This document shows, one piece after another, positions 1 through 64,000 of a stretch of DNA of 64,000 nucleotides. Source of the stretch: Phycisphaerae bacterium (GTDB lineage: Bacteria; Planctomycetota; Phycisphaerae; UBA1845); NCBI GenBank assembly GCA_029260035.1, contig JAJDEA010000069.1, forward strand, positions 1-64,000, given 5' to 3'. Each line of letters starts with the position of its first letter. Positions within the stretch are counted from its first letter, which is position 1. The notes below the pieces were generated by a model. That model saw only the letters and a program-made list of their open reading frames with translations, was not told the DNA's origin and did not search any database. A program made the position numbers and the translations under genes.

Positions 1-29
1 AAACCGGAGAGGGGGGGATTCGAACCCCC
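1..29. repeat. Left attachment core (attL), 29-bp direct repeat
   Basis: These 29 bases are identical to 5295-5323 and correspond to the T-arm and 3' acceptor strand of the tRNA-Ser. Identity ends at base 30 (C here, G at 5324). No complete tRNA is present at this end, so this is the displaced copy created by integration. It may extend further to the left outside the window. Confidence 0.85.
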
Positions 30-227
30 CGGAAAACGCGTGTCGCGGGGTCGTCAGCGGGGTATGGCGCACAAATAGGCGCACAAGACTTACAGCCGTC
101 CGGTTGTAAGAGGCTTCAAGAATTACTTCAAGCGTGGAACGGATTGACTGAATCGCAGCGTGATTCGGTTCTGGATGTTGTGCGCGCATTTTCCGCGAGC
201 GCGGAGAAAAGAGAGTTACATGGATAG
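30..227 (+). other. Detached C-terminal coding segment of the integrase
   Basis: A stop-free frame runs from the end of the attL core to a TAG at 225-227, encoding 65 residues. Its phase is exactly that of the integrase gene at 4055-5335 when the two 29-bp cores are superimposed. In an excised circle the recombinase would therefore read through the core into this segment and end about 488 residues long. The segment contains a GAQIGAQ motif that also occurs in the integrase at residues 363-369, then a predicted helical stretch W-N-G-L-T-E-S-Q-R-D-S-V-L-D-V-V-R-A-F. That stretch resembles the short helical tails I recall from other planctomycete tyrosine recombinases. It has no start codon or ribosome-binding site of its own in the integrated state. 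The alternative is a relic of an older related integrase. Confidence 0.7.
64..88 (+). repeat. 25-bp direct repeat, left copy
   Basis: Identical to 5136-5160. Both copies encode GAQIGAQ in the reading frame of the integrase (here the detached tail, there residues 363-369 of the integrase). In the circular form the two copies would flank the att core, 134 bp and 34 bp away from it. This suggests that the core-containing stretch was inserted or duplicated within an ancestral integrase gene. Confidence 0.8.
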
Positions 228-515
228 CGGAAAACGAAGGCTCGAGCTCGTTGGAGAGCCGTTTGGCAGCGTCGGAAATTCAGCAGGTTCTTTCGAGGTA
301 TGCGGTGGACGTTGGATAGGTGGCGGAAAGCAGACGGATCTGTGCGCTGTGATCGTGCAGAGGCGATTCAAGGGCCCGTGCGGCAAGGAGACTATGTTCA
401 AGATGGCAATCGATGGACCTGCGGTTGTTGCCGTGCGCAGAGGATTGGAAGTGTGGTTGGAGGAGAACGACCAAGGTCTGAGGGGGTTTTCTTAAAGAGA
501 AAGGGCGCTGACTGA
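228..515 (+). other. Uncertain small ORF region inside the element
   Basis: Two overlapping frames are open here: 300-515 (71 codons from ATG, with a cysteine group WTCGCC) and 160-495 (111 codons). A third frame before 300 reads LESRLAASEIQQVLSRYAVD and then stops, and its last codons overlap the start of the 300-515 frame. This could be one small regulatory gene broken by a frameshift. No clear ribosome-binding site is visible for any of them and I do not recognise a family. Confidence 0.3.
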
Positions 516-537
516 AGGCCTGCGGCTCGGGACCCGA

Positions 538-713
538 TCGGTCGTCGCTCAACCTGTTCGAGCGAAGCGAGTGGGCGACGACCGAATGGGTGAGACGAAG
601 GCCGGGCCTGCGGACGGGCTCCCGTGAGGTCTGAGCGATTTTGTGTTTGGGATAATAAATGGCCCGCCTACCGCTGGAACGGTGACGGGCCGAATCTTGC
701 CGTCGTGCGACGG
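538..713. promoter_or_regulatory. Hairpin cluster, candidate replication origin
   Basis: Four inverted repeats sit just upstream of the replication gene: arms 538-548/575-585 (11 bp), 614-618/621-625, a nested stem with arms 661-666/686-691 and 670-673/680-683, and 700-705/708-713 (6 bp, 2-base spacer). An A/T-rich stretch (about 651-660) lies directly before the nested stem. Double-strand origins of rolling-circle replicons typically have such stem-loops next to the rep gene. The nick site cannot be assigned from sequence alone, and transfer origin or transcriptional control are alternatives. Confidence 0.5.
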
Positions 714-815
714 TGGCCAAAAGTTCATGGATGATACTCGCCATCATGAATAATGCAATGATGAGTAACGTGCCTGATGCCACACTCCGCGCATGGCGTG
801 CTTGGAGTGATTGGC

Positions 816-2261
816 ATGGTGGCAAAAGATGATGAGACTACGGTTCTGTTGGATAGTGTTGACAGGGTTGTAGCAGACCCTGAAGTAATTGGTGTTCGGC
901 TTTGCCGGAAAGGTTGTGATTCGTTTGCTTGTAAGGTGTGTGGTCCAGTTGCGGGTCTTCGACTCGCTGAGCGATTGACTGATCGCTATAAGGCGGCGGG
1001 TGTAGAGCGAATTGGGTTTTTCACGTTGACAATCAGTGACGCTGTGCTGCCGTTTGGTGAGAAGGAGCAATATCGGCGCATTGTTGAAGGCAGGTTGATC
1101 GGGGAGTTCATGAGAAAGGTGCGTTCGGTGTTGGGTGTGTGTGGGCCGCACTTTCGAGTGTGTGAGTTTGGCGGGAAAAAGAATCGGCTGCATTTTCATT
1201 TGCTCGTGGACGATCTGAGGCTGATTAAGCCTAGACGACTTAAGGAGCTTCAGGGATGGTGCCAGCAACATATTGGAACGATGGACTATAAATACCTCCC
1301 GGCGAAGGCTGGGATTCGATATGCCTGCAAATATGTAACAAAAGGATCGCGTGGGCAGTTGCCGGAGTTCGTGTTAAATGCGTCAGGGTTCAAGTTTTAC
1401 AGCGTTTCCCGTGGTTTTTGGATGAGCGATGCAAAGTGCCGCCCGGTTGGCGTTTCACAAGTGGCTGGGCGATTGATAGAACGGTACAACACTGCAGAAG
1501 TGGTGCGAGTGGGAATGTTTGCCTTGTCAGTCAGTTCGGAGGTAATGCCCTTCCGTCCTGAAGAACAGTATAGGCAAATTGTCAAGCGCGGCCTGGTTCG
1601 CAAGTTCATAGAAAAAGTGCGTTTGGTCTTGGGTGAAGATGGTGCCTATTTTCGAATGTGTGAGTTTTGTGCGCAAACGAATCGACTCCATTTTCATTTG
1701 TTAGTGGACAATCTTGGACGAGTCACTGACAGCCAACTTTTGAGGATTCGAGATTGGTGTCATAAAAATGTCGGCGGCATGGAGTATAAGTGGCGACCTG
1801 CGGATGTAGGTGTGCGGTATGTGAGTAGATATTTATTAGAAGGATCAAGCGGCCGTTTGTCGGAATTGATGAAGGGGTGTTCTAACTTCAAGTATTACAG
1901 TGCATCTCGCGGGTTTTGGATTAACGCTTCTAAGCCAGCAGTGAAGCGGGAGCAAAGGGAACTGAGTATTCGTCTGTCGCGGTGTGGTAACGGTGTCGTA
2001 GGTTTGGTAGAGACGATAGGTGAAGATGGCACGGTGGCTCGATCGTTTGGTTTCGCCTTGCCGGTTCCGTTCGAACGCGTAGTAGCGAAGTTGAATGAAG
2101 TCTCAAAAAACGACGTGCTGGCAAGAGGCTCTACATGGCCTGTAGGTGTCTTGCGCTGGGTAGAGGTGACACCCGAATGTTTGCGGGCGTTGCTAATGGA
2201 TGCGGTCATCGGGGCGCAGGACGGTCGAGCCGCGGAGCGGCTCGCCGGCCGCAGCCCTTAG
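816..2261 (+). CDS. Replication initiator with two tandem HUH domains
   Basis: A 481-residue protein made of two homologous halves. A possible zinc-binding group (Cys30, 34, 39, 42) comes first. Domain 1 (about 49-203) has the metal-binding HFH at 126-128 and a candidate catalytic motif Y169-A-C-K172-Y173. Domain 2 (about 215-369) repeats the whole fold with HFH at 292-294 and Y335-V-S-R338-Y339, so the second copy has Arg in place of Lys. Each half ends in a matching F-K-(F/Y)-Y-S-x-S-R-G-F-W block. The motifs resemble single-domain rolling-circle initiators of the Microviridae VP4 type; nicking and joining of one DNA strand is inferred from that. About 110 C-terminal residues are unassigned. 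I chose ATG 816 because GGAG lies 8 nt upstream; the frame also has an ATG at 777. The hairpin cluster upstream is the likely substrate. Confidence 0.8.
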   Translation: MVAKDDETTVLLDSVDRVVADPEVIGVRLCRKGCDSFACKVCGPVAGLRLAERLTDRYKAAGVERIGFFTLTISDAVLPFGEKEQYRRIVEGRLIGEFMRKVRSVLGVCGPHFRVCEFGGKKNRLHFHLLVDDLRLIKPRRLKELQGWCQQHIGTMDYKYLPAKAGIRYACKYVTKGSRGQLPEFVLNASGFKFYSVSRGFWMSDAKCRPVGVSQVAGRLIERYNTAEVVRVGMFALSVSSEVMPFRPEEQYRQIVKRGLVRKFIEKVRLVLGEDGAYFRMCEFCAQTNRLHFHLLVDNLGRVTDSQLLRIRDWCHKNVGGMEYKWRPADVGVRYVSRYLLEGSSGRLSELMKGCSNFKYYSASRGFWINASKPAVKREQRELSIRLSRCGNGVVGLVETIGEDGTVARSFGFALPVPFERVVAKLNEVSKNDVLARGSTWPVGVLRWVEVTPECLRALLMDAVIGAQDGRAAERLAGRSP

Positions 2262-2294
2262 ACTTGTACTAATAGTATGTTCTGTGGAACAATG

Positions 2295-3089
2295 TCATGG
2301 GGGCAGTAGTTTAGTGAAGATTTCTACACCTTTTTCTATTAACAGCGGTCCTTCTTTCGCGAGTGTTATGAATGAAGCTGCAGTCTTGAGGAACTCGACT
2401 ATCTTCTTGCCAATGGGCTTGACTGCTATCGCCTCGGATTCCGGTGTCATTATCATTGCGCCGACAGTCGCGTTTATTGCCTTATGAATTGGAACGATTC
2501 CGGCGAACTCGTATTCATTAATCGTTTCGAGTATGAAAAACAGATGTTGGAGGATATACAGAGACAACTTGGATTCGATTGTCGTGTCGGCTTGGAGTTC
2601 ATCAATGATCTCGGAGATTTGTTTCCTTAGTCCCGCAAGGACATCGGGGTCTAATTCGGGTTCGTAGGTCGATCGATTAAGTTCACGACTAACGAATCCA
2701 AGGGATGCAATACAAGCCTCCGTAATTTTCGAATTAAAATCTGTGATGTTTTGCGCGGAATTCATAAAGGGGGCGGCGGCGGCGAAGGAATTGCGCCAAG
2801 AATCGATATATTGTTCGCGGTCCAGTTTATGTTCTTCTGATGTAATGGTCTGATTTATTGTGTTGATTTGAGCTTCGATGTGGTCTGGCATTTGTAGAAC
2901 CAATGCCATTCGTTTTAAGAGGACGGGAAGTTTCGAATGGTTTAGCGGATCTGGAATACATAAAACGGGCGCCCAAGCAGATAAACCTACGGAACCCTTT
3001 GGTCGTAACTTGGCGCGTTTCAATATTCTGAAGAGCCTTCCGGCGGGGTTGCGATCGTGCGGATCAGCCTTATCTGAGTGATCGAGCAT
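2295..3089 (-). CDS. Hypothetical cargo protein of the element
   Basis: A 264-residue protein on the strand opposite to all other genes of the element. It has a basic N-terminus, a central amphipathic region with the segment KQISEIIDELQAD, then hydrophobic helices (about 195-225, around IVPIHKAINATVGAMIM) and a C-terminal segment FLKTAASFITLAKEGPLLIEKGVEIF. I recognise no domain. It is transcribed away from the RHH gene, with about 140 bp of shared upstream DNA. Opposite orientation within a compact replicon is typical of accessory cargo such as defence, exclusion or toxin functions, but nothing in the sequence fixes this. The gene is AT-richer than the chromosomal genes, consistent with transfer. 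Confidence 0.65.
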   Translation of the reverse strand: MLDHSDKADPHDRNPAGRLFRILKRAKLRPKGSVGLSAWAPVLCIPDPLNHSKLPVLLKRMALVLQMPDHIEAQINTINQTITSEEHKLDREQYIDSWRNSFAAAAPFMNSAQNITDFNSKITEACIASLGFVSRELNRSTYEPELDPDVLAGLRKQISEIIDELQADTTIESKLSLYILQHLFFILETINEYEFAGIVPIHKAINATVGAMIMTPESEAIAVKPIGKKIVEFLKTAASFITLAKEGPLLIEKGVEIFTKLLPP

Positions 3090-3187
3090 AGGGTTTCCTT
3101 GCGGTTGCTAGGGATCCGAAATTCGTAAATCGACTTGTTGCATGATAAGAAGTCTTTGTAGGCAGGGCAATTTGTTGTGAATTATTG

Positions 3188-3224
3188 CATAACATTTGAT
3201 TTCTTGTTATGAATATGTTATGAT
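3188..3224 (+). promoter_or_regulatory. Promoter and operator-like repeats of the RHH gene
   Basis: TTGATT at 3196-3201, a 17-bp spacer, and TATGAT at 3219-3224 with TG at 3216-3217 make a good sigma-70-type promoter with an extended -10. GTTATG occurs at 3206-3211 and 3217-3222, exactly 11 bp apart, and its inverse CATAAC at 3188-3193. The repeats overlap the promoter, as expected for autorepression by a ribbon-helix-helix protein. The ATG at 3231 lies 7 bases after the -10, so the message is probably leaderless. Confidence 0.6.
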
Positions 3225-3230
3225 ATACTT

Positions 3231-3578
3231 ATGAGAAAAGAACGTACGACGATTTCGATCGATTCAGAGATACTCGGGCGTATTGACGCATTATGTAGTG
3301 TTCGTGGCGAATCACGGTCTTCGATGATCGAACGGGTTATGATTTATGCACTTGAGGATTACGAAGAACATTTGAAAGCGTTGGAGAATCCTCTGACGCA
3401 GCGAATTGTGCGTGCCGTGACTGGTTCGCCAAAGGTTCTCGGTGTGTTGGTGAAAGCTCTTGGTCAATCTATGAGTGCGGAGGAAATAGCCGCACTTCGC
3501 GATAGAAATCTCACGGATGCTGACGTTGCGGAGCAGCGGCGTAAGGAAAAGAAGGCTGCGAAACGAAAGAAGAGATGA
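3231..3578 (+). CDS. Ribbon-helix-helix DNA-binding protein
   Basis: A 115-residue protein. Residues 1-45 fit the CopG/Arc-type ribbon-helix-helix fold: a beta strand RTTISIDSEIL, helix A, a turn at RGESRS, and helix B. The C-terminal part is charged and ends in a very basic tail (RRKEKKAAKRKKR). Such proteins control copy number or partner gene expression in plasmids and integrative elements by binding repeated short sites as dimers. The GTTATG repeats in its own promoter are candidate sites. There is no Shine-Dalgarno sequence and the predicted transcription start is at or next to the ATG. The 279 bp that follow, up to the HTH gene, show no convincing gene. Confidence 0.8.
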   Translation: MRKERTTISIDSEILGRIDALCSVRGESRSSMIERVMIYALEDYEEHLKALENPLTQRIVRAVTGSPKVLGVLVKALGQSMSAEEIAALRDRNLTDADVAEQRRKEKKAAKRKKR

Positions 3579-3857
3579 ATTAATTGAGGCGAGGGCGGAA
3601 AACCGTATGTATCAGACCTTCTTGAAGCGTTCGATGCCACGGCCGCTTCAACGGGCAACTTTTGGGATACTAGCCACAACGGTGGGCCGCTCCGTTTCAG
3701 TTTGATGCGTGAATCGAAATCGAGATGGGGAGTCGTGCGAGCGGTTCCTGGCTTTAGGCGCTAACGCGTGGTGGTGCGGGTGTCTTTGGTAGTACTCGTC
3801 TCGGTTTTGATTCATTGCAAACGTTCGGTAACAGGAAAGAGCGATAGGATTCGGGAA

Positions 3858-4055
3858 ATGATGCAGTTATCAAACGGGGATCGATTGCTGAAGCTAGATG
3901 AAGTTGGTGAGATATTGGCCGTTAGCCGGCGAACTGTTCATCGTTTGATCGCTTCGGGGGAATTACCTCATCCTGTCAAGGTGGGGAGCGGTAGTCGGAT
4001 GCCGATGCTGGACGTTTTGAAATTCACTGAGCGGCTTAAACGTGAGCGCACATAA
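3858..4055 (+). CDS. AlpA-like HTH protein, candidate excisionase
   Basis: A 65-residue helix-turn-helix protein of the MerR/AlpA excisionase-like class: LLKLDEVGEILAVSRRTVHRLIASGELPHP is the winged-HTH core (given here as about residues 8-37), followed by the wing VKVGSGSRMP. Such small proteins direct the recombinase toward excision or regulate its gene. The start is ATG 3858 with AGGA 8 nt upstream; the open frame extends further upstream without support. Its stop overlaps the integrase start (TAATG at 4053-4057), implying translational coupling and co-regulation with the recombinase. Confidence 0.8.
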   Translation: MMQLSNGDRLLKLDEVGEILAVSRRTVHRLIASGELPHPVKVGSGSRMPMLDVLKFTERLKRERT

Positions 4056-5335
4056 TGTATTCGGGCGTGTGGAGGCCAACGCGAAAGAACAGGGGCAGAT
4101 CGAAGCTCTATAGGGGTAAGTACCGATCGGATTCATCAGAACGCTTTAAGTATGTTTCACTTCGAACGACTGACAAACGGATAGCACGAAAAAAATTAGA
4201 TGCAATCGTATTGAGGGTAGAACGTGAACGTGCAGGATTGTTACCTCCGGACGAATTGCTTCAGGGTGCGCAGTGCACGGTTTTGGAGCACTTGAATAAG
4301 TTTGTTTTGGATTTGCAGGCTCGCCGGTGCGATGACGAATACATTGGGAAAATTAAACAGCGTGTGCGGCGTTTAGCGAAGGAATGCCATTGGTCTCGCG
4401 TGAATGATATTTCTGCTGCCTCGTTTGAGGATTGGCGGAGTAAGCAATCTACGATGGCGCCTCGGACGCAGAATCATTATCTTCAGGCTGTTCGTTGTAT
4501 GTGGGCCTGGCTGGTGTCGCATGGAAAAGCAGCGGGAAAGCCACTATCTAAGGTAAAGCTCGTGAAGACTCGTGGGCTTGAAACGGTAGTTCGGCGGGCT
4601 TTGAGTTTTGGTGAGATGAAGCGGCTTATCGAGGTGGCGGGTGTGCGAAAAGTGGTTTATCTTACGGCGGTGCATACTGGACTTCGACGTGGCGAGCTGA
4701 CTCAACTGTGTTGGAAGGATGTCCGTCTTGACGCTACCCCCCCTTTCCTTCAAGTTCGTGCCTCAACTACGAAAAACGGACAGAAAGCGGATCTTCCCTT
4801 AGTTTCGGAAGTGACTGAGTTATTGACCGATCTCGCACGCAATGGTTGCGAGCAAGGTACTCGCGTATTCCGTGGGATCATGCCGCTTCCGAAGACTGTA
4901 CGAAGTGATTTCGACAAGGCGGGTATTGAGCGTCAGGACAGTAGGGGTTGGCTTGTAGATTTCCACGCCTTGCGGCACACTTTCATCACAAATATGGGGA
5001 TAGCGGGGGTTGATGGCGGACTCCGGCGACAGGCGGCCCGGCATAGTGATCAGCGGTTAACGGATCGAGTATACACGGATGTGTCACAGTTACCTATGGT
5101 GAGAGCGTTCTCTGCTCTTCCGTCATATACTGATGATGGCGCACAAATAGGCGCACAAGAATTGGTCCCGAGTAGGCACAAATTGACGCGTTCTGACCCT
5201 ACTTCAGGTCATGAGAGGAGTCGTAAGTGCTTGTCAAATAAGGCGCAACGGCACACGGTGGCATCAGTTGGCACAAATGGGCATAACGCCCCAAAAACCG
5301 GAGAGGGGGGGATTCGAACCCCCGGTACAGTTTAA
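4055..5335 (+). CDS. int: Tyrosine recombinase (integrase) of the element
   Basis: A 426-residue phage-type integrase. The N-terminal region contains an arm-binding part (about 1-60) and a SAM-like core-binding domain (about 75-160). The catalytic domain has Arg211 in HTGLRRGEL, a likely Lys240, His304-x-x-Arg307 in HALRHTF, His330 and the nucleophile Tyr340 in RVYTD, so it is intact. It integrates the element at the tRNA-Ser by strand exchange in the 29-bp core. The last 13 residues are encoded by the core and tRNA (antisense to the tRNA), and the TAA at 5333-5335 belongs to the tRNA sequence. In the circular form the same frame continues into 30-227, so the integrated gene makes a protein with an altered C-terminus. 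The start is coupled to the preceding gene by TAATG. Confidence 0.93.
   Translation: MYSGVWRPTRKNRGRSKLYRGKYRSDSSERFKYVSLRTTDKRIARKKLDAIVLRVERERAGLLPPDELLQGAQCTVLEHLNKFVLDLQARRCDDEYIGKIKQRVRRLAKECHWSRVNDISAASFEDWRSKQSTMAPRTQNHYLQAVRCMWAWLVSHGKAAGKPLSKVKLVKTRGLETVVRRALSFGEMKRLIEVAGVRKVVYLTAVHTGLRRGELTQLCWKDVRLDATPPFLQVRASTTKNGQKADLPLVSEVTELLTDLARNGCEQGTRVFRGIMPLPKTVRSDFDKAGIERQDSRGWLVDFHALRHTFITNMGIAGVDGGLRRQAARHSDQRLTDRVYTDVSQLPMVRAFSALPSYTDDGAQIGAQELVPSRHKLTRSDPTSGHERSRKCLSNKAQRHTVASVGTNGHNAPKTGEGGIRTPGTV
5136..5160 (+). repeat. 25-bp direct repeat, right copy
   Basis: Identical to 64-88 and in the same reading phase, encoding GAQIGAQ at integrase residues 363-369. It sits 134 bp before the att core. 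Confidence 0.8.
5295..5323. repeat. Right attachment core (attR), 29-bp direct repeat
   Basis: The second copy of the 1-29 sequence. It overlaps both the 3' end of the tRNA-Ser gene (minus strand) and the last codons of the integrase, so one sequence serves as tRNA end, recombination core and coding sequence. Confidence 0.85.
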
Positions 5336-5387
5336 CCCGCACACTGGTTTTCGAAACCAGCTCCTTCAGCCGCTCGGACACCTCTCC
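5299..5387 (-). tRNA. tRNA-Ser(CGA)
   Basis: The 89-nt minus-strand gene has acceptor arms GGAGAGG/CCTCTCC, the anticodon stem CTGGT/ACCAG with loop TTCGAAA (anticodon CGA, codon UCG), a long variable arm typical of class II tRNAs, and the T-loop TTCGAAT. CCA is not encoded. The gene stays intact because the element integrated at its 3' end and restored the sequence. Confidence 0.95.
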
Positions 5388-5449
5388 ATGCTGAAAACCC
5401 GCAACATCGAACCAACGATTGGCTCTGGATTCTGGTAAGCCGTTTACGA

Positions 5450-5923
5450 TCAACCGCTTGGCGATGGAACTCTCGTAACAGCCGAGAACGCCAGTTGGAA
5501 CTTCCGCCAAACGAGCGTTTGACGCCCGTCATCCGCAAGACATCTCCCCACGAGTATCGGCGATTCGCCCCGACACAAGACGGTCGGCGCTAAGCAGAAA
5601 TCACATTGCCAGCCGATCCAAACCTCCACCATCGGCTTACCAAACCGCATTGTGGCGTCAGACTTCCCGTATGGCAATAGCGGCGGTTCGTACGCGGCCA
5701 TTGCACAGGGAACACCAAGGCCTCGTGCAGCATATCTTTCACGCGGCTTACTTCCTTCGCGAGCCGCCATCGTTGCCTTACAACCAAACGCAGGCTTTGG
5801 ATTGTCGATACCGCCATACAGCCGAATTACAAACTGGCAAAACCACTCGGCGTCGTCAGCCGGAATTGAAGGCTCTTCGATCGCAGACTTGCGGATGGAT
5901 AAACAGAGACGAAACCAACGCCA
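5450..5923 (-). pseudogene. Decayed or start-less coding frame
   Basis: A minus-strand frame is open for 158 codons from 5923 to the stop at 5450. Its only ATG is at 5770, leaving 106 codons; the upstream part (RLYGGIDNPKPAFG and AEWFCQFVI) still looks protein-like but has no ATG or GTG start and is preceded by TAA at 5924-5926. This suggests a gene that lost its 5' end, or chance. I recognise no family. The remaining DNA between the tRNA and the kinase gene (5388-6210) holds nothing else I can support. Confidence 0.3.
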
Positions 5924-6210
5924 TTAGATTCCGGCAAACTTATAAGTCACACTAAATATTTAGTCCTAATTCTAATAATTACAAGACCCAGGAAATAAAG
6001 ATCCCTGCGATCGACGCTCGGCGGGGTTATGATTAGAGAGAGGTGACCTTGTTCGCCTGAACCGTTTGGAGGCATGGTTCTCGCATGGTTATCCGCAATT
6101 CGCCGGAACGCTCGACCGTTCGAGGCTATAGTCATTGCGGGATAGACTGAGAAGCAACGGAGATGCCCGATGCGATATCGCAAGGCAAGAGGTGACGTTG
6201 GCTACATCGA

Positions 6211-7851
6211 ATGATTTGTAATCTGACCGAAGAAGAACTTTGGAGCGGCATCGATCGCGACGCTCCAGAAATCACCAGCCATTTGGAGTCCTGCTCCACC
6301 TGCCAGGCTCGAGCGGCGGAGTTTCGCGCCAGTATCTCGGCTGTCGGCGAGGCAGCCACCCCGACTATAGCACCACTGCCTGAACGAATCGGCTCCTATC
6401 GCATCCTGCGCAGGCTCGGCGTCGGGGGTATGGGAATCGTCTACGAGGCAGAGCAACAAACACCCAAGCGCCTTGTGGCTATCAAAGTCGTTCGAGGAGG
6501 CCAATATGTAGATGAATATCGCGTGAAGCTGTTTCAGCGTGAAGTGGAGACCCTTGCCAGATTGAGGCATTCCGCGATCGGTGCGATCTATGAGTCAGGA
6601 TGCACAGATGATGGCCAGCATTTTTTCGCCATGGAGTTGGTTCGCGGCGTTCGTCTTAACGAATATGTTCGCGATCAAGAAGTGCCTCGGCAACAACGAC
6701 TCGATCTCTTCCGAAGAATCTGTGACGCCATCACCTACGCACACCAACGTGGGATCATCCACCGCGACCTGAAACCATCGAACATTCTCGTTGACTCTGA
6801 GGGCAACCCGAAGATCCTCGACTTCGGCCTCGCCCGAATCACTGACCCAAACCTCGCCGTCACCACCACCGGCACGGAGTTTGGGAAAATAATGGGAACG
6901 CTGCCGTACATGAGCCCGGAAGAAGCCCGAGGCCAGGTCGATGAAATCGATGTGCGATGCGATGTATACTCTCTTGGCGTCATTTTGTACGAACTGCTCA
7001 CGGACGAGTTACCCTACAAGGTCAGCCGGGCGGCCCTCCATGAAGCCGTCAGGACCATCTGTGAGGAACCGCCCCAAAGGCCTACATCGATCGATCCAAC
7101 ACTACGCGGCGACCTTGAGACCATCGTCCTCAAAGCATTGGAGAAAAAACGCGGGAGAAGATACCAAAGCCCAGCTTCGATCGCAGAAGACGTGAAACGG
7201 TACTCGAACAGCCAGCCGATCCTCGCAAGACGTGCTAGCCTGCTCTATCAGTTTTCGAAATTCGCCCAACGACACCGCCTGGCATTTGCCTTCGTCGGCG
7301 CTTTGGTTTCAATCGCAACACTTGTGGGAGTCTCATATGAACATATGCAGCAGGGAATCAGCGAGAGCACACAGAGGCTTACTGATTTGAAAGATTTAGC
7401 ACTTGCAGCCAAAGCTCATCAGTATGCGCGTGCTATGCACGAAGTCGGTCAGATCAACCAAGAAGTCGGTCAATTCAACCAAGCTGAACGGGAATACCGT
7501 GCGGCATTGGAAAAATATGATCGACTTCGGCCTGACGGAGTACGTACCGGCCAAGTACTTCTAGGACTAAGCGCATTGCTCGTAGAGCGAGGTGAAACCT
7601 CCGATTTTGATGAAGCCCGATTCTTGCTTTTGGATGGTCTCGGAATCTTCGATGCTTTGGGGCTACCCTGCCCGGACGAACTTCGTGCCCCCGTTGAGAA
7701 ATCGCTCAGGGCGTTACAAGCTTTCTATGGTGGCCTGGATGAAGAAGAATCTGAACTGGACATTGAAGAAGTATTGAGTGAGATTACGGATAGCCTGCAA
7801 TTCCTGGAAAAGAGCGAGGGAAGTTCCAGAACGAAAGACAGTCCGCCGTAA
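6211..7851 (+). CDS. Ser/Thr protein kinase with zinc-finger N-terminus
   Basis: A 546-residue membrane kinase. Residues 15-40 contain H24-x3-C28-x2-C31, the signature of zinc-finger anti-sigma factors. A Hanks-type kinase domain follows (about 63-330): glycine loop LGVGGMG (69-75), Lys92, catalytic HRDLKPSN with Asp186, DFG 204-206 and an APE-like SPEEA. A single transmembrane segment is at about 357-374. The C-terminal part (about 395-500) has TPR-like helices around YARAMHEVGQINQEVGQFNQAEREYRAAL, and the end is acidic. The ECF sigma factor gene follows 83 bp downstream, so the kinase probably binds or phosphorylates that sigma factor. Such kinase/ECF pairs are common in planctomycetes. The start has only a distant GAGGTG. 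Confidence 0.9.
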   Translation: MICNLTEEELWSGIDRDAPEITSHLESCSTCQARAAEFRASISAVGEAATPTIAPLPERIGSYRILRRLGVGGMGIVYEAEQQTPKRLVAIKVVRGGQYVDEYRVKLFQREVETLARLRHSAIGAIYESGCTDDGQHFFAMELVRGVRLNEYVRDQEVPRQQRLDLFRRICDAITYAHQRGIIHRDLKPSNILVDSEGNPKILDFGLARITDPNLAVTTTGTEFGKIMGTLPYMSPEEARGQVDEIDVRCDVYSLGVILYELLTDELPYKVSRAALHEAVRTICEEPPQRPTSIDPTLRGDLETIVLKALEKKRGRRYQSPASIAEDVKRYSNSQPILARRASLLYQFSKFAQRHRLAFAFVGALVSIATLVGVSYEHMQQGISESTQRLTDLKDLALAAKAHQYARAMHEVGQINQEVGQFNQAEREYRAALEKYDRLRPDGVRTGQVLLGLSALLVERGETSDFDEARFLLLDGLGIFDALGLPCPDELRAPVEKSLRALQAFYGGLDEEESELDIEEVLSEITDSLQFLEKSEGSSRTKDSPP

Positions 7852-7934
7852 GCGAATGAGAGCACGACCGAAATACTCACGCATTGGGGACATGGCAGTC
7901 CCATTCACGAAGTCAGCGTTCCAAGGAGACCTTG

Positions 7935-8510
7935 TTGCCAAACGCATCATCCAACCCTGCCCACGATAGCACGAACATCACGCGCAGTTTGGTAAACAGT
8001 CTTCGAAAAGGGGAGAAGGACGCCGCCAGGTTGTTTGACTTAACCTATCGCGATGCGCTGGTTCGTTTCTGCTGGGGGTATCTTAAAAGCGTGGAGGAAG
8101 CTGAAGATGCGATCCAGGATATAACCTTCAAGGTACTGACTGCGGATCCGATTCCGGATCGATTTCGGCCCTGGCTGTACAAAGTCGCACGCAATCACTG
8201 TTTGAACCTATTGCGAAATCGGGGTAGGCGCCCGGATCACGGAGTCATGCCCGCCGATTCCGCGATGCGTGCCTCGATAACCGGAAACCTTTCCAGACTC
8301 GTCAAGGACGAAATGAAGGAGCAGGTTTCAGACCTCGTCGAGACGCTTCCATCAGCACAACGCGAGGTTCTCCGCCTTCGCTATGCCGAGGATTTGAGCC
8401 GGGCGGAAATCGCAGAAATTCTCGATACGCCGGAGTCGGTAGTAAAATCGCGCATATTCGAGGGCCTAAGAACATTGCGAAAGTACACGCGAGAGCTTCG
8501 CGAGGATTAG
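7935..8510 (+). CDS. ECF-family RNA polymerase sigma factor
   Basis: A 191-residue group 4 sigma factor. Region 2 contains AEDAIQDITFKVL and the DNA-melting stretch FRPWLYKVARNHCLNLLRNR; region 4 is a helix-turn-helix LPSAQREVLRLRYAEDLSRAEIA (shown here as about residues 135-157) with recognition helix TPESVVKSRIFEGL. The start is best placed at TTG 7935, because AAGGAG at 7923-7928 gives a 6-nt spacing and no ATG is available; the open frame also runs back to a TTG at 7884. It is likely controlled by the zinc-finger kinase encoded immediately upstream. Confidence 0.88.
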   Translation: MPNASSNPAHDSTNITRSLVNSLRKGEKDAARLFDLTYRDALVRFCWGYLKSVEEAEDAIQDITFKVLTADPIPDRFRPWLYKVARNHCLNLLRNRGRRPDHGVMPADSAMRASITGNLSRLVKDEMKEQVSDLVETLPSAQREVLRLRYAEDLSRAEIAEILDTPESVVKSRIFEGLRTLRKYTRELRED

Positions 8511-9232
8511 CTGGGGCGATTCTAGCGCAAACGCACTCGGCTGAAAGACTAGTTCGTCATGATTTAGCGTTCCTGCAAGACCCATGGAATTTCGGTTCGG
8601 GTAGTGACCGTATTACAGGCCGTTTGCCCGCAAGACAAAATCGGCATTGCGCATGCATAGCCTATGAATTATGGGGATTTGCAAACGCGTCTTCGATTTC
8701 GGATTGCATCAAGATAATTCTTGACGAGGCAGCCAATCGATCGGTCCAAGAATCTGCGCTCTGATTGCGTTGAATCATTCGCGCAGCGCGTAAGCGTTCG
8801 ATGCACAAGACGATCTGCGTTGGAATAAGAAAATCGTTGTGCCAGCGTGGAAGCAGTGAGACGGCTATAGCACAACATGGGTCGCGCAACAACAATTATG
8901 ATTTTTTTGATTTTTTTTATCGCAGTTTTTTTCAAGACGTGTCGCCAAGTGCAACGTTTGAACGACGTACACATCGAGTTTTACACACCCAAAAAAGAGC
9001 GTTTCCTTATGTGCTAAGTGCGATTTTCGCACTCACTCATTCGCTGTGATGCAAGAAGACGTAAACCGATGCTACCGAACACGCGAACACTATGGCCCTA
9101 TATTTATGTCGATCATAGCCTCGTTATCTCAAGACCCCCTTCCTGCGCACCGATGAGCCAACACATAGGAAGTTTCCTTTTGTGATTGTAAAGGAACACT
9201 CGGTTCATTTTGGTTTTTTCGGAGAAGTACAA
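8511..9232. other. Long intergenic region without a clear gene
   Basis: About 720 bp with only short, unconvincing frames. It contains T-runs around 8901-8932 and a perfect 7-bp hairpin AGTGCGA/TCGCACT at 9017-9033 without a following T-run. The last 200 bp are the leader and promoter region of the basic protein gene at 9233; a small RNA cannot be excluded. Confidence 0.4.
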
Positions 9233-9643
9233 ATGGTCAAGAAGAAGAACACAAGCACGAAGAAGAGCAGCTCGACGTCATCGTACAAGAACGTTTGCAA
9301 TAGCTTCACCTGCAAAATCGGTTCTTTCCGCACGCTGATGAATCAGACGAAGGGTCCGGCCAAGTTCCCACGCCCAACCGCCACCACGTTGAACACATTC
9401 GCAAACTGGATCAACAAAGGTGCCATCGTCCAGACATGCAGCGCAACGCAGGTCGCAAAGTGGGCGCGTTCGAAGAACAAGAACTTCAACACGACATCAG
9501 CAACCCCGACCACATGCCGTAACGTCCTCAATGCGAAGTTTGGCAAGACCAGCATCAAAGCTATCGCTCGCATGAAGAACGGCTCGTTCATGGTCGCCAC
9601 GTCGCCGACGTGCCGCGCCAAGGGCTTCACCTGCCCTAAGTAA
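9233..9643 (+). CDS. Small basic cysteine-containing protein without acidic residues
   Basis: A 136-residue protein with about 19 Lys and 6 Arg and, by my reading, no Asp or Glu at all, giving a very high pI. It has six cysteines (in CNSFTC, TCS, TCR, TCR and FTC contexts), a Lys/Ser/Thr-rich N-terminus, and many Asn and Thr; there is no signal peptide or membrane segment. Start ATG 9233 has GGAG 8 nt upstream. The codons are strongly C-ending (AAC, ACC, TTC, AAG), which suggests high expression, and a strong terminator follows. I know no family; a nucleic-acid-binding or DNA-compacting role is an inference from charge alone. Confidence 0.75.
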   Translation: MVKKKNTSTKKSSSTSSYKNVCNSFTCKIGSFRTLMNQTKGPAKFPRPTATTLNTFANWINKGAIVQTCSATQVAKWARSKNKNFNTTSATPTTCRNVLNAKFGKTSIKAIARMKNGSFMVATSPTCRAKGFTCPK

Positions 9644-9698
9644 GACGTCCTCACTAACGTCTGCAAGCGCAGACACGAGGAACGCAAACAGAATTCAT

Positions 9699-9729
9699 AA
9701 GGGCGACTCACAAACGTGGGTCGCCCTTT
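9699..9729 (+). terminator. Rho-independent terminator
   Basis: The arms AAGGGCGAC (9699-9707) and GTCGCCCTT (9720-9728) form a 9-bp stem followed by a short T-rich tail. It lies between convergent genes and probably serves both strands. Confidence 0.8.
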
Positions 9730-9759
9730 GCTTATGCCCTACTTGCAAGCCACCTTGCA

Positions 9760-10530
9760 TCAAGACACTGCGTCGTCACTCTTTGCCCCCTCAATGATTT
9801 CCACCACGGCCTGCATCGACGCACCGATGGTCGCCGAAACAACGATGTCCGCGATGTCGTCAAGCGGAGTCGGCTCCAGGTTGATGATGATGAGCTTAGC
9901 GCCATGACTTTTTGCTAATCGAGGAAGCGACGCTGCCGGCTCTACAACCAATGACGAACCGAGTGCCAGAAATACGTCGGCATTCGAACTAAGGTCTGCA
10001 GCCTCAGCCATAACATCGGAAGGCATGGCCTGTCCGAAGGAGATGGTCCTTGATTTCAACGGGCCATCGCAGTGACCGCAATCCGGTGCTTCATCGCCAG
10101 CATCGATTCGAGACAGAACCTCGTCGTAAGGCCACTCCTTGCCGCAATGAAGACAAGCAATAGCCCGATTCGTCCCGTGCAGTTCCAAGACGCGCCGACT
10201 ACCAGCATCTTGATGTAAGCCATCAATATTCTGTGTAATCACCGCCTCTATTCGCCCGTTCGCCTCAAGCCTGACCAGCGCATCATGGCCAATGTTAGGT
10301 CGAGCGTTTTGGAATTCGTGGTACAAAGCTCTGCGCATTTTCCAATATCGGACCCGCTCAGCGCGATAGCGAACAAAATCGTCGAACATCACCGGTCGGT
10401 TTCTGGACCAGACCCCATCCGGACTACGAAAATCCGGGATGCCGCTTTCCGTACTGATTCCAGCACCGGTAAATGCAACGCCATGCTCTGCCGATTTCAG
10501 AAGCTGCGCTATTTGATCGAGTTTATCCAT
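9760..10530 (-). CDS. cobB: NAD-dependent protein deacylase, SIR2 family
   Basis: A 256-residue sirtuin. The NAD-binding motifs GAGIS (22-26) with PDFRS, QNIDGLH (100-106), the catalytic His118 in LELHGT, and GSSLVVEPA are present. The zinc module is C126-x2-C129 and C151-x2-C154. It removes acyl groups from lysines using NAD, releasing nicotinamide. The length matches bacterial class III/U sirtuins; Tyr55 and Arg58 in VRYRAER resemble the Y-x-x-R pair of class III desuccinylases, so deacylation wider than deacetylation is possible. It is convergent with the basic protein gene and divergent from rimO. Confidence 0.93.
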   Translation of the reverse strand: MDKLDQIAQLLKSAEHGVAFTGAGISTESGIPDFRSPDGVWSRNRPVMFDDFVRYRAERVRYWKMRRALYHEFQNARPNIGHDALVRLEANGRIEAVITQNIDGLHQDAGSRRVLELHGTNRAIACLHCGKEWPYDEVLSRIDAGDEAPDCGHCDGPLKSRTISFGQAMPSDVMAEAADLSSNADVFLALGSSLVVEPAASLPRLAKSHGAKLIIINLEPTPLDDIADIVVSATIGASMQAVVEIIEGAKSDDAVS

Positions 10531-10746
10531 GTCGTTAAACGATAGGCAGGGAAATCAGAAACGCCAGTCACAATCGAACTTGCCATAGGTTATTTCTCCG
10601 GTTACCCCCCTATCGCCCCCAATTCACAAACATACCTAATCCAGTGAAGTGCCTGCGTTTGCGACTTTTCCCGTTTGATCGATCTGATACACTACCCCCA
10701 TACTTGGTCGGGCAGGCCAAGCTGACATTGCGAGAAAGAAACGAGG

Positions 10747-12120
10747 ATGACGGAATCGCCAAAACAGGTAGCGTTTGTCTCGCTGGGATGCGCGAAGAAT
10801 CTCGTGGACTCGGAGAAAATGCTAGGCCAACTTGCCGAAGCAGGCTGCGTCATAACCAACGACGAAAGCACTGCTGACGTCGTCGTCATCAACACCTGCG
10901 GCTTTCTTGAGGCGTCGCGCACCGAAGCTGATGAAATCATCGAGGAGTTCGTCGGTAAGAAAGACAAGGACGGCCCATCGAGAGTCGTGGTGGCGGGCTG
11001 TCTGGTGCAGCGGGACCGGAAGACAATTCTGGATCGGCTACCAGGGGTTGATGCACTGGTCGGCGTGAATAATCGGGATGACGTGGTTCGAGCCGTCCTG
11101 GGACGCAGCGGAGCAACGCCGAGCGATTCACCCGATCTGTATCTTTCGGATTACCACCCGTTTATCCAGCAGGATACGGGCAGAATGCGACTCACGCCGA
11201 GACATTATTCTTATCTACGAATCAGCGAAGGTTGCGATCAAAAATGCACCTTCTGCACCATCCCGGCTATTCGAGGCCAAATGCACTGCAAACCCATTTC
11301 TACGATTCTCGACGAAGCGCGTGAGCTTGTCAGTGATGGCGCCGTCGAAATCAGCCTGATTGGGCAGGACACGACGAGCTATGGGCTTGGCGACGATGTC
11401 GTCCCGGGTGGACTCGGAAAGTTATTACGCGAGCTTAACAAGATCGATGGTTTGGAATGGGCCAGGCTGATGTACGTCTATCCGTCAACGCTTTCCGATG
11501 AAATTCTCGATGCGATCTCAGACTGCGAGCATGTTTGCAATTATATCGACATACCGCTTCAGCATATTAACGATCGGGTATTGAAGTCGATGCACAGACG
11601 AATCGATCGCCGGGATACCGAACACCTACTCGAAAAAATTCGATCCCGCATTCCGGGCGTCGCCATTCGAACAACGCTGATAGCCGGATTCCCAGGCGAG
11701 ACCGATGCGGAGTTTGAAGAACTTCGGCAATTCATAGAAGATTCAAGTTTTGATGCGCTGGGTGTTTTTCCGTATTCGCTGGAGCCTGACACGCCAGCCG
11801 GTCGAATGAAAGAACAGTTGTCGGACGAGATCAAGAAAGAACGTGTCGACGCCCTCATGCTAACACAACAAGCCGTTGCCTTCTCGTTGGCCGACCAGCG
11901 AGAGGGAAGATGTTTCGATGTGCTCGTTGACGGCATCGCAGAAACCGGCCAGATCGTAGCCCGGCACGAAGGCCAGGCGCCTGGCGTCGATAGTGTGACA
12001 CTTGTCGAGCGTGCCGACGCAAAGCCGGGAGATTTTCTGTCCGTTCGATGTACCGGGCGCAGCGGCTATGACCTTGTAGCGTCGCCGACACAGGTTGCTT
12101 TGCCAGTAGTAAATCCATGA
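10747..12120 (+). CDS. rimO: Ribosomal protein uS12 methylthiotransferase
   Basis: A 457-residue radical SAM enzyme that adds a methylthio group to the conserved Asp of ribosomal protein S12. The N-terminal MTTase domain has the cluster cysteines in SLGCAKNLVDSE, NTCGFL and AGCLVQR. The radical SAM motif is CDQKCTFC, followed by TIPAIRGQ. A C-terminal TRAM-like domain begins near residue 385. SLGCAKNLVDSE and the lack of tRNA-type signatures favour RimO over MiaB. The stop overlaps the pgsA start (ATGA), so these genes are co-translated. Confidence 0.94.
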   Translation: MTESPKQVAFVSLGCAKNLVDSEKMLGQLAEAGCVITNDESTADVVVINTCGFLEASRTEADEIIEEFVGKKDKDGPSRVVVAGCLVQRDRKTILDRLPGVDALVGVNNRDDVVRAVLGRSGATPSDSPDLYLSDYHPFIQQDTGRMRLTPRHYSYLRISEGCDQKCTFCTIPAIRGQMHCKPISTILDEARELVSDGAVEISLIGQDTTSYGLGDDVVPGGLGKLLRELNKIDGLEWARLMYVYPSTLSDEILDAISDCEHVCNYIDIPLQHINDRVLKSMHRRIDRRDTEHLLEKIRSRIPGVAIRTTLIAGFPGETDAEFEELRQFIEDSSFDALGVFPYSLEPDTPAGRMKEQLSDEIKKERVDALMLTQQAVAFSLADQREGRCFDVLVDGIAETGQIVARHEGQAPGVDSVTLVERADAKPGDFLSVRCTGRSGYDLVASPTQVALPVVNP

Positions 12121-12737
12121 CATCGACCCTGAATCTCCCCAACAAGATCACACTTGCCCGATTGGCGCTTGCCATCGTTTTCTTCATTCTCATCTCTCAG
12201 TATTCGCACCTCACTCCAAAACCGTGGATGCTCGATCTTGCGATTGCCATTTTCATTGTCGCCGCCGTAACAGATTTTCTGGATGGCTACCTGGCCCGAA
12301 AATGGAATGAAGTCACGCGTCTGGGACGTGTGCTCGACCCTTTTGTCGACAAAGTCCTGATCTGTGGCGCGTTCATCCTGCTTGTCGGGCCTGGTTTTGT
12401 CGGGCAGGACGGTCACAATGTTACCGAAGTTAAATCATGGATGGTAGTTCTGATCGTTGGCAGAGAACTTCTCGTAACAGGGCTGCGAGGGTTCAGTGAA
12501 TCAATCGGACATGCCTTCGGTGCGTCACTTTACGGCAAGCTCAAAATGTGGATGCAGAGCATAGCCGCCCCGGCTGTGCTGCTTTTGGTAGCGCACGAGT
12601 CTACTTGGGCGCGTGGAGAGTGGGCGGTATGGACCAAACAAATTCTGGTCTGGGCAACCGTACTTATCACCGCGCTATCCACAATTCAGTACATCCTTCG
12701 TTCGCGACACATCCTCGAAGAAGGCAGTGACCAGTGA
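12117..12737 (+). CDS. pgsA: CDP-diacylglycerol-glycerol-3-phosphate phosphatidyltransferase
   Basis: A 206-residue membrane enzyme making phosphatidylglycerolphosphate from CDP-diacylglycerol and glycerol 3-phosphate. The complete CDP-alcohol phosphatidyltransferase motif (D-G-x2-A-R-x8-G-x3-D-x3-D) is visible from DGYLARK to LDPFVDK. Four or more hydrophobic segments are present. It overlaps rimO by 4 bp (ATGA) and uppP by 4 bp (GTGA), giving a tight envelope-lipid operon. Confidence 0.93.
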   Translation: MTSTLNLPNKITLARLALAIVFFILISQYSHLTPKPWMLDLAIAIFIVAAVTDFLDGYLARKWNEVTRLGRVLDPFVDKVLICGAFILLVGPGFVGQDGHNVTEVKSWMVVLIVGRELLVTGLRGFSESIGHAFGASLYGKLKMWMQSIAAPAVLLLVAHESTWARGEWAVWTKQILVWATVLITALSTIQYILRSRHILEEGSDQ

Positions 12738-13561
12738 ACGATCTGGATGTTGCCAAGGCTATCATTCTCGGCGTTGTTCAGGGCTTAACAGAGTTCCTGC
12801 CCGTCAGCAGCAGCGCTCACCTGACAATCGCGCAGCGTTTTCTGGGACTAAACCCGGAAAGCCCGCCTATGCTTATCTTTGACACCCTCAGCCACGTCGG
12901 GACGCTCGTCGCAGTGGGGATCGTTTTCTTCCACCCGATGAAACGATTCCTGGTCAGACTATGGCGCGAAACTGTCGGCCCGAAACCTGCAACGAATTTT
13001 GCCCAGCGACTCTGCATGCTTGTGATGGTTTCCCTGATCCCCACGGCGGCGATCGGGCTAGGGTTTCAGGAGACGTTTGAAGCCGCATTCGGTAAACCAC
13101 ACTTGATTGCCATGGGCCTGTTTACGACGGGCGCCCTGCTACTTCTAACGATGACAAGAAAACACCCCAATCGCGGATGGAAACAATTCTCCTGGTGGCA
13201 CGCGGCGATCGTCGGCTTGGCGCAAGGCGGAGCCATCATGCCGGGGATTTCAAGAAGTGGCGCTACTATTTGCGCTGCCACCTTTTGCGGCTTGCGAAGA
13301 CGATGGAGCGCGGAGTTTAGCTTTTTGATCGCGTCGCCGACCATCCTTGGAGCAGCGCTGATCAAGGTATCAGAGTGCTTCGACTGGAACTCGGAACAAC
13401 TCAGTGCGATCGCATGGGGTCCGGTGCTGGTCGGAACATTCACATCGTTTGCTGTCGGAATCGTGGCACTTTTGATTCTAATACAAGTCGTGCGCCGAGC
13501 TAAGCTGCATTACTTTTCGTTTTATTGCATTGTTGTTGGCGCTCTACTCATCCTGCGGTAG
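12734..13561 (+). CDS. uppP: Undecaprenyl-diphosphatase
   Basis: A 275-residue polytopic membrane protein that recycles undecaprenyl diphosphate to the monophosphate carrier for peptidoglycan and polysaccharide export. Family motifs are QGLTEFLPVSSSAHL near the N-terminus and PGISRSGATI in the middle. It starts at GTG 12734, overlapping the pgsA stop. Its 3' end overlaps the convergent ferritin-like gene by 14 bp. With murQ it indicates that the organism makes peptidoglycan. Confidence 0.94.
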   Translation: MNDLDVAKAIILGVVQGLTEFLPVSSSAHLTIAQRFLGLNPESPPMLIFDTLSHVGTLVAVGIVFFHPMKRFLVRLWRETVGPKPATNFAQRLCMLVMVSLIPTAAIGLGFQETFEAAFGKPHLIAMGLFTTGALLLLTMTRKHPNRGWKQFSWWHAAIVGLAQGGAIMPGISRSGATICAATFCGLRRRWSAEFSFLIASPTILGAALIKVSECFDWNSEQLSAIAWGPVLVGTFTSFAVGIVALLILIQVVRRAKLHYFSFYCIVVGALLILR

Positions 13562-14003
13562 AACGATACGCTTGGGCTGACTGTACAGCTTCACGGAGCT
13601 GGGCCAAGAATGCATGATGGTTGGCTGTAATATCGCCAATCAGCGGAGAGGCTGCGGGATGCGATCCGGCAAGTAACGATGCACGCTTGTATGCATCGAT
13701 CAAGTCTTCCTGCCCTTGAATCAACCGAGGCAAGATAGCAAAAAGACCTTGAAAATGCAGATCGCCGCTGGCGATGTTGCCGCTTCGAATGGCTGGCGTT
13801 CCACCTGAATCCAAAATCAGATTGGCGAGTCTTTCCATATGTTCCCGACTGAGCGCAGCCAGTCGCTGAACCACGTCGTGCTCATGTAGACATGCGCCGG
13901 AAACGAACGCCGTTGATTCTCCAATACGATGGACAATAAACTGCTGCTCACGTTCGAGCAATTCGTTTAGAACGCCGACAACACTAGGTTCTTCCGAGAC
14001 CAT
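13548..14003 (-). CDS. Ferritin-like hypothetical protein
   Basis: A 151-residue, mostly helical protein with LLEREQQFIVHRIGES, HEHDVVQRLA and REHMERLANLIL, which place Glu and His residues as in ferritin-like four-helix bundles. A fold assignment is tentative and I cannot confirm all metal ligands. It starts 3 bp after the nuoN stop, so it is the last gene of the complex I operon and may be co-expressed with it, perhaps for iron or oxidative stress handling. Confidence 0.65.
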   Translation of the reverse strand: MVSEEPSVVGVLNELLEREQQFIVHRIGESTAFVSGACLHEHDVVQRLAALSREHMERLANLILDSGGTPAIRSGNIASGDLHFQGLFAILPRLIQGQEDLIDAYKRASLLAGSHPAASPLIGDITANHHAFLAQLREAVQSAQAYRSTAG

Positions 14004-14006
14004 GCT

Positions 14007-15614
14007 CTACAAGTCCTTCCACGCCAGTCTGTGGGAGTCATCCTGATTTGTCGCCGCCTGATACAGATCGCGCGTAAACCGCTCCGAGGTCGTTTTGAGT
14101 GAGCCTTGCAAGAAAAACAACGCGAGTACAACAATGCCGCAGATGTTCACCATCGCCACTCCGCCGAGCGAAGCATGGATGACTGGCTGGCCATCGTCCT
14201 TGAGAATCATCGCGACGATAACGCGCAGATAGTAATAAAGGCTGATAAGCGTATTGACGACCGCAACAATAACCAGGAACCAGCCAAGGTTGCTTTCTAA
14301 TTTGCCAAGCGCGACAAGTATCCACCATTTGCCCATAAACCCGGCAAGCGGAGGCAAACCAACGAGCGACACCAGACAAATCACCATCGGCACGGCGAGC
14401 CAGGGACCCCGGCGCATCAAGCCAACAAATGCCTCGATTTTGTCACTTCCTGTTTCCCAACTGACCAGCGCCGTAACGCCAAACGCCCCCAAGTTCATAA
14501 CGAGGTAGATAACGATATACACAAAAAGTGCCGTTAGCCCCGCCTCATACCCCTTAGTGGAGGGATGGAGAAAGACCGCCGTCGCCATCATCATGTACCC
14601 GGCGTGAGCAATGGAAGAATAAGCGAGCATCCGCTTGACACTTTTCTGCATGTATGCAGAAAAATTGCCGACCGTGCAGGTGACCGCGGCTATAATACCC
14701 AAGCCCCACGCAATGGGCTGAACCAACGACATTTCGATTGGGTAGTCCACCGCTGAACACAGAATCACGACAAGCCTGGCAAGCAAAATCAACCCGGCAG
14801 CCTTGCTCGCAACGCTCAGCCAGGTTGTCACTTCGATCTTCGCCCCTTCAAAGGCATCCGGGCACCAGAAGTGAAACGGAACCGCCGATATCTTAAAACC
14901 AACGCCCGCAAAGAAGCACAACAGTGCAACACTGAGCAGTAGTCGATTCTGGCCACTTACCATCTGCGATACGGTATATTCTGCAACGTCTTCAAAGCGA
15001 AGACTTCCCACCAAGCCGTAGATCAAACTGACGCCGTACAGCATGATCGCCGCACAAACCGCACCGAAAATCATATATTTAAGAGAGGCTTCCGCCCCCA
15101 AACGATCACGCTTGTTGAACCCGACAATCGCATAGCTCGGCAGCGACGCCAATTCGATCGCCAAGACAATCATGAGCAAATTGCTCGTGGCCGTCATGCA
15201 CAACATTCCCAGCGCGCTACCAAGAAGCAGTATGAAGAATTCGGGAGAGTTTTCCTCGCTGGACGCCGACCCGATGAGCCAGAGTAATGTCACGGCTCCG
15301 AGGAAGACCAGCAGAATGATTTGGAAACCCGCTGCAAGATTGTCTGCAATCAAAAGGCCCGCTAGCGGCGACGTTGATAACCCGCTCACTCCGCCATCTG
15401 TGACCTGCCCAGCGACACGAATGGCAAGAATGAATGCGGTGATAACACCAAGCTTAACGATCGTCGCTGTGACAGCAGCGCTGCGTCCAAGAACAATCGG
15501 AAAAGCAACGACCGCGAGCATCGTGCATACAAGCACAATCATCGGCGAGAAAAGGAACAGATGCTCGCCCACGGGCACGTTCGACCACAAGTTGGTGTCA
15601 GCCAAAAAACTCAC
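14007..15614 (-). CDS. nuoN: NADH-quinone oxidoreductase subunit N
   Basis: A 535-residue antiporter-like membrane subunit of complex I with about 14 transmembrane helices. The family signature is visible in the proton-pumping core: the helix with VPFHFWCPDAFEGA and the lysine-bearing KRMLAYSSIAHAGYM. It follows nuoM closely (13 bp). It contributes to proton translocation when quinone is reduced. Confidence 0.93.
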   Translation of the reverse strand: MSFLADTNLWSNVPVGEHLFLFSPMIVLVCTMLAVVAFPIVLGRSAAVTATIVKLGVITAFILAIRVAGQVTDGGVSGLSTSPLAGLLIADNLAAGFQIILLVFLGAVTLLWLIGSASSEENSPEFFILLLGSALGMLCMTATSNLLMIVLAIELASLPSYAIVGFNKRDRLGAEASLKYMIFGAVCAAIMLYGVSLIYGLVGSLRFEDVAEYTVSQMVSGQNRLLLSVALLCFFAGVGFKISAVPFHFWCPDAFEGAKIEVTTWLSVASKAAGLILLARLVVILCSAVDYPIEMSLVQPIAWGLGIIAAVTCTVGNFSAYMQKSVKRMLAYSSIAHAGYMMMATAVFLHPSTKGYEAGLTALFVYIVIYLVMNLGAFGVTALVSWETGSDKIEAFVGLMRRGPWLAVPMVICLVSLVGLPPLAGFMGKWWILVALGKLESNLGWFLVIVAVVNTLISLYYYLRVIVAMILKDDGQPVIHASLGGVAMVNICGIVVLALFFLQGSLKTTSERFTRDLYQAATNQDDSHRLAWKDL

Positions 15615-15627
15615 GCGATGAAACCCC

Positions 15628-17295
15628 TTATGGCACCAATCCGATCACCTGAACGACATGTCGCAGCATGTTATCGAGTGTCCCGTTGGTAAAGTTAAAA
15701 ACAGTTTGCATGGGGAAAATCCCAAGGGCGATCGAAAGAACTGCCATCGGTACCAGGATCATCGTCTCGCGGGCGGAGACATCCGGGAAACTCTGGTACT
15801 CTTCGCGCTCCCGACCAAGATAGACCCGTCGAATCAGCCAGAGAATATACCCAGCCGTGAGAACCACAGCCGATGCAGCCAGCACAGCCATCGTCGGCGC
15901 CCAAGGCATAGCGGGGTTATCCTTGGCAGCAAACGTTCCAAGTATGACCCATACCTCGCCAATGAAGCCACACAAGCCCGGCAAACCCAGCGATGCAAAG
16001 AACCCAATCGTCGCAAGAGTGCCATATCGTGGCATCGTCATCCACAAACCACCAAATCGGTTGATCTCGCGATGATGGGCCCGATCATATACGACGCCGA
16101 CAAGGAAGAAGCACATAGGCGAACTGATACCGTGGGCGATCATCTGAAACATCGCACCTTGAAACCCTGCTTCGGTCATCACAGCAATACCCAGCAGCAC
16201 ATAGCCCATGTGAGAAACCGAGCTGTAAGCCACGAGCTTCTTAAAATCTGTTTGAGCCATAGCGCATAGCGCGCCATATAAAATGCTGACGATTCCAATA
16301 ACAGCCAGCAGAAAAGCCCAGGTCTCCCCACCCGTCGGGAAAATTGGGTAGCAGAGTCGCAGGAAACCGTAGCCCCCCATCTTTAGGAGCACACCAGCCA
16401 GGATCATGCTAACGGGCGTCGGCGCTTGAACGTGTGCATCGGGAAGCCAAGTATGAAACGGCACCACAGGCAGTTTGATCGCGAACCCAATGAACAGGAA
16501 CATAAACATGCAGGTCGAGAACTTAAGCCCCAGAAACACCGTGGAAGCCGCGTTGAAATGCCCTTGGATAACCTTGTTGGTCGCAAGTTCGATGAGATCG
16601 AACGTGCCGTGCGTAAGCGCGACGCCGTCCCGATAACCACTGGCAACTGCATCTGCACCGGTTCGCTGCATTTCCGAAGCCAAGGCGCCGTCGCTGTAGA
16701 AGTACATCGCAACCAGTGCGACGAGCATGAGCACCGAGCCACCCAACGTAAACAGAAAGAATTTGATCGCTGCGTATTCTCGCCTTTCGCCTCCCCACAC
16801 CCCAATCAGGAAATACATGGGCAACAGCATGACTTCCCAGAAAATATAGAAGAGGAAGAAATCGAGCGACACGAAAACGCCGAGCATTCCGGTTTCGAGA
16901 AGCAGAAAGAGCACGAAGTAAGCCCGAATCCCTTTCCCAACCTTCCACGATTCCATGTTCCAACTGGCTAAACAAGCCAGGAAGGCGACCAACGTTGTCA
17001 GGATCAACAGCGGAAAACCAAGCCCATCAATACCGAGGAAATACTCGATTGCCAGGTTGCTACCCGTAATCCATTCATGACGTTCGACGTGATGCAACTC
17101 GCCGTAATGACTGCCGGAATACCCCGCCGCCCCTTCGCCACCACCCAAAAACGTCGGGAACAGCAACAACGACAAGATCAACGCGGCAAGCGAAGCCGTG
17201 ACGGCTACGACGCGAACTTGTCTCTTGGGAACGAAGAGACACAGGATCGCGCCAAGCGTCGGCACGAAGATGATCCACGAAAGGAGATGATCCAT
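15628..17295 (-). CDS. nuoM: NADH-quinone oxidoreductase subunit M
   Basis: A 555-residue antiporter-like membrane subunit. VPFHTWLPDAHVQAPTP and KKLVAYSSVSHMGYV are diagnostic, and a conserved Glu lies in LFYIFWEVMLLPMYFLIG. About 14 transmembrane helices. Its codons run in the operon between nuoL and nuoN. Confidence 0.95.
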   Translation of the reverse strand: MDHLLSWIIFVPTLGAILCLFVPKRQVRVVAVTASLAALILSLLLFPTFLGGGEGAAGYSGSHYGELHHVERHEWITGSNLAIEYFLGIDGLGFPLLILTTLVAFLACLASWNMESWKVGKGIRAYFVLFLLLETGMLGVFVSLDFFLFYIFWEVMLLPMYFLIGVWGGERREYAAIKFFLFTLGGSVLMLVALVAMYFYSDGALASEMQRTGADAVASGYRDGVALTHGTFDLIELATNKVIQGHFNAASTVFLGLKFSTCMFMFLFIGFAIKLPVVPFHTWLPDAHVQAPTPVSMILAGVLLKMGGYGFLRLCYPIFPTGGETWAFLLAVIGIVSILYGALCAMAQTDFKKLVAYSSVSHMGYVLLGIAVMTEAGFQGAMFQMIAHGISSPMCFFLVGVVYDRAHHREINRFGGLWMTMPRYGTLATIGFFASLGLPGLCGFIGEVWVILGTFAAKDNPAMPWAPTMAVLAASAVVLTAGYILWLIRRVYLGREREEYQSFPDVSARETMILVPMAVLSIALGIFPMQTVFNFTNGTLDNMLRHVVQVIGLVP

Positions 17296-17334
17296 TACAC
17301 AGTCAACTCGATAGTCATTCGAAACCTACTGCAC

Positions 17335-19755
17335 TTACAAACCGGCCACGGCAATCGGCACACCGCCGACGTCAGGGCCCCAAATCAAGAATCCAATAAT
17401 CACAGCCGCAGCGATGCCCGCCGTAATCAAGACATAGTTGCGAATTCGCCCGGTCTGAGGGCGTCGTATCCTGTCGCCAATATCGAGAGATGTTGCAGCA
17501 ACACCGTTCACGACTCCATCGACGCCTTGATTGTCGATAATCAACCCAGAAAAAGCAGCAAGCCGTTCGGTCACACTGGCCAGCGAATTGAATATCAGGT
17601 CGACAACGTAGGTATCAAAGAAACGAGCGACATAAGCCAGCGCTACGCAACCTTTCACCCAAACAAGGTCGTAGATTTCGTCGATGTAGTATTTTCTTTC
17701 AAGCAGTGTATGAATCGGCCCTGCAACGCGCTTAAGACGATCGGCAAGTGCCAAGCCTCGACCGTAAATAGCAATCGCTACCAAAAAGCCGACGACAAAT
17801 GATCCACCAACACCGTATTGAAGCCAGACATGGGCGTGGTGGACGGCTTCCGTATGGGCGGTTCCGTCTATAGCCATGACCATGGCAGCCGAAGACCCGA
17901 CATGCGATGCGTCGGCAATCAAAGGCCTGAAGAGAAAATAACTGGCAACAAACGTCCCGACAGCCAGCACAACCAGGGGCACATACATCAACGGGACTTC
18001 GTGCGCATGTTCGTGGACGTGCTCATCGCGGGGTTTGCCCATGAACGTCATCCACCAGCACCGCATCATGTAAAACGGTGTGATGTAAGCCGTGATGATG
18101 GCCAACCAAAACATCCACTTCGGAAGCTTGGGCGTGTTCGCGAAAATACCGGCATTGGCAGCCGTGCCGTGTCCCGAATGCTTTTCATTAGTTGAATGGG
18201 GGTTTTCCGCACCATGCTCGACCGCATGACCATGGTCGGCCTGTGTCCCACTTGCAAGAACTTCGAGATTGCTCGACTCTTGCTGGCCGAAGCTTGCAAG
18301 CCGAATACGATCATTCTCGTCGCTTCGATCGATCGCACCGTGGCCACCGTGTCCGTCGCCTTGCTCCTGATGCTTGGAGAAATCGCCTTCTTCCCATTCA
18401 AACGAACGCGTGTACGCAACCGCCAGAATCTCATCCTTGCTAAAGAATCCACCAAGGCCAAACTTGATACCGCCAATTTCCAACCCCGCTATACCAAAGC
18501 CGGAAATAGCGAGGACGCCGATCAGAAACGTAATGCCGGTGAATGGCATCTTTCTGATGAGGCCGCCCATCTTGCGCATGTCCTGCTCATGGTGGCACCC
18601 TTCGATCACCTGCCCCGACCCCAGGAACATCATCGCCTTGAAGAACGCATGGGTAATCAGATGGAAGAGTGCTGCAATCCAGGCACCGCAGCCCAGGCCG
18701 AAAATCATATAACCGAGTTGTGAAAGCGTAGAATAAGCCAGGCACTTCTTGATGTCCGTCTGCACCATGGCAACGAGTGCCATCAAAGCGAGCGTCAAGC
18801 AGCCTATGACTGCAACAAACATCAGCGCTTCGGGGGTCATCAATCGAAATACGCGAGCGACCAGGTACACACCAGCTGCCACCATCGTTGCAGCGTGAAT
18901 AAGCGCGCTGACGGGTGTCGGTCCGGCCATAGCGTCGGGAAGCCAAACGTGCAGCGGGAACTGAGCACTCTTGCCCATCGCACCGCAAAACAAACCTACT
19001 CCCATGATGGTCGCGAGTGACCAGCCGAACATCGTAAAAGTGCTTGCGAAAATGCCCGTTTGCGTCGCGTATTGCTGTGCGAAGACAACAGCCGCCTCGT
19101 CTAGGTCGAGCGTTCCCAGCTGAAAATAAACGAGCATCAAACCAATAAGGAAGCCGAAGTCGCCGACGCGGTTCGTAATAAACGCCTTCATTTGAGCGTA
19201 TTGAGGCACGCGTTGGTGGAAATAGAACCCGATCAGCAGATAGCTACACAAGCCTACCAATTCCCAAAATATGAACAGGAAAAGCAGATTGCTGCTGACG
19301 ACCAGTCCGAGCATACTGAAAGCAAAGAGGGACAGGTACGCGAAGAAACGGTGGTATTTGCTTTTGCCCGCGACCTCATCACTGTGTCCAGACATATAGC
19401 CGACGCTGAACACAAAAATCCAAAACGCGATGAAGGTGACCATGAAGTACATAGCCACGGTCAACGAGTCGAGCTTCACGCCGATATCGATGGCAATCGG
19501 GCCAATCATCGCCCATTGAAAACGCAGAGCGCTTGCCGTCAACGCTGCGGCTTGCCCGCTTTCGACTTCGCCCAGCCAGTTCACAAGAACGTACGATGAA
19601 AGCGCGAGCGGGACGCCCATGCCAAGGACCACGCCAACCCATCCCGCAAGTGGCTTTCCAAGCCGAGGCCCGAAAAAGACCAACAGCCAAAAACTTACAA
19701 AAGGCGACAGCACGCCAAGGGCAAGCAATAATTCGTAGGTGTGATTACCCATCAA
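17335..19755 (-). CDS. nuoL: NADH-quinone oxidoreductase subunit L
   Basis: An 806-residue subunit, longer than the usual 610-660. The antiporter core is clear: WELVGLCSYLLIGF, FPLHVWLPDAMAGPTPVSAL and KKCLAYSTLSQLGYM. A hydrophilic insertion of about 90 residues (452-543) interrupts the membrane part after the twelfth or so helix, with nine histidines (461 to 528) and many acidic residues. Another His-rich loop follows near DEHVHEHAHE. The C-terminal lateral helix region is present up to residue 806. The loop side and role are unknown; metal binding is possible. Confidence 0.95.
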   Translation of the reverse strand: MMGNHTYELLLALGVLSPFVSFWLLVFFGPRLGKPLAGWVGVVLGMGVPLALSSYVLVNWLGEVESGQAAALTASALRFQWAMIGPIAIDIGVKLDSLTVAMYFMVTFIAFWIFVFSVGYMSGHSDEVAGKSKYHRFFAYLSLFAFSMLGLVVSSNLLFLFIFWELVGLCSYLLIGFYFHQRVPQYAQMKAFITNRVGDFGFLIGLMLVYFQLGTLDLDEAAVVFAQQYATQTGIFASTFTMFGWSLATIMGVGLFCGAMGKSAQFPLHVWLPDAMAGPTPVSALIHAATMVAAGVYLVARVFRLMTPEALMFVAVIGCLTLALMALVAMVQTDIKKCLAYSTLSQLGYMIFGLGCGAWIAALFHLITHAFFKAMMFLGSGQVIEGCHHEQDMRKMGGLIRKMPFTGITFLIGVLAISGFGIAGLEIGGIKFGLGGFFSKDEILAVAYTRSFEWEEGDFSKHQEQGDGHGGHGAIDRSDENDRIRLASFGQQESSNLEVLASGTQADHGHAVEHGAENPHSTNEKHSGHGTAANAGIFANTPKLPKWMFWLAIITAYITPFYMMRCWWMTFMGKPRDEHVHEHAHEVPLMYVPLVVLAVGTFVASYFLFRPLIADASHVGSSAAMVMAIDGTAHTEAVHHAHVWLQYGVGGSFVVGFLVAIAIYGRGLALADRLKRVAGPIHTLLERKYYIDEIYDLVWVKGCVALAYVARFFDTYVVDLIFNSLASVTERLAAFSGLIIDNQGVDGVVNGVAATSLDIGDRIRRPQTGRIRNYVLITAGIAAAVIIGFLIWGPDVGGVPIAVAGL

Positions 19756-19812
19756 TTCCTATTCTTAAGACCTAAAACAAATGTCGAGAATCCAACTCGA
19801 CACAATTCTCAT

Positions 19813-20127
19813 TTATCCCTGCAACTGACTGGCAGAGTCCACGTCAATCGTCGCAAGGTTTTTGTAAACATTGATACATATACCGACAGCTAGCGCCGCC
19901 TCTGCGGCAGCAAGAACAATCGCAAAGAGCGCAACAATCTGCCCGTCCATTCTTTCCGAGCCAAGATACCGATCAAAGGCAACCAGATTCACGTTCGCAC
20001 TATTGAGCACAAGCTCAACGCCGATAAGAATTCCGATCGCGTTTCGCTTGGTAATCATCGTAAAAAGCCCGGTGCAAAACAGCACAGCGGCTACGATCAG
20101 GTAATGCGTTAATCCGATGGTCAACAT
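19813..20127 (-). CDS. nuoK: NADH-quinone oxidoreductase subunit K
   Basis: A 104-residue, three-helix membrane subunit with the conserved glutamate in GVELVLNSANVNLVAF and a second in the AEAALAVGI helix. It lies 3 bp after nuoJ. It is part of the E-channel/antiporter link of complex I. Confidence 0.95.
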   Translation of the reverse strand: MLTIGLTHYLIVAAVLFCTGLFTMITKRNAIGILIGVELVLNSANVNLVAFDRYLGSERMDGQIVALFAIVLAAAEAALAVGICINVYKNLATIDVDSASQLQG

Positions 20128-20130
20128 TGC

Positions 20131-20778
20131 CTAGTCCTGCTCCTGTCGAGCCATATGGGCGGCACCCACCAACACAATCATCAGTAATACGCCAGCAATT
20201 TCAAATGGAACCACATAAACCGAAAGCAGTTTTCGACCAATCGCTTCGACCGAGACGCCGGGCACCGTACCTTCCACGCCAGGCCAAGTTGCGCTGCAAA
20301 GTACCATACACAAACCCGCCAACAGCGCCCCGCACACGAAAATAGCAAGAACGGTTTCCCATTTGGATGGTTCAAACCGCGCCCATGGCGACTTGCTGGT
20401 CAACATCACACCGAAGATCAGAAGCACAAGCGTTCCACCCGCATAGACAATGAGTTGAATCGCACCGAGGAAATTCGCAGCAAGAAGAAAGTACAACACC
20501 GCAACGGACGCGAGGGCTCCGAAAAGCCAAACCGCCATGCGAACGATATTTTTGGTAAAACAAACACCAAGCGCGCATACCACTGTAGCACCGGCGACGA
20601 AGTAAAACACGAACGCTTCAATAAGACCGCCAAGCTGTTCAGCCGAAGTGACGCCCGTTTGATCCATCGCAAGCGCATCACCTGCATCGGCGAGCGCTAC
20701 AGGGCTGGCGAGACTCACACCAACCAGCATCACACCAATAAGCAGAACAATCTGTTTACGCGAAAAACGCATCAACAT
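20131..20778 (-). CDS. nuoJ: NADH-quinone oxidoreductase subunit J
   Basis: A 215-residue subunit. After an unusual N-terminal hydrophobic segment (MRFSRKQIVLLIGVMLVGV and a signal-like end at VALADAG) come the normal five membrane helices, with QLIVYAGGTLVLLIFGVML as the family signature. The first segment may be a cleaved signal or an extra anchor, since typical NuoJ proteins lack it. Start ATG 20778 lies 15 bp after the nuoH stop; the open frame also extends upstream into nuoH, which I reject as a start. Confidence 0.9.
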   Translation of the reverse strand: MLMRFSRKQIVLLIGVMLVGVSLASPVALADAGDALAMDQTGVTSAEQLGGLIEAFVFYFVAGATVVCALGVCFTKNIVRMAVWLFGALASVAVLYFLLAANFLGAIQLIVYAGGTLVLLIFGVMLTSKSPWARFEPSKWETVLAIFVCGALLAGLCMVLCSATWPGVEGTVPGVSVEAIGRKLLSVYVVPFEIAGVLLMIVLVGAAHMARQEQD

Positions 20779-20792
20779 AATGAACAAACTAC

Positions 20793-22472
20793 CTAAGACG
20801 CCGGCATCGCATCGACCGCCAGACAACCGACCATTCGTCTGCGATGATAAAAACCATAAGCCGCCACCGCCGGGAACGTCAAAGCGGCACCAATTCCTAA
20901 TGCTCCGAGAATCCAATTCCAAACATCACTAAACAACTGCCATCCCTCGCCGCCTGTCGTATCGATCAAGACCCACACTGCGTTTCCAAGCAGGAGCACC
21001 ATAGACAATGGAAGCAGTACCTGCACACACGCGTACAACACTTGATCGAGGCGAATTCTAGGCAGCGTCCATCGCAGCCAGATTTGAACGTAAAGGAAAA
21101 ACACCGCTTTCAGGACGAGCCAAATCGGCCCGCTGAACAGAACGCCGTTGATACCCCGCGCGATCACTTCGTTTCCAACAAGTGCGGTAATCTGGTCGCC
21201 CCAGGACAAAGGCAACGGGGAATTCCACCCGCCAAGGAATAGGATGACTGCCAAGGCGCAGACGACAAACATCGCCGCATATTCCGCAAAGAAAAATAGC
21301 GACCAGCGAAAGCCGGAATACTCCGTGTGGAAACCTGCTACAAGCTCACTCTCCGCCTCAGGCAAGTCGAAGGGCGCCCGCTTACAGCTTGCAAGCGATG
21401 CCACGAAATACCCAATGAAACCGAGAAACGCGAACGGGTTACTGAAAGCAAGCCAGGTAAACCAGCCGCCGGATTGTGCTTCGGCGATCGTACGCAAGCT
21501 CATTGATCCCACGCATACGATGGGAATGAGCAACGTCATGCCCATGGGAATTTCATACGAAACCATCTGACAAGCTTCGCGCATCGCGCCATAGACGCTC
21601 CATTTATTGTTCGACGCCCACCCCGCGATGATGACGCCGACCACTTCTACGCCAAGCATACTGAGCACAAAGACGATTGCGACATCCAGTTCACGAAAGA
21701 CATATGTCGCACCAAGTGGAAGCGCGAGAAAAGCAAGCAACGAAGGGATCAACGCAAAGTATGGAGCTATGCGAAACAGAGGGGCGTCCGCATCTTTTGG
21801 AACAAGGTCTTCCTTCAGAACTAGCTTGATGCCATCAGCGAAGGTCTGTGCCCAGCCGTGCCAGCCGCCGACGCGCATAGGTCCTAATCGGGATTGTATC
21901 CGCCCAGCGACCTTCCGTTCCCACCAGATCAAATAGACCGGAATGATGTTGAAAAAACCAGCCAATGCTCCGAGAGAAGTCAAATCTCGCACAAGCGGAA
22001 ACTGCAAAGGCCAAAGTAATATAGCCAACCAGCCGGGAAGCCAGGGCAACGCCGCCGTCACTTCACCCATGCTGAGCGCGCCACCAAAATACGTTGACAC
22101 GCTTGGGTCATCCGCTTGCGCAACGAAATCCGTCGAAACCCAGCCGAAGAGCAGGTTGACAAGAAAAACACCGACGCAAACAGATACCACTGCGCCGACA
22201 AGAATCATCAAGGCGTTGCGAAAAAGGAACTCTCCCCAGCCTCGCCAGGTCTTGACGACCATCGCCAAAGCAAATGCTTTGAACGCCGTTACGACAGGCC
22301 CAACGACCAGAAGAAGAATGGCAATAGGATGGCCTTCGAAGACACTGTTTGCCAAAGACCAACCAAGTGTGGCAACCAGCAGCAGTACGAATCCCACAGC
22401 GATGGCTTTACCCGGAACACCGAGGTTCGTCCGGGCTGGTTTGGGTTGCCAAGGAACCGAAAACTGCGTCAT
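20793..22472 (-). CDS. nuoH: NADH-quinone oxidoreductase subunit H, N-terminally extended
   Basis: A 559-residue quinone-site subunit. The NuoH core begins with WWERKVAGRIQSRLGP near residue 183 and continues with ADGIKLVLKEDL and FDLPEAESELVAGFHTEYSG. Before it lie about 145 extra residues with three or four hydrophobic segments (about 22-44, 49-72, 87-110, 143-162). It overlaps nuoD by 4 bp. The extension is not typical of well-studied NuoH and could be a fused accessory membrane domain. Confidence 0.93.
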   Translation of the reverse strand: MTQFSVPWQPKPARTNLGVPGKAIAVGFVLLLVATLGWSLANSVFEGHPIAILLLVVGPVVTAFKAFALAMVVKTWRGWGEFLFRNALMILVGAVVSVCVGVFLVNLLFGWVSTDFVAQADDPSVSTYFGGALSMGEVTAALPWLPGWLAILLWPLQFPLVRDLTSLGALAGFFNIIPVYLIWWERKVAGRIQSRLGPMRVGGWHGWAQTFADGIKLVLKEDLVPKDADAPLFRIAPYFALIPSLLAFLALPLGATYVFRELDVAIVFVLSMLGVEVVGVIIAGWASNNKWSVYGAMREACQMVSYEIPMGMTLLIPIVCVGSMSLRTIAEAQSGGWFTWLAFSNPFAFLGFIGYFVASLASCKRAPFDLPEAESELVAGFHTEYSGFRWSLFFFAEYAAMFVVCALAVILFLGGWNSPLPLSWGDQITALVGNEVIARGINGVLFSGPIWLVLKAVFFLYVQIWLRWTLPRIRLDQVLYACVQVLLPLSMVLLLGNAVWVLIDTTGGEGWQLFSDVWNWILGALGIGAALTFPAVAAYGFYHRRRMVGCLAVDAMPAS

Positions 22473-23674
22473 CGGTCAACCTCCCCCATCACCACATCCA
22501 TACTACCAATAATGGCAGGTACATCCGCCAATAGAATATCCTTGCAGATAGCCTGCGTGATGCAGAGGTTGCAAAAACTCGGACCCCGCGCTTTGACCCG
22601 AGACGGGATCGCCGATCCATCGCCGCGAACATAAAAGCCCAATTGTCCGCGAGGGTTTTCGACCTCAACGTACACTTCGTCGTCCGGAAGTTTCAGGTTT
22701 TTGAGCTTTGGCGCCTGAATGTCACCATCAGGCAACTGAGCCATCGCTTGACGAACAATCCGGACGGACTGCTCCATCTCCAACACCCGAACGTAGTACC
22801 GGCTCCAACTATCCCCCACGATAACGCCATGTGGAATTTCGTCCGTCCCGCCGGGCCTCGCAATTGGAACATCAAAGTCGTATTTCTCGTAGCCATCGTA
22901 AGGCTGAATCTTGCGGAGGTCCCATCGAACACCGCTGCCGCGGATCATCGGCCCGGTCAGGCCAAATGCAATCGCATCGTGCGCCGAGATCACACCCACC
23001 TTGCTGGTCCGCTTAACGAAAATATGGTTGAAACTCAACAAGTTGTTGTAGTCGGATATCTTTGGTTCAAAATAATCCAGGAACTCGCCGCACCGATCGA
23101 TCCAACCGATCGGCAAGTCATCATGCACGCCGCCTACCGTAATGTAGCTGTAAGTCAGCCGAGCACCGCATATGGCTTCGAGCAGATCGAGAATCATTTC
23201 CCGCTCGCGGAAGCAATAAAGAAACGGCGTAAAAGCCCCCATGTCCAGGCCATAGGTTCCGAGAGCAACCAAGTGGGACGCAATCCGATTCATTTCGCAA
23301 ACGATGACGCGAATAGCCTGAGCGCGAGCTGGCACTTCCAAGCCACACAGACGCTCCACTGCGATGGCGAACCCCTGGTTGTTGTTCATTCCCGCGAGGT
23401 AGTCCATGCGGTCGGTGTAGGGAACATACTGATAAGGATGAATGTTCTCGCCGATTTTCTCAGCACAACGATGCAAATAGCCGATGTGCGGCACTGCTTC
23501 CAGCACCATTTCGCCATCTGTACGAAGGACAATCCGCAGCACGCCATGCGTTGAAGGATGCTGCGGCCCCATGTTGACCAACATTTCTTCCGTGCGCAGG
23601 TCACCCTGCATCCCCGACGTATGATCAACGAGAATATCCGGCGTGGACTCTAATTGTACTACCGTATCAGCCAT
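22469..23674 (-). CDS. nuoD: NADH-quinone oxidoreductase subunit D
   Basis: A 401-residue 49-kDa-type subunit, related to the hydrogenase large subunit, lining the quinone site. GPQHPSTHGVLR at the start and the tail RVKARGPSFCNLCITQ are diagnostic. NuoC and NuoD are separate genes here. Confidence 0.95.
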   Translation of the reverse strand: MADTVVQLESTPDILVDHTSGMQGDLRTEEMLVNMGPQHPSTHGVLRIVLRTDGEMVLEAVPHIGYLHRCAEKIGENIHPYQYVPYTDRMDYLAGMNNNQGFAIAVERLCGLEVPARAQAIRVIVCEMNRIASHLVALGTYGLDMGAFTPFLYCFREREMILDLLEAICGARLTYSYITVGGVHDDLPIGWIDRCGEFLDYFEPKISDYNNLLSFNHIFVKRTSKVGVISAHDAIAFGLTGPMIRGSGVRWDLRKIQPYDGYEKYDFDVPIARPGGTDEIPHGVIVGDSWSRYYVRVLEMEQSVRIVRQAMAQLPDGDIQAPKLKNLKLPDDEVYVEVENPRGQLGFYVRGDGSAIPSRVKARGPSFCNLCITQAICKDILLADVPAIIGSMDVVMGEVDR

Positions 23675-23713
23675 GGACCATCACACATTATCAAACAAGC
23701 GAACCCTAACCGA

Positions 23714-24247
23714 TCAGTGCCGGGGGTTCGGCAATTCGTATTCCGTCGTTGCCGGGATATCATGGTATTCCAACGGGAATTCGTAGTCTTTTCGTAAGGG
23801 GAAGCCAACCCAATCATCTGGACATAGAATGCGTCGCAGATCCGGGTGATCGGCAAAGTGAATCCCCATCATGTCATAGGCCTCGCGCTCATGCCAATCC
23901 GCAGCCGGCCAAATATCGGCAACCGAAGGCAACTCCGCGTGATCCCGATCGACCACAACCCTGACTGCAAACTCGCACGTCTCTGTAACGAGTTCCGCGC
24001 CTTGATCCAACGGAATGCACATGACATCGTAAATGCACGCCAATTTATTGTCTGCCAACAGATCGAGTGCAGTAATTGAGCGGAGCAGATTGAACCAGAG
24101 TCGAGCGTCGTTGCACAAGAACCCTGCAATTTCCCTCCAGCGTCCGGGCTGAACCTGGACGTAAGGATGTCCGCCCTCGACGACCGCATCTTCAATCGCC
24201 TCGCCGAACTCAGTCTTTAGTAGTTTGCAAATCTCTTCAGGTGCCAC
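23714..24247 (-). CDS. nuoC: NADH-quinone oxidoreductase subunit C
   Basis: A 177-residue 30-kDa-type subunit. The signature [20 protein letters not shown] followed by [18 protein letters not shown] is complete. It sits between nuoB and nuoD and joins the Q module to the membrane arm. Confidence 0.94.
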
Positions 24248-24283
24248 TCGTTCTCTCGCGGGCGACCGGGCAGTCTTGAAAGA

Positions 24284-24805
24284 CTACGCCAGTGCCATTT
24301 CCTTGGCTTTCGTCATCACGCTCTTGGCCCGAGTCTGATGCCGAATCTTATCCTGCAGCCTCATAAGGCCTTCCAATAGCGCTTCGGGCCTGGGCGGACA
24401 ACCTGGAATATAGATGTCCACCGGAACAACCAGATCAACGCCCTTAACCACGTGGTAACCATGCTTGAAATACGGGCCGCCGCCAATCGTACAAGCCCCC
24501 ATCGCCATAACGTATTTTGGCTCAGCCATTTGGTTATAAAGACGCTTGAGCCTGCTTGCCATCTTGTAAGTCACCGTCCCAGCCACGATCATCAAATCCG
24601 ATTGCCGAGGCGTTGCCCGAAACGCGCCCGCGCCGAAACGATCAATGTCAAACCGCGATGCGCCGACCGCCATCATCTCGATCGCGCAACACGCCAGCCC
24701 GAACGTCATCGGCCAAACACTATTACTTCGGCCCCAATTGATGGCCCAGTCGAGCGACGTCACTATGACGCCCTCTTCAAATCTGTTTTCAATCCAACTC
24801 ATCAA
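24284..24805 (-). CDS. nuoB: NADH-quinone oxidoreductase subunit B
   Basis: A 173-residue subunit that holds the terminal N2 iron-sulfur cluster. Cysteine ligands are visible as the adjacent pair in GLACCAIE, in MGACTIGGG and in IPGCPPRPE. The start is taken as the first of two ATG codons. Confidence 0.95.
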
Positions 24806-24865
24806 AACGCTCCGATAGCGTCAACAACACTTATCAACAAACTTGGCCGACATCGCCGACTTCTT

Positions 24866-25375
24866 TCACGTCGCCTCGTTTTCGATTTTTTCTTCACGGT
24901 CCAAAACAGACTGATGTCGCTGCCCGGAACTAGCGCGCACCCAGTCCAGGTATCCGGACTTCCATTCATAAAGAAACGGAATGGCGATCAACAGAAAGAA
25001 CACAAAAAAAGCCCAGAAAGCAGGCGCGCCCATGTTTTTGAACGCAACCGCCCAAGGCCAAAGCAGCGCGACTTCCACGTCAAACACAATGAAGACAAGC
25101 GCTACCGTATAGAAACGCAAGTCAAATTGAACCCAGCTATCGCCAATCGCAGGCTCACCACACTCGTAAGCTGCCGCCTTTTCCGGGTGAGGCATTGTCG
25201 GCCTGACCAATCGACCAACGCTCAACCCAACAAACGCGATGGCGAAACCCGTGAACGAAAACAATAGAATCCCTACAACAAGTTCGACGTTGCTGTTCGC
25301 ATGCAACGAGGGTGAACTCGCAGGCGCATTGGCTGCTAAGAAAAGTGGTAATTGCAATATACTAAGGGGCAACAA
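24866..25375 (-). CDS. nuoA: NADH-quinone oxidoreductase subunit A
   Basis: A 169-residue small membrane subunit. The motif KAAAYECGEPAIGDSWVQFD (conserved Cys and acidic residues) and RFYTVALVFIVFDVEVALLWPW are diagnostic. It starts at TTG with GGAG about 8 nt upstream. It has an N-terminal extension of around 25 residues and a longer charged C-terminus than most NuoA. It lies second in the operon, after nuoI. Confidence 0.93.
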   Translation of the reverse strand: MLPLSILQLPLFLAANAPASSPSLHANSNVELVVGILLFSFTGFAIAFVGLSVGRLVRPTMPHPEKAAAYECGEPAIGDSWVQFDLRFYTVALVFIVFDVEVALLWPWAVAFKNMGAPAFWAFFVFFLLIAIPFLYEWKSGYLDWVRASSGQRHQSVLDREEKIENEAT

Positions 25376-25410
25376 AACGTCTCCAAGGCCGGGAGTTCAT
25401 ACCGACATTT

Positions 25411-26103
25411 CTACTTTTTCTTAACCGCCATCTTTTCCGGATCGAGCGCATCGACCATGGCTTGCCGACGCTCCTCGTTCTTATTCGATAGTTTATCAGT
25501 GGAATGGGTATACTCCAGCCAACTGTCTTTGCGCTGCTGCGCCCACTCCGGAAGCTTCTCTTTCTGCATCCACAAAGGCTGCGGAGTCTGCATGCCCTCG
25601 ATAGCAAGCTCTGTAAACTCAACAATCATGCTCTTCCGGTCAAAGCCGGAGAGATCGTGCAAGTTGCCCATATGGATACATTCGGTCGGGCAGGGATCAA
25701 CACACAAGGCGCAGAACATACATTTGGCATAGTCAATGGCATACCGCGTCATGGCGCCGCCTTTGGCTATGCCGGTCGCTTTGTCGATCTTGCGAGGGCC
25801 GGATTTTTCAATGTATATGCAATCTACCGGGCACGCCTTCGCACAAAGATCGCACGCGATGCACTTTTCGATTTCGTAGAAGTGAAACCCACGGTACCGA
25901 GGAGCAATAGCCGGCGCTGCGTCCGGGTATTGAAGTGTGATTGTCTTCGCAAAACAGTATTTCAGCGAAATGCGCAGACCGACCAGAATGGTGTATACGG
26001 TCTGCCAGATATTGTGAAAGTACTCGCGAGTTGGTTGTTTTTGCATTTCCGCGCCATACCACTTGTAGTGGCTTCTTAGGTCCCTAGCCCAAACGGGTAC
26101 CAT
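25411..26103 (-). CDS. nuoI: NADH-quinone oxidoreductase subunit I
   Basis: A 230-residue ferredoxin-like subunit with two 4Fe-4S motifs, CIACDLCAKACP and CMFCALCVDPCP. It carries electrons between the input module and NuoB. It is the first gene of the operon instead of lying between H and J. The C-terminus has an extra 40-50 residues rich in charged amino acids. ATG 26103 lacks a visible Shine-Dalgarno sequence; Met20 (26046) is an alternative. No nuoE, nuoF or nuoG follows or precedes. Confidence 0.94.
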   Translation of the reverse strand: MVPVWARDLRSHYKWYGAEMQKQPTREYFHNIWQTVYTILVGLRISLKYCFAKTITLQYPDAAPAIAPRYRGFHFYEIEKCIACDLCAKACPVDCIYIEKSGPRKIDKATGIAKGGAMTRYAIDYAKCMFCALCVDPCPTECIHMGNLHDLSGFDRKSMIVEFTELAIEGMQTPQPLWMQKEKLPEWAQQRKDSWLEYTHSTDKLSNKNEERRQAMVDALDPEKMAVKKK

Positions 26104-26344
26104 CCGACTGGGGGGATTCTAAAAAGGAACGATGCGAACTTCAACGCCATTGCACAATAAATACCCAAGTAATTGCATATTAAATTACAAAGCAATTGCA
26201 ACGTCTGTGATATCGTGTGTCGCATGTCAGTTTTCACAGACGCCTGCGCAACAACCGGGCGCGTGACTTGGTCAAAGCCGGATTACTGCGGCCTTTCGAT
26301 TCGCTTTGAGTCCAAAGCACAGGCTTCGCTATTCTGAATGGTCA

Positions 26345-27598
26345 CTAGATCTTTCCCATCAGCCTAAGCCTCCCCATATTCAAAGCAGACTTACATGCCC
26401 GAATCCGGATTTCAGACCTCGGATGGTGCTGCCCAAAGAGATGTTTCTTCACGATTTCCCCCGACTTATCTGCAAGCGCTACAAAAACAAGCCCGATCGG
26501 CTTATCCGGCGCGCGTCCGCCCGTTGGCCCAGCTATACCTGTGACCGCTAAGCCAAGATCCGTCCCAGCGGCTGACCGACATCCAGCCGCCATCGCTTGA
26601 GCCACCTCAGCGCTAACTGCACCGTGAGACTCAATCATCGAGGCGTCCACCCCAAAAATGTCAGTCTTGGACTGATCCGAATAGGTTATGAATCCTCGCT
26701 CAAAGCATGTACTGCTCCCCGGAACGTCCGTCAGGCATTTGGCGATCAACCCGCCGGTACACGACTCAGCCGTTGCGATTGTGATACCCTTGGCTGTTAA
26801 AAGTTCGAGAACGGAATGCTGCAGAGTGTCTTCACCTTCCCCAAAAACCGCCGCACCCAATCGACGGCGAATTTCACAGGCTTCTTTGGCTATGGCGGCT
26901 TCGGCTGACCCGATGATCGGTGCTCGTGTGACGAGTCGAACGGTGATAACCGCATCCGCCGCGGTCAACCCTACAGAGACCGGCCTGCCTGGAGCCATCA
27001 AATCCGAAAGAATCTCGCCCATGCTTGCTTCGCTCATTCCGAACGTGTGAATCGACTTGGTCAACGTCATTGCCCCGTCCAATGCAAACGCCGCTAATTC
27101 AGGCTCGACGGCGCCTTGAAACATGGTTCGCATTTCGGCAGGTACGCCCGGCAAGACGAAGAGTGTTGTTGATTCTCGGCGACACACCAAGCCTGGCGCC
27201 GTTCCGCGCGGGTTCATCACAGGCTCGCAGGTCTTAGGGACCATGGCCTGCCTGCGATTGGATACAGGCATGGTTCGCTGCAATTTGGCAAAAAAGTCCT
27301 CGACTTGTGTAAGCGCTGCATCGTGAATCTCCAAGGGCTGGCCCAATGCATCAGCTACTGCCTGCCGAGTTATATCGTCAGGCGTTGGGCCGAGTCCGCC
27401 CGTAACAACTATGAAATGAGAGTCGGTCATGGCGTCTCGAACCGCCCCAACTATAGCCCCCAAATCGTCGCCGACTGTAACGTGTCTTGTGACTCGAAGT
27501 CCTTGCGCAAAAAGCTGCGCGGCGATCCATGCACCGTTGGTGTCCAGGCACTGGCCGCTGACGACTTCGTCGCCAATGCTAATAATTTGCGCGTTCAT
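26345..27598 (-). CDS. cinA: CinA-family protein, NMN amidohydrolase
   Basis: A 417-residue two-domain protein. The N-terminal MoCF-like domain has SIGDEVVSGQCLDTN and TGGLGPTPDDIT (ADP-ribose pyrophosphatase in studied members). The C-terminal PncC domain has TAESCTGGLI and VTGIAGPTGG and deamidates nicotinamide mononucleotide. The length is normal for the family. It is divergent from the ATP-grasp gene and separated from the nuo operon by about 240 bp that should contain the nuo promoter. Confidence 0.93.
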   Translation of the reverse strand: MNAQIISIGDEVVSGQCLDTNGAWIAAQLFAQGLRVTRHVTVGDDLGAIVGAVRDAMTDSHFIVVTGGLGPTPDDITRQAVADALGQPLEIHDAALTQVEDFFAKLQRTMPVSNRRQAMVPKTCEPVMNPRGTAPGLVCRRESTTLFVLPGVPAEMRTMFQGAVEPELAAFALDGAMTLTKSIHTFGMSEASMGEILSDLMAPGRPVSVGLTAADAVITVRLVTRAPIIGSAEAAIAKEACEIRRRLGAAVFGEGEDTLQHSVLELLTAKGITIATAESCTGGLIAKCLTDVPGSSTCFERGFITYSDQSKTDIFGVDASMIESHGAVSAEVAQAMAAGCRSAAGTDLGLAVTGIAGPTGGRAPDKPIGLVFVALADKSGEIVKKHLFGQHHPRSEIRIRACKSALNMGRLRLMGKI

Positions 27599-27756
27599 GT
27601 GGCGACCAATTTACCGCACGGAAAGCATACACCGCAATGCACCGGCGTTAGAAATCGAACAAGATTTCGTTTTCATTGGCACGGGCAGGCCTACTACGCT
27701 ATAGTCGCGTCAAGTTTTTGCCTGTTGAGTAGAATTTCTATTGTTTTGCGAAACCC

Positions 27757-28797
27757 ATGGCTAGACGCATCGAAAAACGACAACGCCCCGCTGGCAAGCG
27801 TGGCCTGAAACTTGACGTACTCTTTACATGCGTTGGCAGACGTGTCGAACTCGTGCAACGATTTCGCAAGGCGGCCGCGAATCTTGGAATCCGATTGCGA
27901 ATCCATGGATGCGATGCCAACCAATTGTCCCCTGCTCTTTTTCATGTAGACAAAGCTCACCATCTTCCGAGAATCGCGCGAAGGAACTACATAAGCGAAC
28001 TCAAGGCATTGGTGGGCAAGAATAAGATCGACTTGCTAATCCCATTGATTGACACCGAACTGTCATCTCTTGCGCAAGCCAGAGAGAGCATTGAGGAAAC
28101 AGGATGCCGAGTTCTCATTTCGTCTCACGAGGTCATTTCCATCACCCGCGATAAACTGAAGACCTATGAGGCGCTTTCCGAAGCAAACATCGATACGCCT
28201 CAAACATGGACATGGGAAGACGTCATCCAAAAGAAGCGCCACAAATTTCCGTATTTCCTGAAACCGCGGACAGGCAGCGCTGGTCTTGGAAATTACATCG
28301 TGCGAAATCGCGATGAATTACAAACTTTCGGATCACTCGTTCAAAATGCAATCGTTCAGGAATACGTTGTCGGCGACGAACATACGCTGGATGTTTATAC
28401 CGGTATCGACGGCAAGCCACGCTGTATCGTTCCTCGGAAGAGATTGGAGACGCGCACGGGCGAGGTGAGCAAGGGAGTGGTCGTGAAGGATTCCGCGATC
28501 ATGGCGGTTGGCGAGAGGGTCACGGAAGCCATTGGGCCATGCCGAGGCGTCATCACGATTCAATGTATCGTGACACCAAAGAGACAAATTCGCGTCATCG
28601 AGATTAATCCACGTTTTGGCGGCGGCGTTCCGCTGGCGATCGAGGCTGGTGCGGATTTTCCGAAGTGGTTACTCATGGAAACGTTGGGCAAAACGCCCAG
28701 AATTCGGCAGGACGGATTTCGAGACGGCGTGACGATGTTGCGTTACGATCAAGCCGTCTTCATTTCGGAGAAAGGAAAGCCGATCGTAACGAAATGA
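27757..28797 (+). CDS. ATP-grasp domain protein
   Basis: A 346-residue protein with a Rossmann-like N-terminal part (DVLFTCVGRRVELVQ), then an ATP-grasp domain: the ATP lysine and glycine loop in FLKPRTGSAGLGNYIV, QEYVVGDEHTLDVYTG, and the metal site IEINPRFGGGVPLAIEAGAD. It resembles carbamoyl-phosphate-synthase-like and PylC-like ligases that join a carboxylate to an amine. The substrate is unknown. The HAD phosphatase gene that follows 68 bp later is a common neighbour of such ligases in cell-surface sugar clusters. Confidence 0.85.
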   Translation: MARRIEKRQRPAGKRGLKLDVLFTCVGRRVELVQRFRKAAANLGIRLRIHGCDANQLSPALFHVDKAHHLPRIARRNYISELKALVGKNKIDLLIPLIDTELSSLAQARESIEETGCRVLISSHEVISITRDKLKTYEALSEANIDTPQTWTWEDVIQKKRHKFPYFLKPRTGSAGLGNYIVRNRDELQTFGSLVQNAIVQEYVVGDEHTLDVYTGIDGKPRCIVPRKRLETRTGEVSKGVVVKDSAIMAVGERVTEAIGPCRGVITIQCIVTPKRQIRVIEINPRFGGGVPLAIEAGADFPKWLLMETLGKTPRIRQDGFRDGVTMLRYDQAVFISEKGKPIVTK

Positions 28798-28865
28798 TTC
28801 CCTCCATGAAACCGATTCGATGAACATACCACCCAAGGCGCCTCCTGACCGCATTGCGACGCAAC

Positions 28866-29540
28866 ATGCAAGACACCCAAGCCATCGTATTTGATCTCGA
28901 CGACACGCTCTACTCCGAGCGGTCTTTCGTATTCAGCGGATTCGCTGCTGTAGTGCAAGCCTTCCATCAAACATTGGGAGACAAAAACACGTCACTAACG
29001 ATGATGCAATCATTGTTTTCTTCAACGCATCGACGCACAGTATTCAATCAAGTCTTAACTGAATGTGGTATAGAATACGACGACAGTCTCGTTAACGAGA
29101 TGATCCAGGTATACCGAAGTCATACACCTACGATTTCGCTTCATGACGACGCCCGCGCCGCGATCGACCGACTACAAGACAGATTCAAATTAGGCGTAAT
29201 AACCGATGGCCCCGGCATCATGCAGGAATCCAAAGTGAAGTCGCTTGAACTCGAAAACTCCTTCAACGAAATCATCCTTACAGATCACTTGGGCGACGGG
29301 TTTGCCAAGCCGCACCCGAAAGCATTTGAAGAAATAGCGAAGAGGCTCGATGTGGCGGCGAGCGCGTGTATGTACGTCGGCGACAACGCCTCGAAAGACT
29401 TCGTAGCTCCTAATGCACTCGGCTGGATGACTGTTCAGATTCGAAGAAACGACGGCATCTATGCCAAAGAATTGCCACCTAGAGATGGACATCCACAAGC
29501 AGTCATTTCTTCTTTGGACGAACTCGACGAACTACTCTAG
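28866..29540 (+). CDS. HAD-superfamily hydrolase
   Basis: A 224-residue phosphatase-like protein. Motif I is FDLDDTLY with Asp10 as nucleophile and Asp12 as acid/base; motif II is GVITDG; Lys in KPHPKAF and motif IV in MYVGDNASKDF are present. The cap is the alpha-helical C1 type. The start is taken as ATG 28866; the frame also allows TTG 28854. It converges on the TolC-like gene with only 5 bp between their ends. Confidence 0.88.
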   Translation: MQDTQAIVFDLDDTLYSERSFVFSGFAAVVQAFHQTLGDKNTSLTMMQSLFSSTHRRTVFNQVLTECGIEYDDSLVNEMIQVYRSHTPTISLHDDARAAIDRLQDRFKLGVITDGPGIMQESKVKSLELENSFNEIILTDHLGDGFAKPHPKAFEEIAKRLDVAASACMYVGDNASKDFVAPNALGWMTVQIRRNDGIYAKELPPRDGHPQAVISSLDELDELL

Positions 29541-29545
29541 TTCGC

Positions 29546-31171
29546 CTACTCGCCTTCTTTGCGAAGCGTTGCTGCAGCCGCATGGAGATTACTCCATGCT
29601 TCCCGAAGACGGATTCTTGAAAGCGCCAAATCTGCATCTGAAGCGATGAAGTCACGTTGCGCCTCATTCAAACGAGTGAGCGTTTCCTTCCCCGCAATAT
29701 ACCCCGCTTGAACGATCCGGCGGTTTTCTCGCGCCGTATCGAGGGCTTCACGCTTCAATCGTATCTGCTGCTGGGCGTCGCGTAGATGAACGATCACCGT
29801 TCGCACCTCCGATTGTACGTTCAAGCGAAGCCGATGGAGACGCGCAGCCGCCTCTGCCCTGCTCGCTTCAGCCTCTCGCACGCGAGCATTCCTGAATCCA
29901 CCTGTATAGAGCTCCCATCGAAATTCAAATGCGAGCGCGGAAGATTGATCTTCTTTCGAGTATCCCAAACTCGACCCTCTGTCGAGACCCCACGACCCAC
30001 TGACCGCAGCACTTGGGCTGTACAAACCCCGGGCTGCACGCATGCGCTCCCGTTCACTCTGCACCAGCAAGCCTAGCTGCACAATATCCGGCCTATTTTC
30101 CGATGCACGCGAAATCCAGCTAACCGTATCGGGCAGGGTCATTTCATATTCCGATTCGGGTTCGAGAGGAGACAGCGTGACGCCATCTGGAAGCATGGCA
30201 TCTTCAAGCCCCAGAAATTCGGCAAGGAGGACGCGTCCCGTGTCACGAAGCCCGAGCGCAGCCGTAACATTTGCCTGAGCAGCCAGAACGCGTACGCGAA
30301 AATTATCGACGTCTGCTTTCGTCGCTCGACCGGCTGCGCGCAGTTTTTCAGTTTCAACAAATTGTTCTTGACCAAACCGCTCTTCCGCCCGCGCAATGCG
30401 AATTTGCTCCTCGGCAAATTGCACCTGAAAATAGGCGGTATCCACGGCTTGCGCAATAAGCCTCTGGACATCCTTGAGGCTCAATCCAGTCGCGCGATAC
30501 AAGTGCTTGGCCGAGAGAAGTTGGGCTTGCCGGATGAAACCATCAAAGATTGTCCAACTAGCCGTAAAGGCCGTGGAATGCTCACTGAACGAATTTCGAT
30601 CGCCCTTTTGCTTGACCTGCCCCCCAAGGAGCGGACGGCGGAGCGCATTGATAATCGTTGTGATCGGGTCAAAGTTCTGTGCATCAGTCTGAACGGGCGC
30701 CGGCGATTGTGGCTGAAGCGACGTATTGAGCCGATTTCGGCTTGCAGGAGTCTGAAATGTGCGCGTGGAGTTGTGCGTAAAAGTCACAGTAGGAATATAT
30801 CGAGACCTCGCCTCGATAATGCGAGCCGCGGCAGCATCGATGCGTGCGAGCGCCGCATGTACATCTGGATTAGAGAGAGCCGCAATTTCCCGTGCATGAT
30901 CGCGCGTTAGCACTCCGGATTGGAGTTGATCTGCGTTTTGCTCGGGCGGGGCTGTCGCGCTGCGTGGCGATCGAAAAACCTGATCCTCCGCAGGTAGTCT
31001 TGCAATCGCCTCCCGGTGCCGACTGACCATGCCCCGAATGTCGCCGCCAGACTTCCGGCAAGCGTTAATCCAAGGCATAATCGCAAATGCCAAAGCGACC
31101 ACGAAGCAAATACTGCCGCGTTTTTGGCACTTTCTATTTTCCTCGATCAATTGCTGATTCCTTTCGAACAT
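29546..31171 (-). CDS. TolC-family outer-membrane efflux protein
   Basis: A 541-residue protein with two outer-membrane efflux (OEP) repeats. After an export segment ending at INAC (Cys38, an imperfect lipobox) come long coiled-coil helices typical of the family, such as AALSNPDVHAALARID, and the second repeat starting near ENRPDIVQLGLLVQSERERM. The start at ATG 31171 lies 1 nt past the RND stop, so the two genes are translationally linked. It forms the exit duct for the pump encoded upstream. Confidence 0.87.
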   Translation of the reverse strand: MFERNQQLIEENRKCQKRGSICFVVALAFAIMPWINACRKSGGDIRGMVSRHREAIARLPAEDQVFRSPRSATAPPEQNADQLQSGVLTRDHAREIAALSNPDVHAALARIDAAAARIIEARSRYIPTVTFTHNSTRTFQTPASRNRLNTSLQPQSPAPVQTDAQNFDPITTIINALRRPLLGGQVKQKGDRNSFSEHSTAFTASWTIFDGFIRQAQLLSAKHLYRATGLSLKDVQRLIAQAVDTAYFQVQFAEEQIRIARAEERFGQEQFVETEKLRAAGRATKADVDNFRVRVLAAQANVTAALGLRDTGRVLLAEFLGLEDAMLPDGVTLSPLEPESEYEMTLPDTVSWISRASENRPDIVQLGLLVQSERERMRAARGLYSPSAAVSGSWGLDRGSSLGYSKEDQSSALAFEFRWELYTGGFRNARVREAEASRAEAAARLHRLRLNVQSEVRTVIVHLRDAQQQIRLKREALDTARENRRIVQAGYIAGKETLTRLNEAQRDFIASDADLALSRIRLREAWSNLHAAAATLRKEGE

Positions 31172-31172
31172 G

Positions 31173-34100
31173 TCAAATAGCTGCGATGGACTCTCCTGAA
31201 CCCCTCGGCACTTCGGTGGACCCAGCTTCGACTGATTCCGGTCGCGGATAATCTCCTCCCTTTCGCAGCCAGGCAACGAATCGCTTGGCATCATTCAGTG
31301 CAAGGAAAAGGGACGGAACCACAAACAGCGTCAGAATTGTCGAAAACAACAACCCAAAGGCAAGGGAAATGGCCATTGGAATCAGAGATTGCGCCTGAGA
31401 GCTTCGCTCTAAGAGGAAAGGCATCAGCCCAAGCACCGTCGTGATGGTGGTGAGAACGACGGCGCGAAAACGCGATTGCCCGGCATCAACAACCGATTCC
31501 ACCACACGCATGCCGCCGCGAATGTTCTGGTTGATTCGATCCACCAGCACCAGGGCATCGTTGATAACAATTCCGGCGAGCGCAACCATGCCAAAAACGC
31601 TAACCAACGTAACGTCGTACCCCAACATAGCATGACCAAGCACTGCACCGACCAAACCTAATGGGATCGCAATCATAATAACCAACGGCTGAAAATACGA
31701 CCGTAGCGGCAAGCTGAGCAGCGCAAAAATTACGACAAATGCAATCATCGCTCCTTGAGAAAGACTGGACAGTGACTCTTGAATACGAGCACGCTGACCG
31801 TCAATCAAGTAAGTCACGCCGGAGTATTTTGCGTCCAACTCTTCAAGATACGAGCCAGCCAAATCTTGAATGATTGTCTCCGCGTTGGCATATCGTTCGT
31901 CGACATCCGCTTGAACTCGCACGCGCCGAAGCCCATCCTGGCGACCGATTGAAGAAAACCCGCGTATGAGTTTGGTCTCAGCGACCTCGTTGAACGGTAT
32001 CTCCGCCCCATCTTGCGTGCGAATGCGTAGGTTCTCAACGGCACTCAAGCTGTGGCGGTCACGATCCTGGTAGCTCACCATTGCCTTGATTTCATGCGTG
32101 CCACGTTGAAGACGCACTGCTTCGCCTCCAAACAGCCCCTGCCTGAGTTGATGCGCCAGGTCAGACAAAGTAAGCCCCAAAGCCGCCGCACCGGGTCTAA
32201 GGGAGACCTGGAGTTCACGCTTGCCTGGAATCAAATCGTCATCAACATCGAATACGCCATCATATTGAGCGAGCTTGGATTCCAACTCATCCGCCGCATT
32301 CCGAAGTTCTTCAAGGTCTTCGCCGAGTAAACGGATTTCCAGCGGCTTCTCCGACGGACCCAATTCCTGACGAGTAATCGTAAACAACTCAGCGCCATGC
32401 ACCGGGCCAACCGCGTCCTTCCAGGCTTTTATGATTTCGCTACTGTCAACGCGACGTCGTTCAGCAGGCATCAATTCCAACGACACCTCGCACAAGGCAC
32501 TGCCTCGCTTTGGAACGAATCCAGCCCATTCCCCAACAAGAGAGTACATATTTTGCACCAGCTCACCTGGAGAAGCAGTATTTAGAGTTTCATTGTCATT
32601 CAGCGAACGTGCCGCGCCCTCAAGGCGACGAACGGACTCAGCCGACACGTCCGCCGGCGTGCCCTCGGGGAAGCGGACGCGAGCCAATAATGAATTTCCA
32701 TCGGTTTTTGGCCAAAGTACAAAGCTGATACGTCCCCCCAGCATCAACCCGACGCAAAGCGTCACAATCGCGACACATCCACACAGAAAAATAAACCGCC
32801 GGGCTAGCACTCTTTCGAGCGTCGGTCTATATTTTTCGCGAATTACCCGATCCACACAGGCGTCTATGCGATGACGAAGTTCGACACGCCAACGCTTGAT
32901 GTTGACTTCGCTCCCGGCGTTCCACTCTCGCAGGTGGGCTGGCAAGATAAGAAACGCCTCGATACCCGATGCGACTATGCCTGCAATCACAACGACAGGC
33001 AGCGCATAGATCAGTTTCCCCATAACGCCATGCACATACATCAAAGGCAGGAACGCCACGATTGTCGTAGCCGAAGACAGCAATACTGGGAGCGCAACGC
33101 GCCGAGTTCCTTCGATCGCGGCAAGCTCGGGGGTCATCTTTTCTCGCGCACGATTCCGAATGCTCTCCGCAATAACAATGGCATCGTCAACAATGATCCC
33201 GGTGGACATCAGAAGCGCCAACAGCGTAATCATATTCAGCGTATTGCCGGTCCAGTATGTCACGACTAACGCCCCGGCATACGCCACAGGAATGCCAACG
33301 GCGACAACAAGCGCAGAACGTAGCTCCAAAAAGACCAGCAGGCTAATAACTACAAGTGCTATGCCTAATAAGCCGTTGACGATGAGCATATTCAGCCTGG
33401 CTTCGACATCACGGGACGCATCGGCCCAGACGGCGAGTTGAATACCCTGCGGCAGATCGCGATTGGCGTCGCTCACATAGTTACGAACCGCTTCGGCAAT
33501 ACGACTGATATCTTCATTGCCCGTCTTGGACACGTTGATTCGCACGCCGGGAATGCCGTTGATCCGGCCGAATACAGGCGTCTCCTCAAAGGCATCTCGC
33601 ACTTCGGCAATCTGACCGAGGCGCACCGTTTCACCGGAAGCGCGGGCAATCACCACTAAGTCTTCGAATTCGCGCGCCCGATACCGCTGCCCCAGCGTGC
33701 GTACATTGATTTCCTCAAACGCTGTTCTGATCGTCCCGGCGGGCAAATCGAAACTGCTGCGCTTCACTGCGTCGATCACTTGCTGAAAACTCAGCCCGAA
33801 TCGTCGGAGTGCTTCTTCCGTAACTTTGATAGATACTTCGTACTCTCGAACTCCGGAAAGTACGACCTGAGATATCCCGCGATAAGCGATGAGGTCCCGT
33901 CGGATTTGTTCGGCTACATCCTTAATACTTGCTTCGGGAACATCGCCATATACGCCGACGCTAATCACTTCACTGCGGATGATTGCCTCAACCAGGACAG
34001 GCCTTTCGGCGTTCGGAGGGAATGTTGTTATGGCGTTTACTCTGTCCTGCGCTTCGCGAAGTACATCAGCGACCGGCCTGAATGACGTATCTACCTCTAC

Positions 34101-34370
34101 AATAACTTTGCACGAGTTCTCTTCCGAGATGGAGGAAATTTCCTGAGTGCCCGCCAGCCCTTGCACCGCCTGTTCAATTCTGATGCATACGCCTTGTTCC
34201 GCATCTTGCGGAGACGAACCGGGGTAGTCCACTGAAATGACGATATGATCAACGGACGTCTCGGGAAATGTTTCCTTGGGTAGGCTTTTGACCGAAACAA
34301 CGCCAGCTGCAAGAATCCCCACAGCCGCGAGGTTGGCGAACACTGGGTTGCGAACAAACGCACCTATCAT
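31173..34370 (-). CDS. RND-family efflux permease
   Basis: A 1065-residue inner-membrane RND transporter with the two-fold repeat of six-helix bundles. VFANLAAVGILAAGV begins the first transmembrane helix. Family blocks are SVDYPGSSPQDAEQ, TGIIVDDAIVIAESIRNRARE, GMVALAGIVINDALVLVDRIN, with FGLLFSTILTLFVVPSLF at the end. The protein belongs to the hydrophobe/amphiphile (HAE) or CusA-like group. ATG 34370 with GAGGG a few bases upstream is preferred over the ATG at 34400. The usual membrane-fusion (HlyD) gene is not adjacent. It is followed directly by the TolC-like gene. Confidence 0.93.
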   Translation of the reverse strand: MIGAFVRNPVFANLAAVGILAAGVVSVKSLPKETFPETSVDHIVISVDYPGSSPQDAEQGVCIRIEQAVQGLAGTQEISSISEENSCKVIVEVDTSFRPVADVLREAQDRVNAITTFPPNAERPVLVEAIIRSEVISVGVYGDVPEASIKDVAEQIRRDLIAYRGISQVVLSGVREYEVSIKVTEEALRRFGLSFQQVIDAVKRSSFDLPAGTIRTAFEEINVRTLGQRYRAREFEDLVVIARASGETVRLGQIAEVRDAFEETPVFGRINGIPGVRINVSKTGNEDISRIAEAVRNYVSDANRDLPQGIQLAVWADASRDVEARLNMLIVNGLLGIALVVISLLVFLELRSALVVAVGIPVAYAGALVVTYWTGNTLNMITLLALLMSTGIIVDDAIVIAESIRNRAREKMTPELAAIEGTRRVALPVLLSSATTIVAFLPLMYVHGVMGKLIYALPVVVIAGIVASGIEAFLILPAHLREWNAGSEVNIKRWRVELRHRIDACVDRVIREKYRPTLERVLARRFIFLCGCVAIVTLCVGLMLGGRISFVLWPKTDGNSLLARVRFPEGTPADVSAESVRRLEGAARSLNDNETLNTASPGELVQNMYSLVGEWAGFVPKRGSALCEVSLELMPAERRRVDSSEIIKAWKDAVGPVHGAELFTITRQELGPSEKPLEIRLLGEDLEELRNAADELESKLAQYDGVFDVDDDLIPGKRELQVSLRPGAAALGLTLSDLAHQLRQGLFGGEAVRLQRGTHEIKAMVSYQDRDRHSLSAVENLRIRTQDGAEIPFNEVAETKLIRGFSSIGRQDGLRRVRVQADVDERYANAETIIQDLAGSYLEELDAKYSGVTYLIDGQRARIQESLSSLSQGAMIAFVVIFALLSLPLRSYFQPLVIMIAIPLGLVGAVLGHAMLGYDVTLVSVFGMVALAGIVINDALVLVDRINQNIRGGMRVVESVVDAGQSRFRAVVLTTITTVLGLMPFLLERSSQAQSLIPMAISLAFGLLFSTILTLFVVPSLFLALNDAKRFVAWLRKGGDYPRPESVEAGSTEVPRGSGESIAAI

Positions 34371-34809
34371 GCCACCCTCTTTACCCGAAGTTCGTCGCAT
34401 AGCAAAGCCATGTGCGAATTCGCACGCGAATCCGGCTATGTGGTTGGGGTCGGTTTGCTAGGGCTAACTTTCAGACAGCCCCGCAACCTGTTGGTTTTGT
34501 AGATCCCGACTGACGAGCGTCCAGCCCATACCGAACGACATCTACCTATGATAATATCATGTTTGAAGGGTGTAACACATGCTCATTGCCTTTGTATATT
34601 AGCGGTTCGCCGCTACACTCAATCGCCTGTAGCTTATGTATTTGCGAAGGGCGTAACGCAAGGACGATCGAAGACCTAAAACCCGTTGGTTCATTGCAAA
34701 CGCAGGTTCCTTGACGGCAGCAAGGCTTGTTGGCCGTGCAATCCCTGGCCGGAAAGTTCCGGGTTCCGCATCGTCCGGCAATTTCCAAAGTAGAGGTCGC
34801 TTCAACGGA
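34371..34809. ncRNA. Hairpin-rich intergenic region, candidate structured RNA
   Basis: About 440 bp between divergent genes with no supported CDS. It holds a UUCG-tetraloop hairpin (TAGCGG/CCGCTA, 34600-34615), a long imperfect hairpin at 34714-34737 and CCGGAA/TTCCGG at 34749-34762. A 15-base pattern GAAGGGYGTAACRCA occurs twice (34565-34579 and 34646-34660). This could be a small RNA, a 5' leader with regulatory folds for the acyltransferase genes, or only promoter DNA. Confidence 0.35.
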
Positions 34810-35484
34810 ATGAACCTTCTCAAACGCTCAATCTACAATTTCTTTTTCGTCTTCCCGATTTGGGTATATCGCAAACTATTTCTTACTGTTCATGTTTGGG
34901 GGCGCGAGAACATTCCCAAGGGGCCAAAGATTTATGTGGTAAATCACATTACTTCTACGGATCCTTATTGGCTGCATTTTGCATTCACCGAACCAGTACA
35001 TTCTGTGATTGGTCCGGGCTACAAACTTCCAATCGTCGCATGGCTGCTCGATGCATTTGAGCAAATCAATGCCATGCCCGCGCACCGCAAAACGGTTGTC
35101 GATAAGGCTGTTGCGTACCTCAAACGAGGCGATGCTGTTTACATCGCACCTGAGGGTGACATTCAGGAGCCTTTTGAGCTTGGCAGGTTTCACGATGGAA
35201 TCGCCAGGATTTACCGAAAGGCGCATGTCCCGATCGTGCCGATCGCACTGGTAGCACCGAAACGGGCGATGCGCGAACACGCCGTGAGCATTGAGGTCGA
35301 AGGACGCATCTACCGGACGGTCACTGTTTTGCGAGGCCCTTTCTTGATTAATGTCGGCACGCCAATCACTCCCGACATTCCTGATGGAACGGATCAGGAA
35401 AAGGATGAACACCTGACGGACCTTGTCAAAGAACGCATCGAATTCTTGATGAACGATATTCGGTCGAGTAAGTTTTGGCTCTGA
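34810..35484 (+). CDS. PlsC-type acyltransferase (LPLAT), copy 1
   Basis: A 224-residue 1-acylglycerol-3-phosphate acyltransferase-like protein. The catalytic motif H46-I-T-S-T-D51 (HX4D) and the APEGD block (EG motif for glycerol phosphate binding) are intact. One N-terminal hydrophobic segment anchors it to the membrane. The start at 34810 aligns with the two paralogues downstream (MNLLKRSIYN, MNLVKRAIHR, MNFIKRTLYQ). It probably transfers acyl groups from acyl-ACP or acyl-CoA to a phospholipid or glycolipid precursor. It is the first of three copies in the same direction. Confidence 0.85.
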   Translation: MNLLKRSIYNFFFVFPIWVYRKLFLTVHVWGRENIPKGPKIYVVNHITSTDPYWLHFAFTEPVHSVIGPGYKLPIVAWLLDAFEQINAMPAHRKTVVDKAVAYLKRGDAVYIAPEGDIQEPFELGRFHDGIARIYRKAHVPIVPIALVAPKRAMREHAVSIEVEGRIYRTVTVLRGPFLINVGTPITPDIPDGTDQEKDEHLTDLVKERIEFLMNDIRSSKFWL

Positions 35485-35544
35485 TTTCCAGTTTCCGGTG
35501 GCGCCGCATCAATGATGCCGGACATTCAATGCGACGTGATTGTC

Positions 35545-36204
35545 ATGAACTTAGTTAAACGAGCCATCCATCGTACAATGAGCTATACGATCAAGGCTTA
35601 CCAATTCTGCTTCATGGCTGTCCATGTTTGGGGAAGAGAGAACATCCCAAAGGGCCCCAAGATTTTCGTAACGAATCACATAACGTCCTACGATGAGTTT
35701 TGGGTGTTACCTGTATTCAACGAACCCGTTCATATCGTGATCGGCCCCGGCTACAACGGCTGGATGAACACCAAAATCCTCGATTGGCTCGAACAGATAA
35801 ACGCCATGCCAGCTCACCGTCGAACCGTCGTGGACAAGGCGGTCGAGTACCTTAACAAAGGAGAATCGATCTATATGGCACCGGAAGGTGACGCCCACGA
35901 GCTTTTTCAGCTAGGGAAGTTTTATCCCGGCGTCGCCAGAATACAGCGTTTGAGCGGCGCACCAATCGTCCCGATTGCTCTGGTAATGCCGAAGCGATCA
36001 ATTTGGGATATTCCGTTTCGCCCCACGATAGAAGGGCGCACCTACCAAACCCTTGTCACTTTTCGCGGCCCGTTCTGTATCAACGTCGGCGAGGTAATGG
36101 GGCCTGACAGGAAGGATGAATCGGATGAGCATTTCGTGGGGCAGGTTAGAGATCGAGTGGCTGAACTGTGCGAAGACGTTCGTATGAACAAGTATTGGCA
36201 GTGA
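35545..36204 (+). CDS. PlsC-type acyltransferase (LPLAT), copy 2
   Basis: A 219-residue paralogue of the gene at 34810. Motif H45-I-T-S-Y-D50 and APEGD are conserved, and HVWGRENIPKGPKI is shared almost exactly with copy 1. The spacing to copy 1 is 60 bp. The start at 35545 is chosen by alignment with the other copies; the frame also has ATG 35512. Confidence 0.85.
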   Translation: MNLVKRAIHRTMSYTIKAYQFCFMAVHVWGRENIPKGPKIFVTNHITSYDEFWVLPVFNEPVHIVIGPGYNGWMNTKILDWLEQINAMPAHRRTVVDKAVEYLNKGESIYMAPEGDAHELFQLGKFYPGVARIQRLSGAPIVPIALVMPKRSIWDIPFRPTIEGRTYQTLVTFRGPFCINVGEVMGPDRKDESDEHFVGQVRDRVAELCEDVRMNKYWQ

Positions 36205-36342
36205 TTCCCATACTTGGATTGCCTGCGTGCGACATCACGCTTATTGGAGCCCGTTCTATTTTTTTGTATCAGCCGAAACTCGCTTGCCCCCGAGAAACAA
36301 GTCGGCAACGACCATAAACAATTAGCAACGCCATAGACCATT

Positions 36343-37023
36343 ATGAATTTCATCAAACGAACGCTTTATCAATCTCTCGTTCTATCAGTGAAGGCCTATC
36401 AACGTTTGTTTATGGACTTCCATATGTGGGGGCGGGAAAAAATACCGTCGGGGCCGGTCATTTACACCAGCAACCATATTATGTCCTTCGACCCGTTTTG
36501 GGTTCTCCCAATTTTCCCAAAGCCCGTCCATTTCGTAAGCGGCCCTGGCTATAGTTCAAAGCTCAATGCATGGGTTCTGGATGCTTTCGAACAGATCAAC
36601 GCTATGCCAGAACATAGTCACAACGTTGTCATCAATGCGCTGAAATACCTGGAAAAGGGAGAGTCGGTTGCGATCGCGCCAGAAGGTGACATTTTTGATC
36701 CCTTCCAGCTTGGTCGATTCTATCCTGGAGTCGCACTGATGCACCTGCGAACCCAAGTGCCGATCGTTCCATTCGCGATCGTCGCGCCTAAACGCTGTCT
36801 GAATGAATACCCCAAGCTCGCCACCGTCGTCGATGGCCGAGTCTATCGCTTAGTCCTTGCTCTACGGGGAACCTACTGCATAAACATAGGCGAACCCTGG
36901 ATACCGGATCGCACGGAAGGGTCAGAAACTCGGCAGGCTATGCGCATCACGAAAGCGCTCAAGAAGAAGATTGAGGCGCTCGTAGAAGAAGTTCGACGCG
37001 ATAAGTATTGGCTTAACGACTGA
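36343..37023 (+). CDS. PlsC-type acyltransferase (LPLAT), copy 3
   Basis: A 226-residue paralogue, the most diverged of the three (HMWGREKIPSGP instead of HVWGRENIPKGP). Motif H45-I-M-S-F-D50 and APEGD are present, so the active site is retained. The gene is 138 bp past copy 2 and converges on the GT4 gene with 20 bp between ends. Three conserved catalytic motifs argue for three working enzymes with different acyl or head-group preferences. Confidence 0.85.
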   Translation: MNFIKRTLYQSLVLSVKAYQRLFMDFHMWGREKIPSGPVIYTSNHIMSFDPFWVLPIFPKPVHFVSGPGYSSKLNAWVLDAFEQINAMPEHSHNVVINALKYLEKGESVAIAPEGDIFDPFQLGRFYPGVALMHLRTQVPIVPFAIVAPKRCLNEYPKLATVVDGRVYRLVLALRGTYCINIGEPWIPDRTEGSETRQAMRITKALKKKIEALVEEVRRDKYWLND

Positions 37024-37043
37024 ACGACATCGAACATTTGGAA

Positions 37044-38279
37044 TTACGACGGAACACGAAGACCGCCGTTTCGAGCATGATCTCTGGTCCGTCCGTTCGA
37101 CTTTGTCCTGACCGGATCGAATTGAACATGCGTCCGATGGAAGTCGCGAAGTTTGGGGAAGACTGAATCGACACTCAATTGAACAGCAAGCGACCGCACT
37201 TGAGCCGATCGCTCCTTATGTAAATCGCGATTGGTTGCCAGCGAAACACAGCGATCGGCAAGCGTAGACAATTCCTCATGCTCCAGTATTTCCACGCCAC
37301 AACCCGGCTCAAGTGACTCAACAAAGCCCTGCGATCGCAGAACAATCGCCGGCAAGCCACAGGCCATCGCCTCCACCAAAGCCAGCCCATACGTTTCGCT
37401 CTGCGAAAGTTGTACAAGCACATCGGCTTGCTGGAAAGCTGCCAGCAGATCGTCACCTTGAAGGAATCCTGTCACCCGCGCATTCCAGCGATTCTTCAAC
37501 TCCGAGGCGTACGGACCATCTCCCACAAACACCAGGTCGATGCGATCGTCATCCGCAAGCATCTCACAAACGAGATCAAGATTTTTTTCCTTAGCCACTC
37601 TTCCAACGACTACGACCAAGGCTCGACCTTCGCTACCGTACTTGCGACGGAAACAATCATCCCGAGAAACACCCGGACGAAATCTTCCTAGATCAACCGG
37701 TATGGGGATGATCACCGGCTCATCGGGAAAGAAGCCTCGCACGGTTCGTGCAGCGGAAAGACTTGATACGCACATCGCCCGACAGCGGTTAAACGTACGC
37801 TTCTCGAAAAAAAGTGCCATCCGATTGCCCAGCCAGGCACCGAATCGGCCTCCAACGCTCCCACCGTACATACGACCATAGAGAGGTAAGTCTGTGTGAT
37901 AGCATCCGACAAGAGGCAAGCCGATTCCACGAGCCGCCGCGGCGCCTGCCTTGCCAAGCGCACCGGACGTAGCCACATGGACAATTTTTGGACCCTTAAT
38001 GCCTCGCAGGATCTTTTCGAGCGCGGGGCGGGAAAAATACCCCAGCGGAAGGTCTGAATAGAAAGGGTTTGGAATCCCAATGCTTGGCCGAACAGGAATG
38101 ACCTGGCTGGGCAAGGCCTCATTCACCAAGTCCGCCCGCTCCGGGCAGACAACCGTAACCCGCATACCCTCCGTTTCTCGACACCAATCGAGAAGCGTCT
38201 TGTAGTACGTCGAAACACCGTTGGTCTCGAAGAACGTGTCTGTGAACACAACTATATGGAAGTCTTGCTCCCGCGCCAT
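37044..38279 (-). CDS. GT4-family glycosyltransferase
   Basis: A 411-residue GT-B glycosyltransferase. The N-terminal domain begins HIVVFTDTFFETNGVSTYYK, similar to the glycolipid enzymes that transfer sugars to diacylglycerol (the SQD2/MgtA/PimB type). The C-terminal nucleotide-sugar domain has ALVVVVGRVAKEKNLD, FVGDGPY and the E-x7-E motif in SETYGLALVEAMACGLP. A glycolipid product is inferred from the similarity and from the acyltransferases next to it. Start 38279 is chosen for the beginning of the conserved domain; ATG 38321 is possible. Confidence 0.88.
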   Translation of the reverse strand: MAREQDFHIVVFTDTFFETNGVSTYYKTLLDWCRETEGMRVTVVCPERADLVNEALPSQVIPVRPSIGIPNPFYSDLPLGYFSRPALEKILRGIKGPKIVHVATSGALGKAGAAAARGIGLPLVGCYHTDLPLYGRMYGGSVGGRFGAWLGNRMALFFEKRTFNRCRAMCVSSLSAARTVRGFFPDEPVIIPIPVDLGRFRPGVSRDDCFRRKYGSEGRALVVVVGRVAKEKNLDLVCEMLADDDRIDLVFVGDGPYASELKNRWNARVTGFLQGDDLLAAFQQADVLVQLSQSETYGLALVEAMACGLPAIVLRSQGFVESLEPGCGVEILEHEELSTLADRCVSLATNRDLHKERSAQVRSLAVQLSVDSVFPKLRDFHRTHVQFDPVRTKSNGRTRDHARNGGLRVPS

Positions 38280-38554
38280 GGTGGGAAATGGTAGCAGACG
38301 GCTTCCGAATTGCCCAGCCAACGGGCCTCGGACGCGATCACCTTACATTCCGCAGGCCCACCGAATCGTCCATTTGAAGCCTAAATCGACATTTTGAGGC
38401 CTTTGGAAAGAAAATGCCAACCCGGAAAGGACCATCTCCGCCCCTCTTTGCTTTGAAGGCATTGACCAATGCCCGGATCGCCCGAGAATCTGCCCTTTCG
38501 ACGGCGACAACGCGCTTGCCATGCCTCGCGCAAATAACGATACGGGCGGCCTTA

Positions 38555-40378
38555 ATGAAGAGCACAAACGGAGATAATTCGGCTTCGACCACGATCCCCG
38601 ACGACGATGGCCGATTACGAGAATGGCTCGGCGGGCGTCGCAACGTCGTCTTTGCTGTCCTGATTTCGTTCCTGCTTGCCTCTCCCGCTCTTTTCACAGG
38701 CTTTTGGGGTGACGACCACATCTTTCGCCTGGTCTTCACCGATCCGGTTGGGGCTGAGGCTATTAAGCTTCATAACGACGCTTCGCCGACTGGCGTTTTC
38801 ACCTTCATCGATGGCGACCCGGTTCACGCGAAGGAGACAATGGATATCGGCATTGGGCCCTGGTGGACCTATCCGCGCATCAAATCGAACTTCTTTCGCC
38901 CGGTTACCTGGCTGACGCATTGGCTGGATTTCACCGCCTGGCCTGAATCGCCCTTCCTGATGCACATCCAAAGCTCCATTTGGTATGGCCTGGTCGTCAT
39001 AGCCGCCGGGTTGTTTTACCGTCAGACCACGAAGGTCGCTTGGGTTGGCGGATTGGCCGTAATGCTCTTCGCGATCGATGATGCTCACGCGACCACCCTC
39101 GGCTGGATTTCCAACCGCAACGCGCTGCTCGCGGTCTTCTTCGGCCTGATGGCGTTATTGACCCACCACTACCGGCGGGAAAAGGCATGCACCATCAGTG
39201 CTGTCGCGTCACCGATTTTCCTTCTCATCAGTCTTGTTTCCGCCGAAGGTGGTATTGCCACCGCAGCCTTTCTTTTTTCCTACGAGCTGTTCCTCGTTCG
39301 TAAGAGCCTCCTCAACAAATTCATCGCGCTTATCCCGGCTGGTATCGTGATTTTAAGCTGGCGACTCGTTTGGTCTTCGATGGGCTACGGAAGCGAAGGG
39401 ATGGGATTATACGCCGACCCTGCAAGCGACCCGCTCCGCTTCGCACAGTCCTTGATCCTTCAGGCACCGCTAATCCTACTGGGGCAGTTTGCATTTCCGC
39501 CCCCTGATTTGAGTATCGTTCTAAGCTCTGATTATGTGACATGGATTTGGCGTATCGCAGCCTTGTTCTTGACCTGTGGAGCAATCCTTGTACTTCCAAT
39601 GGTTCGGCGCGACAACGTGATGCGTTTCTGGCTTCTCGGCACAGCACTGACACTGATCCCATGTTGCGCGACGCTTGCATCTGACAGAAATCTTCTTTTC
39701 CTGGGCTTCGGGATCATGGGCATCGTTGCGCAGTTCATCGGAAATGTGAAGACATCGACACCGCCGGGCGTTCGCCCTGAAAAATTCACGAGGATTGCCG
39801 TCGGATTTCTTTGGTTCATGCACGGGATTTTCGCGCCGGTTATGCTCTCAATTCGCACAGTAATGCCGACCGGCACAAAAAGTGTCTTGGCACAATTGGA
39901 GGTTGAAATACCGCTGGATTCTGACATCGAAGACAAAACGCTGGTCGTCGTAAACGGCCCTAGCGCATTTCACATCGGCTGGCTACCCATCATGTGTCAA
40001 TCCGCGGGATACCCCGTCCCGAAGCACACTCGTGGCATTTCGCCAAGCATGGCAGCTGTGACCATCAAGCGAGAAGATGCGAATACACTTGTCGTTCAAC
40101 CAGAGGCTGGCTTCCTCACGCATCCGGGCGATCAGCTTTTCCGAGGCGATCAGGTGCCTTTGGCTTTGGGTGATGTCGTCGAACTCGCAGACGTTGCCGT
40201 GGAGGTCTCGGGTATAGGAGAAAACGGCAAACCCAGCGAAGCTACTTTCCGATTCGATGTCCCACTTGAAGATGACTCCTTGCGTTGGCTATATTGGAAA
40301 GAAGGCAAGTTTGTGCCGTTTCCACTGCCAGCCGTTGGACAATCAGTGAGTTTGCCAGCGCCCATACCGACGCTGTAA
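38555..40378 (+). CDS. Large polytopic membrane protein, possible GT-C glycosyltransferase
   Basis: A 607-residue protein with about ten membrane helices and a soluble C-terminal domain of around 170 residues (beta-rich, from about 435). An early loop contains WGDDHIFRL after the first helix, which resembles the acidic motif of GT-C glycosyltransferases such as protein mannosyltransferases. I cannot confirm the family. The start is taken at ATG 38555; a longer open frame begins at 38414. It is transcribed away from the GT4 gene. Its last 36 bp overlap the convergent zinc-ribbon gene. Confidence 0.7.
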   Translation: MKSTNGDNSASTTIPDDDGRLREWLGGRRNVVFAVLISFLLASPALFTGFWGDDHIFRLVFTDPVGAEAIKLHNDASPTGVFTFIDGDPVHAKETMDIGIGPWWTYPRIKSNFFRPVTWLTHWLDFTAWPESPFLMHIQSSIWYGLVVIAAGLFYRQTTKVAWVGGLAVMLFAIDDAHATTLGWISNRNALLAVFFGLMALLTHHYRREKACTISAVASPIFLLISLVSAEGGIATAAFLFSYELFLVRKSLLNKFIALIPAGIVILSWRLVWSSMGYGSEGMGLYADPASDPLRFAQSLILQAPLILLGQFAFPPPDLSIVLSSDYVTWIWRIAALFLTCGAILVLPMVRRDNVMRFWLLGTALTLIPCCATLASDRNLLFLGFGIMGIVAQFIGNVKTSTPPGVRPEKFTRIAVGFLWFMHGIFAPVMLSIRTVMPTGTKSVLAQLEVEIPLDSDIEDKTLVVVNGPSAFHIGWLPIMCQSAGYPVPKHTRGISPSMAAVTIKREDANTLVVQPEAGFLTHPGDQLFRGDQVPLALGDVVELADVAVEVSGIGENGKPSEATFRFDVPLEDDSLRWLYWKEGKFVPFPLPAVGQSVSLPAPIPTL

Positions 40379-41116
40379 ATCGGCGCTTCGGCTGCCCTCA
40401 TAGGTGACAACACGTCGGCTCGATTTTTGTTGGAGATAAGAATCAACGCGCCGGCCGTGAAGTATGTCGGATATGCAATCCAATAATCGCATGTCCGAAG
40501 CTGCCCCTCGGACGGACAGCCGTCGACCGCTCCTCGATACAAGCACGGGCACATCGTCAGAGGCGAGAATCACCCAAAGCGCATCAGCCTGCCGACTGGC
40601 AAATTTATACCTCTTCGATACAGTCCATGTCGGCGTTGCCTGTTCAATGGCACGATGAACTTCATCATGATCGAGGTGATCATAACGCGAAATCAACTCA
40701 ACAAAATCATCCAAAGCGCCCGCCTCGGCTTCGCTTCCTTTAATTGCAACCTTCTGACCTTGTCGGCGGACCACTACATTCACACGTTTTGGGGCCAGCA
40801 TCTCGAAGAACGCTTCAGCTTTGTGCTTAGGCAGGTCGTACGCCCGCCTTGTCGGCATAACCGGCGGACGTCGGTCTGACTTCTTGGCAACCGAACTCGC
40901 AATGCTAATCGTAATGAAGAGAGAAGCGCTGGCCAGCAATACCCCAATGAAGACCAACCCACTCCCGCCACGACCGGAGGAACGAACGCCTTCCGCATCG
41001 CGCAGGTTCGCACCGCAACGGCTGCAGAAGTTCGCGAGTTTCGGGTTGGCTTGCCGACAGCGCGTACACTCGCCACGCTTCGACGACATCGGAACATGAG
41101 GCGGAGTTACAATCAT
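40343..41116 (-). CDS. Zinc-ribbon membrane protein, hypothetical
   Basis: A 257-residue protein. The N-terminus has a zinc ribbon, C-T-R-C and C-S-R-C about 14 residues apart, then a single transmembrane segment (LVFIGVLLASASLFITISIA), then an outside or periplasmic part with two similar beta-rich units, VNVVVRRQGQKVAIKGSEAEA and VPVLVSRSGRRLSVRGAASD (each about 20 residues, matching in pattern). The repeat points to an internal duplication. Function unknown. Confidence 0.7.
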   Translation of the reverse strand: MIVTPPHVPMSSKRGECTRCRQANPKLANFCSRCGANLRDAEGVRSSGRGGSGLVFIGVLLASASLFITISIASSVAKKSDRRPPVMPTRRAYDLPKHKAEAFFEMLAPKRVNVVVRRQGQKVAIKGSEAEAGALDDFVELISRYDHLDHDEVHRAIEQATPTWTVSKRYKFASRQADALWVILASDDVPVLVSRSGRRLSVRGAASDMRLLDCISDILHGRRVDSYLQQKSSRRVVTYEGSRSADLQRRYGRWQTH

Positions 41117-41648
41117 ACTATCTTCATTATAGCACACGTTGATGCCCCGTTCCCATTATAACCGCCGTCGGTATTTGTAAGATCGGGGGTTTGTTCTTGC
41201 GATTTCTTACCAAATCGGATGTTCGTGCCTTTGGCGTCCACAGACCCGCACGGCCCAATGTAGCGCTAGACCAGATTCTCTTGAGATCAAAGCGGTGATG
41301 CGCGCTTTACTACGGATTGAATAGCGATCCTAGGCTCAAGAAGGGACAGATTGCACACATCGACCGAAATCCCTCGAATCTGAAATCAGCCGGATGATTG
41401 CCATTAGTTCATTGTTGGCCTGCACGCTTTTCTGATCGGAGCAGAGTTCCTTGCGGCGTACTTGGTTGGGCGCTAAACAGGGTTCTCTAGAAGTCGAGGC
41501 TTAATTTGCATGAATCGCATTCCGGGTTTCGTACTTGCAGGATTCTCGATCCTCTTCTTGCGCGATGGGATGCGACTCCTGGGCGTCGCACTCTAACTTG
41601 ATCCACGCCACCGATCTCACCCGCTGTCACCAAGTCAGCAGCAATCGA
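41117..41648. other. Intergenic region with no recognised feature
   Basis: About 530 bp between two minus-strand genes. I find no open frame with coding character, hairpin with T-run, or tRNA-like fold. Confidence 0.4.
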
Positions 41649-42011
41649 TCAGTCTCGTGGATTGCCGTGAAACGCCGCTAAGGCGTCATCCAAACACCGC
41701 TTGAAAGCGGGCGGATCATCCGGTGTGAGCAGGATACGACGAAAGACTCCTTCTGACTTGTCGATGACAATATGTTCAAGGAAATTCGCCCAATCCAGCT
41801 TGAACGCGGGGCGAAAGTTCCGCAGTTGTAAATCCCCCTTGAGCAATCCACCGACATCGGACTCGCGAAGCTCAATCATCTCGACCTGCTCGAATGGAAC
41901 GCTGATCAGGCCGTAATGCGTATCCAGTTCCAGCCGGTCAGCGAAGACGCGATATTCCTGCCATAGACTTTTGATTGTACTTGGTGACACATAATTCGGT
42001 TTGTCTGGCAT
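41649..42011 (-). CDS. Small conserved-looking hypothetical protein
   Basis: A 120-residue protein without signal or membrane segment. The alternating beta pattern RVFADRLELDTHYGLISVPF followed by a C-terminal helix FKRCLDDALAAF resembles a PH-like fold, but this is only a guess. ATG 42011 is well supported by AAGGAG 6 nt upstream. Confidence 0.7.
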   Translation of the reverse strand: MPDKPNYVSPSTIKSLWQEYRVFADRLELDTHYGLISVPFEQVEMIELRESDVGGLLKGDLQLRNFRPAFKLDWANFLEHIVIDKSEGVFRRILLTPDDPPAFKRCLDDALAAFHGNPRD

Positions 42012-42301
42012 CCCTTGCTCCTTTCCTTTCGGGATTTCCCATTTGGCGTCTCCGGGGCTGCCATTGTACTGAATCCTTGCCCCCAATCCAAACCCGTACG
42101 GACATTCAAACGGATGCGCCTGCTCTTGAACGCCAAATCCGCACCGGAGTCGCGCCAAAGTGTTGTTAGGACAAGACCGGATTCGGGGAACAAGGTTCAG
42201 GGTTTGGCATACTTCTGGCAGACGATCGGGAAACGTGATATACTGGCCCGTAGGCCAAGGTGCGCGTATGGATCGATATCGTTCCTATAGGATGCACAAG
42301 A

Positions 42302-43516
42302 ATGTCCGAACGTCTTAAGTTTGAATTGCTCGCCGTCGATCACAAGAGCGACGCTCCATCCAATAATGAACTCGGCCTGCTGCACGCATTGCGTGGGCTG
42401 TCCATTATCTGGCAGTCGCCATCGATTGATGAATCGAATCTACAAATCAATGACGGCGACACTTCTCTTGCCGTAACCCAAGTGGAACCCCCAACAACTG
42501 GTATCGACGAACCGCTTTTCGGTCGTGCTTACCTAATTGGTCTAGAAGGTAGCTTCAACAAGATTGAGTCATTACGCGAACCTCTGACTGCCTATCTCAA
42601 GGAGCGACAGCAATTCGGTCCACTCTATGTCGTCCGCGATGAGGTGTCTCGTGAAATCGCATGCAATCTATATCCGCTTCTTTATCGAATAGAGAATCTC
42701 TTACGCGGCTATTTGATCAAGTTCATGACAATTCAACTTGGACCAGGATGGTGGAAGCAAACGGCACCGCGCGAAGTCGATGACAAAGTCAAGATGCGGA
42801 AGAAAAACGAGAAGATATTTGGTCGCCATGTGGATAACTTTACCTATCTCACGGACTTTGGTGAATTAGGAGCCATGGTTTATGAGCAATCATCCGGCTT
42901 TCTTACTCGTGATGATATCGTTGCAAAGATCAAGGGCTTACCAGAGACTGTTGATGCCATCCGTGATTTGAAAGCCGAATTGCAAACAAACTACCAGAAG
43001 TTCTTTAAGGAATCCTTTGCGGACCAAGGATTCAAAGAGAAATGGAAAGACTTTGAGTACTTGCGAAACAAAATCGCTCATGACAACCTTTTTACAGTCG
43101 AGGATCTCGAATCTGGCAAGCAACTCTTCGAAGAACTCCGTACAATCATCAAGGAGGCCGACAGAAAAACCACAACATTGGAGATTACCCGACAAGAACG
43201 TGAAACGCTGCAAGAAACGATCAGCGAAAATAGTGGTCAACTACAGCCAATTACCGAAAGCGAGTTCTTGAACCAACTCCAATCCCATCAGACAGAATTC
43301 GAACGTAAGGGTGGCTTCGTTGGCATAACACACTTCATTCGCAATTTGCTCGGCAGAGGGTTTTCGACATTCCATAGCCATCGGATGGTTGAGTCACTGA
43401 ATGAACAAGGCAAAATCGAAGTCTACCAAGTTGATAATCCTTATTCAGAACACATGACATCGGCCATCCGCATATCAGACGCAAAACCTTCAGATCCGGC
43501 AACGGAGCATGCATGA
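42302..43516 (+). CDS. HEPN-domain protein
   Basis: A 404-residue protein. The helix YPLLYRIENLLRGYLIKF (about 124-141) and the motif R255-N-K-I-A-H260 form the HEPN signature (R followed by a polar residue, x3, H), close to Swt1/Apea-type HEPN domains. Proteins of this class are RNases in toxin-antitoxin and abortive-infection systems. No cognate antitoxin or nucleotidyltransferase gene is adjacent; the flanking genes look unrelated. The gene is AT-richer than its neighbours. Target and activation are unknown. Confidence 0.75.
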   Translation: MSERLKFELLAVDHKSDAPSNNELGLLHALRGLSIIWQSPSIDESNLQINDGDTSLAVTQVEPPTTGIDEPLFGRAYLIGLEGSFNKIESLREPLTAYLKERQQFGPLYVVRDEVSREIACNLYPLLYRIENLLRGYLIKFMTIQLGPGWWKQTAPREVDDKVKMRKKNEKIFGRHVDNFTYLTDFGELGAMVYEQSSGFLTRDDIVAKIKGLPETVDAIRDLKAELQTNYQKFFKESFADQGFKEKWKDFEYLRNKIAHDNLFTVEDLESGKQLFEELRTIIKEADRKTTTLEITRQERETLQETISENSGQLQPITESEFLNQLQSHQTEFERKGGFVGITHFIRNLLGRGFSTFHSHRMVESLNEQGKIEVYQVDNPYSEHMTSAIRISDAKPSDPATEHA

Positions 43517-43728
43517 AGCGGACTTGGTGAATTATTGCACAAGATCTTGCGAGGGGATTGCGCGCGAGCCCGGGCTGTAATGTAAGGCGAGCCCTACAGG
43601 AGAACATAGGTATTTGTTTCTCGCCTGCCACACAATCCGAAGGTGTGCAAGAGTGAGCCTGAAATCAAAGTGCCCATAAGGTGCAGGGCAAGTTAATATT
43701 GTTAAACGGCAAAACCAAGGAGTCAATC

Positions 43729-44049
43729 ATGAGTCGTTTTGTAATCGTTGCGTACACGCCGAAGGCAGGCAAGGAGCAGCAGCTATTGACGGCTGTCAAG
43801 AAGCATTTGCAGGTCTTGCGGGCGGAGCAGCTTGTGACGGATAAGCCTGCTTATGTTATGCGTTCAGAAGATGGCACCATCGTCGAAATCTTCGAGTGGC
43901 GATCCAAAGATGCCGTAGAACAGGCACACAACAGCCCGGCTGTTCAATCGCTTTGGGAAGAGTTCGGCGCTGCGTGCGACTATACGCCCCTCGCAAAGCT
44001 GGCGGAATCGCAACAGATGTTCGCCGAGTTTGATTCGGTTCCGATGTAA
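43729..44049 (+). CDS. ABM-domain (antibiotic biosynthesis monooxygenase-like) protein
   Basis: A 106-residue small alpha/beta-barrel protein: VIVAYTPKAGKEQQLLTAVKK and VEIFEWRSKDAVEQAHNSPAV are typical ABM/dimeric ferredoxin-like strands and helix. Such domains are found in small monooxygenases and ligand-binding proteins; no substrate is indicated. ATG 43729 has AAGGAG 6 nt upstream, which fixes the start. Confidence 0.8.
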   Translation: MSRFVIVAYTPKAGKEQQLLTAVKKHLQVLRAEQLVTDKPAYVMRSEDGTIVEIFEWRSKDAVEQAHNSPAVQSLWEEFGAACDYTPLAKLAESQQMFAEFDSVPM

Positions 44050-44133
44050 AGCACATGCCTCACAACATGCCGCCGGTTGCAACGTGCGACATGGCGTGCG
44101 CAACCATTCAATTCATTGTTGGATGAAAACAGA

Positions 44134-44622
44134 ATGAAGGCACTGATCGCAGTTTGTTGCACCTCCTTGTTCATAGGGTGTGCGACCAAACCTGAAATTC
44201 AAACGCATGACCAATCCCGAGTCATGGATGGTATCGTTTTGGAAAAACGAACCAACGTCAAATCGTTCCGTTCATGGAACGCCCCAAGCAATCCTTATTA
44301 CATTCTGGACATGGGTTATGCCATCCATACTTGCGTTGACGGCGACAAGAAATGGCAGGAGGCACAACACAGAAGTATCACGCTCCGTCCGTCGGATCGT
44401 GTTTCGACTGCGGACCTCCAAAACCTCAAAGGACAGCGTGTGTCACTGCGCGGACATCACGTTGAGGGAACGCCCTATCAACCTTCGGGAGATATTGAAT
44501 CGCATCCAGTCGTGCCCGTGCATGAAACAGACGAAAACGGGAACATCAAGGTTGTTGGCTCTCGTCCAGCCAATCGCGGATCAGGGTTTGTCGTGACGCA
44601 AATCATCAAACGGGAAAAATAG
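44134..44622 (+). CDS. Putative lipoprotein
   Basis: A 162-residue exported protein. The N-terminus MKALIAVCCTSLFIGC is a lipoprotein signal with Cys16 after L-F-I-G. The mature part is hydrophilic with a predicted beta fold. No known domain. The frame extends upstream to 44077, but the lipobox position supports 44134. Confidence 0.75.
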   Translation: MKALIAVCCTSLFIGCATKPEIQTHDQSRVMDGIVLEKRTNVKSFRSWNAPSNPYYILDMGYAIHTCVDGDKKWQEAQHRSITLRPSDRVSTADLQNLKGQRVSLRGHHVEGTPYQPSGDIESHPVVPVHETDENGNIKVVGSRPANRGSGFVVTQIIKREK

Positions 44623-44761
44623 ATTCAACCGAACTCTTGGTTCAAACAACCACAGGCACGCAGTCCCCCTTGCATTTGTCATATCGTCCGATGAAGGACA
44701 TGCGCAATCCTACGAGCTGCTAATAGACTCGCTTTGAAATTCCCGTCCCCCGCTATGCCGT

Positions 44762-45898
44762 TCATTTTGCACTACTCAGCTCAACGTTTACGCGATGGAC
44801 TCTACCTTTCTTGACGACGAACGTGCCCGTTAGTTTCGAGCCTGCATTGAGCGTGCATGAAAACGCTGCTGAGCCTCGCCCTTTAGGCTCTAAGGACCAC
44901 TTGCCGAGTTGTGGAGCGTTCTTAAGAGCGCGTTCGAGCAGAGCAGGTGGGAGCCAATCATTTGACGACATTTTGAGCGTCTTCCCCTTGGCGGCAGCGA
45001 AGAACTCGTCCGCTGAACGAAAAGTCTGTTTCCCGGCATAGGCGCGGGCCAAGAAGCTCGTCATGGTCGCGACAGTGGCTTGCGCATACATATCGCTTGT
45101 TGGATTCTCCTGCAAGCCAAGCCAATAGGAACGCCAGAGTTTCTCGAAATCTCCAACCCCCGAGCCAAAGTTCTTCCGCCAGGCGATTTCCCAGCTCAGC
45201 CCCTTCCTGCTTACTTCGCGCAGAAAGCCGTCCAGGCTCTTCCGGTATTTTCCGCTCTCCGCATGAACGAGAAAATGCACCATCGACCACGCTTGATCGT
45301 AGTTGGCAGTCTTCATCTCGTGATTCCACTGCCCTCTCTCCGTCACCATGATTTGTGGGATCGCAACAAATGCTCCCGCACGCATGGCTTGTTGGATTCG
45401 GCCAAGCCGATAGTTTGGAATTACTCCCGTCACAAAGCCGTCGCCCGTGAAGATTGCCTCACCGAAGTATTCAGCCATCCCTTCATTGAGCCAAACGGGA
45501 ATATCGCCGCCAATAACGGCGTGCAGGAATTGATGAAAACCTTCGTGTTGTACAAGGCGCCAGGTATCGCCACTGGTAGGCTTGCCTGCGATGGCCATGA
45601 GCTTATCGCCGGTGTATACGCCAGCGCTGTTGGCCAATCCGCCTGCGGCGAAGTAGTCCGCCGGGTTGCTGAACAGATAGAACGGAAGCTTCGTCGTGAT
45701 TTTTCCGGCGAACCCCCTGGTCCTTGATTGGTATTCCTCCGCCATCTTCGATATGCGCAGCGCCGCTTCGCGCACATCGGACCTGCTTAAATCTGTGTGG
45801 ATGTTGTAGTACTGAGTCGGGTAGGTCTCAGCCAACGCAGGCCGGACACCCAATGAAATGAAAGAAACAACGAGGAACGACGCAACGTGTCGCATCAT
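44762..45898 (-). CDS. Exported DUF1570-type putative metallopeptidase
   Basis: A 378-residue protein with a signal peptide (cleaved near ALA at 21-23) and the zinc motif H118-E119-G-F-H122 followed by WLNEGMAEYF, where E139 or E143 is the third-ligand glutamate as in gluzincins. A C-terminal beta domain of about 80 residues follows. It fits the planctomycete DUF1570 family, members of which may process periplasmic proteins; the substrate is unknown. Confidence 0.82.
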   Translation of the reverse strand: MMRHVASFLVVSFISLGVRPALAETYPTQYYNIHTDLSRSDVREAALRISKMAEEYQSRTRGFAGKITTKLPFYLFSNPADYFAAGGLANSAGVYTGDKLMAIAGKPTSGDTWRLVQHEGFHQFLHAVIGGDIPVWLNEGMAEYFGEAIFTGDGFVTGVIPNYRLGRIQQAMRAGAFVAIPQIMVTERGQWNHEMKTANYDQAWSMVHFLVHAESGKYRKSLDGFLREVSRKGLSWEIAWRKNFGSGVGDFEKLWRSYWLGLQENPTSDMYAQATVATMTSFLARAYAGKQTFRSADEFFAAAKGKTLKMSSNDWLPPALLERALKNAPQLGKWSLEPKGRGSAAFSCTLNAGSKLTGTFVVKKGRVHRVNVELSSAK

Positions 45899-45956
45899 GC
45901 TTACTCCGCTCGGGTGGAACAGCTATCTTGCACGCCGAATCTCGTTCTTCCGTCAC

Positions 45957-46029
45957 CACCCCCAAGGGGACTCGAACCCCTGTCTTCAGGATGAGAACCT
46001 GATATCCTAGGCCACTAGACGATGGGGGC
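45957..46029 (-). tRNA. tRNA-Glu(CTC)
   Basis: A 73-nt gene with acceptor arms GCCCCCA/TGGGGGT, anticodon loop TTCTCAT (CTC, codon GAG), D-arm TCTAGTGGCCTAGGA and T-loop TTCGAGT. The G1-U72 pair is a wobble. CCA is not encoded. Confidence 0.94.
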
Positions 46030-46214
46030 GACTTCGTGCGCAAAGCTAATGCGGAACCCCCACCGCCGTCAAGTCGTGGCGCAGAAATGCCATCGGCGAA
46101 GATTGGACATCAGGGTGCGGCAATCCTATGTATAGCTGTGATTCAAGATTGAAGTAATTCGCAGAGAGGGCTACGATTGTTTCGCGAAAGTGCAGGGATT
46201 ACTCGGAGCGAGAG

Positions 46215-48308
46215 TTGGAAACATTTGATTTAGTCAGCCCATTTGAGCCTAGCGGCGATCAGCCTGCTGCGATCAAAAAACTCACGAATGCGCTAAGGCG
46301 TGGCACGAAATACCAATGTCTGCTCGGCGTAACGGGGTCGGGCAAGACGTTCAGCATGGCGAATGTGATTGCCAAACTGAATAAGCCGACGTTGGTCATC
46401 TCGCATAACAAGACGCTGGCTGCACAGCTTTATGAGGAATTTCATGATCTTTTTCCTCATAACGCCGTCGAGTATTTCGTCAGTTATTATGACTACTATC
46501 AGCCGGAAGCGTACATCCCACAGCGAGACATTTACATAGAGAAAGACGCTTCCCGGAACGACGACCTCGATCGACTTCGCCTTAGCGCCACGAGCACGTT
46601 GGTCTCTCGAAGTGACGCCATCGTCGTCGCCAGCGTTTCCTGCATCTTTGGCCTTGGCTCGCCGGACGACTACAAGGCAAGTGTGATCGTCCTAAATGTA
46701 GGCGACACGCTCGATCGCGACGACATGCTTAAAAAGTTCGTCAGCCTGCAATACGATCGCAATGACATTGACTTTAAGCGCGGAACATTCCGCGTTCGTG
46801 GCGACGTTGTTGAGATTCATCCCGCCCATGAGCAGTTTGCTTATCGCATCGAGTTGTTCGGCGACGAAATCGAAAACCTGGAAATGATCAACCCACTCAC
46901 GGCGGAGTCTTTGGGCAAACTCGAAAAGGTTTTTATTTTCCCGGCTGTGCATTACATCATGCCGGAAGATCGCGTTGCTGAAGCCACAGAGAATATTCTT
47001 GAAGAGCTGGACCAACGAATCATGGAGTTCCGCAGGCTTGGTAAGCTGTTGGAAGCGCAAAGGCTGCTCGCACGCACGAAATACGACGTCGAAATGCTTC
47101 GCGAAGTAGGCTATTGCTCGGGTATTGAGAACTATTCGCGCCACCTGAATGGCACGGAACTTGGAGCTAAGCCTTTCACCCTCGTGGATTATTTTCCGGA
47201 CGACTTCCTTCTGATTGTCGATGAATCGCATGTCACAATTCCTCAGGTCGGCGCCATGTTCAATGGAGATCGAGCCAGAAAGACAACACTCGTCGAGCAC
47301 GGCTTTCGATTGCCTAGTTGCCTTGATAACCGTCCTATGCGGTTTGAAGAATTCGAGGGCATGTGGAATCAGGCGGTTTTTGTCTCCGCTACGCCCGGCC
47401 CCTACGAACTGAAGCAATGCGCCGGGGAAATCGTCGAGCAAATCATTCGGCCTACCGGTCTCATCGACCCGCCAATTGAAGTGCTTCCTGCTCGAGGGCA
47501 AGTTCCCGACCTGCTTCAGCGCATCGCAGAGCGAGTGAGCGTAAGCGAGCGGGTTCTGGTAACCACGTTGACTAAACGGCTTGCTGAGGACTTGTCACAG
47601 TTTATTGAGCAGGAGGGTTTTCGTTGCAAGTATATGCACAGTGACATTGATACACTAGAACGCGTGTCGATTCTCAAAGAGCTTCGAGAGGGGAAGTTTG
47701 ATGTGCTGGTTGGAGTAAACCTCTTGCGCGAAGGGCTTGACCTGCCTGAAGTGTCGCTCGTAGCCATACTCGATGCGGACAAGGAAGGATTTTTGCGCAG
47801 CGAAACGTCACTTGTTCAGATGATTGGGCGAACCGCTCGGAATGTGAACGCCGAGGTCAAGCTTTACGCCGACAGGATTACCGGAAGTATGCAGCGCGCG
47901 ATGGACGAAACGCAGCGCCGTCGCAAGCTACAGACGGCATACAACAAAAAGCATGGCATTACACCAGAATCGATCAAGAAAGCGATTCATTCCAACCTTG
48001 AACAAATCGTTCGTGCTCACAAGATTGCAGCGGAAGCAATTGAAGCGTCGGAAGAAGAGCTGGACCGCACTGAATTCATCGCGGCTTTGGAAAAGGAAAT
48101 GCTCGATGCGGCGGAAGCGCTGGAATTTGAAAGAGCGGCGAAATTGCGTGATCGAATCAAGGAACTAAAGGGACTTCCGGAACTCGTCGTAACGGGAGCA
48201 GCCAGGAAATCTGCAAAGGGAGCGGGCAAAGGGCCCGCCAAAAAAAAGCCGTCATCCGCTAAGAAAGGCGCAAAAAAACGCGTCCATCCTCGCGGGCAGC
48301 GCGATTGA
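46215..48308 (+). CDS. uvrB: Excinuclease ABC subunit B
   Basis: A 697-residue UvrB, damage verification and strand separation in nucleotide excision repair. Walker A is GVTGSGKT; the beta-hairpin region has YYDYYQPEAYIPQRDIYIEKD (here shortened to its first 20 residues by position 93-112); helicase motifs run to MIGRTARN. A UVR domain with EKEMLDAAEALEFERAAKLRD lies near the end, and an unusually Lys/Ala-rich tail of about 40 residues follows it. The start is TTG 46215, with GGAG 7 nt upstream. Confidence 0.95.
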   Translation: METFDLVSPFEPSGDQPAAIKKLTNALRRGTKYQCLLGVTGSGKTFSMANVIAKLNKPTLVISHNKTLAAQLYEEFHDLFPHNAVEYFVSYYDYYQPEAYIPQRDIYIEKDASRNDDLDRLRLSATSTLVSRSDAIVVASVSCIFGLGSPDDYKASVIVLNVGDTLDRDDMLKKFVSLQYDRNDIDFKRGTFRVRGDVVEIHPAHEQFAYRIELFGDEIENLEMINPLTAESLGKLEKVFIFPAVHYIMPEDRVAEATENILEELDQRIMEFRRLGKLLEAQRLLARTKYDVEMLREVGYCSGIENYSRHLNGTELGAKPFTLVDYFPDDFLLIVDESHVTIPQVGAMFNGDRARKTTLVEHGFRLPSCLDNRPMRFEEFEGMWNQAVFVSATPGPYELKQCAGEIVEQIIRPTGLIDPPIEVLPARGQVPDLLQRIAERVSVSERVLVTTLTKRLAEDLSQFIEQEGFRCKYMHSDIDTLERVSILKELREGKFDVLVGVNLLREGLDLPEVSLVAILDADKEGFLRSETSLVQMIGRTARNVNAEVKLYADRITGSMQRAMDETQRRRKLQTAYNKKHGITPESIKKAIHSNLEQIVRAHKIAAEAIEASEEELDRTEFIAALEKEMLDAAEALEFERAAKLRDRIKELKGLPELVVTGAARKSAKGAGKGPAKKKPSSAKKGAKKRVHPRGQRD

Positions 48309-48393
48309 AGACCACATAACAATAGCGCACGCGGTTTGTCATCCTCGTTGAAAGAATCGCGCCCTGAAATTCTGTCCATGTCAAATGGAACCG

Positions 48394-49755
48394 TTAAAGC
48401 AGACCTAGCTTTTCCAGGCGATACCGGAATGCGTCTCTGGTGAGGCTCAGAAGTTTGGCGGATTGGGTCTGATTGTTGTTGGTTCGTGCCAGGGCTTGCC
48501 GAACAAGACTGTTTTCGAGTTCGCGCAGATCGATCCCCTCCGGCGGAAGTATGTACCCTCCATCAGATTCTTCAGATGCCTGATCGGTAGTGCCAACCAC
48601 GATGTCACCAGGCCCAATCATATCACCTTTCGCAAGGAGCACCGCCCGTTCAATTACGTTGCGAAGTTCGCGCACATTGCCGGGCCAACTATATGCCTCC
48701 AGTTTCTTGTAAGCGGCTTCGGAAACACGGGTGATGGGTTTTCGAAAGTCGGCTGCAAAATCCGTCACCCAATGCTGCGTCAATATCTTGACATCGCCCG
48801 TGCGTTCTTGAAGCGACGGAAGTTGAACGGTGATCACGTTCAGGCGAAAGAGAAGATCGCTTCGGAACTGCCCCTGCTCGATCGCTTCTTCAATGTTCCG
48901 ATTGGTTGCGGCGATCACACGAACATCAACAGAGATTTCCGTGGTTCCGCCAACTCGACGAAATGTTCGATCCTCCAGGAATCGTAGAAGTTTTGCCTGC
49001 AACCCAGCGGGCATGTCCCCAACCTCGTCGAGAAAAATTGTGCCGCCATCGGCTATCTCGAAGAGGCCTTTCTTGGTCGTTCGCGCATCGGTAAACGCCC
49101 CTTTTTCATGCCCGAATAACTCGCTCTCAAGCAACGACTCGGACAGCGCCGTGCATGTTATGTTCATAAATGGCTTTGGCGCTCGGTCTGAATTGTAATG
49201 AATCACGCGTGCGACCAAGTCCTTGCCTGTACCAGATTCTCCTCTTAGAAATACTGTGGAAGCACTGCTTTCGCAAACACTTGCAATCACGTCAAATAGC
49301 TCGAGCATACATGGAGCTTTGCCCATAATCCGCTTTACGTCGTACTCGTGCTGTAAGTGCCGGCGAAGCTCACGGACCTCTCGTCGCAGCTTGGTAGTTT
49401 CCAGCGCCTTTTCGGCAGTCCGGATGAGCTGGTCCATGTCAAACGGCTTCGTCAGATAGTCGTAAGCGCCCAGCTTGATCGCATCCACAGCGCTCTCAAT
49501 ACTGGAATATGCGGTCATGAGTATGACAACGACATCCGTGTCCACCTCTCGAACCTTACGAAGCACGTCAAGTCCGGTCATGTCCGGCAGTTTGTAGTCC
49601 AGCATAATCAGATCAAATACGTCATTCTCTAACTCAAGAAGCGCGCTCGTCCCGTCTGCGCTCTCCGTCACATGGTAACCCTGCGTCTCCAGTTTTTGAC
49701 GAAGCGACCACCGAATCAGCTGTTCATCTTCAACGATTAAAACTCGTACACCCAT
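48394..49755 (-). CDS. NtrC-family sigma-54-dependent response regulator
   Basis: A 453-residue regulator. The receiver domain has Asp53 as phosphoacceptor and Lys103. The AAA+ domain has Walker A GESGTGKD (172-179), the sigma-54 contact loop as GAFTDA (219-224) instead of GAFTGA, and Walker B GGTIFLDE. A Fis-type HTH ends the protein (NNNQTQSAKLLSLTRDAFRY). It is 12 bp after the histidine kinase gene and is its likely partner. The loop change may alter sigma-54 contact; this variant occurs in some natural activators. Confidence 0.92.
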   Translation of the reverse strand: MGVRVLIVEDEQLIRWSLRQKLETQGYHVTESADGTSALLELENDVFDLIMLDYKLPDMTGLDVLRKVREVDTDVVVILMTAYSSIESAVDAIKLGAYDYLTKPFDMDQLIRTAEKALETTKLRREVRELRRHLQHEYDVKRIMGKAPCMLELFDVIASVCESSASTVFLRGESGTGKDLVARVIHYNSDRAPKPFMNITCTALSESLLESELFGHEKGAFTDARTTKKGLFEIADGGTIFLDEVGDMPAGLQAKLLRFLEDRTFRRVGGTTEISVDVRVIAATNRNIEEAIEQGQFRSDLLFRLNVITVQLPSLQERTGDVKILTQHWVTDFAADFRKPITRVSEAAYKKLEAYSWPGNVRELRNVIERAVLLAKGDMIGPGDIVVGTTDQASEESDGGYILPPEGIDLRELENSLVRQALARTNNNQTQSAKLLSLTRDAFRYRLEKLGLL

Positions 49756-49767
49756 GGAATCATCCTG

Positions 49768-50976
49768 TTATGCTGGCGCGACACTCAATGCCTGCTTCAT
49801 GCCAGGTAGAAAAACACTCGCCCGCGTGCCTTGACCGGGTTCACTCTGCAACGTCATTCTTCCGCCGTGCGATTCAACGATACGCCGGCAGATTGGAAGC
49901 CCCAAGCCGGTCCCCCGCGCTTTGGTCGTATAAAATGGCTCCATCGCCCGTTCGCAAATATCTTTGGACATGCCTGCCCCGTTATCAGAAACGACAAACT
50001 CCACCCCTTCTTCGCGATCTGAAGCAGCGACGGTGATGCAGCCTATCTCTCGACTACACGCATGCGCCGCGTTGAGGACGAGGTTTATGAATAGCTGCTC
50101 AATTTGCCCTTCGTCGCAGCAAATCACTACATCTTCCAGTGACGGGTCAAAGTCTACTTCAATCCCTTTCAAAGCTGGCTCGGTCATCAAGAGGGTCAGC
50201 ATGCGCCGAACCATATCGCCAAGCCGACATTCCTGTTTGGTGGGCGGTGTCGGTCGCGCATAAAGTAGCAGATCCTTAACGGCTGCATCAAGCCGACTGA
50301 CCTGGCTGAGAATCTCGGCAATGATAGGCCTATGCTGGTTATCATTCGCCATGCCATCTCGAATGATTTGAATTGCACCGCTAATTCCCGCTAAAGGATT
50401 CTTGATCTCGTGCGCGAGGGAGGCTGCAAGTTGACCGATTTCGGCTAAGTGCTCTGCTCTTGTCAGTCGTTCTTCCACCCTGCTGTGCTCTGTTTCTCGA
50501 ATCTTGGAAGCATAGCTTGCACGATACGCTTCGAGCATCACGCAGAGTTCCAACGAAAGCAATTTGCGTAGCGATCTCAGTTTCACATCTTTACCCGTCA
50601 CGTTGGACTGCTGCGCAGCAGACTCAAATCCTTGCCAAACAACTTCCATTGCTGTGATCATGTAATGCTGAGGTAGCACAACGCGAACGTGGGCCTCGCC
50701 GATTGCGATGCGACTGGCAAAATATGCTTCGTCGTATGAACCAACGAACAATCGTCTCATCCACTCTTCCAGAACGCTTCGCTGTTTATTGATTTGGTCG
50801 GCACCGCCGGTGAAGACCGAAATCGCATCGGGATGCCGTGCGGCCTCTTCGTAGAAATGATCTACGATTCTTGGGATCGCACCGAGAAGGTCGGGCGACA
50901 ATTCCACGATGTTGCGCGCGTCAGCATCGCCAAAACCAACGTAGGCTTTCATGTCGTCGATACGGGGTCTATGCAT
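49768..50976 (-). CDS. Globin-coupled histidine kinase
   Basis: A 402-residue soluble sensor kinase. Residues 8-160 match the protoglobin/globin-coupled-sensor domain, with the likely proximal haem ligand His96 in IGEAHVRVVLPQHYM. A short coiled coil leads to the HisKA domain with His189 in LAHEIKNPL, then the HATPase with N, G1 and G2 boxes (NLVLNAAHA, DNGAGM, GTGLGLPI). Haem binding would allow sensing of oxygen or NO, or redox state. ATG 50976 has AGGA 6 nt upstream; a TTG at 51003 is less likely. The partner is the NtrC-type gene downstream. Confidence 0.88.
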   Translation of the reverse strand: MHRPRIDDMKAYVGFGDADARNIVELSPDLLGAIPRIVDHFYEEAARHPDAISVFTGGADQINKQRSVLEEWMRRLFVGSYDEAYFASRIAIGEAHVRVVLPQHYMITAMEVVWQGFESAAQQSNVTGKDVKLRSLRKLLSLELCVMLEAYRASYASKIRETEHSRVEERLTRAEHLAEIGQLAASLAHEIKNPLAGISGAIQIIRDGMANDNQHRPIIAEILSQVSRLDAAVKDLLLYARPTPPTKQECRLGDMVRRMLTLLMTEPALKGIEVDFDPSLEDVVICCDEGQIEQLFINLVLNAAHACSREIGCITVAASDREEGVEFVVSDNGAGMSKDICERAMEPFYTTKARGTGLGLPICRRIVESHGGRMTLQSEPGQGTRASVFLPGMKQALSVAPA

Positions 50977-51514
50977 GGATGTTCCTAATTGGGTCTTCAC
51001 CAAGCAGCCTTACATCCAGAATAACCCTGCCTTTGTGCGTCCGCACCATCCAGCAGAGCAGATGTATGTATCTACGATACTTCGACGACGCCTGACTGCC
51101 AAATCGAAGCCTTGCATTCGACTGCAGAAGCGCCAGGTCCAGCACGACAGGGGTAGTATGGTGACATACTGGACCCGCTCTTCGAGTTCGTCGTGGTGAA
51201 TGCAACATCCGTCCGCTCCTACTTCCTCGCGATGTGCATTATCGGATGGCTTGTGGACAATAGCACAAGAACCGCGCGATATGGCGCACTCAGCGCGTGA
51301 CACGACTTCTGAATCCACATTGGTCCCAAAGTCCGGCAAGTCTCAACATGCAACCGGGGGCACTTGAGGCGAACATCAAATCACTTATACGACTTAATTC
51401 AACCGTTGGCACAGTGAATGCTTGAGGTCTCACCTAGGGCCTAAAAAGGTGTATGCGGACATAAGCATGATTTTCACGGATGGTAAACCATTGTCGGACG
51501 AACCGGTGAATACG
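50977..51514. other. Intergenic region between divergent regulator genes
   Basis: About 540 bp. It contains the divergent promoters of the kinase and receiver genes, but I see no clear -24/-12 or -35/-10 box, no hairpin and no gene. The receiver gene could start further upstream at 51467. Confidence 0.35.
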
Positions 51515-51853
51515 ATGAAGCTGTTGATTGTCGAGCCGGATCGTTTGACACGCTGGTCAATGCAGCAATACCTGCAGGATTTAGCGACTGTAATCGCTGC
51601 AGATTCTGTGGAATCCGCACATGAATTACTGGACGTCGGGCCTGTCGATGCCGTGGCCATTGCGGACGATCTCCCCGCCCACGGAGCCGACGAAATTGAA
51701 AGTCATGCCCGCACCTGCAACCCAAATGTGCGGGCCGTGCGAATGGTCACTCAGCCTTGTTCCGCGACACCTCAATCGTCCAATGTGACAACACTGGAGA
51801 AACCGTTCGAGTTGGCCAGGCTTGCGGAAGTCTTGGGAATAGTTCATTCGTAG
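51515..51853 (+). CDS. Single-domain receiver-like protein
   Basis: A 112-residue protein with a response-regulator fold: KLLIVEPDRLTRWSM (acidic Asp pair), AVAIADDLP at the phosphoacceptor position, MVTQP, and EKPFEL with the conserved Lys. The acidic pocket seems kept although the fold is short. No output domain. The gene touches the CBS gene (stop and ATG adjacent), so the two probably act together. The alternative start is ATG 51467. Confidence 0.7.
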   Translation: MKLLIVEPDRLTRWSMQQYLQDLATVIAADSVESAHELLDVGPVDAVAIADDLPAHGADEIESHARTCNPNVRAVRMVTQPCSATPQSSNVTTLEKPFELARLAEVLGIVHS

Positions 51854-52492
51854 ATGAGCCGAGGTGCCGGGATGTTCGTTGCCGACCACATGAAGCGCTC
51901 GCCAATCACCGTGCAGGATCAAGCTTCGGTTTTCGCAGCGCAATCACTTCTTGAAGAGCATCGAATCCACCAATTGCCCGTGGTTGATGAATCAAGCCGA
52001 TTGTCCGGACTTATTACAGACGTAGCCATTCGGGCTGCGATTGGTTACGACGTGGAAAAGGGCGCGTCTATCCGAGTTGCCGAGGTCATGGTTTTTGACC
52101 CGGATACGATTCCGCTCAATGCCACCCTCGATCAGGCAGTGTCCATGCTCTGGAGCAAACGTATTAACGCGTTGCCTGTTCTCATGCATGATAAGTTGGT
52201 GGGCATATTTACCAAACATGACGCACTCCGTGCGTTTCACGAAATGCTAGGCCTGGATCGTGAGGGTGGGATTATCGAAGTAGCTCTTCCTGCACCTGGT
52301 GAAGATCTTGCCTTTGCGTTCGGAGCCATCAAGGACCGCAAGTCGAGCGTCATCAGCGCCGTCGTTTGCAATATGCGCCGTGACGGCAAAGAGCCTACGC
52401 TCTACCTTCGTGTGGATGTGGGCGATCGTCAGGTCATTGAGCGCAGCCTTCGTGATGCAGGCCTTGTATTGCTCGTCCCGGAACAGCCGTAG
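51854..52492 (+). CDS. CBS-domain pair protein
   Basis: A 212-residue protein with two CBS motifs (about 8-62 and 75-130), a regulatory pair that binds adenosine nucleotides, followed by a C-terminal ACT-like domain (about 135-205, VISAVVCNMRRDGKEPTLYL). It starts at ATG immediately after the receiver gene stop. Small CBS-ACT proteins act as energy or metabolite sensors; no target is indicated. Confidence 0.85.
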   Translation: MSRGAGMFVADHMKRSPITVQDQASVFAAQSLLEEHRIHQLPVVDESSRLSGLITDVAIRAAIGYDVEKGASIRVAEVMVFDPDTIPLNATLDQAVSMLWSKRINALPVLMHDKLVGIFTKHDALRAFHEMLGLDREGGIIEVALPAPGEDLAFAFGAIKDRKSSVISAVVCNMRRDGKEPTLYLRVDVGDRQVIERSLRDAGLVLLVPEQP

Positions 52493-52648
52493 TTTCAACC
52501 AAAAACCCGACACCAAAATTACGTCGCCCGAATCATATAGGGGGTATTGCGTAGGGGATTGCGCTGCGTTACACATTGCTCGGCGATTGCCGTCGAAGAT
52601 TGTCTTCGCTCGGCAAGTCCCACCGCGCGAGGAGGAGAAATACCAACT

Positions 52649-53938
52649 ATGGTGCAATCACACGAATCCAGACTGACTTCCTGGGTTGATGTCGAATCAA
52701 CGAGCGACTTCCCCATCCAAAACCTGCCCTATGGAGTTTTCAAGAAATCTGACGGCTTTACTGCGGTGGGTGTTGCGATTGGCGATATGGTTCTGAATCT
52801 CGCGGAAGTACATGAAGCTGGCCTATTCTCTAAAACGTGTCTTGCCAAGGAAAATGTTTTTGCCCGCGATGGTCTTAACGACTTCATGGCTTGCGGTCGA
52901 ACTGCATGGAAAGAGGCTCGGCGGCGAATCACTGAACTCCTTTCCCTCGATTGTGGGACGATTCGAGATGATAAAGCACTGCGAGAGCGTGCGTTGCTTC
53001 ATATGGCTGACGTAGAAATGCAGCTCCCCGTAGCTATCGGCGATTTCACAGATTTCTATTCATCGAAGGAGCACGCAACGAACGTCGGCATCATGTTTCG
53101 AGGCAAGGAAAACGCCTTAATGCCAAATTGGTTGCACTTGCCGGTCGGTTATCACGGTCGATCCAGCACGATCTTCGTTTCAGGGCAAGACATTCGACGG
53201 CCTTTGGGGCAAACCAAAGCAGACGAGGCGGACGCCCCCACCTTCGGGCCGTCTCGCCTGTTGGATTTTGAACTCGAAATGGGTTTCTTTCTTGGGACCG
53301 GCAATAAGCCAGGCGAGCGTATCAATACAAAACAGGCTCGCGAGAACATTTTCGGCATGGTATTGCTGAACGACTGGAGTGCTCGCGACATTCAGAAATG
53401 GGAATATGTACCGCTCGGCCCATTCCTTGGAAAATCCTTTGCCACTTCGATCAGCCCGTGGGTGGTTACACTTGATGCTCTCGAATCATTCCGCACCTCA
53501 AGCCCGCCACAAGAGCCTAAGGTACTTCCCTATCTTGAGGGCGATGGTCAAGATGCTTACGCCATTAACCTCGAAGCCTTCATCAAGAGCGAAAAGATGG
53601 ACGAACCGATGCGCATCACGGCAACAAATTTTCGGCACTTGTATTGGAGCATGTTTCAGCAACTGGCGCACCACACAGTCAATGGCACTGCAATGCGAGC
53701 CGGCGACCTATGCGGCTCTGGAACCATATCGGGCCCAACCGAAGAGTCTCGCGGCAGTATGCTCGAGATCTGCTGGAAGGGAACAAAACCTCTCACGCTG
53801 ACCGACGGCAGCGAACGAAAATTCTTCGCAGACGGCGACACGGTCATCATCAAAGGATGGTGTCAGGGCGACGGCTATCGCGTCGGATTTGGCGAGGTTC
53901 GCGCCACAATACTACCAGCTGAACAGGTCGATCTGTGA
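52649..53938 (+). CDS. fahA: Fumarylacetoacetase
   Basis: A 429-residue enzyme that splits fumarylacetoacetate to fumarate and acetoacetate, the last step of tyrosine breakdown. The family block DFTDFYSSKEHATNVG carries the Asp metal ligand and the catalytic His. ELEMGFFLGTGN (metal-binding Glu residues) and NDWSARDIQKWEYVPLGPFL are intact. GGAGGAG lies about 11 nt before the ATG. No other genes of the tyrosine pathway are nearby. Confidence 0.93.
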   Translation: MVQSHESRLTSWVDVESTSDFPIQNLPYGVFKKSDGFTAVGVAIGDMVLNLAEVHEAGLFSKTCLAKENVFARDGLNDFMACGRTAWKEARRRITELLSLDCGTIRDDKALRERALLHMADVEMQLPVAIGDFTDFYSSKEHATNVGIMFRGKENALMPNWLHLPVGYHGRSSTIFVSGQDIRRPLGQTKADEADAPTFGPSRLLDFELEMGFFLGTGNKPGERINTKQARENIFGMVLLNDWSARDIQKWEYVPLGPFLGKSFATSISPWVVTLDALESFRTSSPPQEPKVLPYLEGDGQDAYAINLEAFIKSEKMDEPMRITATNFRHLYWSMFQQLAHHTVNGTAMRAGDLCGSGTISGPTEESRGSMLEICWKGTKPLTLTDGSERKFFADGDTVIIKGWCQGDGYRVGFGEVRATILPAEQVDL

Positions 53939-54195
53939 ACCTCGTTCGGAAACGGCCCTCCAACTGACCGTACCACAAACATGCACGCCTCACGGACATC
54001 GCTGCGAATCCTCGAAATCGCAAGATTCCTGACAGAATCCCTGTTTGGCGAATCGTACCGAAGCTAAAGCACGCCTATTTTTCCACCGATGAATCCATCG
54101 AGGTCCAATATCGGACCTGGAACGCCCAAGTTGAATGGAGGCATCGCCGTCTTCGTATCCATGCTTGGATGACACCACTTTTCGGAATTGCGGCC

Positions 54196-54933
54196 ATGGC
54201 AGACAAAAAGAAAGCAGTCCAGGAATACTACGACGAGTTCGCAGACGTATACGAAGTGAAGCACGGTGTGAAGTGTGCAGGACAAGCCCACAATTTCAAA
54301 AACTACTACGAGCCGTTTCTCTATGATGCGCTTCCGGCGAATTCGCGAATCCTGGAGCTGGGATGTGGTACGGGCTTCTATACGCGATGGATGCTGGACC
54401 ACGGACATACCGTTGTCGCAATGGACATAAGCAGTCAAATCATTGCACAAGCGAAGCAACGCTGCCCGGACGCGGTTTTTGTACAAGGCGACTGCGAGAA
54501 ACCAGGCGATGTATTGCCTGAGACTGAAATCGCTGAAGGGTTTGATGTCGTAATCGGCATCAATACGTTCAGCTACTACCCAAACAAGCAGGAGAGTATC
54601 TCGCGTTACAAAGCACTACTTCGGCGACCCGGCCGAATCGTGCTGATCGACATGAACGGGCAATGTCCGTACTACCGCATGATGACCTGGATTGACAAGA
54701 ACGAAATCGGCACATGGTTTCCGGAAGTTCGCCAATCAAACGTCTCTAACTTGTCAGCCATGGCCAAAGCATGTGGAATGAAAATCAGTAAGTCTGATCA
54801 TTTCGCGTTCATACCCAACGGCTTGGGCCGAAAGAGCGTGGCTCTTCTCAACCCTTTCGACAAAATTCTTAAGAAAACACCGATAGCGAACGAGTACGCG
54901 ATGAGGCTTGGCCTTGTCGCGGAGGTCTCCTAA
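54196..54933 (+). CDS. SAM-dependent methyltransferase
   Basis: A 245-residue class I methyltransferase: motif I ILELGCGTGFYTRWM, motif II VVAMDISSQII, and motif III-like FDVVIGINTFSYYPNKQE. The methyl acceptor is unknown. It is followed 4 bp later by the deacetylase gene, which suggests a shared polysaccharide or lipid substrate. The start at MADKKKAV is preferred to ATG 54169. Confidence 0.85.
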   Translation: MADKKKAVQEYYDEFADVYEVKHGVKCAGQAHNFKNYYEPFLYDALPANSRILELGCGTGFYTRWMLDHGHTVVAMDISSQIIAQAKQRCPDAVFVQGDCEKPGDVLPETEIAEGFDVVIGINTFSYYPNKQESISRYKALLRRPGRIVLIDMNGQCPYYRMMTWIDKNEIGTWFPEVRQSNVSNLSAMAKACGMKISKSDHFAFIPNGLGRKSVALLNPFDKILKKTPIANEYAMRLGLVAEVS

Positions 54934-54937
54934 GGAC

Positions 54938-56401
54938 ATGCAAGATTGCTTTCGATTCTGGGGTTTCGCACCTGACGAATATATGCAATGCGTAGGTGCC
55001 AATGGAGCCATCGGCCATCCAGTCGACGCTTCCAATCGTTGCGCGTTGTTTGGCCGCGTAGAACTCACTGATGAGCTTCTCGAACTGTGCGGCCCCCTCA
55101 CTTCTGAATGCCAGACGGGATGGTGGTCCTGGCTGGTATTGGACGAAGATGCGACGGCAACCGGCAAGCCTTTGGCCTATTTCCAAACGGCAGACCAAGG
55201 CCGAATACCCATCATCACGCGCACGAACGATCGGGATTTTCGCTTTTGGTTCGACGTCGATGCGTCAATCGAGTTTATCCAAAATGAACAATATATGGCA
55301 CCGAACACGCCATTATACGTTCGGCTAGGTGTCAATCCTGATTCACTACCGGGCTGGCTTCGACGTGGCGGATTCGCTTCAATGAACCTCATCCGTAAGC
55401 TTCGGCGTGGCCCGAAGCCTGTGTTCCCTCGATCCCCTGCTGACCCATCCGCCGACGTCTGGAAAATAATCGTTCGCAATCTTGTAGAGCGATATCAAGG
55501 AGGAGCTGCCTTACCACTATGGCCTGGCAGCAAGCAATATGCCGTGACATTAACGGCCGATATCGACACGAATCACAGCTTCACCAACAAGTCTGCGTTT
55601 GACCAGTTAATAAGTGCCACGGATGAGGCAGATTTTCACGCTGCCTGGTTTGTAGTCGGCCAACTCTTTGAGCAAGGCCGATGCACTCTCGACTCTTTGC
55701 ATCATGCGGGCCATGAAATCGCTTGTCATGGCTTGTACCACGATCATCGAATCGCTTCGTTGCCGTTGGGTGAAATTCGGGATCGATTCCGCCAGCTCGC
55801 CAAAATGATCGAGCACTACGAGATCGTCGGCTTTCGGTCGCCCAGCTATCTTCATTCGTCCGCCCTTTTCTCCGCAATGGATGGCCAGTTCGCTTATGAC
55901 ATGAGCATGCACGATGTGCTGGATCAAACGTCCGGGCTTTCCAACAAGAGAGAAGGATGTTCGACCTGCTTTCCGTTCAGGGTACGAAACACCGACGTCC
56001 TGGAAATTCCAACGAACGTTCCAGAAGACTGGAACCTTGCACTGTCAGGCCTTCCACCACGAAGCTTCTTCACCAAACAAGTCTCTGCTTTGCAGCGTAT
56101 CAAATCGATCGGCGGTGTGGCCAGCTTCTGCGTTCACGCGGAAGCTGAGTTGTCGTTGAGACCTGACTGGCTCAATTCATACAGAGAAGCCATGCGCTGG
56201 TTGGCGGCAGATGACAGCGTTTGGGTGGCGACGCCTGCAGAAATCGCACGACATTGGCAAAAGCGACAATCCAACATCAATCTTGCCTGGGAAAATTTCC
56301 CTGCCACAAAACCAGTGGAATCACCACGAAGCTGGCTATATACTTCTTCGCAGGCAGACGGCAAACTTCCGGTTGCTAGCGCTTGCACCGAAGTGTCCTA
56401 A
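54938..56401 (+). CDS. Polysaccharide-deacetylase-family protein
   Basis: A 487-residue protein. The first 195 residues are unassigned. A NodB-type domain begins around residue 200 with D208-I-D210 (the metal Asp and general base), H264-x3-H268 in ACHGLYHDH, and GFRSPSY as the Arg motif. It probably removes N-acetyl groups from a surface or capsule sugar. No signal peptide is visible, so it may act in the cytoplasm on a lipid-linked precursor. It starts 4 bp after the methyltransferase stop. Confidence 0.82.
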   Translation: MQDCFRFWGFAPDEYMQCVGANGAIGHPVDASNRCALFGRVELTDELLELCGPLTSECQTGWWSWLVLDEDATATGKPLAYFQTADQGRIPIITRTNDRDFRFWFDVDASIEFIQNEQYMAPNTPLYVRLGVNPDSLPGWLRRGGFASMNLIRKLRRGPKPVFPRSPADPSADVWKIIVRNLVERYQGGAALPLWPGSKQYAVTLTADIDTNHSFTNKSAFDQLISATDEADFHAAWFVVGQLFEQGRCTLDSLHHAGHEIACHGLYHDHRIASLPLGEIRDRFRQLAKMIEHYEIVGFRSPSYLHSSALFSAMDGQFAYDMSMHDVLDQTSGLSNKREGCSTCFPFRVRNTDVLEIPTNVPEDWNLALSGLPPRSFFTKQVSALQRIKSIGGVASFCVHAEAELSLRPDWLNSYREAMRWLAADDSVWVATPAEIARHWQKRQSNINLAWENFPATKPVESPRSWLYTSSQADGKLPVASACTEVS

Positions 56402-56463
56402 CACCGCAAGCACGAACCGATGCGCTTCGCAGCGTGTCAACGAACGGACGTGCGAATCTGGTA

Positions 56464-56733
56464 ATGCAAAGTAACGATCCCCATCAAGACCACACAACTG
56501 CACTATCACCCGAACAAGCCATGCTCGTCAGCATACGAGATACGCTTTACGAAGGGAGTTGGGAAGACTTCATCGCGGATCTCTCCGCCCGAGCGGAGGG
56601 CAAGCCTCATATTTTCGATACCATCACCATAAGTTCTAACCTGCAGGACACGATTCGATCTCACCTTGACCTCATCGCAGAAATACGATCACGAGAAGAA
56701 AGCAGGGGCCAGCCTTTCCACGACAATCCATGA
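56464..56733 (+). CDS. Small hypothetical protein
   Basis: An 89-residue, acidic, likely helical protein (SIRDTLYEGSWEDFIADLSAR). No family recognised. It lies 62 bp behind the deacetylase gene and may belong to the same transcription unit. Another ATG lies upstream at 56383 in the same frame. Confidence 0.55.
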   Translation: MQSNDPHQDHTTALSPEQAMLVSIRDTLYEGSWEDFIADLSARAEGKPHIFDTITISSNLQDTIRSHLDLIAEIRSREESRGQPFHDNP

Positions 56734-56949
56734 GTGAGCGACGATTGGGGTCGATTCCGGAAAGCCCCTGAATGAATCGAATGCCCCGCGAGCATCGGGC
56801 ACTTGACGTTGGAATGATGTTGCCGTCAAATGGTATGGTGAATGCTTGATTCGGGAAGAATCTTCAGGACTCACTTCGAGTCCTGTGTCAGTGGGGAGCC
56901 AGATCAAGCAGTAACGGTAGCAAGCCAAACTGGAAACCGAAGGAACAAA

Positions 56950-58269
56950 ATGAACAACGCATTCGCATCTTTGGGGTTACCCTCCAACCGGGATTCTCTT
57001 ATGCCATATACTCGACGCTACGCGGTCCTTTCAGCCTTGATCGTACTCTCGTTTCATCCGTTCGTGGTGGGCGCCCCACCTGTGTCCGATGATGCTCTGC
57101 AAAGCGCAGGCCTAATCAAATACTGGGACCTGCAACTGCCCATGATAGACGGAGACGCAGTTCACGAAGCCTACCTGGTCGATGGCACGTTATACATCTC
57201 AACAAAAGACGGTCTGGTTTTTTCGGTCACAGCCGCAGAAGGGCTTATTCGATGGGTGCAAAAGCTCGCTGACCGCAACTACCGAATCCTCAAGCCCAAC
57301 CACATGCTGAACCGCGACGGCACCGGCCCGGTCATCATTTCCACAAGCCAAGAAACAAACATCCTGGACCGCTACACGGGGAAAGCGTTGGCATCCTTTG
57401 AAACGTCATTCGTTCCGAGCAGTAGCGCCGTCGGCATCAATGACGCCGTGTTTATGGGCGGCACGGATGGGAAAGTCTATTCCATGCAATGGCTTTGTAC
57501 GGGGTCTCGCAAGCCGTTGCTGCTTTGGGAAGTGTTATCAGGTGGCCCGGTTACTTCCACGCCCGTTCTACATGACGGTGACAAGTTGCTATTCGCCTCA
57601 CAAGGTGGCGTGGTAGCTTCCTGTTTTTCTTATAACAAAGCGTTCAACTGGAGGACAAGTCTAGGCGGAGGCGTTTCGGGCGACCCTGTCGTTGACGCTG
57701 ACGGTGTCTATGTACCGTGCGAAGATCGATCATTGTACAAACTGGACCTGAAGACCGGGTCCGTCATTTGGCGACATCGGACGACCAAGCCTTTAGACGT
57801 TGGCCCGGTCGTGGCGCGCGACACCATCTACCAGGCGTGCCCGGGTGTCGGGATGTTGGCAATCGATGCGGGAACAGGGAAAGAACTCTGGCGACTTCAG
57901 TCCGGCCAAACCCTGGCCGCACAAATGGATGGCAACGATCTAATCTACAGAACAGATAACACCATAGATATTGTTGATCGCAGGACCGGCAAACCTCATG
58001 GTTCGATTAAGCTTGACGAATCATCTCTCGTCGTCGCGAACAAGCGTACCGATGCCGCGTTCGTTGTGTCTAAGGATGGGTCGGTGTTATGCGCCAGACC
58101 TAAGCACACGCCCCACCTTCGACCTTCGGTCGTCAGCACGGCACGTCGCAATCTCAATCAAAAGCCAACTCGTCGAAAGGCAAGCCTATCGACCGGTGCA
58201 AGTACGGGCGACGGCAATTCGACAGGCATTGTTGATCCTCTTCGCAGTCCGCGTGATTCAAATCCTTGA
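56950..58269 (+). CDS. Exported PQQ-like beta-propeller protein
   Basis: A 439-residue protein. A signal segment (about residues 19-43, PYTRRYAVLSALIVLSFHPF and so on, given here by its first 20 residues) is followed by repeats of the WD40/PQQ-type propeller such as YISTKDGLVFSVTAAEGLIRW, VVDADGVYVPCEDRSLYKLD and TGSVIWRHRTTKPL (shortened to 20 where longer). The C-terminus is low-complexity and basic. It resembles BamB-like or planctomycete propeller proteins; no partner is indicated. AAGGA precedes ATG 56950. Confidence 0.75.
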   Translation: MNNAFASLGLPSNRDSLMPYTRRYAVLSALIVLSFHPFVVGAPPVSDDALQSAGLIKYWDLQLPMIDGDAVHEAYLVDGTLYISTKDGLVFSVTAAEGLIRWVQKLADRNYRILKPNHMLNRDGTGPVIISTSQETNILDRYTGKALASFETSFVPSSSAVGINDAVFMGGTDGKVYSMQWLCTGSRKPLLLWEVLSGGPVTSTPVLHDGDKLLFASQGGVVASCFSYNKAFNWRTSLGGGVSGDPVVDADGVYVPCEDRSLYKLDLKTGSVIWRHRTTKPLDVGPVVARDTIYQACPGVGMLAIDAGTGKELWRLQSGQTLAAQMDGNDLIYRTDNTIDIVDRRTGKPHGSIKLDESSLVVANKRTDAAFVVSKDGSVLCARPKHTPHLRPSVVSTARRNLNQKPTRRKASLSTGASTGDGNSTGIVDPLRSPRDSNP

Positions 58270-58553
58270 TTTCGCTGGACCGCATGGCAGGTCAAGTGAC
58301 CGTTTCCTGTCGTGTAAACCATCTTTTTGTGACTCTACCTCGTAGCGAACGCGGCGATTCCGTCATGCCGCGAGAAATCTGAAGACGTTTTCAGCCGCTC
58401 TTGAAGAATCATCGTGAATTTTTCGTACGCAATGGCGTTACAAGCCGATCAGAATATGCTTGAGATTGCGTTCGCGACGAGCTAGAATAGCTGAGGCTTT
58501 CTCGAAGAACGTGTCTTACGTCGCACGGTCGGCGTGTACTTTCGGAAGGAGGT

Positions 58554-59222
58554 TTGATCTTCGCAGCCAGCATTTCAGCCACTCATCCCAGGCCGCTTGA
58601 AGGCAGTGTCCTGTTGCTCAATGCCCACTATATGGCTCTTCGTGTCGTCAGTGTACGGCGAGCGTTCATGTTGTTGTGCAAATCCGACGAAGAGCAACAA
58701 CCTGTCGCCGAAGTGGTATCCGTCGAGGACGGCCAATACGTCTCATACAATTTCGACGATTGGGCGGAGCTTAGTGCATTCCGTCATACATTCGAGCCAG
58801 CTAAGCACGATTGGATTCGCACGATTCGATTCTCACTTGCCATACCGCGAATCGTTCGCGTTCTAACGTTTGCAAAGCTTCCGCGACGAGAGGTGAAATT
58901 CAATCGTCGCAACATCTTCGCCCGCGATTCGAACATGTGTCAGTATTGCGGCAAGAAGTTCGCCACGTCCGCACTGAGCTTGGACCATGTAATCCCACGA
59001 TCGCAAGGCGGTCAGAGCTGCTGGGAGAACATCGTCTGCGCTTGCGTTCGGTGTAACGTGCGGAAAGGCGGACGAACCCCAGCTCAGGCTCATTTGAAAC
59101 TTATCCAAAAACCGTTCAAGCCCAAGCGCAATCCCACCGTCGCTTTCAAGCTATCGGATGATCGGTATTCTTCTTGGAAGCAGTTCTTGGATGCCGCATA
59201 TTGGGATGTGGAACTTCGTTAG
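58554..59222 (+). CDS. HNH endonuclease
   Basis: A 222-residue protein with a C-terminal HNH nuclease: C129-x2-C132, D144-H145 (the HH/DH catalytic pair), N159, and C164-x2-C167 for zinc. A beta-rich domain of about 100 residues precedes it. The start is TTG 58554 immediately behind a perfect AAGGAGG. Such stand-alone HNH proteins are widespread in Planctomycetota and other bacteria and have an unknown substrate. It converges on the hybrid kinase gene with 21 bp between. Confidence 0.85.
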   Translation: MIFAASISATHPRPLEGSVLLLNAHYMALRVVSVRRAFMLLCKSDEEQQPVAEVVSVEDGQYVSYNFDDWAELSAFRHTFEPAKHDWIRTIRFSLAIPRIVRVLTFAKLPRREVKFNRRNIFARDSNMCQYCGKKFATSALSLDHVIPRSQGGQSCWENIVCACVRCNVRKGGRTPAQAHLKLIQKPFKPKRNPTVAFKLSDDRYSSWKQFLDAAYWDVELR

Positions 59223-59243
59223 AAAGACGATAGCGCCATTTTC

Positions 59244-61787
<2,544 letters not shown>

Positions 61788-62044
61788 AGCTATCCCACAG
61801 TTAAACGACCTTTATGCCGCAGTTGGAGATGTAGAGGATCTACACCGTTTTTTAATCATCGGAACGGCGTCAGCGGTACTAAATAGGGGTGAGAGCACAA
61901 TTCGGCCTTTTTCACCAGTCCTATAGGAACGCCATACCCTGCCGCGCCGGCATAGCGTCCTCCGATAATGTGGTGTAGGATCGCTTTCTGAAAAATGCAC
62001 ATGGAAATAATGCGCCGCCCTCATTACTTAGCCCGGCCTGCTAC

Positions 62045-62971
62045 ATGAAAAATCGTAACCATCTGGATACCGAACAGCGCAACCCGAAGTCGCATCATTT
62101 GGGTGAAATGTCAGTCGAAGGCGCGTTCGATTTGATCAATACGGAAGACGCAACCGTTTCGATTGCCGTCGCTGCGGCACGCGCAGAAATCTGTGCAGCG
62201 ATCGATCTCGTAGTGCAATCGCTCGAAAAAGGCGGAAGATTGATTTACGTCGGAGCCGGGACGAGCGGAAGGCTAGGCGTGCTCGACGCAGCGGAATGCC
62301 CCCCCACTTTCCTAACCGATTCAACCATAGTACAGGGGATCATCGCGGGAGGACAAGACGCGCTCGTTCAGAGTGTCGAGGGAGCAGAGGACGACGTCGC
62401 CGAAGCTGTGCGCGAGATCGACCGCCGAGACGTAGGTAGCCACGATGTCGTTTTCGGAATTACGACGGGTGGCACAACGCCCTTTGTTCACGAGGCGATC
62501 AGACGCGCGAAATCTCGCGGTGCCAGCACCGTATTTCTAGCTTGCGTACCACAAGAACAAGTTCCTGATATCGCAGACGTTTCGATTCGCGTGTTGACGG
62601 GTGCTGAAGTTCTCACCGGCAGCACGCGCATGAAAGCCGGAACCGCTACCAAGATGGTACTCAACATGGTGTCAACAATTGCCATGGTTCGGCTCGGCAA
62701 GGTGTATCAAAACCTCATGGTCGACGTGAACACGGCTGGAAATGAGAAACTCGTCGATCGCGGCTTGCGCATCATCTCAGAGCTAACGGAATTGCCTCGC
62801 GACGAATCACATTCGCTCTTGCGGGCGGCGAATGGTCACGTTAAGACTGCCATTGTCATGCACGTTCGTAACGTAGGCTTGGAGACTGCCGATTCGTTGT
62901 TGAAAGAAGCAGGCGGGCAACTCGCTCAAGTTCTAAGCCCAGAAGATGCGATGAATGTTCAGGCGCCCTAG
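62045..62971 (+). CDS. murQ: N-acetylmuramic acid 6-phosphate etherase
   Basis: A 308-residue SIS-fold enzyme that cleaves the lactyl ether of MurNAc 6-phosphate in cell-wall recycling. The family block YVGAGTSGRLGVLDAAECPP and SRMKAGTATKMVLNM (with GSTRMKAGTATK) are present and the length is usual. A GHL10 glycoside hydrolase gene lies 300 bp downstream. Confidence 0.94.
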   Translation: MKNRNHLDTEQRNPKSHHLGEMSVEGAFDLINTEDATVSIAVAAARAEICAAIDLVVQSLEKGGRLIYVGAGTSGRLGVLDAAECPPTFLTDSTIVQGIIAGGQDALVQSVEGAEDDVAEAVREIDRRDVGSHDVVFGITTGGTTPFVHEAIRRAKSRGASTVFLACVPQEQVPDIADVSIRVLTGAEVLTGSTRMKAGTATKMVLNMVSTIAMVRLGKVYQNLMVDVNTAGNEKLVDRGLRIISELTELPRDESHSLLRAANGHVKTAIVMHVRNVGLETADSLLKEAGGQLAQVLSPEDAMNVQAP

Positions 62972-63276
62972 TGCCGTGTCACGGATAATTTGCCGGGGCA
63001 GTGCAAGCCAGGAGCGGGTCCGATTGATATTGAGCGTTGTAAGTCGAGGTCCCGGGCGACGGACGATCACTGCTCGAGAGCAGTGGCACACCTGTGAGGC
63101 GTTTTTCTGCGATTCTATAGCAGCGAACGGTCAAGTTTGGCGGCGGACCGCACAAATATGTGAGTAAAAACATGCCTCGGAATGCTACAGTAGAATAGAG
63201 CTTGCTCTATTGGGGCAGACTAACGATATAATCGGATTCTAAGGCAGCATACGAAAATCGGTCAAGGATGAATCTC
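62972..63276. other. Intergenic region with hairpin
   Basis: About 300 bp between murQ and the hydrolase gene. It holds a perfect 8-bp inverted repeat, AATAGAGC/GCTCTATT, at 63194-63211 with a 2-base spacer and no T-run. It could be an operator or a weak terminator. Confidence 0.45.
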
Positions 63277-64000
63277 ATGCGGCTACTAACTTGTAGAAAC
63301 CTTCGGGCGCGCTTAGTCGCATTGAGCTGTTGCGCCATAATTTCGGCCCTAGCCGTTCCCGGCTGTCAGCACGGCGGACGTCGCACGGCGATCGCGAGAA
63401 AAGATGCTACCATTCGCGCGATCTGGGTAACGCGTTGGGATTACAAGACGCCGCGAGATATTCACACAATAATGAATAACTGTCGGCAGGCTGGGTTCAA
63501 CACAATTCTATTTCAAGTGCGAGGCAGCGGCACGGCATTTTATCGCTCATCATTGGAACCTTGGGCAGACGAGCTTGGCGGGCGCGACCCCGGCTTTGAC
63601 CCGCTGTCCGTCGCATGCAAAGAAGCCCACAGACAAGGGTTGCGCATTCACGCCTGGATGAACGTGATGCCTGGCTGGCGAGGTAAGAAGCCTCCGACAA
63701 ATCCAAGGCAGCTTTATAACGCTCATCCCGATTGGTTCTTGACTGATGGTTCCGGGCGCAGGCAGCCACTCGGCTGGTATTGCAGCTTGAATCCCTGTCT
63801 TCCTCAAGTTCGGAAATATCTCGTTGCCGTTGCGCATGAAGTTGTCAGTCAGTATCCAGTCGATGGCTTACATCTGGATTACATCCGTTTTCCAATTGAA
63901 TGGACGGATGCGTATCCAAAGGGCGCAAGCGTGCCTGACTATCCGCGCGATTCAAAAACACTAGCGATATACCATAGAGAAACCGGCAAACACCCGGACG
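63277..64000 (+). CDS. GHL10 family glycoside hydrolase lipoprotein (partial)
   Basis: The frame is open from ATG 63277 to the window end (241 codons shown), so the gene is truncated on the right. A lipoprotein signal ends at A-V-P-G-C. The mature part begins with RAIWVTRWDYKTPRDIH and continues with the TIM-barrel markers NTILFQVRGSGTAFY, PLSVACKEAHRQGLRIHAWMN and HLDYIRFP, as in GHL10/YngK-type hydrolases. Cell-wall glycan cleavage is probable, in keeping with murQ nearby. AAGGA lies about 8 nt before the ATG; ATG 63268 is also in frame. Confidence 0.85.
   Translation, partial: MRLLTCRNLRARLVALSCCAIISALAVPGCQHGGRRTAIARKDATIRAIWVTRWDYKTPRDIHTIMNNCRQAGFNTILFQVRGSGTAFYRSSLEPWADELGGRDPGFDPLSVACKEAHRQGLRIHAWMNVMPGWRGKKPPTNPRQLYNAHPDWFLTDGSGRRQPLGWYCSLNPCLPQVRKYLVAVAHEVVSQYPVDGLHLDYIRFPIEWTDAYPKGASVPDYPRDSKTLAIYHRETGKHPD

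Follow-up and report, generated by a model that had tools for sequence, protein, structure and literature searches.

Rolling-circle replication initiators (Reps) of the two-tyrosine HUH class occur in bacterial plasmids, inoviruses and microviruses (PMC6668415). Members of the Pfam family PF23343 (REP_ORF2-G2P) comprise inovirus G2P, chlamydiaphage ORF2, Microviridae VP4 and related plasmid Reps. Initiation and termination are handled in phiX174 protein A by a pair of tyrosines within a single active site, whereas pT181 RepC uses two subunits with one tyrosine each for these steps (PMC5714925). A duplicated HUH endonuclease within one genome is described for gamadviruses (mriyaviruses), where one copy is 'probably active'; the same paper gives motif III as YUxxYx2-3K and counts the lysine as belonging to it (PMC10962738).

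We analysed a 481-aa Rep encoded in a window of 64,000 nucleotides from a Phycisphaerae bacterium (contig JAJDEA010000069.1, positions 1 to 64,000). It resembles the PF23343 Reps in HUH motif II, in the invariant upstream glutamate and in the YxxxYxxK motif of its first module (HUH1). Unlike them, it has two modules per chain, and the second (HUH2) deviates in motif I and in both motif III lysines. HUH1 makes the protein a two-tyrosine HUH Rep, while its architecture makes it a variant within that family. As in phiX174 protein A (CisA), two tyrosines lie in one active site and are expected to alternate, but that protein has one HUH domain and belongs to a virion-producing phage. Initiators of the pT181 RepC type likewise bring two HUH copies together in their initiator complex. 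Those copies, however, are identical, unlinked subunits that each carry a single tyrosine, while the copies studied here are fused, diverged and equipped with two tyrosines each. The gamadvirus pair, in turn, resides on two separate genes of eukaryotic viruses and not on a fused chain. An earlier note on this DNA had stated that rolling-circle initiators usually have a single domain and work as dimers. This holds for one-tyrosine Reps such as pT181 RepC; here there are two tyrosines per domain, and for an initiator like phiX174 protein A one domain is enough (PMC5714925).

The rep gene (816-2261, forward strand) is one intact ORF in the ORF listing, with a plausible ribosome-binding site (GGAG) 8 nt ahead of the ATG at 816. 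From ORF, Pfam and self-alignment data and an AlphaFold model, the chain reads, in order, as a Cys cluster, HUH1, HUH2 and a C-terminal tail. The Cys cluster (C30/C34/C39/C42, 903-941) is a putative zinc knuckle, present in a single copy as in single-domain relatives, and C34, C39 and C42 are invariant in the alignment with them. HUH1 spans residues 44-208 (945-1439) and HUH2 residues 210-374 (1443-1937). The tail (residues 375-481, 1938-2258) can be aligned to the tail of the single-domain relatives (RELSIRLSRCG), which closes with a conserved CG segment. The two modules are identical at 77 of 164 residues (47%) in a gap-free alignment, which scored 421 against a maximum of 48 among 500 shuffles. 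The whole protein matched PF23343 in two stretches with 50.2 bits (cut-off 27.8). HUH2 alone reached 20.5 bits (E 6e-4), below that cut-off, and is recognisable in sequence as a PF23343 module, yet diverged.

To place the two modules among their relatives, we retrieved 37 other distinct two-tyrosine Rep ORFs. All 37 had one HUH module with the motif YxxKYxxK, and all but one came from planctomycetes; the named relatives were Phycisphaerae or other Planctomycetota, plus one Dictyobacter. In a tree of 31 sequences (the two modules and 29 single-domain Reps), HUH1 and HUH2 were sisters with a support of 100/99, which places the duplication within this Rep's own lineage. Since the Cys cluster precedes HUH1 and the tail follows HUH2, each in a single copy, only the HUH module was duplicated in tandem. 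Thus, the computation shows that the Rep with two HUH modules is derived by internal tandem duplication from a single-domain two-tyrosine Rep of the layout Cys cluster, HUH, tail. The internal duplication proposed in the earlier note is confirmed, and its alternative, that single-domain homologues would reveal an unrelated second half, does not apply because the halves are true paralogues. That the tandem copies were falsely created by assembly or annotation can be set aside as excluded by their divergence: the locus does lie at the start of a contig in a fragmented assembly, but an artefact would give near-identical copies, while these differ at 53% of residues and at more than half of third codon positions.

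We then compared the catalytic motifs. When both modules were aligned with 29 relatives, E117, H126, H128, Y169, K172, Y173 and K176 (HUH1 numbering) were invariant in all 29; as the relatives were collected by requiring HxH and the tyrosines, the invariance of those residues is partly by construction, although lysine at the two lysine positions was not demanded. T72 was conserved as threonine in 28 of 29 and T70 in 26 of 29. HUH1 has all of these residues (T70, T72, E117, H126, H128, Y169, K172, Y173, K176) and is canonical, with FTLTISD as motif I, HFH at residues 126-128 (1191-1199) and YACKYVTK at 169-176 (1320-1343) as motif III. HUH2 carries HFH at 292-294 (1689-1697), so that the HxH of motif II and its upstream glutamate are present in both modules, and it retains E283, H292, H294, Y335 and Y339. 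Its motif I (FALSVSS) and motif III (YVSRYLLE, 335-342, 1818-1841) are changed: K172 corresponds to R338, K176 to E342, T70 to A236, T72 to S238 and D75 to S241. The YxxxYxxK form of motif III is therefore satisfied by HUH1 but not by HUH2. We take the roles of the motif III lysine and of the motif I residues from what is generally known of HUH enzymes. The earlier note had correctly read HFH and Y-x-x-(K/R)-Y in each half. It had also located the altered catalytic motif of the second half in the exchange of lysine for arginine; this exchange is real but the lesser change, and the replacement of Lys176 by Glu342, together with the lost threonines and aspartate of motif I, is more important.

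AlphaFold models were obtained for HUH2 plus tail, with an alignment of relatives, and for the full-length Rep. In the former the mean pLDDT was 73, with about 80-94 across most of the HUH core. Compared with solved structures, this HUH2 model gave HUH enzymes as its top matches (Helitron transposase, Z 9.1; AAV Rep origin-binding domains, Z 7.8; SIRV1 ORF119, Z 7.6), followed by unrelated ferredoxin-like folds at Z 6-7. HUH1 in the full-length model showed the same topology and matched AAV Rep and Helitron at Z 6.6-7.0, and the order of HUH strands and helices was the same in both halves. Overall confidence in the full-length model was low (pTM 0.52), so how the domains sit against each other cannot be read from it. 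A profile-based sequence search of solved structures gave no HUH match. Both modules are thus predicted to adopt the HUH fold, and in the models neither half lacks it.

To see whether HUH2 is maintained, we estimated selection between the modules. dN/dS of HUH1 versus HUH2 was 0.27 (Nei-Gojobori, bootstrap 0.11-0.40), an approximate value because dS, at about 1.4, is near saturation. Free drift of one module would be expected to give about 0.5 or more, so both modules are constrained, and the computation shows that HUH2 is under purifying selection. At the same time HUH2 seems to have changed faster: its branch in the tree was 2.4 times longer than that of HUH1 (0.77 versus 0.32), and with 27 of 29 outgroups as reference it had the larger number of lineage-specific changes (mean 15.0 versus 8.5). 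This difference in rate is modest, with few single relative-rate tests at P<0.05.

The rep gene is carried on an element of 5,294 bp that is flanked by exact 29-bp att repeats at a tRNA-Ser gene. attL occupies positions 1-29, and attR (5295-5323) lies inside the 3' end of the tRNA-Ser gene (cga, 5298-5388, reverse strand), the integration target. No further att copy was found in the assembly. A tyrosine integrase (4055-5335, forward strand; PF00589, E 7e-13) is encoded inside. The locus therefore has what identifies a tRNA-integrated mobile element, a direct repeat of the tRNA 3' end at both borders and an integrase between them, in line with the earlier reading of a replication protein on an integrative element. 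On the forward strand, domain matches further point to a small AlpA/HTH_17 DNA-binding protein (3858-4055), probably an excisionase or regulator, and to a ribbon-helix-helix protein (RHH_1, 3231-3578), probably a regulator. A 264-aa protein on the reverse strand (2295-3089) has no assigned function and matched only phrog_15904, weakly; PADLOC gave no match for it, and a defence function was rejected. Upstream of rep, an imperfect inverted repeat with 29-nt arms (532-591) folds better than shuffled sequences (z -3.3). A comparable long hairpin does not recur upstream of the rep genes of most relatives, and because of this we dropped it as a shared origin hairpin and keep it as a candidate origin in the sense of a lead only.

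Some further features of the borders were observed. The contig starts exactly with the first base of attL, as would fit if the reads had several left flanks (from integrated and excised forms or from several strains); the right att copy, however, is unbroken. The integrase gene overlaps the att repeat, and in the joined circle its frame runs through att into the ORF at 3-227. Integration would thus swap a 66-residue C-terminal tail for GTV-stop, and such a swap could switch the activity of the integrase between the integrated and the circular state. In addition, a 28-bp direct repeat (96%) encoding GAQIGAQ is found at 64-91 and 5136-5163 and flanks att in the circular form. The pair may represent integrase arm-binding sites or the trace of an earlier tail duplication.

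Four single-HUH Reps (L037, L038, L039 and L040) were found in planctomycete elements of 4.9-6.6 kb with integrases, whose border repeats derive from tRNA-Met, tRNA-Pro (two) and tRNA-Leu. These elements are like the 5,294-bp element in the Cys cluster, HUH and tail of their Reps, in the integrase and in the tRNA-derived direct repeats, and L040 also has an RHH protein. They differ in their tRNA targets and cargo, and their Reps have one HUH module and only about 20-30% identity to the 481-aa Rep. The single-domain Rep element is recurrent in Planctomycetota, and the 5,294-bp element is a variant of that type. As for cargo, L037 (5429-6592) encodes a piece of a DrmD-like SNF2 helicase (E 4e-96) and L038 (9573-12245) an 890-aa, Ppl-like SMC/AAA protein; both resemble defence genes. 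In Phycisphaerales UBA7800, a CRISPR-like array with repeats spaced 65-66 bp lies beside a single-domain Rep (L053, 7624-10410).

Of 298 genomes of the class, 20 had a PF23343 protein, as did 16 of the 392 in the phylum sample; among the genomes listed in the source organism's own family, no other one had such a protein. The earlier note had regarded the presence of this Rep on an integrative element in this lineage as unusual. Given that single-domain Reps on tRNA-bordered elements recur across Planctomycetota, it is the doubling that is unusual. A doubled homologue was not found in phage, plasmid, viral-contig and genome-contig collections or in about 900-1,000 distinct genomes of the planctomycete phylum, by scans that reach moderate divergence only, so that absence is no proof. 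Nor did we find a published fused two-HUH Rep, the nearest being the mriyavirus (gamadvirus) HUH pair on separate genes; as our coverage of the literature is partial, priority is not certain. The 481-aa Rep thus looks like a rare natural fused HUH pair.

How might such a pair work? We consider the 481-aa protein to be the probable replication initiator of a small, plasmid-like element integrated at tRNA-Ser. The integrase would excise the element, after which HUH1 would nick the origin for rolling-circle replication and carry out both strand transfers with its own tyrosines, Y169 and Y173. HUH2, covalently joined and catalytically weakened, would assist by binding the origin or by keeping hold of the displaced strand, and the fused modules would in effect form a built-in pseudo-dimer. 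Because there are two tyrosines per domain in this Rep family, the chemistry does not demand a second domain, which favours a division of labour. We therefore lean, with somewhat better than even confidence, towards HUH1 as the only nuclease, with the weakened HUH2 attached to it for binding the origin or holding the strand.

A serious competitor, though clearly the less probable one, is that both modules are active in one reaction cycle: one would cut at initiation and stay covalently linked while the other cuts at termination, or each would cut its own site (for example at leading- and lagging-strand origins). HUH2 has Glu283, both histidines, both tyrosines and the fold, and both halves are under purifying selection. 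Its metal ligands and tyrosines would be superfluous in a pure binding module, so HUH2 may still cut; the exchange of K172 for R338 is mild, and the effect of Glu342 could be compensated elsewhere. However, HUH2 has lost the two lysines that are invariant in 29 of 29 relatives as well as the motif I threonines, and relatives on comparable elements manage with a single domain. Nor would a fused pair that covers cleavage and termination in one chain, a possibility raised in the earlier note, fill an obvious gap, as the two tyrosines of a single domain already serve both (PMC5714925). A more specific version, which we consider rather unlikely, is a natural single-chain heterodimer Rep whose two active modules differ in active-site chemistry or sequence specificity and make different cuts (for example initiation versus termination, or the two strands). 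If true, this would mark a transition to an asymmetric initiator from Reps that are homodimeric or have a single domain.

We consider it improbable that HUH2 has no present role and is decaying as a neutral leftover of the tandem duplication. Its losses in catalytic motifs and longer branch would fit decay, as would the failure to find a second doubled homologue. But dN/dS is low, neither a gap nor a frameshift occurs across 165 codons at a synonymous divergence above 1, the HUH, E and Y residues are kept, and the C-terminal tail continues behind HUH2.

We rejected as highly improbable that the protein is the VP4 replication protein of a Microviridae provirus, an appearance that the earlier note had pointed out. 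Microvirus Reps gave weak tblastn matches (24-35% identity, many of them with E values of about 1e-3 to 1), microvirus replication initiators were among the named matches in a structure comparison with viral proteins, and PF23343 is common to both. Yet neither a capsid nor a pilot or scaffold gene lies on the att-bounded 5.3-kb element: every large ORF within 1-5335 is accounted for, the others being the integrase, AlpA, RHH and one protein of unassigned function, and none is capsid-sized or capsid-matching. Moreover, this Rep class is common to bacterial plasmids and inoviruses too (PMC6668415).

Most work on the number of active sites that rolling-circle initiators need, and on the reasons for dimer formation in some Reps, has used mutants of identical subunits. 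HUH domains serve as covalent DNA tags, and a tandem HUH with two non-identical sites could be useful as such a tag. The altered HUH2 offers a test of the role of the motif III lysine. With HUH2 as the weakened partner of HUH1, binding and catalysis would be separated by nature within one chain, in a fused pair whose second copy has changed at motifs I and III but kept its fold and tyrosines.

Follow-up and report, generated by a model that had tools for sequence, protein, structure and literature searches.

An almost acid-free basic protein, near-universal in two families of Phycisphaerae and preceded by a sigma-28-like element, as a candidate nucleoid protein

Here, we describe a family of small basic proteins, almost devoid of acidic residues, that nearly all genomes in two families of a single Phycisphaerae order carry in one copy and that is almost absent elsewhere. 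Judged from its sequences, the family most likely represents an undescribed DNA- or RNA-coating protein of little-studied planctomycetes. Our preferred reading, to which we give roughly even chances, is that of an abundant, lineage-specific, DNA-coating nucleoid protein of these two families under separate regulation. Within this reading, we infer the abundance of the protein, its binding to nucleic acid, its use of DNA rather than RNA, compaction, and regulation by cell state.

The gene that led to the family lies on the plus strand at 9233–9643 (stop codon included) of the window, the entire 64,000-nucleotide stretch of DNA analyzed here. Translation of the open reading frame (ORF), from ATG 9233 to the stop at 9641–9643, confirmed the composition reported in the preliminary description: 136 residues with no Asp or Glu, 25 basic residues (19 Lys and 6 Arg), and six Cys. 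Given the mean Asp+Glu fraction of 0.111 among the window's ORFs, a protein of 136 residues would lack acids with a probability of ~1e-7. The Shine-Dalgarno site reported earlier is also present, as GGAGAAG at 9221–9227 (plus strand). Because this site precedes ATG 9233 and the same kind of site precedes the genes of relatives, we assigned ATG 9233 as the start. The alternative start, GTG 9182, adds 17 residues that are absent from relatives.

A search for homologs in Planctomycetota, suggested by the preliminary description, was productive. Using a profile of a 38-row alignment (A3), relatives were retrieved from 75 of the 114 genomes of the order: 48 of 51 genomes in family f1, 25 of 27 in f4, the sole f7 genome, and one of three in f2. 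No genome of f3, f5, f6, or f8 among the 114 matched the profile. The gene is single-copy in 74 of the 75 matching genomes, the 75th having an additional fragmentary match. With the window protein alone as the query, 47 of 60 genomes, including its own, matched at E ≤0.1 (41 of them at ≤2.2e-4). A class-level draw of 298 genomes gave 43 matches, 42 of which fell in f1 and f4; the other, in family f23, was weak (37 positions, E 0.0025). A phylum-level draw of 392 genomes gave no match except the window's own genome. For both draws, only 9–12 candidates were scored per genome; weak relatives could thus have gone unnoticed. Contigs with related sequence were labeled Phycisphaerae or Planctomycetota. 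In f2, the gene is confined to one genome (L007, G047:C53), whose copy is 61% identical to that of the window, lies on a 5-kb contig of a bin with 6% contamination, and may reflect contamination or transfer.

The 38 loci of A3 (25 from f1, including the window, 1 from f7, and 12 from f4) were chosen, mostly for longer contigs, from among the 75 matching genomes, and they form the basis for the analyses of neighborhood, codon bias, Shine-Dalgarno sites, promoter, composition, and phylogeny below. The alignment omits L007, whose start falls outside its contig, the cut locus L039, three loci that tblastn did not match at 0.01 (L043, L044, and L047), and four duplicates (L032 and L034–L036, equal to L002, L011, L012, and L014). 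In the protein tree, a branch with full support separates the 12 f4 rows from the others, a topology that would fit vertical descent. Models from Pfam, NCBIfam, and PHROGs, together with PDB sequences, returned only noise for the window protein and the 38 members, and no DNA-binding family model was matched in these searches. A search for phage or plasmid copies of the gene gave no match, and a phage or plasmid origin was rejected on this basis.

Across the 38 full-length proteins, Asp+Glu counts range from 0 to 5 (three proteins have none) and net charge from +20 to +30. The last 105 residues contain 0–2 acids at all 38 loci, with an overall composition of 10.0% Lys, 6.1% Arg, 0.5% Asp, and 0.5% Glu. 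This exclusion of acids holds down to 24–28% identity among relatives. The zero count of the window protein is the extreme of a family trait and therefore no quirk. Besides the start Met, G63, G104, I108, K109, and F132 are invariant in all 38 rows, positions K28, R33, K76, K109, K115, and K130 are occupied by Lys or Arg in 34–38 rows, and Asn, Ser, and Thr are frequent across the family. The six Cys singled out in the preliminary description proved not to be a conserved signal: counts vary from 0 to 10 per protein, and the best column holds Cys in at most 13 of 38 rows. Metal binding by Cys was rejected, as no conserved Cys pattern emerged. By eye, no signal-peptide-like N-terminus was seen, and the suggested wall-associated role found no support.

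The protein is predicted to consist of a tail and a folded domain. Residues 1–31 (9233–9325, plus strand) form a basic, Ser/Thr/Lys-rich N-terminal part, predicted to be disordered and variable in length and sequence among relatives; AlphaFold assigns a pLDDT below 50 to residues 1–12 and predicts helix from residue 14. The last 105 residues (9326–9640, plus strand) constitute the conserved basic domain, delimited by two AlphaFold models, the acid counts, and the invariant residues. Mean pLDDT was 78.3 for the model based on seven sequences and 78.6 for the domain alone, and both models have the element order H-E-H-H-E-E (helix, 50–61; strand, 65–69; helices, 71–80 and 92–103; strands, 108–113 and 119–123), which is that of winged-helix domains. 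The domain is predicted to be mixed alpha/beta, with a winged-helix-like order of elements. No significant fold match was found in PDB with either model or in BFVD with the first model, the best Foldseek E-values being 0.59 (a ribosomal chain, PDB) and 0.27 (BFVD). A few RepE-type initiator chains appeared at E 4 to 9. Neither linker histones nor any other named winged-helix family is prominent among the matches listed, although they may still be present there.

The chains that do top the Foldseek and VIA-align lists, weakly and at VIA-align Z ≤4.8, are ribosomal uL23 and some RRM-like chains, and they bear on the main rival explanation, namely that the family binds rRNA as a ribosomal or ribosome-associated protein specific to this lineage, made, for example, at a change of cell state. 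A small, very basic, codon-biased protein that almost every genome of two families carries once would suit such a role, and the weak top matches are mostly uL23 chains. However, none of these matches is significant (Foldseek E 0.59, VIA-align Z 4.8), and the uL23 profile was not matched in Pfam, NCBIfam, or the PDB profile search. The Ser/Thr/Asn-rich composition with a variable tail, the alternative-sigma-like promoter, and the lack of any conserved neighbor or operon over the 38 loci also speak against it. Because uL23 chains appear among the weak matches and the protein is so basic, we keep the ribosomal explanation in consideration as an unlikely one.

Codon usage sets the gene apart from its surroundings. 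Among its two-fold C/T codons, 24 of 28 end in C, the highest bias among the window's 55 ORFs and in agreement with the earlier observation; Arg CGY (6/6), Gly GGY (6/6), Ile ATC (5/5), and Val GTY (6/6) are used exclusively. The C-ending bias exceeds that of every neighbor at 30 of the 38 loci (mean 0.86 versus 0.65). In the same genome, the genes for EF-Tu, L1, L7/L12, NusG, and rpoB lack the two-fold C-ending bias, L7/L12 sharing only its Gly/Val/Ile part, which indicates that the bias is not a simple mark of high expression here. The abundant expression previously proposed thus retains the codon bias and the Shine-Dalgarno site in its favor, while the ribosomal and EF-Tu genes weaken the argument; on sequence grounds, we consider high expression likely. 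The accompanying claim of a strong terminator stood in part. Downstream of the gene, a 13-bp hairpin (9699–9728, plus strand) is a likely transcription terminator and folds strongly (−40.4 kcal/mol for 9640–9745, z −5.75), but it is followed by UGCUUAUG, a poor U-tract, and a pattern scan for terminator consensus did not list it.

Upstream of the gene, we identified a sigma-28/WhiG-like element that is newly described here for the family. In the window, it reads TCAAG-N16-CCGATG (9129–9155, plus strand), with a TCAA-to-CCGAT spacing of 17, and is positioned 77 nt before the start codon. The pattern T[CA]AA-N17-CCGAT occurs within 150 nt of the chosen start at 34 of the 38 loci, and the spacing is always 17. 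The reverse-strand control gave 0 matches and shuffles a mean of 0.13 over the same loci; outside the target gene, spacings of 12 to 22 each gave 3–8 matches, and a spacing of 17 gave 7, with no enrichment. The element resembles the flagellar/WhiG consensus TAAA...GCCGATAA, with a spacing one base longer than in Escherichia coli (TAAAGTTT-n11-GCCGATAA, 16 versus 17 here). No sigma-70 promoter was listed at the gene by the pattern scan. This candidate promoter might be read by FliA (encoded at G000:C78:4026–4691 in the window's genome), by a different factor of group 3, or by one of the ECF type. A large TMAAG-N16-CCGATR regulon in the window's own genome was rejected, as the 12 matches (2 in the backward control) lie mostly inside ORFs. 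Two further occurrences were seen: TAAAG-N16-CCGATG at 54065–54091 of the window, 77 nt ahead of a start codon for a putative methyltransferase, and TAAAG-N16-CCGATA at L127 (G000:C179:18696–18722), 94 nt before a ClpX-like ORF, both genes being named by eye.

Resemblance of the element to the flagellar sigma consensus raises the alternative that the protein belongs to a motility program, being made under sigma-28 and either associated with the flagellum or exported by the flagellar apparatus. FliA scores above the cut-off in 105 of the 114 genomes of the order and flagellin is present in 110, and a Ser/Thr-rich disordered N-terminus would be compatible with such a role. Against this alternative, the strict T[CA]AA-N17-CCGAT element was found upstream of flagellin genes at 0 of 69 loci. 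These 69 loci (68 distinct, L160 and L174 being the same place) were drawn from many matches; a start was recognized at 45, and at the remaining 24 the sequence ahead of the profile match was read instead. Genomes of f5 and f8 encode flagellins without the acid-free protein. Furthermore, in one 98% complete genome (G002, locus L010) flagellin was not matched and FliA did not exceed the cut-off, but the gene and the element are both retained; nearly all relatives have both flagellin and FliA, and this genome has probably lost its flagella. The element-free flagellins and G002 weaken membership in a flagellar regulon, and we regard the motility alternative as very improbable. A related element, GAAA-N17-CCGAT, precedes eight flagellin loci, all from f8, the family without the gene (L131–L134, L136, L139, L140, and L145; GAAAGTC...CCCGATA, GAAA-to-CCGAT spacing 17), and is likely a local sigma-28 promoter.

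Genomic context offered little guidance. Neighborhoods differ between subclades, and no neighbor or operon is conserved over the 38 loci. A sigma factor and a kinase upstream, which recur at only 8 and 7 of the 38 loci, were rejected as conserved partners. Since neighborhoods vary in this way, they lend no support to a nucleoid role. The lack of a conserved, pathway-indicating neighbor (shared clusters being judged from sequence starts) also counts against the view that the protein binds another polyanion, such as polyphosphate, an acidic polysaccharide, or membrane lipids, or belongs to a granule or storage body. Charge alone does not tell the ligand, and we consider this explanation quite improbable. 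In the window itself, this pair occupies positions 6211–8510: a Ser/Thr kinase that matches TPR comes first, and the gene for the ECF-type sigma factor (7884–8510) directly follows it; the N-terminal HxxxCxxC-like stretch of the kinase resembles, by eye, a zinc anti-sigma motif. A tRNA-Ser (CGA) lies at 5298–5388 on the minus strand, and an Rfam scan gave nothing above threshold. Ribosomal protein L4 was not found in the window's assembly, so the ribosomal operon may be absent from the bin.

In the nucleoid-protein reading that we prefer, the disordered Lys/Arg/Ser/Thr tail and the compact basic domain would together bind the phosphate backbone with no strict sequence specificity. The near-total exclusion of acids would leave no surface at odds with dense packing of nucleic acid, as in protamines and linker-histone-like proteins. 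The conserved acid exclusion, the basic disordered tail, and the lack of a signal-peptide-like N-terminus fit the nucleic-acid-binding, compacting role first proposed and make binding plausible. HU (PF00216) is present in all 114 genomes of the order, with match numbers tending higher in f8 than in f1. Replacement of HU was rejected for this reason, and there is no gap that the acid-free protein must fill; it would act beside HU. The gene would be transcribed alone with the help of an alternative sigma factor, and the level of the protein would therefore probably change with growth phase or cell type. A more specific version appears doubtful. In it, the two families would have evolved a linker-histone-like chromatin protein of their own, with a basic tail and an acid-free, winged-helix-like domain, that a sigma-28-type factor turns on for nucleoid condensation in a particular cell type or growth state.

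An acid-free protein that is conserved in single copy behind an alternative-sigma-like promoter of its own provides a concrete candidate for DNA packing in Phycisphaerae, and a domain kept almost acid-free by evolution is an unusual natural experiment in protein electrostatics. We know of no cultured member of the gene-bearing families. In the open-licence literature, we found nothing on DNA-packing proteins of Phycisphaerae and no description of the family among reports linking Phycisphaerae or Planctomycetes to nucleoid-associated proteins, histones, or winged helices. Nucleoids in a condensed state have been reported for planctomycetes, Gemmata among them (PMC3440768).

Several known systems offer points of comparison. 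HU/IHF proteins share with the present family the presumed role of a small basic chromosome protein but differ in sequence, and the PF00216 profile matched neither the window protein nor the 38 members. Eukaryotic linker histones H1/H5 combine a basic disordered tail with a small winged-helix domain, and the present family is similar in this layout and in predicted element order; their globular domain gave no Pfam match among the same proteins, no PDB profile match, and no significant fold match. Bacterial histones (Bd0055/HBb) exemplify an abundant, lineage-restricted chromatin protein coexisting with HU (PMC10627809). That idea is shared, whereas their three-helix fold contrasts with the mixed alpha/beta domain predicted here, and in a sequence-only comparison no Pfam histone-fold profile matched the window protein or the 38 members. 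Chlamydiae and Planctomycetes both belong to the PVC superphylum (PMC3444138), and chlamydial hctB encodes Hc2, a small, basic, DNA-condensing protein. hctB is reported to be bound and transcribed by sigma-28, its product being made late in development (PMC12282069). Both Hc2 and the present family are small and basic, with sigma-28 acting at hctB and a sigma-28-like element found here. Hc2 is set apart by its lysine-rich pentamers (PMC2848022), whereas the proteins described here share a conserved domain that is predicted to fold, and Hc1/Hc2 profiles in Pfam and NCBIfam matched neither the window protein nor the 38 members. We regard the likeness to hctB as a parallel in kind and not as evidence of kinship. 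If the linker-histone-like reading is true, the family would represent a functional parallel to chlamydial Hc2, within the same superphylum and built on unrelated sequence.
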